25,830 nucleotides of DNA from the IMG/VR virus record IMGVR_UViG_3300030101_003003, positions 1 through 25,830 of that record; one strand, given 5' to 3'. The notes beneath the pieces were generated by a model that worked only from the letters and a program-made list of their open reading frames with translations, did no database searches and was not told the origin of the DNA. This document shows, piece by piece, positions 1-25,830 of the stretch. How positions within the stretch are numbered: position 1 is the first letter of the stretch; each line of letters opens with the position of its first letter. Both the position numbers and the translations under genes were made by a program. Origin of the DNA: a virus.

Positions 1-164
1 GTGCTTTGGTAGAGGGAGCAATCTTTCTCAAAGAACCTCCAGAAGTCGTCGCCCAATTTGAAGGTCGATTTAAGGAGGCGATTGCTCGTATGAAAAATAT
101 ATCAGAAGGTCGTGGCACACGCGACGAATACAGATACGATCAAGTCCGCACTAGCGTGACTTAA
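1..164 (+). CDS. C-terminal end of an unidentified phage protein (partial)
   Basis: An open frame enters from the window edge (first full codon at base 3) and stops at TAA 162-164, giving about 53 residues. The fragment is charged and helical-looking, with an acidic/basic stretch (FEGRFKEAIARMK) and the end RYDQVRTSVT. The stop shares its last base with the ATG of the next gene, so the two are translationally coupled in the virion operon. I do not recognise the family. Its place just upstream of tail and decoration genes suggests a head-tail adaptor or other structural protein, but that is inference only. Confidence 0.6.
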   Translation, partial: ALVEGAIFLKEPPEVVAQFEGRFKEAIARMKNISEGRGTRDEYRYDQVRTSVT

Positions 165-880
165 TGGTATTAGAACACTTAGAAGGAAAAACAGTAGCTA
201 TAATTGGCCTGGGTGTGTCACAGGTAGATTTTGCAATAGGTTTAGAAAACTCACGAGAGTGGGACGAGATATGGTGTATCAACTCAGCTGGGTTAGTCTA
301 TCCGGCTGATAGGATTTTTGCATTAGATCCAGCTAGTCGATTCTTTGACTCAGACGATGCTGGTAAGCAAACAAATGCAATGATTAAGTTAATGTCGGAA
401 TCAGATGTGCCTATATACACTTGTGAAGAAGATCCTAGAATAAGGAATCCTATCAGGTACCCGGTTGAGGAAGTATGTAACGCAACAAAATGTGCATACA
501 TGAACACAACTGTAGCTTTTGCGATCGCTTATGCTTTGTATAACAAAGTAGGGCGGATAGATCTGTTTGGTATAGACTTTTCTTACAAACAAAACATGCA
601 CTTTGCAGAAGCCGGCAGAGCTTGTGTGGAATTTTGGATCAGCAAATGTATGAGCGAGGACATAATTGTTGGAATTAGCGGAAGATCCACAGTGTTAGAT
701 TCAAACGTGCCAGCAACAGAAAAACTTTATGGCTTTCATAGATTGGATAAACCGCTGGTGGCGGTACCACATGAGGGTAAATTTATAATTGGGCCTTTTG
801 ACGAAATCAATGACCAACTAGAAGAGTTTGGTTTGAAAATAAATGAGGATGTCGTGCCACCAGAACCATATAAGGGATAA
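164..880 (+). CDS. DUF115/MptE-like Rossmann-fold protein in the virion operon
   Basis: This 238-residue protein opens with a nucleotide-binding-like strand-loop (VAIIGLGVSQVDFA, residues 11-24), followed by EIWCINSAG and DRIFALDP. Later it has NTTVAFAIAYALYNKVGRI and then LFGIDFSY at about 134-141, ending in an acidic C-terminal tail. The combination of a GxG-type loop, a 'CIN' strand and a late 'GIDF' strand resembles the DUF115 / 6-hydroxymethylpterin-kinase-like superfamily, which also resembles GT42 sialyltransferases in fold. In those families the domain binds a nucleotide or nucleotide-sugar. Here it sits between structural genes with a 1-base overlap upstream and a 2-base gap downstream, so a role in particle assembly or glycan modification is possible. 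The exact reaction cannot be read from the sequence. Confidence 0.65.
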   Translation: MVLEHLEGKTVAIIGLGVSQVDFAIGLENSREWDEIWCINSAGLVYPADRIFALDPASRFFDSDDAGKQTNAMIKLMSESDVPIYTCEEDPRIRNPIRYPVEEVCNATKCAYMNTTVAFAIAYALYNKVGRIDLFGIDFSYKQNMHFAEAGRACVEFWISKCMSEDIIVGISGRSTVLDSNVPATEKLYGFHRLDKPLVAVPHEGKFIIGPFDEINDQLEEFGLKINEDVVPPEPYKG

Positions 881-882
881 GC

Positions 883-1170
883 ATGAGTAACAAAGGTGAT
901 TTTGTATTAGGTAATATTGAGGTACATTCAACACAAAACAAAGGTCACGATCCAGAGTTTTGGGCAGCACAAGCAACAAAAAAGATAGTAAGTATATCGG
1001 ATGATGCGCCAGATCACATAAGACAACAAGCTCTAGCTTTTCAAAATCAAGTTTATACTGTAATCTTGTATGCTATGAAGAACGCGATTAAGTCGCAAAA
1101 TACGACTTACTCGAATATACTTAGTGAACAAGGCCATGAAGACATGGCTAAAATATTGAAGGAGCTATAA
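883..1170 (+). CDS. Small conserved-looking phage protein of unknown function
   Basis: 95 residues, soluble, with no membrane segment. The centre (residues 30-70) looks like two helices (DDAPDHIRQQALAFQNQVYT and VILYAMKNAIKSQ), followed by a Gly-His pair in the tail (SEQGHEDMAKILKEL). Small proteins with this 'H.PEFWA ... GH.DMA' layout are familiar to me from marine phage virion operons, where they have no assigned function. The start follows the previous stop by two bases (GGGATAAGCATG), and the stop TAA overlaps the ATG of the next gene (TAATG), so it is co-translated with the structural genes. It may be a virion component or assembly factor; this is inferred only from position. Confidence 0.75.
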   Translation: MSNKGDFVLGNIEVHSTQNKGHDPEFWAAQATKKIVSISDDAPDHIRQQALAFQNQVYTVILYAMKNAIKSQNTTYSNILSEQGHEDMAKILKEL

Positions 1171-1595
1171 TGGCAATATCATCAGCAATATGCACGAGCT
1201 TCAAACAAGAACTTCTTGTTGAGGGGCATAATCTTACCAATGGTGCTGACAGCATCAAACTAGCGCTTTATACAAGCTCTGCAACTCTAGGGGCAACTAC
1301 AACTGCTTTTGTAACTACAGGGCAAGCGTCAGGAACTAACTATACGTCCGGGGGTAGTGCGCTAACTAACGTAACACCTACAACGTCAGGAACCACAGCA
1401 ATAGTAGATTTTGCGGATCTTACTTTTGGGACGGCTACTGTTACAGCTAGGGGATGTCTGATTTATAACTCTACAAATTCTAACAAAGCTATAGCTGCAA
1501 TAGATTTTGGTGGAGATAAAACCTCAACAGCTGGTGATTTTACGATTGTGTTTCCAGCTGCAACTGCAACTGGAGCCATTATCAGATTAGCTTAG
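1170..1595 (+). CDS. Small beta-rich virion structural protein, decoration/fibre-like
   Basis: 141 residues, dominated by Ser, Thr, Ala and Gly with few charged residues, which is typical of beta-structured capsid decoration or tail proteins. It begins MAISSAICTSFKQELL, then has KLALYTSSATLGATTTAF, a central TNYTSGGSALTNV, RGCLIYNSTNSNKAIA and DFGGDKTSTAGDFTIVFPA before ending IRLA. I recognise this layout as one that recurs in marine tailed-phage virion modules, where it is labelled only as a structural protein. It overlaps the upstream gene by one base (TAATG). Exact placement in the particle is unknown. Confidence 0.75.
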   Translation: MAISSAICTSFKQELLVEGHNLTNGADSIKLALYTSSATLGATTTAFVTTGQASGTNYTSGGSALTNVTPTTSGTTAIVDFADLTFGTATVTARGCLIYNSTNSNKAIAAIDFGGDKTSTAGDFTIVFPAATATGAIIRLA

Positions 1596-1609
1596 AGCGT
1601 TTTTGGATA

Positions 1610-1618
1610 TGTTAGAAT
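1610..1618 (+). promoter_or_regulatory. Extended -10 candidate promoter giving a leaderless start
   Basis: The sequence TGTTAGAAT reads as an extended -10 element (TGn-TAGAAT). Only six bases (CTAACT) separate it from the ATG at 1625, so a transcript starting at the usual distance would begin at or next to the A of the ATG. No Shine-Dalgarno sequence is present. A short dyad (GTTAG-AAT-CTAAC, 1611-1623) overlaps the element. The same CTAACT-ATG arrangement behind an extended -10 occurs at 12317-12335. This is a sequence-only prediction. Confidence 0.4.
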
Positions 1619-1624
1619 CTAACT

Positions 1625-3517
1625 ATGCCTCTAACCAAATTAAATTTTAGACCAGGAATCAATAAAGAGGAAACTGACTACTCGAATGAGGGCGGATGGG
1701 TAGACGGCGATAAAATTAGATTTCGTAAAGGTCGTGTCGAAAAAATAGGTGGATGGGAGAAGTTTTCACCTAATTCAATAATAGGCTCTGCTAGAGCTTT
1801 ACATTCATGGATTTCATTAGAAGGCCGTAAGTATCTTGGTATAGGCACTACTAATAAATACTATATAGAAGAGGGCGGCAACTATAACGATGTAACTCCA
1901 ATAAGAAAAACCACAACTAATGCGGCTACATTTGCAGCCACCAATGGATCCTCAACAATTACAGTGACAGATGCTAGTCATGGTGCGGTTAATGGTGATT
2001 TTGTAACATTCTCCAGTGCCGTCTCTTTAGGCGGTAATATAACGGCGGCAGTTCTAAACCAAGAGTATCAAATAGATACAGTAACCGCTACAAACACATA
2101 CACAATAACTGCAAAAGACACATCTGGCTCGACTGTTACTGCCAATGGAAGTGACTCAAGCAATGGTGGATCTGCGACAGATGCGGTTTATCAGATAAAC
2201 TCAGGGTTAGATGTATTCGTATCTTCTACGGGTTGGGGTGTTGGTACATGGGGAGCTGGCAGCTGGGGTTCATCTACATCATTATCTGTTACTAATCAAT
2301 TACGCCTATGGACACACGATAATTTTGGAGAGGATTTAATTATTAATGCACGAGGCGGTGGCATATTTAGATGGAAGGAAAACGATGGCACGTCCACGAG
2401 AGCTGTGACTTTATCCGGTGTTACGGGAGCTAATTTAGTGCCTACAGTGGGTTTACAAGTTATAACCTCTGAAACAGATCGGCACTTGATTGTTTTAGGT
2501 GCGGATCCGATTAGTAGTGGATCAAGGACAGGATCCGTTGATCCCATGTTAGTAGCGTTTAGCGATCAAGAAAACGAGTTAGAGTTTGAACCTCTTACAA
2601 CAAATACAGCTGGATCTTTAAGACTTTCCTCTGGTTCATCGATAATCGGTGGATTAAAAGCCAGACAAGAGGTGTTGATTTGGACAGATACCTCTCTGTA
2701 CTCAATGAATTTTATTGGACCACCTTTAACTTTTGCTATAAATCTTATTAATGAAGGTGCCGGATTGATTGGTCCTAAAGCAGCAGTCAATTCACCGCGA
2801 GGTGTTTTTTATATGTCTAAAAAAGGCTTTTACTTTTATAACGGAGCCGTCCAAAAAATACCTTGTTCCGTGCAAGATCACGTCTTCTCAGATCTTGATG
2901 AAGGACAGGCCTTCAAGTGCTTTGCTGGATTAAATGAGGAGTTTTCTGAGGTTTGGTTTTTTTATCCTTCATTGACTGATAACGAGACAGAAATATCTAG
3001 ATACGTCATATATAACTACGAGGAACAATCTTGGAGCGTTGGATCCTTAGAAAGATACAGTTGGTTAGCAGCTGGTGTTTTAGATAAACCTGTAGCTGGA
3101 GGTGAGGCATCATCAACTAAGTTCATATATGAACATGAAAAAGGATTTAATGACGACCAGAGCGCAATGGATGGAGTGTTCGTGGAGTCTGCTGATATTG
3201 ATATATCGGATGGTGATAACTTTGTGTTTTTGAAAAAAATACTGCCAGATATACTTTTTGTTAATGATAGAGGCACAAGCCAAGATGCAACCATAAACGT
3301 AGTTGTGAAAAGAAGAGATTTTAATAATCTTACCTTATCAACAGATTCAACCTCACAAATTACAGCTTCGAGCACATTTAGCTCGTTAAGGACCAGAGCA
3401 AGGCAGTTTGTTTTGCGGTTTGAATCAGACGACGATAATAGTGAGGTAAACCGCAAAAATTACAAATGGAGGTTGGGTAACACAAGAGTTGAAGTACAGC
3501 CGTCTGGTAGGAGATAG
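1625..3517 (+). CDS. Tail/DNA-stabilisation protein, P22 gp10-like
   Basis: 630 residues. The N-terminus (LNFRPGINKEETDYSNEGGW, then DGDKIRFRKGRVEKIGGWEKF) matches the start I associate with marine-phage relatives of the P22 gp10 'packaged DNA stabilisation' tail protein, which closes the portal channel and binds the tail needle and tailspikes. The rest is beta-rich with repeated W-x-G and aromatic strands (for example GVGTWGAGSWGSSTS near 200, then KYLGIGTTNKYYI, EVLIWTDTSLYSMNFIG and VFYMSKKGFYFYNG), consistent with a propeller-like body. Residues about 100-190 form a Thr/Ser-rich insert that could be an added Ig-like domain. No Shine-Dalgarno is visible; see the candidate leaderless promoter just upstream. 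It is followed immediately by a small tail-associated gene. P22 homology is inferred from pattern and position. Confidence 0.6.
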   Translation: MPLTKLNFRPGINKEETDYSNEGGWVDGDKIRFRKGRVEKIGGWEKFSPNSIIGSARALHSWISLEGRKYLGIGTTNKYYIEEGGNYNDVTPIRKTTTNAATFAATNGSSTITVTDASHGAVNGDFVTFSSAVSLGGNITAAVLNQEYQIDTVTATNTYTITAKDTSGSTVTANGSDSSNGGSATDAVYQINSGLDVFVSSTGWGVGTWGAGSWGSSTSLSVTNQLRLWTHDNFGEDLIINARGGGIFRWKENDGTSTRAVTLSGVTGANLVPTVGLQVITSETDRHLIVLGADPISSGSRTGSVDPMLVAFSDQENELEFEPLTTNTAGSLRLSSGSSIIGGLKARQEVLIWTDTSLYSMNFIGPPLTFAINLINEGAGLIGPKAAVNSPRGVFYMSKKGFYFYNGAVQKIPCSVQDHVFSDLDEGQAFKCFAGLNEEFSEVWFFYPSLTDNETEISRYVIYNYEEQSWSVGSLERYSWLAAGVLDKPVAGGEASSTKFIYEHEKGFNDDQSAMDGVFVESADIDISDGDNFVFLKKILPDILFVNDRGTSQDATINVVVKRRDFNNLTLSTDSTSQITASSTFSSLRTRARQFVLRFESDDDNSEVNRKNYKWRLGNTRVEVQPSGRR

Positions 3518-3829
3518 ATGAGTAAATTACTACAGACAAGATTACCTTTTGCCCAGGGTGATACAGTAAACGCTGATACCTTCAACAGACTTGTAAGGAT
3601 ACTTGAGCTTAATTTAGGATCTGTAGATCCAAACGCCATACAAATATTTAATTCTACAGAGATCGGCGAATTGCAATTTGCTACCGGAGCGATTATATTT
3701 AACTCCACAACAGAGGTTCACCAGGGGTTTGACGGGACAGAGTTTAGAAATCTTTACGAACATCAAACTTACCCTACTGGATTGTCTGCTACAATGATTT
3801 TAGGAACAGTAACAGTGAGTACACCATGA
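3518..3829 (+). CDS. Small tail-associated protein of unknown function
   Basis: 103 residues, mixed alpha/beta, with no membrane segment. Features visible are LPFAQGDTVNADTFNRLVRILELNLGSVDP at about 9-38 and then a beta-rich C-terminal half with ATGAIIFNSTTEVHQGFDG and FRNLYEHQTYP. It begins one base after the gp10-like stop and overlaps the next gene by four bases (ATGA), so it is produced with the tail proteins. The segment ELQFATGAIIFNSTTEVHQGF resembles the short repeats often found where fibres attach to tails, but this is only an impression. No family was recognised. Confidence 0.7.
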   Translation: MSKLLQTRLPFAQGDTVNADTFNRLVRILELNLGSVDPNAIQIFNSTEIGELQFATGAIIFNSTTEVHQGFDGTEFRNLYEHQTYPTGLSATMILGTVTVSTP

Positions 3830-6054
3830 GTGCATTAGAAGACAGTTTAAGAGCAGTATATAAATTACCACAAAGAGATCCGGGTGCTAGAGGAATAGAT
3901 TTTGGAGGCGGTCAAACGGCTACTGCCACGACATTTTTACAAAAAGCTCAAGAGCAGCCAGAGCTTCAAAATACACCTGAGTTTCAAGTAGCAACAGCTA
4001 TGACAGAACAGCCAGAATTTACACAAGAAGATCAAGAGACATTAGACAGATTATTAAAACAAGAGGCAGCGTTAGAGTCCGCTCCTCTAGGCCCGTTAGC
4101 TCAGGAGCTAAGAGCGCAAGGTTTGGAAGAAGATACTGAACTTGCTCACGTTCGTCTCGGTGAAGTTATCTTACCTCCTGAGTTTTTGGACGACGACAAA
4201 TTTGCCACGACAATAGAAAATAAATTTAAAGCAGAGGGTATTAACCCGGAAGAAGCTGTAGTTGGAGGCATAGGTTCACTTAACCCTGGCACCGGATTAC
4301 AACAGTTTTTTCTCAAGAAGATTGCCAAAGGTTTAAAAAAGGTAGTTAAGAAGGTCGCTCCCATAGCTGCATTTATACCTGGAGTTGGTACTGCTTTAGG
4401 TGGTGTTTTAGGCGGTATAGGCGGTTTAGCTACTAAAATCCCAGGTATAGGAGGTGCTTTAGGTAGTCTAGGAAGCACTGTAGCTGGAGGTATAGCTAAT
4501 TTAGGAATACCCGGTATTTCTTCAATAGCTGGTGGCACCACAGGAGGTTTTGGTGGTATAGCTGATGCCTTAACTACAAAATCAGGCCTACTTGGTGGTG
4601 GTATGTTTGGAGAAACAGGATCAACCTATTTGGGTGGTCCCGAAGCTGGTAAAGGATTGGCGAACCGCTTGGGATTAGGTAGTGGAACTGCCGCTCAAGT
4701 AGAGGCATACCAAAAGGCTCAAAACGCACAAACATTGCTGAACAATTTTACTCCCGAACAAAGAGCGGTTATGGAAGCAAAGGCTCCCGGACAATTAAGG
4801 TATTTAGAAAATTTAGCAGCCGGTGGCGCAAGCACAGGTTTTATGAGCAACGTGGGTAGTATATTTGGCGGAGGTCAACAACAACAGTTGTATGACGCGC
4901 AAGGCAATCCAGTGCAACAAAGAGGTGGTATATTAAGTAACATTCTAGGTGGCGGAACTGGCGGAGCTGGCGGAGGTGGTTTTGGCAACTTTGCTAAATT
5001 AGCTGGGATTGGTGCTTTATCTGCTGGTTTAGGCAAGTTGGCTTTTGAGGATGCTAAAAAACAAAAAGGCGCAGCTTTAACACCATTAACAACTATGAGC
5101 CCCACGGGCAGATACAACATAGAAGCTGAGATAGCCAGAAGAATGGGCCAAGCAAGACCTAACCCGGTTGAGTTTGGTTTACTGCCAGAAGGCACTTTGC
5201 CTGTGTTATCAGGCGGACAACCAAGACAAGCAGCTTTGGGCGGTGCCATAGAAGAATTACAAGGCGGTATGGCTAGAGGTATGCAAGACGGCGGAGAAAT
5301 GGCTAACAGAATGAGTGGCTTTGCTATGCGTATGAAAATGGCAGACGACAAAATAGATGCCATGGTGCCAACCAGAAGAGAGACGGGCGCTGTAGTAAAT
5401 GAAAGGCAATTACCTCCAGGCGGCATGAGAGATACCATGATACAAGCTCTGTTGCCAGAATCGATAGAAGATATGTTTAGATCCGAAAGAGTTTTGGATT
5501 TTGAAAAAGCAGCAAACGATTTTGCTGGTGCATTATTGCGTGTTGAATCCGGAGCTGTGATTACAGATGATGAACTAGACTTTGTAATGCGTACTTACAT
5601 GCCTAAACCCGGAGATTCACAAAGTACAATACTTGAAAAATCAAACGCAAGAAAAAGAGTTATACAATCTTTGATGCCTAAACAAGAAACTAAAAGCAAA
5701 GGCATTGGACCTATGATGGCTATGATGGGCGGTGGTCCGATTATGGCTTACGCACAAGGTGGAGCCGTAGCCATGCAAGAAGGCGGTGAATTAGATCCGA
5801 GCCAGTTTCCTAGAATGGATGGTGACATAAATGGTCCAGGGACAGAAAAAAGTGACGATATACCAGCTATGCTATCAGACGGCGAGTTTGTAATGACAGC
5901 GAGAGCAGTTAGGGGCGCTGGTTCTTATGAAATGAAAACAGAACCAGGCGGTATCATTAACTTAGTACCAAGTTTAGAGGAGGATAGGGAGAGAGGCATG
6001 GACGTTATGTATAAGGTTATGGACACCTTTAGCGGCCAAGCACAACCCTCATAA
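3826..6054 (+). CDS. Large internal/ejection-type virion protein with glycine-rich hydrophobic core
   Basis: 742 residues. Residues about 105-165 carry LAHVRLGEVILPPEFL and SLNPGTGLQQFFLKK, a signature I associate with marine-phage structural proteins. Residues 165-260 are a Lys patch followed by a long Gly/Ala/Ile stretch (GVGTALGGVLGGIGG) that could insert in a membrane. At 564-620 a motif LRVESGAVITDDELDF ... YMPKPGD resembles one in the protein encoded at 8585-9190. Near 677-699 comes DDIPAMLSDGEFVMTARAV, another recurrent phage structural motif. The composition and its position among other repetitive proteins fit a DNA-ejection or tail-internal protein that would leave the capsid with DNA. 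The catalytic content, if any, is not evident. Start ATG overlaps the previous stop by four bases. Confidence 0.65.
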   Translation: MSALEDSLRAVYKLPQRDPGARGIDFGGGQTATATTFLQKAQEQPELQNTPEFQVATAMTEQPEFTQEDQETLDRLLKQEAALESAPLGPLAQELRAQGLEEDTELAHVRLGEVILPPEFLDDDKFATTIENKFKAEGINPEEAVVGGIGSLNPGTGLQQFFLKKIAKGLKKVVKKVAPIAAFIPGVGTALGGVLGGIGGLATKIPGIGGALGSLGSTVAGGIANLGIPGISSIAGGTTGGFGGIADALTTKSGLLGGGMFGETGSTYLGGPEAGKGLANRLGLGSGTAAQVEAYQKAQNAQTLLNNFTPEQRAVMEAKAPGQLRYLENLAAGGASTGFMSNVGSIFGGGQQQQLYDAQGNPVQQRGGILSNILGGGTGGAGGGGFGNFAKLAGIGALSAGLGKLAFEDAKKQKGAALTPLTTMSPTGRYNIEAEIARRMGQARPNPVEFGLLPEGTLPVLSGGQPRQAALGGAIEELQGGMARGMQDGGEMANRMSGFAMRMKMADDKIDAMVPTRRETGAVVNERQLPPGGMRDTMIQALLPESIEDMFRSERVLDFEKAANDFAGALLRVESGAVITDDELDFVMRTYMPKPGDSQSTILEKSNARKRVIQSLMPKQETKSKGIGPMMAMMGGGPIMAYAQGGAVAMQEGGELDPSQFPRMDGDINGPGTEKSDDIPAMLSDGEFVMTARAVRGAGSYEMKTEPGGIINLVPSLEEDRERGMDVMYKVMDTFSGQAQPS

Positions 6055-6057
6055 GAT

Positions 6058-7773
6058 ATGGCTATAGGAATAAATAAAAGAATAAAAAGAATTAAGAGCT
6101 TACCCTTAGATCCATCTTTACCAGTCATTAGACCACAAACAACGCCTCTGCCTACACAGATAGGCGGTATTGGTTCAATGTTACCTATGCAAACTATCAC
6201 TTTGCCGAATGGACAAACAGTTCAGATTCCCGAAATAAACATGGAAGAGGTTAATGCTAATTTATTAGCTGCTGGTATAACTCCACAAGTATCTACACCA
6301 GCAATTACACCCTCTTTAGATACTGCCAATCCTGATTTTTTTAATCCAGATGGAACACCCAAGATTATGGAAATGGGCGTTGGATTTCCAGGAGGACCTT
6401 CTTTTCCAGAATTACCAGCTACAACATTACCAGATCTTCCGGGCACAGGTAGCCTTGTAACTCCACCACCTGTAACAACACCAACTCCAGTAGAAACAGT
6501 AGGTGCTGGCTTTGATCCGACGCAAGGCGGAACTTTACCGGGTGGTATTAAAACAATGCCAATTGATATACCTCCCCCAACATATACACCTCCACCAGCA
6601 CCAAGAGAGGATATGCCTTTTGTGCCTAGTGTTAGACAGGTAGCCACAGGATTAGATCCTTTAACAGAACAATTATTATTTGGTTTGGGTGGAGAAGGTG
6701 GATTTATACCAGGCGCTATGCGAGCTGCCGAAAAGGTTTTCTTCGATGAAGAAGGCAAGCCAGTAGTAATAGAAGAACAAGTAGCTGGTTTTTCTCCAGA
6801 TCAACTCAGAGCTCAAGAGCTTGCCAGACAAGGTGTTGGCATCCAAGATCGTTTCATAAGTGGCGCTGAAGGCGCTTTTGGGCAAGGTATAGATGCGCTA
6901 AGATCTGGATTCGGTAGAGCCAGAGGTTTAGCGGGTGAGGGTTTACAAGCAACAAGAACTGGCGTAGGCCAGTTACAACGTGGTTTGGGTGAGTCGGCTG
7001 ACATACTGAGAGGAACCATAGGTGGTTATGACCAGGGCATGACTGACAGATTTTACAATCCTTTTGAAGATAGAGTCGTACAACAAACAATAGACGATAT
7101 TATGGAAGCCGGGGCAAAACAAGACATTGCTGCCAGAGCTGGTGATATTGGAAGAGGCGGTGAGTCAGCATTTGGCTCCAGAGCGCGTTTAGGCGCTTCT
7201 GAGCGTCAAGAAGCCCTCGGTAGAGGTTTAGCTGAGGCTTTGGGCGGAATACGCGCTAGAGGCTTCTCTGAGGCCCAACAGACAGGTTTAGGTGAGTTTG
7301 CTAGACAAAGAGCAGCAGAAAGAGCTGCGGCTTCTGGATTGGCGGGTTTAACCGGGCAAGGATTTACAGGACAACAAGCGTTGGCTGGAGCTTTGACTGG
7401 ATTAGGTGGTATGGAATCACAGTTGGCACAAAGACAACAAGCCGCTCAGTTTGGTTTAGGATCTGCATTACAAGGCTTAGGAGCGCAAGCTCAAGGTGCA
7501 AGCGCAGCGGATGTAGCACAGCTTTACGGCATGGGCACACAACAACAAGCTCTTTCACAAGCACAACTAGACGCACAAAGAAGGAACCAGTTACAAGCAC
7601 AACAAGCACCATTGGCTCAGTACCAAGCGTTAGCACCATTCGTAAGTATGGCACCAGCTGGACAGTTCCAGACTGTGACAGACTTCGCACCGCCGCCTAG
7701 TCCAATGCAAGTGGGCATAGGAACCGGTTTATCAACTCTCGGAGCACTAGGTAACTTATATGGAGGAGGCTAA
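6058..7773 (+). CDS. Internal virion protein, proline-rich N-terminus and Ala/Gln helical C-terminus
   Basis: 571 residues in two parts. Residues 1-190 are low in charge and rich in Pro, Thr and Gly (LVTPPPVTTPTPVE, IDIPPPTYTPPPAPRE), probably an extended linker. Residues 210-571 are helical and rich in Ala, Gly, Gln and Arg, with RFYNPFEDRVVQQTIDDIME followed by SAFGSRARLGASERQEALGR; this 'NPYE-type ... VVQQTI' region is common in phage ejection proteins. Three bases separate it from the upstream stop, and it overlaps the next ATG by one base. I infer a role in the injected protein channel or core. Codon use matches its neighbours. Confidence 0.6.
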   Translation: MAIGINKRIKRIKSLPLDPSLPVIRPQTTPLPTQIGGIGSMLPMQTITLPNGQTVQIPEINMEEVNANLLAAGITPQVSTPAITPSLDTANPDFFNPDGTPKIMEMGVGFPGGPSFPELPATTLPDLPGTGSLVTPPPVTTPTPVETVGAGFDPTQGGTLPGGIKTMPIDIPPPTYTPPPAPREDMPFVPSVRQVATGLDPLTEQLLFGLGGEGGFIPGAMRAAEKVFFDEEGKPVVIEEQVAGFSPDQLRAQELARQGVGIQDRFISGAEGAFGQGIDALRSGFGRARGLAGEGLQATRTGVGQLQRGLGESADILRGTIGGYDQGMTDRFYNPFEDRVVQQTIDDIMEAGAKQDIAARAGDIGRGGESAFGSRARLGASERQEALGRGLAEALGGIRARGFSEAQQTGLGEFARQRAAERAAASGLAGLTGQGFTGQQALAGALTGLGGMESQLAQRQQAAQFGLGSALQGLGAQAQGASAADVAQLYGMGTQQQALSQAQLDAQRRNQLQAQQAPLAQYQALAPFVSMAPAGQFQTVTDFAPPPSPMQVGIGTGLSTLGALGNLYGGG

Positions 7774-8585
7774 TGGCTATTTCGAGAGCACAGATACCTG
7801 AGCAGATAGATGTCTTCGAAAATGGAGGCGAGGCAAGCATACCTTCCTCTTTAACTCCAGAAGACATAATCAATATATATGGGGCAGTACAAGCTGCTCC
7901 GGTTTCAGCAGCAGACATACAGGCCCAACAAGAACAAATTGCTGGTTTATTTCCACAACCCAGGAAAGCAAATTTTTTTGATTTGGCCTCAGAAGTAGGT
8001 GCTGGGTTAGTTGCCGGCGCAGCGGCACCAGGAGGATTTGGTGTCGGTTTAACAGCTGGCTTGCAATCCTTCAATGAAGTGGCACAGAAAAGACGTGCCG
8101 AAGCTGACAAGATAAGACAAGAAATGGCTGTTTTAGCTTATAAACAAGTAGAAGCGCGCAGACAAGAGCAATTAGCACAGTCAAAAGAAATATTACAAAT
8201 GCAGTTCAAAGCTGCTTTAGAAGGGCAAAGCGGATCAGATTTTGGTGGATCTGAGAGAGGTAAGGCTTTGGCTTTCATAGCTAGAGCTGAAAAAAACCCC
8301 TCTTTAAAAACTGTTCCGGATCCAGACAATCCAGGAAAAATGAAACCTAATCCAGATTATACAATCGCACTTCTGATAGCAAAACAAGAACGTATAGTAC
8401 AGACAGAAACAGGACAAATAAGAATACCTGGTATAGACATAGAGGGTGCTTTTGATTCTGCTGGCGTGGCTGGGCCTAAAGTTATAGATGGGAAAACTTA
8501 TACTCCAGTTCCAGGACAAACAGAAAAAGGCACTGGCAAACAAATCTATGAAGATTCAGACGGAAACAAGGTGGTATTAGACTAA
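7773..8585 (+). CDS. Internal virion protein of unknown function
   Basis: 270 residues. The N-terminal third contains SLTPEDIINIYGAVQAAP, then a Gly/Ala stretch (EVGAGLVAGAAAPGGFGVGLTAGL, about 74-97) that could touch membrane. A long predicted helix or coiled coil follows (about 98-150, rich in Gln, Arg, Lys and Glu). The C-terminus is a small beta-rich region (KVIDGKTYTPVPGQTEKGTG), with the look of a peptide-binding or capping module. It shares one base with both the upstream stop and the downstream ATG. Position between two ejection-type genes makes it a likely partner of those proteins. No family recognised. Confidence 0.65.
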   Translation: MAISRAQIPEQIDVFENGGEASIPSSLTPEDIINIYGAVQAAPVSAADIQAQQEQIAGLFPQPRKANFFDLASEVGAGLVAGAAAPGGFGVGLTAGLQSFNEVAQKRRAEADKIRQEMAVLAYKQVEARRQEQLAQSKEILQMQFKAALEGQSGSDFGGSERGKALAFIARAEKNPSLKTVPDPDNPGKMKPNPDYTIALLIAKQERIVQTETGQIRIPGIDIEGAFDSAGVAGPKVIDGKTYTPVPGQTEKGTGKQIYEDSDGNKVVLD

Positions 8586-9190
8586 TGACAATAAGAGCAA
8601 TATCTGAGGAACAAATAGAAAGGGCAGATCAAACTCCTATTATTCCAGGCACCGAAAAACGTAAAAGTATTTTTAGTGGTGAACAAAACAAAGCGGCCGG
8701 TTTTGCTGTAAGGATGGAGATAGCCAGTAAGATACTCAACGACTTAGAAGACTCTGGTTTTGATCCTGTAAATTTTAAAGATGTTTTGGTTGATAATTTT
8801 CCTATAATACCGGACGCAATAGAGCGTTTATTTTTAGATCCCAGGTTTATGCAATACAACAACGCTAAATTAGATTTTGGATCGGCACAACTTAGACAAG
8901 AAACTGGTGCTCAGATAAACGAAAGCGAGTTTGGCATGATAGAAAACACTTACTTTCCGTTGTTTGGAGAAGATGCTGGCACACGCTTACAAAAAAGAAA
9001 GGCTAGAAACAATGCCTTAGAGGCGATGAAGGGCGTGGCTGGTGCGGCTTATGATGATGTAAAGAAAGCTGTAATGGCCGGTGGATCTGGTTTAAACGTA
9101 GAGGAAGCTCTTGCTGAGTTGAGAAAAAGAGCAAAAACCGATCCTGAGTTAAGACAAAAATTAATTGAAAGAGGTTTGATGGATGAGTGA
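8585..9190 (+). CDS. Virion protein with the R-x-ESGA / YFP-GD type motif
   Basis: 201 residues, mostly helical. Residues about 95-147 read DFGSAQLRQETGAQINESEF, then YFPLFGEDAGTRLQKRKAR, matching a pattern frequent in phage internal proteins (R-x-E-[ST]-G-A-x-I-x-x-x-E-F ... Y-F-P-x-x-G-[DE] ... K-x-x-R). The same motif appears in degenerate form in the 742-residue protein upstream. The tail (DPELRQKLIERGLMDE) looks helical. It overlaps the following 800-residue gene by eight bases. A structural or ejection role is inferred from the motif and context; no enzyme residues are evident. Confidence 0.65.
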   Translation: MTIRAISEEQIERADQTPIIPGTEKRKSIFSGEQNKAAGFAVRMEIASKILNDLEDSGFDPVNFKDVLVDNFPIIPDAIERLFLDPRFMQYNNAKLDFGSAQLRQETGAQINESEFGMIENTYFPLFGEDAGTRLQKRKARNNALEAMKGVAGAAYDDVKKAVMAGGSGLNVEEALAELRKRAKTDPELRQKLIERGLMDE

Positions 9191-11585
9191 CGGATTTGAA
9201 AGTTTAGACGATACCATACTTTTGTCCATGGTTGAGCCTAATCAAGAGGCTGGAAACTATGAGGACGATCTGATTGACCAAATTGCTCAAGCAAGATTGT
9301 TGGCATCTATAGACACTAAAACAGGCGCACCAGCTAACGTAAGAGCAGCCGTAAGTGCGGCTCAAACAGAAGAAGACAGGTTGTTGACTTTGAAAAACTT
9401 TTATCCTGATGCTGTTCCGGTGCAAGCTATAGATCCTCAACATGGCATAGCTAAATTTGGTTTTGGTAATTTTGTTTATACAAATCCAGAAACAGGTCAG
9501 CTTACTTTGTTTGACGAAGATCTAAGATTATTTGGTATGTCTGTTCCTGGATTGAGAGATTTTGTAGATATAGGTCCAGAGATAGCTGAAACAGCTGGAG
9601 CTATAAGTGGAGCTGTAGCTGGAGGGACACTTGCAGCACCAAGCATAGCTGGTATAGGCGCTGGTATTGTGGTGGGCGAAGGTTTAGGTAGCGCTGCGGC
9701 AAGAGAAAGCTACATAGGTATATTGAATTATTTTGGTGAAACCGAGGACAATAGATCAGGAGCGGAAAGATTGTTTGATACGGGCACCACAGCAGCGGCA
9801 AACATGATACTAGGTCCAGTAATCAATAAACTTGCGTTAGGTGTAAAACATTTAGGAGGGGGCGCAGTAAGATACATGACCGGCGCTACAGCTCCCGAAG
9901 CAAAAGTAGCATTGAAAAACATGGAAACTATAGGCATTACAGATCCCTCTGCTGGAATGGTTACAGCTAATCCAACAATAAATTTGATGGAGTCGGCTCT
10001 GGCGGCAGCTCCAACATCTACAAAAATTATGCACGAAAATGCTGCCCAGGTAATTAATCAAATGGATAATTTCACTAGAGATTTGGCCACTAAATACGGA
10101 GGTGTAAGAACCACAGCAGAAGCAGCAGAAGAATTAATGGCTGGCGCTAGAGCAGCAAGAGAAAGATATGACATAGAGGTTACTAGGCTGTACGACGAGG
10201 TTACACCATTTATGCCAGACAGCATAGTTTCAGATGCCGCAAACGTGCAAGCGTTCACAAAAAAATATTTAGCACAATCAAAAACTGCTACAGGAGCAGA
10301 TTTTGTAAATCCAGCTATACGCATGGCAGAAAAAGTCTTAAAAGACGCTGGGGATGGCGTATTGACTTACAAACAACTCAAAGATTTCAAAGTTAGTCTA
10401 GGTAGAAATTTAGCTTCGGCGGAATCAGCTGGGGCTAAGTTAGGTGGTGCGGACGCTAAGATAAAAGAATTGTATGGTTATGTAGTCAAAGACCTTGATG
10501 CTCTTATAGCAAAGGGTGGTGACGATGCCAGCGCGGCTTATAAGGCTGCCAATGATTTTGTCAAAGCCAATACCGGTAAAGCCGGCGGTATAACTTATCT
10601 TGACAATCTTATAAAAAAAGGCGGTGCAAGAGCTACAGCAGCTTTGAAGTATGTAGAAAGCGGAGCTAAAGACGGCGGCGAAGATCTTATTAAATTAAAG
10701 AGTCTCTTGAACGAGGACGAATATAATGTAATGGCGGGTTACTTACTAGGCAAAATGGGTTTGCCTACAGCCAGTAGAAGAACTGCGGTAGCATTAGGTG
10801 AAGAAGCGGCTACAGAAGGTGCAGAAGTTTTAGCTCAACAAGGCTTTAGTCCAAAAACTTTTATAAATAATTGGAACACTTTGAGTTTTGAAGCTAAGGA
10901 AGCCTTATTTAGAGGAACCGAACATGAAAAATTAATACCTGAGCTAGATGCTTTGGTTGATACTGTGCAGCGTATAGGAGTGGCGGCAGATCAAATGGCT
11001 AATCCTAGTGGAACCGCTAGAGTTTTGGGTGCTTTAAGTATGTTCGGTATTGGTGCCGGTGATGCAGCTTTCGGTCAAATGATTGGATCTGAGGGTTTTG
11101 AATATGGTTTTAGCGCTTTGATAGCTCCAGCTATGTCTGCTAAATTAATGACTAACCCTTCTTTTGTAAGGTGGCTGTCCGAAGGTGTTGAGAAGGCTGC
11201 TTATGATCCACAAAGTTTTGGTCAACACGTCAGACGTTTGTACCAAATTTATGAGCTTAATCCAGATATTAGGGAAGAGGTAAGAGCCATAACAGAGGGT
11301 TTGACCGGAGATACTATTGAAAGGGTGCCTACTCAAAACTCTAAGTCTGCTCTTCCGGTAACTACTCCGGCACCAAACGAACAAGCGTTTCGTGAAGTAA
11401 CTAATCCAGAGATAGCGGGTAAATTGTTACCAGACACAAACTTGGCAGAACAAATAACAGATTTCACCATGCCCACAGTTGCAGATCCAGATAGACAGCT
11501 GGCTATGTCGCCGACAGTTTTGCCAGATGAAAGGGATCGAGAGATCGCAATGCGCGAAGCGGGTGGCATTGGATCCTTAGTTTAG
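9183..11585 (+). CDS. Very large ejection/internal virion protein
   Basis: 800 residues, the largest protein here. An acidic N-terminus is followed by a Gly/Ala-rich hydrophobic region at about 140-185 (AISGAVAGGTLAAPSIAGIG) that could form transmembrane helices. The middle (280-560) is helical with many Ala, Lys and Glu. Around 615-660 another hydrophobic segment (RVLGALSMFGIGAGDAAFGQ) leads into LIAPAMSAKLMTNPSFVRWL. The C-terminus (after 700) is polar and Pro-rich. Large proteins of this build at the end of the virion operon in podoviruses are usually ejected into the host envelope to guide DNA. I saw no lytic transglycosylase signature. It overlaps the previous gene by eight bases and is followed one base later by the HNH-like gene. 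Confidence 0.6.
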   Translation: MSDGFESLDDTILLSMVEPNQEAGNYEDDLIDQIAQARLLASIDTKTGAPANVRAAVSAAQTEEDRLLTLKNFYPDAVPVQAIDPQHGIAKFGFGNFVYTNPETGQLTLFDEDLRLFGMSVPGLRDFVDIGPEIAETAGAISGAVAGGTLAAPSIAGIGAGIVVGEGLGSAAARESYIGILNYFGETEDNRSGAERLFDTGTTAAANMILGPVINKLALGVKHLGGGAVRYMTGATAPEAKVALKNMETIGITDPSAGMVTANPTINLMESALAAAPTSTKIMHENAAQVINQMDNFTRDLATKYGGVRTTAEAAEELMAGARAARERYDIEVTRLYDEVTPFMPDSIVSDAANVQAFTKKYLAQSKTATGADFVNPAIRMAEKVLKDAGDGVLTYKQLKDFKVSLGRNLASAESAGAKLGGADAKIKELYGYVVKDLDALIAKGGDDASAAYKAANDFVKANTGKAGGITYLDNLIKKGGARATAALKYVESGAKDGGEDLIKLKSLLNEDEYNVMAGYLLGKMGLPTASRRTAVALGEEAATEGAEVLAQQGFSPKTFINNWNTLSFEAKEALFRGTEHEKLIPELDALVDTVQRIGVAADQMANPSGTARVLGALSMFGIGAGDAAFGQMIGSEGFEYGFSALIAPAMSAKLMTNPSFVRWLSEGVEKAAYDPQSFGQHVRRLYQIYELNPDIREEVRAITEGLTGDTIERVPTQNSKSALPVTTPAPNEQAFREVTNPEIAGKLLPDTNLAEQITDFTMPTVADPDRQLAMSPTVLPDERDREIAMREAGGIGSLV

Positions 11586-11586
11586 T

Positions 11587-11838
11587 ATGGCCAGGGATTA
11601 TGCCAAAGAGTATGCAAACTATCACTCCAAGCCAGAACAAATCAAAAAGAGATCTTCCAGGAATAAAGCCAGGCGTTTAGCAGTCAAGATAGGTAAAGCC
11701 AAGAAGGGCGATGGCATGGACATACATCATAGGGACGGGAACCCAATGAATAACAGTCGGGGTAATCTAAAGTCTATGGCTAAAAGTAAGAATAGATCTT
11801 TTGCTAGGACCAGGACGGCCAGAAAGAAAAGATCTTAG
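11587..11838 (+). CDS. Small basic HNH-like protein
   Basis: 83 residues, very basic (many Lys/Arg). The N-terminus (MARDYAKEYANYHSKPEQIKK) is followed by KARRLAVKIGKAKKGDGMDI and the core IHHRDGNPMNNSRGNL at about 46-61. That core matches the 'H-H-x-D-G-x-x-x-N-N-x-x-x-N-L' half of HNH nucleases, but the usual zinc cysteines and the last histidine are absent; MAKSKNRSF follows instead. It may be a minimal HNH nuclease, or a nucleic-acid-binding remnant. It is the last gene of the virion block and its end overlaps the end of a minus-strand gene by four bases. No Shine-Dalgarno stands out. Confidence 0.6.
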   Translation: MARDYAKEYANYHSKPEQIKKRSSRNKARRLAVKIGKAKKGDGMDIHHRDGNPMNNSRGNLKSMAKSKNRSFARTRTARKKRS

Positions 11839-12074
11839 GATTCTGATTCTGTGGCGCTTATAATCGCCCCTACAACCTCATAATCGAGATCGTAACCCAT
11901 ATAGGTACCTCCACCTACATTTACCTCTAAATTACGCGATATGAGCCTCATAAGGGCTGCTTGTTGGTGTAGGGTAAGTCGACTAAACAGATCTATAACC
12001 TCTTGTGCTTCAAGCACAGGCTTGTAGGATTGAGGCACAGACTTCTTAGGCTTTGCTTTGTTAAACAAATTCAT
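11835..12074 (-). CDS. Small hypothetical protein
   Basis: 79 residues. A Lys-rich start (MNLFNKAKPKKSVPQSYKP) leads to one amphipathic helical region (EVIDLFSRLTLHQQAALMRLISRNL) and then a Gly/Tyr-rich beta segment (GGGTYMGYDLDYEVVGAI). The gene is preceded by a plausible ribosome binding site (GGAG) inside the end of the upstream minus-strand gene, which it overlaps by 14 bases. That coupling is the main support that it is real. Its 3' end overlaps the end of the virion operon by four bases. Family not recognised. Confidence 0.55.
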   Translation of the reverse strand: MNLFNKAKPKKSVPQSYKPVLEAQEVIDLFSRLTLHQQAALMRLISRNLEVNVGGGTYMGYDLDYEVVGAIISATESES

Positions 12075-12270
12075 GGCCTAGCTCCGCACTTAGTTTTTTG
12101 TGCTCTTTCTGTATTAAGCGTTTGAGCTGATCTATTTTAGATCTGTTCTCCATAATGCAGATTTCCTCCAAAAGATCGTAAGTTGCCGGATCTACAGCAA
12201 GACTTTTCCTTATTTCTTTGCCGTCTTTTTTCGTCTGTATTGTATCTGATTCTGTAATCATGTGCTCCAT
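12061..12270 (-). CDS. Candidate ribbon-helix-helix transcription regulator
   Basis: 69 residues from the ATG at 12270 (a TTG nine codons upstream and an ATG three codons downstream are alternative starts). Residues 18-60 read KEIRKSLAVDPATYDLLEEI then a second helix RSKIDQLKRLIQKEHKKL. The spacing of a short basic strand, a helix with a D-P-x-x-Y start, and a second helix fits the CopG/Arc-type ribbon-helix-helix fold, which binds operators as dimers. The gene is divergent from the 2OG oxygenase at 12333 across 62 bases, so it could control that promoter and its own. The glycine of the typical loop is replaced (MENRSK), so the call is tentative. Confidence 0.55.
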   Translation of the reverse strand: MEHMITESDTIQTKKDGKEIRKSLAVDPATYDLLEEICIMENRSKIDQLKRLIQKEHKKLSAELGHEFV

Positions 12271-12316
12271 TCTATAAAATTTTGCAGAAATATACAAATA
12301 AATATTAGTATTGATC

Positions 12317-12325
12317 TGATATACT
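12317..12325 (+). promoter_or_regulatory. Extended -10 candidate promoter, leaderless start
   Basis: TGATATACT matches an extended -10 element (TGn-TATACT). Seven bases (CCTAACT) separate it from the ATG at 12333, so the transcript would begin at about the A of the ATG. No Shine-Dalgarno sequence precedes the gene, and no good -35 box lies 17 bases upstream, as expected for an extended -10 promoter. The CTAACT-ATG junction is shared with the gene at 1625. Confidence 0.5.
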
Positions 12326-12332
12326 CCTAACT

Positions 12333-13046
12333 ATGTACCAGGTAAAAAACTATTTATTAAGCATGCAGTCGCATTGGATGATAAATCATACTACTTACCA
12401 AGCAGTGCAAGACTCGGTACCCAAGATTATAAAGTTTAAAGCTGGCGAAGGTGTAGAGGCCATGGGTAAAACTCCTGTGCATGATGTGGTGAAAAAAATC
12501 CACCCCGATATATATAAGGTTCCTTTGTTTCGTAGAAAGTTTTGTTCGTTGCTTATGAAGGAAATAGAACACATGAAGCGAGAGATAGGATTTCAACCGA
12601 ACGAGGATGAAGACGAGCTCCGCCAGATCCCTGAGATCGTTTTGCGTGAACACGCGCCAGAGCTCTATCGCAGTATGTGGTTCGTGGTCCAGACTGTACT
12701 GAATCCTATATTCAACGCCATCTGGCAAAGAGACTGTGCGGACCCGGCTACCATACAGATAGCTAACTACAATTTGAAAGATAAGAAACAAGGATCCTGG
12801 CATCACGACGAAAGCTCGGACATATCCGTCGTGGTTCCTTTGAACACTGGCAAGTATGTTGGTGGAGGGACCGCCTTTCATAACTATGGGGAGATAGCGC
12901 CATTACCCACAGGCCATGCACTGTTTTTCCCCAGCTTCACACATCTACACAAAGGTTTGCCGGTCGAATCTGGTGATAGATACCTGTTGGTTTTTTGGCT
13001 GAACAACGCCAAAAGAATCGTCGATTTGTACGAAGAAATAATCTAA
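12333..13046 (+). CDS. 2-oxoglutarate/Fe(II)-dependent oxygenase, prolyl-hydroxylase-like
   Basis: 237 residues. The C-terminal half carries the double-stranded beta-helix signature: SWHHDESSDISVVVPLN at about 155-171 supplies the first iron ligands (H157-x-D159), GGGTAF at 177-182 is the conserved turn, and HKGLPVESGDRYLLVFWL from about 206 supplies the distal histidine (H206) and the Arg (R216) that binds 2-oxoglutarate. Members couple decarboxylation of 2-oxoglutarate to hydroxylation of a protein, nucleic acid or small molecule. The N-terminal 140 residues do not match anything I know and may set substrate choice. It lies alone behind a candidate leaderless promoter and before the small-gene train at 13137. 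It is only distantly similar to the second oxygenase at 20639. Confidence 0.8.
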   Translation: MYQVKNYLLSMQSHWMINHTTYQAVQDSVPKIIKFKAGEGVEAMGKTPVHDVVKKIHPDIYKVPLFRRKFCSLLMKEIEHMKREIGFQPNEDEDELRQIPEIVLREHAPELYRSMWFVVQTVLNPIFNAIWQRDCADPATIQIANYNLKDKKQGSWHHDESSDISVVVPLNTGKYVGGGTAFHNYGEIAPLPTGHALFFPSFTHLHKGLPVESGDRYLLVFWLNNAKRIVDLYEEII

Positions 13047-13063
13047 AAATATCCTCTATAAAT

Positions 13064-13080
13064 AGTTGCACATAGTTGCA
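13064..13080 (+). repeat. 17-bp twin TTGCA element, copy 1
   Basis: AGTTGCACATAGTTGCA contains two TTGCA units ten bases apart, one helical turn. An exact 17-base copy occurs in reverse orientation at 19696-19712, and a related twin (TTGCAAACATTTGCAA) at 24909-24924. The element overlaps the -35 region of the promoter for the small-gene operon, so it fits an operator or activator site. Confidence 0.6.
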
Positions 13081-13094
13081 ACTTTTGATAATAT
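13066..13094 (+). promoter_or_regulatory. Sigma70-like promoter of the small-gene operon
   Basis: TTGCAC (13066-13071) and TAATAT (13089-13094) are separated by 17 bases. The predicted start lies near 13101, 36 bases before the first ATG at 13137. A nearly identical promoter (TTGCAT-17-TAATAT) precedes the primase gene. Confidence 0.55.
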
Positions 13095-13097
13095 AGT

Positions 13098-13110
13098 CAT
13101 GTGAGACATG
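13098..13110. promoter_or_regulatory. Dyad at the predicted transcription start
   Basis: CATGT-GAG-ACATG is a perfect 5-bp inverted repeat with a 3-base centre. It covers the predicted start of the 13066-13094 promoter, where a bound repressor would block initiation, or it could form a small 5' hairpin in the transcript. Which of these applies cannot be told from sequence. Confidence 0.35.
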
Positions 13111-13136
13111 TTATTAAAAACCAAAAAGGAGGAGAA

Positions 13137-13250
13137 ATGATAAAAGTGTTAAACATCCTAGAGCATTGGGCCTTGCCCGTTGCGTTGTTCAATATGGTTG
13201 CGTTCATCTTTGCGGTTGACGCAATCATCAAATTATTGGAGGTAGTGTAA
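13137..13250 (+). CDS. 37-residue single-pass membrane peptide
   Basis: A short gene with a strong ribosome binding site (AAAAAGGAGGAGAA before ATG 13137). The peptide starts MIKVLNILEHW, is hydrophobic through about residues 11-31 (ALPVALFNMVAFIFAVDAII), and ends KLLEVV. One transmembrane helix is likely. It is the first gene of the small-gene train. Its last codons (GGAGGTAGTG) form the ribosome binding site of the next gene, and its TAA overlaps the next ATG by one base. Function unknown. Confidence 0.6.
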   Translation: MIKVLNILEHWALPVALFNMVAFIFAVDAIIKLLEVV

Positions 13251-13483
13251 TGGCAGACATAATGGGTAATGCAACTAAGTTAGTTTGCAGAGAGACAGGA
13301 GCCGATGTGAAGATCGGTTACAAAAGAGATTGTCACAATGAGGACGAACCAGTCGTAGTTACTGGACACTGTGCCAGGACCGGCAGAGTCTATTTCGAGT
13401 TAGCTAACGGCTATAACGTAAGGACCGAGGGCGGTAAGTTCCCAAGTGTAATCAATACAAAAATTGTTAAGGAGGTAGTGTAA
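13250..13483 (+). CDS. Small soluble phage protein, unknown function
   Basis: 77 residues, beta-rich, with two Cys in the first half (KLVCRETGADVKIGYKRDCH) and a third at CARTGRVYFELANG. The pattern of short strands and turns looks like a small SH3- or OB-like barrel, but that is only an impression. It is coupled at both ends: ATG overlaps the stop of the membrane peptide, and its own end (AAGGAGGTAGTGTAATG) supplies ribosome binding site, stop and the next start. Confidence 0.7.
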   Translation: MADIMGNATKLVCRETGADVKIGYKRDCHNEDEPVVVTGHCARTGRVYFELANGYNVRTEGGKFPSVINTKIVKEVV

Positions 13484-13932
13484 TGAGTTGTTACTTAATG
13501 AATGAAGAGGAGATCGGGGCCATAGCAGTGGCAAATTTTAGAGGCTTAACATATGACAGCAATGGTAGGTTTTACAACCCGGTTACAAAAAAGGTTGTAC
13601 TAAAAAATGCTGGGGATTTGGCTGAAATGTTGGCGTTACAAAACATTGCCAGTTGCCAAGCTAGATACCCAAAAGAAGGTAGAGTTGCCGGCGGTTTCTT
13701 AGACTCTGCTGAACATGTTGAGCTATACATAGAAAGAGCTAGAGAGTGTGGTAACAAACTACAACCTTTCTTGAAGCCGATGAAACTATACGGCTTGATT
13801 AAGGAATATATGTACCAGGCTTGTGAAACTGACGATTGGTATGAAACTGACGCTTATTGGTATTGTAATACAGTTGCCCACCTAGCAGCCGCTAAGGAGC
13901 AAAGAACACAAGAAAAAAAGGAGGTGGTGTGA
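13483..13932 (+). CDS. Small phage protein, unknown function
   Basis: 149 residues, mostly helical, with many Tyr and Cys in the last half (LYGLIKEYMYQACETDDWYE, then TDAYWYCNTVAHLAAAKEQR). The N-terminal segment has an FRGLTYDSNGRFYNPVTKKV beta-hairpin-like stretch. The C-terminus is Lys/Glu-rich and ends KKEVV, whose codons form the next ribosome binding site. No family recognised. Its location between a membrane peptide and a zinc-knuckle protein in an operon with its own promoter suggests an early accessory function. Confidence 0.7.
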   Translation: MSCYLMNEEEIGAIAVANFRGLTYDSNGRFYNPVTKKVVLKNAGDLAEMLALQNIASCQARYPKEGRVAGGFLDSAEHVELYIERARECGNKLQPFLKPMKLYGLIKEYMYQACETDDWYETDAYWYCNTVAHLAAAKEQRTQEKKEVV

Positions 13933-14141
13933 TGTTTGATGTAATTAGCTATGACGAGAATGGCAAAGAAGATAAAGCCATGTCAAAGAAACTTAAAGAC
14001 GGATTTGCAAAAGTGTACGACAACATGTGCAAAGAATGTCTAGGCACTGGCAAAAGAAAGATTACTTTCGAGGATTGCTTTGGTAATCCAAAGCCAGAAA
14101 AAACTGTTTATTTAAAATGCAACTGTAAGGAGGTAGTGTGA
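13932..14141 (+). CDS. Small zinc-knuckle (CxxCxGxG-type) protein
   Basis: 69 residues from ATG 13932, chosen because it has the same GGAGG-to-start spacing as the upstream genes (a GTG one codon earlier is the alternative). A single CKECLGTGKRK motif at about residues 33-43 resembles half of a DnaJ-type CxxCxGxG zinc finger; the partner CNC lies near the end (YLKCNCKEVV), so the four cysteines (C-x2-C ... C-x-C) could bind one zinc. Such knuckles act in protein or nucleic-acid binding. It shares the operon's coupled junctions. Confidence 0.65.
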   Translation: MFDVISYDENGKEDKAMSKKLKDGFAKVYDNMCKECLGTGKRKITFEDCFGNPKPEKTVYLKCNCKEVV

Positions 14142-14305
14142 AAGAAGATCTTGTATTAGTGAAAGTCAAAAACAAGCCGAATGAATTGAAGGCGGTTACT
14201 CACTTGGGTAAGTATTCTCAACATAAAGGTTTGTTTGACGAGGTGGTCAAAACATTAGATTGGTTAGACGAAACAAGAGAAATTGCAGAGGATTTTGCAG
14301 ATTAA
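14138..14305 (+). CDS. Small hypothetical protein with GTG start
   Basis: 55 residues starting at GTG 14138, which overlaps the previous stop (GTGA) and has the AAGGAGG site four bases upstream. The peptide begins MKEDLVLVKVKNKPNELKAV and continues with HKGLFDEVVKTLDWLDETRE, so it has a short strand followed by a helix and an acidic end. It is the last gene of the train and the only one lacking the EVV terminus. Non-ATG start and short length lower confidence. Confidence 0.5.
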   Translation: MKEDLVLVKVKNKPNELKAVTHLGKYSQHKGLFDEVVKTLDWLDETREIAEDFAD

Positions 14306-14406
14306 CGGAGGCACCCTGGAGCTGCTCAAACAGGTGGCGCAATCCCGATGAATGAAGTGCCCCGCCTCCGTATGTAACGCGAGCGTTACCCATTGGGGGG
14401 CCAATG
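14306..14406 (+). ncRNA. Candidate structured RNA element (three-way junction plus two hairpins)
   Basis: Starting the base after the stop codon, CGGAGGC (14306-14312) pairs with GCCTCCG (14364-14370) as a 7-bp closing stem. Inside it, ACCcTG (14313-14318) pairs with CAGGT (14331-14335) around one bulged C, and GGCGC (14336-14340) pairs with GTGCC (14357-14361) with one G-T wobble. This gives a three-way junction. Two perfect hairpins follow: GTAACG-CGAG-CGTTAC (14374-14389) and CATTGG-GGGG-CCAATG (14391-14406). No gene is visible in this stretch. It matches no tRNA or riboswitch consensus I know. Strand is inferred from the direction of the genes upstream. Confidence 0.4.
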
Positions 14407-14424
14407 AATCACTGTTTGAAAAAG

Positions 14425-14448
14425 AGGAGGCGTAAGCCTCCTTTTTTT
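14425..14448. terminator. Bidirectional rho-independent terminator
   Basis: AGGAGGC-GTAA-GCCTCCT forms a perfect 7-bp GC-rich stem with a tetraloop. Seven T follow on the plus strand, and CTTTTTC follows on the minus strand, so it can end both the small-gene operon (plus) and the exonuclease operon (minus). The minus-strand gene's stop overlaps the plus-side T tract. Confidence 0.85.
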
Positions 14449-15238
14449 AGTAAAGATCTTTTAGTCCGATCTCTTGCTCACCATCCAGGTTGTAAGGTTT
14501 GTATTCGTCTTTTGCCTCACACTCTAGTATTGTTTTCAGCGCTTGTTGGTTTTTAGCTTGTCCATACTTCAATGCCTCCGGGTGCATGGAGTAAACCACA
14601 AAGGGGTGCGGATCCTGTTTTTCTTGTGCCAGGAACTTAAACCCTTTAGCCGGTAGATCTAAGGCCCTGGCAGCATCTACATATAGCGCAGCTTGCATGT
14701 GATAGTTGAAAGCATTTATAGCCTGTTTAAAGCCCCTGGGAGACGCATCACGGCACGTTTTAAGATCCCATACATACTCACCATCATACCAATCCATTCG
14801 TGCCTTAAACGGCTCGCCATGCCATTCAAAAACTAAAGTCAGTTCTACCTTATCGGTTTCGCTTGGTATGTATTCTTTGACGAGCTCCCGGCGTTTCATG
14901 CAAAGATCGTATAGATCCTGGGTGATTGGTGTGCGGTTGCCTACAGACGCTAAGAAGTCTTCGTAGTCTGCTTTGCCGGCTTTGGTCCTTCTATCCACAT
15001 TGGGTTGTATTACAAACTCTGTATCAAACTTATGGTGCTCTAAGAACGTGGTGTGTTGTACTCTGCCTTCCAGAAGCGCTGGCGTTTGTTCCAAGGCCTT
15101 TTGGTTTTTCCAGCTGTAAGGACATTTACTGGCCGCTGTTAGATCGTGAGATCTTCTGGCCTTTTTACCTTTATAGCTTATAGCGTCATAGTCTTCGTAA
15201 CTTAGATCTTCGTATATTCCTAATTCAAAATCTTGCAT
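14447..15238 (-). CDS. RecE/exonuclease VIII-like PD-(D/E)XK exonuclease
   Basis: 263 residues from the ATG at 15238, preferred because GGAG lies six bases upstream; an ATG four codons earlier (15250) has no such site. The motifs run in RecB-nuclease order: EGRVQHTTFLEH (the G-x-x-x-H region, about 57-68), FKARMDWYDG with the catalytic Asp near 149, WDLKTCRDAS with D-x-K near 158-160, and FNYHMQAALYVDA with the Y-x-x-Q motif near 179-182. This is the signature of the PDDEXK exonucleases that resect one strand at double-strand ends for phage recombination. No RecT/Beta-type annealing protein is visible in the window; the SSB-like protein in the same operon is the nearest partner. Confidence 0.85.
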   Translation of the reverse strand: MQDFELGIYEDLSYEDYDAISYKGKKARRSHDLTAASKCPYSWKNQKALEQTPALLEGRVQHTTFLEHHKFDTEFVIQPNVDRRTKAGKADYEDFLASVGNRTPITQDLYDLCMKRRELVKEYIPSETDKVELTLVFEWHGEPFKARMDWYDGEYVWDLKTCRDASPRGFKQAINAFNYHMQAALYVDAARALDLPAKGFKFLAQEKQDPHPFVVYSMHPEALKYGQAKNQQALKTILECEAKDEYKPYNLDGEQEIGLKDLY

Positions 15239-15277
15239 TTTTTTCTCCATAGTTTTTACCGGTCAACTAATCACCGG

Positions 15278-15538
15278 TTATTCTTTTTCAGCTAACTCTG
15301 TGGCTATCAGTGAGTAGCCGACTAAATCGTCCGCTGTGTCGACGTGCCCTGGATTGTTCACGAGCCTACAAGACTTGAAGACAATCATCATGGCACAGCA
15401 TTGTTGGGGTGTTAGCTCAATGCCTAGTAACCCGCTCCAGGCATTGGCTAACTGCAAAAAAAACGCATCCGGGTTGATGTAGTCACTACCTTTTACATCT
15501 AGGAGTTCTGCTATTTCTTTTGCTTTATCTTGATACAT
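15278..15538 (-). CDS. DUF6378-like small phage protein
   Basis: 86 residues. The sequence KGSDYINPDAFFLQLANAW is followed by LLGIELTPQQCCAMMIVFK, RLVNNPGHVDTADDLVGYSL and a short acidic tail. This layout (Gly-x-Tyr, F..IA..W, I-x-L-T-x-x-x, M-x-x-x-K-x-x-R, D-x-x-x-D-x-x-G-Y) is the pattern I know from DUF6378 proteins, helical phage proteins of unknown function. No Shine-Dalgarno precedes the ATG (upstream bases are CCACCCCCAAC); a long hairpin sits just upstream. It lies between the SSB-like and exonuclease genes. Confidence 0.7.
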   Translation of the reverse strand: MYQDKAKEIAELLDVKGSDYINPDAFFLQLANAWSGLLGIELTPQQCCAMMIVFKSCRLVNNPGHVDTADDLVGYSLIATELAEKE

Positions 15539-15547
15539 GTTGGGGGT

Positions 15548-15604
15548 GGTAGACGGCCTTGCTATCTTTTGCTGTGAGACACAAGGAGTAATCGGCCGCC
15601 TACC
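15548..15604 (-). other. Long hairpin in the leader between SSB-like and DUF6378-like genes
   Basis: On the minus strand GGTAGGCGGCC pairs with GGCCGTCTACC over 11 bp, with the only irregular pair being a G-U wobble in the RNA of the transcribed (minus) strand; on the plus strand the same position would be an A-C mismatch. The loop is 35 bases and itself contains a small TGTG-AGA-CACA dyad. It ends nine bases before the ATG of the SD-less downstream gene, so it could affect that gene's translation or protect the upstream message. Confidence 0.45.
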
Positions 15605-15609
15605 GAGAA

Positions 15610-16347
15610 CTAAAATGGGATGTCTTCGTCTTTCAATCCCTCAGACGCTTCCTCAGATATCGTTTCTAAGTTGTCGCTTGCAGCTCCAGTGCTAACTGTT
15701 CTTGGTTCACTATCACTTTCTTTTGCTGCTAGGAGCTCAAAACTTTCTTCTATTTCTTTTTGTTGCCAGGCTGGTAATCCGTCAAACACATCGCACATTG
15801 CTTTTGTTTTGTCGTTACTGCCACCATTAAACTCAGCACAATAAACCTCCAGGTCAAAAGCTCTTTGTTCATTCTTAGTGGCCACCTTCTCTGTACCACC
15901 AGCTGGCTCACGCAATGCTTTTATTTTTGGATTACCTCCACCTGTGCCATCCGGCATTGGGTTTGTGTGGTCCACCTCTATCTTGGCTGTATGTCCTAAT
16001 AAACCTACCAGGTCAAATCCAGCTAACTCATCGTCGTTAAGACTTTTGCCGCGCCAAGATTCAATGTCTTGTCGCAGTGCTGCCTTCTCATGTAATGACA
16101 GTGTATATTTTTTAGACACAGCGAAAGGTCGTCCGTCCTCCATGTCTACCTGGTTGTTGTCTGGATCTACAGCTCTGGTTACTTCGAAAGCCAGAGATAC
16201 TTTGTGTTGTTTCTTTGGCTCGTCGTTACCAAACTTATATTCTTTAGTGCCCAGGTCAACGATAGAATATAAGGTTCCTTCGTAGGTGCCTTTTTCTAAT
16301 TTTGGGAAATCGTCATTCCCACCTTTGTCAGTTATTGTTAAACTCAT
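15610..16347 (-). CDS. Phage SSB-like protein with DEDIPF C-terminal tip
   Basis: 245 residues. The N-terminal 130 residues look like a beta-barrel (KLEKGTYEGTLYSIVDLGTK, then KKQHKVSLAFEVTRAV), similar to the DUF669-type phage single-strand DNA-binding proteins. Residues about 190-245 are acidic and low in order, ending LKDEDIPF. The last six residues match the bacterial SSB tip (DDDIPF) that recruits host replication and repair proteins such as exonucleases and helicases. It likely coats single-stranded DNA made by the RecE-like exonuclease or the helicase. The start ATG is preceded by GAGGAG. It is the first gene of the minus-strand operon and divergent from the primase-helicase. Confidence 0.8.
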   Translation of the reverse strand: MSLTITDKGGNDDFPKLEKGTYEGTLYSIVDLGTKEYKFGNDEPKKQHKVSLAFEVTRAVDPDNNQVDMEDGRPFAVSKKYTLSLHEKAALRQDIESWRGKSLNDDELAGFDLVGLLGHTAKIEVDHTNPMPDGTGGGNPKIKALREPAGGTEKVATKNEQRAFDLEVYCAEFNGGSNDKTKAMCDVFDGLPAWQQKEIEESFELLAAKESDSEPRTVSTGAASDNLETISEEASEGLKDEDIPF

Positions 16348-16367
16348 AAAATCTCCTCGTGTTATGA

Positions 16368-16396
16368 TTGCATATTAAAATAAATATCTGTAATAT
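16368..16396 (+). promoter_or_regulatory. Promoter of the primase-helicase operon
   Basis: TTGCAT (16368-16373) and TAATAT (16391-16396) are 17 bases apart, so the start falls near 16403. The -10 box lies inside a 7-bp dyad (16387-16404). Three GCAAA repeats follow at 16410-16424, and AAGGAA precedes the ATG at 16447. Confidence 0.55.
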
Positions 16397-16404
16397 CTTA
16401 CAGA
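16387..16404. promoter_or_regulatory. Palindromic operator candidate in the divergent SSB/primase region
   Basis: TCTGTAATATCTTACAGA is a perfect 7-bp inverted repeat with a 4-base centre. It covers the -10 box and start of the primase promoter, so binding there would block that gene and could also act on the divergent SSB-like gene. The cognate protein is unknown. Confidence 0.5.
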
Positions 16405-16446
16405 CATTTGCAAAGCAAAGCAAACACCAAAAATAAGGAATGATTG

Positions 16447-18609
16447 ATGTCATTAAAAATAACAGGACCGACTAAAAATAAAAACGCCCCCTTCACAAAA
16501 GATTACATTTCTCAGTTCCGGGACTTCTTAGCAAGCAATAACTATGAACCGGATCCGAAAAAAGGTTTGGTAACTGACGGCTCAATCGGTCGAGCATACA
16601 TCAACGTCGGGAATCAAAGGAAGTTCGTGGGTTGGTATCAAGCCTGGCTTGACCAATCATCACCCTTTGGACGCATAGGCGATTATCGCTATAGCGCGGA
16701 CCAACCCACGGCGACCTGGAAACCAGAAAACAGCGGACAGTACAAACTAACCAAAGAACAGAAAGCTGAGATTGAACAGCTCAGAATCCAGGCCAACCTA
16801 AAGACACAAGAAAAATACACACAAGCCGCTCATAGATCTCAGTCTATTTGGGATAGGTGTGAGGAAGTTGAGATCCATCCATACTTACAGAACAAACAAG
16901 TATTGTCTTACGGCTTACGCAAAGATAGCCATAATAATTTGGTGATACCATTGAAGGACGACCAGGGCACTATCGTTGGCCTACAGTATATTAGCGAGGA
17001 AGGAGACAAACGCTTTCTCACTGGTTCTAAAAAAAGCGGTAGCTTTTTCCTTCTCGGTAGAGAGATCTTCAATACATCCGACAGCCTTAACTATGCAGAG
17101 GGGTATGCTACGGCGGCCTCTATATACGCTGACCGCTCCCAGCCGGTTGTCGTCGCGTTCGATGCATACAACTTAATTAAGGTAGCCGAGGTGATGTATA
17201 AATACTTCCCGGACCATAAACACATATTCGTGGCTGACAATGACGATAGTAATACAGGAGAGAACGAGGCTAAGAAAGCTGCATCGTTTATACAGAAGAG
17301 TGGCGGCTATGCCGAGGTCCAGATGCCAGAGACTAAGGGAGACTACAACGACCATGCAACAGAGGAAGCGCTGGAAGGTGAGGTGATTCTCCAAAATATA
17401 GATGTACCGGTCGAGTATGACTTTCATCGCAGTGCCAACGGACGCTTCTTGAATACCAAGGACAATATAGGTGGGGTACTGAAAGTGCATGATGTGGATG
17501 TGCGCTACAACGTCATAAAGAAAAAGATGGAGATAGACATACCCAACATGGAGTTCATTGCTGATATGCACGAGGAAGCCAGCCTGATAGAGATAGAGGA
17601 TCGTTGTATCAACATGGGGATTCCGCACACTAAAGTGCGAGACTATCTCAAGGTTCTCGCTAGAGAATACAATCCTGTTAAGGAGTGGATAGAGAGTGAG
17701 CCATGGGATGGAACAGACAGACTGCCGGACTTCATGGCATCGCTGACAACAGAGGAATCCGCGCAGCTAAAAGAAATGCTATTGAGAAAGTGGTTGATCT
17801 CTTGTGTCGCGGCGGCCTGTGAAAAGAATGGCGTTGAGCTCGAAGGCATCCTGGTCCTACAGGGAGCACAAGGACTCGGTAAAACCTTATGGTTCAAGCG
17901 CCTATGTGACTACAATAAAGGCTGGCTGTTAGAAGGTGCCACCTTGAATCCATCGGATAAGGACAGCGTTAAGCGGGCGGTTAGCCATTGGATTGTGGAG
18001 TTAGGCGAGATCGAGTCGACGTTTAAGAAGTCAGATATAGACCAGCTGAAAGCATTTGTAACGTCGAAGACAGACGAGCTGAGGCTGCCGTATGACCGAG
18101 CCTTCACGACCTATCAGCGACGTACGGCTTTCTACGCCAGTGTTAATGCGCGAGAGTTTTTGACGGACACGTCGGGTAATCGTAGATTTTGGGTTCTCGC
18201 GGTGAGAGACATCAATGTCAATCATGGCGTGAACATGCAACAGCTGTGGGCCCAGGTGAAAGAGACTATGTATGTGCCTGGTCAAAAGAATTGGTTTTTA
18301 TCACCGGACGAGCGTGAGCTATTGCATGACAGTAACGAGGCATATCGAACACAATCCAGCGTTGAAGATCTTATCCTGGAGCACGTCAACTTTGGCAGTG
18401 AATACGCGAAGCCAGTACAAATGACTAAGCTGCTACGAGATCTTGGTATCAAGGCACCGAGGATGCCCGACTTCAAAGAAGCGAGTCGTGTCTTACACGA
18501 GAGAGGCATCGAACCCCGTAGGAGTAACGGCAAGAAGATCTATGACTTAGATTACAAGGCCGTCGAAGACGAATCGATTGGTTCAATCGGAGGTAATTGG
18601 AATGATTAG
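16447..18609 (+). CDS. Toprim primase fused to VirE-type helicase
   Basis: 720 residues from ATG 16447, chosen for AAGGAA seven bases upstream rather than the preceding TTG. The N-terminal half holds a Toprim nucleotidyl-transfer domain: NYAEGYATAASIY (about 215-227, catalytic Glu), VVVAFDAYNL and IFVADNDDS (D-x-D type, 261-268). The C-terminal half is the virulence-associated-protein-E class of SF3-related ATPase: Walker A GAQGLGKT at 473-480, Walker B WIVELGE at 515-521, then FYASVNA at 562-568 and SGNRRFWVLAV. In phages such fusions prime and unwind DNA at the replication fork. No zinc-binding primase motif was seen. It begins a plus-strand operon and overlaps a 50-residue membrane peptide gene by eight bases. 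Confidence 0.9.
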   Translation: MSLKITGPTKNKNAPFTKDYISQFRDFLASNNYEPDPKKGLVTDGSIGRAYINVGNQRKFVGWYQAWLDQSSPFGRIGDYRYSADQPTATWKPENSGQYKLTKEQKAEIEQLRIQANLKTQEKYTQAAHRSQSIWDRCEEVEIHPYLQNKQVLSYGLRKDSHNNLVIPLKDDQGTIVGLQYISEEGDKRFLTGSKKSGSFFLLGREIFNTSDSLNYAEGYATAASIYADRSQPVVVAFDAYNLIKVAEVMYKYFPDHKHIFVADNDDSNTGENEAKKAASFIQKSGGYAEVQMPETKGDYNDHATEEALEGEVILQNIDVPVEYDFHRSANGRFLNTKDNIGGVLKVHDVDVRYNVIKKKMEIDIPNMEFIADMHEEASLIEIEDRCINMGIPHTKVRDYLKVLAREYNPVKEWIESEPWDGTDRLPDFMASLTTEESAQLKEMLLRKWLISCVAAACEKNGVELEGILVLQGAQGLGKTLWFKRLCDYNKGWLLEGATLNPSDKDSVKRAVSHWIVELGEIESTFKKSDIDQLKAFVTSKTDELRLPYDRAFTTYQRRTAFYASVNAREFLTDTSGNRRFWVLAVRDINVNHGVNMQQLWAQVKETMYVPGQKNWFLSPDERELLHDSNEAYRTQSSVEDLILEHVNFGSEYAKPVQMTKLLRDLGIKAPRMPDFKEASRVLHERGIEPRRSNGKKIYDLDYKAVEDESIGSIGGNWND

Positions 18610-18754
18610 TGTCGCGGTGCGTGAGTGGTTTATGGCATGGTTTGTCGTGCTTGCCCTGGGTGTTGCGTTGTTGGTTGTGGCTATGATTATGCCCCTGGTT
18701 GCCATCGTCAAGATGGTGGATCTGTTGTTAAGTTGGAGGGGATGGCGGTCGTGA
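18602..18754 (+). CDS. 50-residue single-pass membrane peptide
   Basis: Starts at ATG 18602 inside the primase 3' end, with GGAGG about eight bases upstream. The peptide reads MISVAVREWFMAWFVVLALG followed by more hydrophobic residues to about position 36, then a charged tail (KMVDLLLSWRGWRS). One long transmembrane helix is likely. Overlap with the primase stop supports translational coupling. It could be a membrane anchor or holin-like factor, but nothing specific supports either. Confidence 0.5.
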   Translation: MISVAVREWFMAWFVVLALGVALLVVAMIMPLVAIVKMVDLLLSWRGWRS

Positions 18755-18840
18755 TTGGAGTGTATGGTGCACTGATTGATGGGTTAGGTGGTGATGAGTG
18801 CCTGTGTGAATATATGCTAATGGTTGCGTATGTTTGTTAA
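18751..18840 (+). CDS. Possible 29-residue peptide (weak)
   Basis: A GTG at 18751 overlaps the previous stop (GTGA) and has GGAGGGG about nine bases upstream. The peptide begins MIGVYGALIDGLGGDECLCE and is short, with two Cys. Length and composition give little support; it may not be made. Confidence 0.25.
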   Translation: MIGVYGALIDGLGGDECLCEYMLMVAYVC

Positions 18841-18852
18841 GGCTTATGTTTG

Positions 18853-18939
18853 AAGGGTATAACAAAGGGTATAGTAAGGATTAGCTGTGCACTGTTGTAA
18901 ACCCTTTATTTACCTGGTTTATAGATATATAAGGGTATA
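18853..18939 (+). repeat. Three AAGGGTATA repeats, iteron-like
   Basis: AAGGGTATA occurs at 18853-18861, 18865-18873 and 18931-18939, in AT-rich non-coding DNA downstream of the primase gene. AAAGGGT (18864-18870) also faces ACCCTTT (18901-18907) as an inverted pair. Direct repeats next to a replication gene are typical of origin or packaging recognition sites; neither role is shown here. Confidence 0.5.
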
Positions 18940-19036
18940 GTGTATAGTAAAGTAAAGAGAGTAATGAGTAATAGCTACAGTAGCGTATTCTTATGGGTTG
19001 CATTTAAGGTATTTAGAAAAGGCTATACACTACCCT
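18932..19036. repeat. Imperfect inverted repeat flanking the terminase leader
   Basis: AGGGTATAGTGTATAG (18932-18947) is complementary to CTATACACTACCCT (19023-19036) except for a 2-base bulge. The 75 bases between them hold a weak possible 32-codon reading frame. Together with the iterons this makes the 18841-19063 spacer highly structured. Confidence 0.45.
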
Positions 19037-19062
19037 CTGTACCCTGTTTAATGGAGATCTGA
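18964..19062 (+). CDS. Possible 32-residue leader peptide before the terminase gene (weak)
   Basis: ATG 18964 is preceded by AAAGAGAG. The frame encodes MSNSYSSVFLWVAFKVFRKG and ends at TGA 19060-19062, one base before the terminase ATG. The ribosome binding site of the terminase gene (GGAG, 19053-19056) lies in its last codons. Tight spacing is the only positive sign; it may be chance. Confidence 0.2.
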   Translation: MSNSYSSVFLWVAFKVFRKGYTLPSVPCLMEI

Positions 19063-19063
19063 T

Positions 19064-19573
19064 ATGGGAAGACCAAGAAAGCAAAAAGATAAAATAGTAG
19101 AAACGCCAGTACAGTTTGATAAGGATGAAGAACATGGCTTGACCGAAATGCAAGCCAGCTTCGTCTGGCACTACACCGAAGGTGCATGCGGTATGACCGA
19201 AGCTGCCAGGAAAGCTGGGTATGAGTTTCCAAGTCAGTCAGCAAACAAACTATTAAATGGTAAGGACTTTCCTAATGTGGTTAAGGCCATCCGGATCAAA
19301 CAAGACGAGCTCGCAGAGAAGTATGCGATAACTCCACAGAAGACCGGGACAATGTTGTGGAAGGTCATGGAGAAAGCATACGACAATGGACAGTTTAATG
19401 CTGCGGTTTCTGCGATCAAGGAGCTCAACCAGCTTGCCGGACTATCGATCAATAGATCTCAGAACATTAATATCAATGCTAACCTGGAGAAGATGTCCAG
19501 AGAGGATATTAAGGAAAGATTGGGCCAGCTTTTAGGAGCAGACAAAGGCAACTACTCGCCAAAAGATAAATAG
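19064..19573 (+). CDS. terS: Terminase small subunit
   Basis: 169 residues. Residues 25-65 (GLTEMQASFVWHYTEG, then CGMTEAARKAGYEFPSQSANKLL) form the helix-turn-helix-like DNA-recognition region of the Terminase_2-type small subunits, which bind the packaging site and load the large subunit. The middle (residues 75-125) is helical (VVKAIRIKQDELAEKYAI, MLWKVMEKAYDNGQFNAA) and would form the oligomer core. The C-terminus (NINANLEKMSREDIKERLGQ) is typical of the subunit's large-subunit contact. GGAG seven bases upstream supports ATG 19064. Unusually, the large subunit does not follow; a terminator and a non-coding spacer do. Confidence 0.85.
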   Translation: MGRPRKQKDKIVETPVQFDKDEEHGLTEMQASFVWHYTEGACGMTEAARKAGYEFPSQSANKLLNGKDFPNVVKAIRIKQDELAEKYAITPQKTGTMLWKVMEKAYDNGQFNAAVSAIKELNQLAGLSINRSQNININANLEKMSREDIKERLGQLLGADKGNYSPKDK

Positions 19574-19632
19574 ATCTGCAACTTTGTTTTGGGGCTTTCT
19601 CAGCCAGGATAAAAATATTTTCATAAAAAAAT

Positions 19633-19670
19633 AAAAAAGCTCGTAAGTTATTGATTTTACAGGCTTTTTT
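19633..19670. terminator. Terminator after the terminase gene
   Basis: AAAAAAGC (19633-19640) pairs with GCTTTTTT (19663-19670), and inside it GTAA pairs with TTAC across a 2x2 internal loop. T and A tracts on the two sides allow termination in either direction. The stem is GC-poor, so strength is uncertain. Confidence 0.6.
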
Positions 19671-19916
19671 CTGTGTATTTACATGCACATCTTTCTGCAA
19701 CTATGTGCAACTTGTGAGCACAACAGTAACGCGTAACAAATTGGAGTCCCTTGGGACCGGTTTTTTCCCTGGTTTTTGCTTTTTTTGGGGCCCCACACCC
19801 CCAGGAGCCAGCCGACGTATGCGTATGTAAATATAACTAGGTTTTACACATAAGATGCCCAAAAAAAATGATTCCTTCCGATTGTAATTTTGTGCAAATT
19901 TTGAGACACTCTTGCA
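19671..19916. other. Non-coding spacer with GC-rich palindrome and twin TTGCA element
   Basis: This gap, together with the terminator region before it (343 bases from 19574 to 19916), holds no credible gene. It contains the reversed twin TTGCA element, GTAAC-GC-GTAAC (19726-19737), T-rich runs, and a GC-rich patch in an AT-rich setting: GGGGCCCC at 19787-19794 followed by CCCC, all enclosed by CCTGG (19768-19772) and CCAGG (19801-19805). Such a patch next to a terminase small-subunit gene could be a packaging (cos or pac) site or a strong hairpin. The following gene at 19917 lacks a Shine-Dalgarno. Confidence 0.4.
19696..19712 (-). repeat. 17-bp twin TTGCA element, copy 2 (reversed)
   Basis: The minus strand reads AGTTGCACATAGTTGCA, identical over 17 bases to 13064-13080. 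It lies in the spacer after the terminase gene. No convincing -10 box stands at the right distance on either strand, so here it looks more like a protein-binding site than a promoter. Confidence 0.6.
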
Positions 19917-20348
19917 ATGCCTATCAACAGCAGAAATAAGGGAGCTCAGTTTGAGCGTGATATAGCGAAGATCCTAAATGGTTTCTTCCAGGACAACGGC
20001 ATCGATTACGAAACGAAACGTAACCTGGACCAATACCAACAAAAAGATCTATGCGATCTAAACATCCCTTACCATTCTGTCGAATGTAAGCATTACAAAG
20101 AAGGAGATTGGCTCAAGTCCGCTTGGTGGAATCAAGTGTGCGAGAGCGCAGAACATAACATCCCGGTTCTCATTTTTAAGTTCAACCGCAAACCCATTCG
20201 TGTGTGCATACCGCTATACGCGATCAACCTGGAGTGGCCCAGGGAGAACGACAAAATCTGCATCATGTCTATTGAAGACTGGTTAGACACGCTGAAAAAG
20301 AATTGGAGCGAATACGGAGAGAATGAGCATGGATTATCAGTTCAATAA
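19917..20348 (+). CDS. Holliday-junction-resolvase-like PD-(D/E)XK nuclease
   Basis: 143 residues. The N-terminus NSRNKGAQFERDIAKILN matches the first helix of Hjc/VRR-type resolvases with catalytic Glu13. LCDLNI (Asp near 47) and SVECKHY (Glu56-x-Lys58) complete the PD-(D/E)XK site, and KSAWWNQVCESAEHNIPVLI provides the conserved second helix plus strand. Members cut four-way or branched DNA; phages use them to resolve recombination intermediates before packaging, which fits its location next to the terminase gene. It overlaps the SET-domain gene by 20 bases. No Shine-Dalgarno precedes the ATG. Confidence 0.8.
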   Translation: MPINSRNKGAQFERDIAKILNGFFQDNGIDYETKRNLDQYQQKDLCDLNIPYHSVECKHYKEGDWLKSAWWNQVCESAEHNIPVLIFKFNRKPIRVCIPLYAINLEWPRENDKICIMSIEDWLDTLKKNWSEYGENEHGLSVQ

Positions 20349-20658
20349 GTTTTACTACAAGCCGTTACCGGAAAACCTTGTGGTCCGCGAAAGTGATATA
20401 GAAGGATCCGGAGTCTTTGCGAAAGAAAGGATTGAAGGTCATAAAGATCTTGGCATGACTCATATCAAGGTTCCGATTATCAAAGGTTACATAAGAACGC
20501 CTCTTGGTGGTTTTGTGAACCATTCTACAGATCCTAATTGCTGTTTGATTGAGAAAATGGATTGGGATGATTACAGAATATTTAATATTTACACGATGAG
20601 GACCATCCGAGCTGGTGAGGAGCTTACTTTGAACTACCATGCAGACGAAGACGAGTAA
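20329..20658 (+). CDS. Minimal SET-domain methyltransferase
   Basis: 109 residues from ATG 20329, nine bases after GGAG; an ATG two codons upstream (20323) is only three bases from it. The SET motifs occur in order: VVRESDIEGSGVFAKERI with G-x-G at 26-28, FVNHSTDPNC with N-H-S-x-x-P-N-C at 64-71, and GEELTLNY at 96-103. These bind S-adenosylmethionine and build the pseudoknot active site that methylates lysine side chains. Size is like the viral vSET (119 residues); there are no pre- or post-SET cysteine clusters. It overlaps the resolvase gene by 20 bases and the oxygenase gene by 20 bases, so the three are co-expressed. The substrate is unknown. Confidence 0.85.
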   Translation: MDYQFNKFYYKPLPENLVVRESDIEGSGVFAKERIEGHKDLGMTHIKVPIIKGYIRTPLGGFVNHSTDPNCCLIEKMDWDDYRIFNIYTMRTIRAGEELTLNYHADEDE

Positions 20659-21199
20659 TTTACCCAGGCACGGGGCCACAAGCCTGTTGCTGGACCGGGA
20701 GGAAGTAGATCTATTCCTGGATTACCTGGTAGAAACAGATCCGGAACCCGCAAAAATACATGACCAGGGCGAAAACACGGAAAAAAAAGCCGTTCGGGAC
20801 GCAGAAATCCGGTTTATAGACCAAAATCAGGAGCGTTTGTATAAGATCCTTAATAAAATCGCCGTTTCAGCCAATAAATACTTCAAATACGACATAAATG
20901 GCATAGAAAAAGCCCAAATAATCACCTATAAAGCCCCTTCTAGCGGCTATCAGTACCACATGGACATAGGACCAGAGGGCACAGCTGCAAACCGCAAGAT
21001 AAGTATGAGCTTGCTTCTAAACGATAATTTTGAAGGCGGCGAGATATGCTTTAGGTACAACGAGAATGAAATGTGCAAGCGGCCTGAAACAGGTGAAGCT
21101 GTGATATTTAGCTCCTTCTTGAGTCACAAGGTCAAACCGATTACTAAGGGAGAAAGATTTGTAGTTGTTGCCTGGTTTACCGGGCCGCCTTTTCGTTAG
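20639..21199 (+). CDS. PKHD-type 2OG-Fe(II) oxygenase
   Basis: 186 residues. The signature is complete: YQYHMDIGPEG with H107-x-D109 as iron ligands, RKISMSLLLNDNFEGGEICF as the central strands, GEAVIFSSFLSHKVKPI with distal H163, and ERFVVVAWFTGPPF with R173 for 2-oxoglutarate. The ending VVAWF.GPPFR and the 'L-N-D-x-F-x-G-G-E' turn match the PKHD family of protein hydroxylases. The N-terminal 90 residues are charged and helical. Its ATG lies inside the last codons of the SET gene. Its stop overlaps the 3' end of a minus-strand gene by 23 bases. It differs from the oxygenase at 12333 in length and sequence. Confidence 0.85.
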   Translation: MQTKTSNLPRHGATSLLLDREEVDLFLDYLVETDPEPAKIHDQGENTEKKAVRDAEIRFIDQNQERLYKILNKIAVSANKYFKYDINGIEKAQIITYKAPSSGYQYHMDIGPEGTAANRKISMSLLLNDNFEGGEICFRYNENEMCKRPETGEAVIFSSFLSHKVKPITKGERFVVVAWFTGPPFR

Positions 21200-21419
21200 G
21201 CTCCTTATTACCAAAGTTTTTTTCGTGGATCTCAGCTTTCCGGATCTTAAAATCCTCAATCAACTGCGCGTGTAACTTAGGATCCATTTTCTCTAAGAGC
21301 GTCAGGGCACGTTTGTTGTCGCGCCAGTGCGACCTAAGATCCATAATTGTGTTCTCAGGCATAAAAGCCTTCATGGTTAGATAGATATTTTGAACGAAAT
21401 CAAAATCCTTTTTATCCAT
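21177..21419 (-). CDS. Small hypothetical protein
   Basis: 80 residues from ATG 21419; a GTG nine codons upstream (21446) is an alternative and neither start has a clear Shine-Dalgarno. The protein is helical and charged (MDKKDFDFVQNIYLTMKAF, then KRALTLLEKMDPKLHAQLIE), with a basic-acidic tail. It is the last gene of the minus-strand accessory operon and its 3' end overlaps the oxygenase gene by 23 bases. No family recognised. Confidence 0.5.
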   Translation of the reverse strand: MDKKDFDFVQNIYLTMKAFMPENTIMDLRSHWRDNKRALTLLEKMDPKLHAQLIEDFKIRKAEIHEKNFGNKEPNEKAAR

Positions 21420-21447
21420 AAAATTAAGCAGTGGGATCCTGGGCACA

Positions 21448-21645
21448 CTAACTATAATTAATTACTAACCTTATGCTTTCCACTGTATCTATCCAAAAGA
21501 AGGTGAGATAGCCTACAAAACCAAATGCGATTAAAAAGAAAGATACTAATGTATATCTTTTCCAATTTTCTTGTAACAAATCTATCGTATTATCAACAAA
21601 ATTAAATACTTTTTGTCTTTTAGATATTTTCTTTTTTCTTGCCAT
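21448..21645 (-). CDS. 65-residue single-pass membrane protein
   Basis: A very basic N-terminus (MARKKKISKRQKVF) is followed by a helix and then a transmembrane segment (YTLVSFFLIAFGFVGYLTFF, about 31-50). The basic end would favour the cytoplasm. It sits between an unknown gene and the adenine methyltransferase on the minus strand. The upstream bases contain only a weak GGAAA. Function unknown. Confidence 0.6.
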   Translation of the reverse strand: MARKKKISKRQKVFNFVDNTIDLLQENWKRYTLVSFFLIAFGFVGYLTFFWIDTVESIRLVINYS

Positions 21646-21678
21646 AATTAATTTCCATTTCGTAAGTTTTTTTATTCT

Positions 21679-22212
21679 TCAATAATTCCTTGAAAATTTT
21701 ATATCGCCTTTGTAATTTCGTTGATAATGTATTGCACCAACCATAAACCCAACAGGAAACCCATGAGTATTACCAGTGCCTAAATTAACAATTTCTTTTA
21801 CATCGCCATATTTCATAACTGATTGGTCGTTGCCTTTTGATTTGAACAATTTAGAAAAGGGCACAAACATCACAACATTGTCTGCAACTTCAAATGCCTT
21901 GTCTAAAAAATCATCGAATATACTATAAGGGGGATTAGTAATTATCCAATCGACTTTACCATTGTAATTAAAGAAATCTTTGCCTTCTGATATTTCACAC
22001 CAATCAACATCTGCAACCTCTACAGATAAACCTTTGAGTCCATGATTGTATTCTTGCATTGCTTTATAAAATGCACCATCGCCACGACAAGGTTCTAACA
22101 TTTTGCCTTGTGGTCCAAAATGTTCAACTATCCACTTTGCTGTGTAATAGGGTGTCATAACAACATCCTGCTTTGTTGCTCGACCTGTTTTGTTCGCAGT
22201 TGTTGGTTTCAC
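21679..22212 (-). CDS. N6-adenine DNA methyltransferase
   Basis: 177 residues from a GTG at 22212, which has GGAGG just upstream. MTPYYTAKWIVEHFGPQ (about 19-35) is the motif X region, KMLEPCRGDGAFYKAM contains the S-adenosylmethionine-binding motif I, and DWIITNPPYSIFDDF at 88-102 carries the N-P-P-Y catalytic motif of N6-adenine enzymes. The protein is short and no separate target-recognition domain is seen. No restriction nuclease is adjacent, so it is an orphan methylase. Such phage enzymes protect DNA from host restriction or alter its regulation. The target sequence cannot be read from here. Confidence 0.85.
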   Translation of the reverse strand: MKPTTANKTGRATKQDVVMTPYYTAKWIVEHFGPQGKMLEPCRGDGAFYKAMQEYNHGLKGLSVEVADVDWCEISEGKDFFNYNGKVDWIITNPPYSIFDDFLDKAFEVADNVVMFVPFSKLFKSKGNDQSVMKYGDVKEIVNLGTGNTHGFPVGFMVGAIHYQRNYKGDIKFSRNY

Positions 22213-22249
22213 TACGCCTCCTCTTTTTTTTTCTTGCCATGTCTATTCC

Positions 22250-22588
22250 TTAATTAAATGCCCAAACAAAGATCGCTAATAACCCAATCAAAGACAATAA
22301 AATAAACGCAATAGAAGTTCTTTCAATAGTCCTACCTAGTTTTTCTAGGTAAATCATATCTTGTTTTGCTCTATAATTTTCGTCCTCGTAAATATACTTG
22401 TCTCGCGGATAAGGCCTTTTAGGCATAGGCTCAAATATTACGTTGTCTATTGAAACTAACTGTTCTTTCTCTATTCTTTTTACTTCTTGCTCTTGGAACT
22501 CGGTCCATTTTTTTCCATACTTTTCATACATAATGTTGTTAAAATCTGCATCTAAAAATGCTTGATCTTCTGTTTTATTTTTTTTCAT
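22250..22588 (-). CDS. C-terminally membrane-anchored protein
   Basis: 112 residues. The first 85 residues are charged (KYGKKWTEFQEQEVKRIEKE, then FEPMPKRPYPRDKYIYEDEN). The C-terminus has one hydrophobic segment (SIAFILLSLIGLLAIFVWAF, about 92-111), so this looks like a tail-anchored protein with its bulk in the cytoplasm. It begins 12 bases after the previous stop with a weak GAGAAA. No family recognised. Confidence 0.6.
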   Translation of the reverse strand: MKKNKTEDQAFLDADFNNIMYEKYGKKWTEFQEQEVKRIEKEQLVSIDNVIFEPMPKRPYPRDKYIYEDENYRAKQDMIYLEKLGRTIERTSIAFILLSLIGLLAIFVWAFN

Positions 22589-22600
22589 AATTGTTTCTCA

Positions 22601-22798
22601 CTATTTAAACTTAGTGCCTACTATGTAGCCACCAATCATTTTGGTTTTAAAGCCCTGGGCTTCCATGATTCTTTTCTCCACTAAACTTTTAGTTAGCCTA
22701 GCGTATTTGCGTTTGCTACGTTTGGTTACTAAACCTTTAGCTTCATCTGGGCAAGACTCTCTCCAAGTTTGTTCAGCTTTTTTCATGTCCATGGTCAT
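22601..22798 (-). CDS. Small basic protein, unknown function
   Basis: 65 residues, rich in Lys and Arg, with KGLVTKRSKRKYARLTKSLV in the centre. It has AAGGGGGG upstream, lying inside the last codons of the previous gene (ERGE plus stop), and overlaps that stop by four bases. Basic charge may mean nucleic-acid binding. No family recognised. Confidence 0.6.
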   Translation of the reverse strand: MTMDMKKAEQTWRESCPDEAKGLVTKRSKRKYARLTKSLVEKRIMEAQGFKTKMIGGYIVGTKFK

Positions 22799-23019
22799 TC
22801 CCCCCTTTCCAATCTTTCAATTAGTTCGTTCGCTCTCTCGTTAGCTTGATCGGCTAACTCATGCAAAGCATCAATTTCTTTTAGTAGCTCGTTTCTGTCT
22901 ATTGGGTTGTTGGTGCTCGGCAGTTGATCTTCACGTTTTTCTATTTCATCGTTGCAAATCAACCGCCATGCACGAGCAGCTTCCCAAGGCTCGAAGTCTA
23001 CTTTTTCTTTTTTACTCAC
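22795..23019 (-). CDS. Small coiled-coil-like protein
   Basis: 74 residues starting at GTG 23019. The N-terminus (FEPWEAARAWRLICNDEIEK) is followed by a Leu/Glu heptad-like stretch (LLKEIDALHELADQANERAN) that suggests a coiled coil. Both ends abut neighbouring genes. There is no good Shine-Dalgarno, so the start is uncertain. Function unknown. Confidence 0.55.
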   Translation of the reverse strand: MSKKEKVDFEPWEAARAWRLICNDEIEKREDQLPSTNNPIDRNELLKEIDALHELADQANERANELIERLERGE

Positions 23020-23023
23020 TAGC

Positions 23024-23239
23024 TTAATGTACTATATTTCTTTTCACGTCGCCTAGGTTTACACCTAGCTTTACGTTGTTAAGATTCTCTATAGACTTCC
23101 ATCTAAGCAAGTCAGCATCCGACAAATCTTTCACCTGGATGTCTTTGTAAGGCATCTGATGTTTGTTTTGCAGATACCGAACAAAGATGTCTTTGACCAC
23201 AGGATAAAGAAAACTGGATATGTGTGTAGGTTTACTCAT
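23024..23239 (-). CDS. Small hypothetical protein
   Basis: 71 residues from ATG 23239, chosen because GGAGGAG precedes it and it overlaps the previous stop (ATGA); a reading frame extending upstream lies inside the previous gene and is unlikely to be used. The protein reads MSKPTHISSFLYPVVKDIFV, then KDIQVKDLSDADLLRWKSIE, mixed helix and strand. No family recognised. Confidence 0.6.
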   Translation of the reverse strand: MSKPTHISSFLYPVVKDIFVRYLQNKHQMPYKDIQVKDLSDADLLRWKSIENLNNVKLGVNLGDVKRNIVH

Positions 23240-23811
23240 ATCTCCTCCAACTTTTCTATGGTGTGAATTTGATCGTCCGGGAAGCCACCTTCGTATTCGT
23301 ATTGCCACCTTACGTTAGCGGACTTACCTTTAGCAAACTCAAAAAATTTTCGGATTACAGGAAAGGGCGGATCCCATGCGGTAAAGAAACTAAAGACTAT
23401 TCTGTCTCCTATAACGCTATGCTTGACCTCCGAAGCTGGCCATTTAGTGCCCCAATTATGTATGCACCACTCATACCAATAAACAGCTCCGTAATCCTTA
23501 ATAAGCCTTTTGACTGTAAAAGCGTCCAATTTATTATCTTGGAGCCATTCTTTTGTTGGTACTTTGGGTAAAGGAAAATCTCCAGGTAAACCGCCAAAAG
23601 CCAAGTCATTGTCTTGTGCGTCTTCAAGATCTTCTAATCTATAGAACACATCGTCCGCGCCGTCATGGACACATTGTATGCCTTTCAACTCGTCTGGCAT
23701 TGGGACTAGATTATTAAAATCAAACGCACCATCCTCGCCATCCATGGCACGCAATATTTCTTTCGGATCTTTGTGTTGTACTGTGACAACATTTTTCACA
23801 TAACTAGGCAT
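23236..23811 (-). CDS. YubB/DUF1281-like (Api92-like) protein
   Basis: 191 residues. Residues 108-160 contain YGAVYWYEWCIHNWGTKW, FSFFTAWDPPFPVIRKF and QYEYEGGFPDDQ, a pattern I know from the YubB ferredoxin-like / DUF1281 (Api92-like) family found in phages and conjugative plasmids. The N-terminal half begins PSYVKNVVTVQHKDPKEILR and has an 'F-D-F-N-x-L-V-P-M-P' segment, also typical of the family. Its function is not established; plasmid members often lie in leading regions with anti-restriction genes. It shares one base of stop/start with the upstream gene and the upstream tail (GGAGCG) forms its ribosome binding site. Confidence 0.75.
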   Translation of the reverse strand: MPSYVKNVVTVQHKDPKEILRAMDGEDGAFDFNNLVPMPDELKGIQCVHDGADDVFYRLEDLEDAQDNDLAFGGLPGDFPLPKVPTKEWLQDNKLDAFTVKRLIKDYGAVYWYEWCIHNWGTKWPASEVKHSVIGDRIVFSFFTAWDPPFPVIRKFFEFAKGKSANVRWQYEYEGGFPDDQIHTIEKLEEI

Positions 23812-24650
23812 TATTTCGCTCCTGATTGTCTTAGTATTTTACGTTCGTCAGCACGTCCGTACCATACTATAGCTTGCATTAATCTTTTTATAACTGTTTG
23901 ATAGCTACACACTTCTTGTTTGGCGTTAGGTGTCATTTTGATACGAAGACCTAAGTTTCTAACTTGTCGTATCGTGTAGCCGTCTCTAAATGCGCTCAGT
24001 TCTTGTGCGTGAACCAAGGCAGACTTAGATCCTGGATTTGGTATTTTAGATTTATGCAGATTAAAAGAAAAAGCAACCGCTCCACAAAGATACTCAAGAT
24101 CGTCGTATGTCAGCTGTGCATAACTACTATAAGGAAGTATAACCTCTGGATTTTCTTCTACCTCCGTTTTAGGCCTACTTTCTTCTGTTGGATGCACGTT
24201 GATGATTTTCTTAATATCTACAATCTTTGTCGGTGATTGTGTTTCATGTGAAACATCCTCAACTTCTTCTTGTTTCACCTCTGGCACTTGTGCCTTTGGT
24301 TCATCAATAGGTTTATCGATTGGAACTGTTTTGCTGGTCACAATAATGTATGGATCTCGGTCAACGAAGCTGACCTCTTTCACGATTTGATGCTTTTCTG
24401 TCACATAAGCGTTATCGTGATGTTTCCATTCACCTGGATTATTAAGCGTTGTTATGTCGACCATACAACCCTCGTTTGTTGTCAAGTTGCCCATCCAAAT
24501 AGCGGTCATGCTATAACCACTCGTATTGTTGTTTTCAACTTTAACGACTTCATACAAATCGTCCTTGATAGGTGTCTTGGACTTTGCTTTGAAGTTGGCA
24601 GTTTTTATTTTTTCAAAGACCATGCCAGGTCTCAAGTTATCTATTTTCAT
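23811..24650 (-). CDS. Two-domain accessory protein, unknown function
   Basis: 279 residues from ATG 24650, which has AGGAG five bases upstream; a GTG two codons earlier is too close to that site. An N-terminal domain (about 1-105) starts IDNLRPGMVFEKIKTANFKA and looks beta-rich. An acidic, Pro/Glu-rich linker (KAQVPEVKQEEVEDVSHETQ) covers 115-175. A C-terminal helical domain carries YDDLEYLCGAVAFSFNLHKS and SAFRDGYTIRQVRNLGLRIK, which could be a DNA- or protein-binding unit. No family recognised. It is the second gene of the minus-strand operon. Confidence 0.65.
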   Translation of the reverse strand: MKIDNLRPGMVFEKIKTANFKAKSKTPIKDDLYEVVKVENNNTSGYSMTAIWMGNLTTNEGCMVDITTLNNPGEWKHHDNAYVTEKHQIVKEVSFVDRDPYIIVTSKTVPIDKPIDEPKAQVPEVKQEEVEDVSHETQSPTKIVDIKKIINVHPTEESRPKTEVEENPEVILPYSSYAQLTYDDLEYLCGAVAFSFNLHKSKIPNPGSKSALVHAQELSAFRDGYTIRQVRNLGLRIKMTPNAKQEVCSYQTVIKRLMQAIVWYGRADERKILRQSGAK

Positions 24651-24652
24651 AG

Positions 24653-24868
24653 TCACTCCTGATTTAATAAATCCGCTAACAACTCATGTCGAATATCACG
24701 ACTCAGTTGTCTCGGAAGTTTGGTTAATATAATCAAGTCCGACACTTTAGGCTTGAACGTCTTATGGAAGTTCGCAGCATGGTCGGCCTCGTCCGTGTAA
24801 CGCCAATGGATTTCTTCTGGATGAAGTTCCGATTGGAAGTGAAAAGAATACCTTTTTGGTTTGTTCAT
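24653..24868 (-). CDS. Small hypothetical protein, first gene of the minus-strand operon
   Basis: 71 residues from ATG 24868, preceded by AAAGGAGAAAAA; an in-frame GTG at 24889 lies upstream of that site and is not preferred. The sequence MNKPKRYSFHFQSELHPEEI has a short strand followed by helices (DEADHAANFHKTFKPKVSDL). It is the promoter-proximal gene of the accessory block and is followed two bases later by the 279-residue protein. No family recognised. Confidence 0.65.
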   Translation of the reverse strand: MNKPKRYSFHFQSELHPEEIHWRYTDEADHAANFHKTFKPKVSDLIILTKLPRQLSRDIRHELLADLLNQE

Positions 24869-24895
24869 TTTTTCTCCTTTGTGTAACACACGACC

Positions 24896-24924
24896 AATAT
24901 ATTGTATGTTGCAAACATTTGCAA
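24896..24924 (-). promoter_or_regulatory. Promoter of the minus-strand accessory operon
   Basis: On the minus strand TTGCAA (24924-24919) and TATATT (24901-24896) are 17 bases apart. The twin TTGCAA element (24909-24924) overlaps the -35 box and spacer. The predicted start lies near 24889, about 20 bases before the ATG at 24868. Confidence 0.55.
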
Positions 24925-24945
24925 ATATTTATTATTCTGTTATTG

Positions 24946-24974
24946 TTGTCTGGTGAGTAACAAAATATTAATTT
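24946..24974 (+). promoter_or_regulatory. Candidate promoter of the cytosine methyltransferase gene
   Basis: TTGTCT (24946-24951) and TAATTT (24969-24974) are 17 bases apart, and AAGGAG stands just before the ATG at 24998. It diverges from the accessory-operon promoter. The boxes fit the consensus only moderately. Confidence 0.4.
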
Positions 24975-24997
24975 ACAATTAAACATAAGGAGTAAAC

Positions 24998-25830
24998 ATG
25001 AAAGTATTAAGTTTGTTTGACGGAATGAGTTGCGGTCAAATCGCACTCTCCAAACTCGGCATCAAAGTCGATAAGTATTACGCGTCTGAGATTGATAAGT
25101 ACGCAATCCAGATTACCCAAAAGAACTTCCCGGACACTGTTCAGCTCGGCGATGTATGTGATATAGACGCCAAAGATTTTATGGACGTGGATCTAATACT
25201 CGCTGGTTCGCCATGCCAAGGATTTAGTTTCGCTGGCAAGCAACTCGCTTTTGACGATCCTAGATCTGCTCTCTTCTTTGAGTTCATACGTCTGCTCAAA
25301 GCAATCAAGCCTAAGTATTTCTTGCTTGAGAACGTGCGTATGAAAAAAGAGTTTCTTGAGGTGATTACTGAACAAGTCTCTTCTTGTTACACCGCAGACG
25401 ATGTAGCACCAGAATACAAAGATATATTCGGTTCCGTAAAAATAGAACCTCACTTCATAAACAGTTCGTTACTGAGCGCTCAATCGAGACAACGCTACTA
25501 CTGGACGAACATACCCAACATCAAACAACCAGAAGACAAAGGTATCGTGTTGCGAGACATCCTCGAATATGAACCTCAAGATCCTACGTTAATGTCGGAT
25601 AACTTCGTGGCTAGACAGATTAAGAATGAAAAGGATGGTTGTCTGATTACCGAAGGCAAAGAAAAGGCAAGCAATCTATCTGCCGAAGAATACGTCAAGA
25701 ACGGAAGGCAAGGCGACTACTTAGCATGCGACGACGATGGCAAACCTATAGCCGACATGGTTGGAAAGAATGGCAAGAAGCTAATCAAAGAAAACCTGGA
25801 CAAAGCCATGACGATTACCGCTAGAGACTA
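24998..25830 (+). CDS. 5-cytosine DNA methyltransferase, C-terminus cut by window edge
   Basis: About 277 residues are visible and the frame is open at the last base. The cytosine-methylase motifs are in order: LSLFDGMSCGQIAL (motif I, S-adenosylmethionine site), LAGSPCQGFSFAG (motif IV, catalytic C73), YFLLENVRMK (motif VI) and LSAQSRQRYYWTNI (motif VIII). The N-terminal layout is closest to Dnmt3-like phage and bacterial Dcm-type enzymes. The target-recognition region begins after motif VIII and is incomplete, so specificity cannot be told. No restriction partner is visible. Its upstream region is divergent from the accessory operon. Confidence 0.85.
   Translation, partial: MKVLSLFDGMSCGQIALSKLGIKVDKYYASEIDKYAIQITQKNFPDTVQLGDVCDIDAKDFMDVDLILAGSPCQGFSFAGKQLAFDDPRSALFFEFIRLLKAIKPKYFLLENVRMKKEFLEVITEQVSSCYTADDVAPEYKDIFGSVKIEPHFINSSLLSAQSRQRYYWTNIPNIKQPEDKGIVLRDILEYEPQDPTLMSDNFVARQIKNEKDGCLITEGKEKASNLSAEEYVKNGRQGDYLACDDDGKPIADMVGKNGKKLIKENLDKAMTITARD

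Follow-up and report, generated by a model that had tools for sequence, protein, structure and literature searches.

A minimal SET-domain gene overlapping a 2OG-Fe(II) oxygenase gene in a probable marine tailed phage

The locus and its two predicted enzymes

We begin by considering the genes around the SET gene in the window, by which we mean the whole stretch of viral DNA analysed here (25,830 nucleotides). At the head of the locus is a gene resembling that of a terminase small subunit (TerS, 19064 to 19573, plus strand), assigned from phrog_51 (8e-8), from a Terminase_2 match just below the cut-off and from gene order. It is followed by a RusA-like / PDDEXK_15 nuclease gene (19917 to 20348, plus strand; Pfam PDDEXK_15 3e-13, phrog_244 1.5e-19, and a conserved neighbour), the gene of a single-domain SET protein of 109 amino acids (20329 to 20658, plus strand) and that of a 2OG-Fe(II) oxygenase of 186 amino acids (20639 to 21199, plus strand). 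The order TerS-RusA-[SET]-oxygenase is conserved. The first-pass annotation had the SET gene overlapped by 20 bases on both sides, and each overlap is exactly of that length: the 3' end of the RusA/PDDEXK gene runs into the SET gene at 20329 to 20348, and the bases from 20639 to 20658 (plus strand) are used twice, as the end of the SET protein (ADEDE-stop) and as the beginning of the oxygenase (MQTKTS). The TerS of the window has one weak match, to Pelagibacter phage HTVC027P, and the nearest isolates of its primase have unrelated hosts. Downstream on the minus strand (21679 to 22212) is the gene of a short DNA methyltransferase-like protein of 177 amino acids (phrog_799) with an NPPY motif, which covers part of a 458-position profile.

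The SET reading frame starts at the ATG at 20329; a start at another ATG in the same frame, at 20323, would lengthen the protein to 111 amino acids. All the core motifs first reported for it are present: the GxG motif as G26-S-G28, NHSTDPNC at residues 64 to 71 (N64-H-S-T-D-P-N70-C71) and GEELTLNY at residues 96 to 103 (G96-E-E-L-T-L-N-Y103), together with a family signature made up of RTPLGGF (56 to 62) and DWDDY (78 to 82). Pfam SET (PF00856) matches the protein at 40.6 bits against a curated cut-off of 22.4 (E=3.7e-10), and in PHROGs it falls into phrog_28741 at 5.8e-23, a group that carries no functional label. Across 64 diverse aligned relatives 16 columns are invariant, including G28, N64, H65, N70, E98 and Y103, while G26 and C71 are conserved in at least 90% of these sequences. 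The gene is under purifying selection, with a pairwise dN/dS of 0.03 to 0.09. Judged by the Pfam score, the 64 relatives and the dN/dS, the reading frame is a genuine gene, far beyond chance. A structure model had been proposed as a check on the SET fold. The AF2 model, with the 64-sequence alignment as input, has a mean pLDDT of 87.9 and an intact motif set, and its best fold matches (Foldseek/VIA) are MLL1 (Z 12.1), EZH2 and PBCV-1 vSET (Z 11.4).

As its motifs suggest, the protein would be a minimal protein-lysine N-methyltransferase, binding SAM through the GxG and NHS motifs and methylating lysine with Tyr103, which aligns with the conserved Tyr of GEELTYDY in MLL1 by sequence comparison. 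The residue two positions before the catalytic Tyr is the F/Y switch of SET enzymes. This position is taken by Leu101 (Leu in at least 90% of the 64 aligned members), which could leave the space needed for higher degrees of methylation. Only six residues (HADEDE) follow Y103, and the protein therefore has no post-SET zinc cluster; there is no Cys in this segment in any aligned relative. To close its lysine channel, the protein would then depend on dimerisation, on a partner or on the substrate, and a dimer or a partner may be required for activity, as the post-SET segment helps to close the channel in many relatives.

The oxygenase is assigned a P4H/PHD-like double-stranded beta-helix from Pfam 2OG-FeII_Oxy_3 (PF13640; 51.4 bits, cut-off 27, E=2.1e-13), from phrog_61 (2OG-Fe(II) oxygenase, 1.1e-27), and from its AF2 model and the fold matches of that model. 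The motif H107-x-D109, H163 and R173 are invariant in 27 aligned sequences. By alignment position, H107, D109 and H163 are predicted to form the Fe(II) triad and R173 to bind 2-oxoglutarate. This gene is under purifying selection as well (pairwise dN/dS 0.02 to 0.21). The AF2 model has a pLDDT of 80, with low confidence at about residues 109 to 117, beside the active site. A second phrog_61-type 2OG-Fe(II) oxygenase of 237 amino acids, a distant relative of the first, is encoded elsewhere in the window (12333 to 13046, plus strand).

The enzyme had been called a PKHD-type oxygenase in the first-pass annotation. The 2OG-Fe(II) oxygenase part of this name stands, but the PKHD part does not. By sequence the enzyme resembles both prolyl hydroxylases and PKHD enzymes. 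In the equivalog test for PKHD (PiuC/YbiX), NCBIfam PRK05467 gives 46.6 bits where the cut-off is 143, and the other models give 13 to 23 bits against cut-offs of 180 to 399. In fold, the best match is PPHD (4iw3, Z 18.1), a P4H acting on EF-Tu, followed by TaPHD (17.6), PHD2 (17.3) and SnoN (17.3), with the PKHD enzymes 3dkq (16.8) and PiuC (16.0) slightly below the prolyl hydroxylases. The score of SnoN, an epimerase and a 2OG enzyme without a protein substrate, is close to that of the P4H enzymes, which shows, at the level of modelled folds, that the fold by itself is insufficient to fix the substrate. The fold matches listed are prolyl hydroxylases and small-molecule 2OG enzymes, with no JmjC or AlkB demethylase among them, though a remote kinship may exist. 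On these model comparisons, the enzyme is best described as prolyl-4-hydroxylase/PHD-like, and neither as a demethylase nor as a PKHD (PiuC/YbiX) equivalog. It would probably hydroxylate proline in a protein.

Recurrence of the two genes, together and apart

The next question is how far the two genes go together. Loci were gathered from IMG/VR scans with both proteins and from phage records, 173 of them in a first round. After contig duplicates were removed, and with the window counted, there are 36 viral loci in which SET and oxygenase overlap. The oxygenase start lies inside the SET gene in all 36 and is always ATG, with an overlap of 8 to 29 bases (20 bases in 19 loci, 17 in eight, 8 in five, 29 in three and 14 in one). 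In the genomes without SET, the oxygenase begins where the RusA gene ends, or close to that point, and has no MxTKT leader; the leader is therefore coded by the SET-bearing cassette. Because it shares the start region of the oxygenase, the SET gene would allow the joint translation of both. The first-pass annotation had named two findings that would tell against it, the lack of a sound SET fold and an adjacency seen only in this contig. The modelled SET fold has its motifs intact and the adjacency extends to other contigs, so neither of the two was encountered.

The same survey of adjacency has another side. Of the 83 non-redundant contigs that carry the oxygenase in full, 35 have SET next to it, two have SET nearby and 46 have none within the fetched flanks. 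On the oxygenase tree the adjacent-SET state changes 12 times, at least seven of these on starred branches alone. SET without this oxygenase is found in Pelagibacter phage Kolga, in the Prochlorococcus phages P-SSM7 and P-RSM6, and in 76 of the 113 viral and phage rows of the SET tree, one of which (L025, scored as "other" because the contig end cuts its oxygenase) is a cut-off SET-oxygenase locus. An obligate pair, with both genes always together, is rejected by the 83-contig survey and by the many SET loci without oxygenase; as each gene is kept without the other, a functional pair is optional at best. In the SET tree the SET-oxygenase arrangement takes four changes (AU p = 0.059), by which neither a single origin nor several are established. 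In one locus (L006, 3460 to 4324), SET is 90% and the oxygenase 54% identical to those of the window with the same 20-base overlap. From this gap in identity, SET and its oxygenase partner are not strictly co-travelling, and the sequences suggest recombination near the SET/oxygenase junction. Neighbouring, even overlapping, genes do not by that alone make an obligate system.

These results bear on the earlier proposal of a writer beside an oxidising enzyme, when it is read as a writer-eraser pair in which the oxygenase strips the methyl groups put on by SET. Some 2OG oxygenases (JmjC) demethylate lysines, and the two genes are adjacent. Against this, the fold and sequence of the oxygenase match prolyl hydroxylases and not JmjC/AlkB demethylases, either gene occurs alone (the oxygenase is retained in the 46 contigs without SET), and opposing enzymes translated together would cancel. 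We regard such a pair as highly improbable.

A more substantial alternative is that the two genes adjoin by chance at an accessory-gene hot spot, held together by compact packing only and with no common target or pathway, which would be compatible with the same two enzyme classes. The interval also takes a PAPS-reductase gene, inserted between RusA and SET in three loci (L005, L008, L168), and large polyvalent proteins with a PBECR5 nuclease-like domain, which adjoin the oxygenase (L110, 4553 to 6289, and others); the latter are absent at this interval in the window and present in the near-identical L004. On other viral contigs the neighbours of SET are terminase, polymerase, helicase, tail or lysine-rich genes. 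Yet the oxygenase immediately follows SET in 35 of the 37 SET-bearing contigs of this locus, the PAPS-reductase insert never splits SET from the oxygenase, and L006 retains the overlap despite its unequal identities. With points on both sides, chance neighbourhood is a reasonable contender that falls somewhat short of an even chance.

The reading that we prefer, and hold to be probable, is that a marine tailed phage here encodes two genuine and separate accessory enzymes that modify proteins, and that the two genes are coupled in translation. The oxygenase would be a long-standing member of the TerS-RusA locus of this phage group, and SET an accessory gene that may have been repeatedly gained and lost in one fixed slot before it. 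In the infected cell, each enzyme would most likely act on an abundant protein of the host (or of the phage), or on a few of these.

The SET family in other settings and its possible substrates

We turn our attention to the SET genes without oxygenase. Small basic proteins make up 42% of their direct same-strand neighbours versus 8% beyond three genes, and the families concerned include DUF6321, DUF5872-like and phrog_27331. These belong to a shuffled lysine-rich cassette of a widespread marine phage group (L028 to L060, for example L033, 1097 to 2781), with SET sometimes inside. It is conceivable that SET methylates such small, lysine-rich, histone-like phage proteins, bound to DNA or in the virion, and an archaeal SET that acts on a nucleoid protein is a precedent. 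In this group SET lies 14 to 71 bases from phrog_27331 proteins, with DUF5872/DUF6321-type genes nearby in varying order. When the scan is reversed to start from the basic proteins, SET is found in only 11 of 79 and one of 79 loci, and thus it visits the cassette and is not a regular member; in the lineage of the window such genes do not adjoin SET. This candidate, strong from the SET-centred loci, is weakened by the reverse scan, and we consider it quite doubtful.

The family is also present in marine bacterial assemblies, some of them long contigs with cellular neighbours, and the oxygenase family is absent from the fetched flanks of all the SET loci from genome collections. In three Flavobacteriaceae/Bacteroidetes assemblies (L184, L186, L199) a SET of the same family is inside an apparent arginine biosynthesis operon; the order in L199, read by eye, is argC-like, SET, proC-like, argD-like, argF-like and argB-like, and the gene sizes in L184 and L186 are equal to these. 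In four Porticoccaceae/HTCC2207-type assemblies (L183, L185, L187, L188) a chromosomal SET gene is directly 3' of a fabA/fabB-like pair and is followed by peroxiredoxin- and SSB-like genes on the opposite strand; this order was read by eye in L187, and the gene sizes in the other three are equal. A divergent form is seen in Rhodoferax phage P26218 (L022, 3419 to 4294), where a 291-residue protein annotated as tail fibre-like has a C-terminal SET-like domain with 28% identity and the motif RTPLGRYTNHS.

The oxygenase leads to a different candidate, in which a single host protein receives both marks. The oxygenase would hydroxylate a Pro and SET would methylate a nearby Lys, with the switch-I loop of EF-Tu as the best guess, and the marks would tune, protect or reprogram translation in infection. 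Within switch I of EF-Tu, Pro54 and Lys56/57 are separated by a few positions. In favour of this candidate are the P. putida P4H crystallised with EF-Tu, which is the solved structure nearest in fold to the oxygenase, and the SET-oxygenase overlap in every one of the 36 loci. EF-Tu is a substrate of PPHD, which hydroxylates one of its prolyl residues (PMC7864055), and methylation of Lys56 in E. coli EF-Tu makes GTP hydrolysis slower (PMC6401129). Against it, the score of PPHD is within 1 Z of those of PHD2, TaPHD and SnoN, the oxygenase is without SET in 46 of the 83 contigs, and SET is without the oxygenase in many genomes. Dual marking of EF-Tu is an unlikely account by our estimate. It does give a concrete target hypothesis, to which the repeated overlap of SET with a P4H-like hydroxylase points. 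If true, it would give, to our knowledge, the first phage SET substrate and the first case of a phage hydroxylating proline in a host protein. Lysine methylation by SET is known mostly from eukaryotes and secreted bacterial effectors, and the substrates of a minimal SET family spread across marine bacteria and marine phages (with Pelagibacter, Prochlorococcus and uncultured organisms as hosts) are a testable question.

Comparison with known systems

The pair had been put forward as an undescribed system. For the domain itself this no longer holds, since public structure models already annotate single-domain proteins of tailed phages as SET; for the function it stands, in that the literature searched (with most subscription journals outside its scope) gave no description of phage SET function or of a SET-oxygenase pairing, and nothing pertinent on prolyl hydroxylases in cyanophages. 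In HTVC023P-type pelagiphages, 2OG oxygenases are reported as auxiliary genes with no SET domain mentioned (PMC9599517). The oxygenase of the window has homologues in 374 phage records, mostly of cyanophages, and it is in the same PHROG as the phrog_61-type 2OG-Fe(II) oxygenases of cyanophages and pelagiphages, at less than 60% identity. Its closest solved fold, the EF-Tu prolyl hydroxylase PPHD of Pseudomonas putida (PDB accession codes: 4iw3, 4j25), aligns over 173 residues at Z 18.1. The identity is 20%, the window enzyme is phage-borne, and the score is tied with those of other PHD/P4H enzymes.

The SET protein is of one family with the phage RTPLGGF proteins of phrog_28741 (Kolga gp27, P-SSM7 PSSM7_204 and P-RSM6 CPXG_00131), which are 43 to 49% identical and annotated as hypothetical; unlike the SET gene of the window, theirs are not adjoined by a 2OG oxygenase. 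Among solved structures, the MLL/SET1-type SET domains (MLL1, PDB accession codes: 7u5v, 5f5e) are the best match, at a profile E of about 2e-9 and Z 12.1, with NHSxxPNC and GEELTxxY in register. The window protein differs from them in being stand-alone and much shorter, without the post-SET zinc cluster. A viral counterpart in design is PBCV-1 vSET (chlorovirus A612L, an H3K27 methyltransferase; PDB accession codes: 3kma, 1n3j), likewise a minimal single SET domain of about 105 to 119 residues, which acts on histone H3 as a dimer. The two have the same fold (Z 11.4, rmsd 2.4 A over 89 residues) with only 27% identity, and the host domain of the window phage differs, with no eukaryotic histones and no histone H3. 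Unlike vSET, the window protein has the RTPLGGF/DWDDY signature, Leu at the F/Y switch and an adjoining oxygenase gene.
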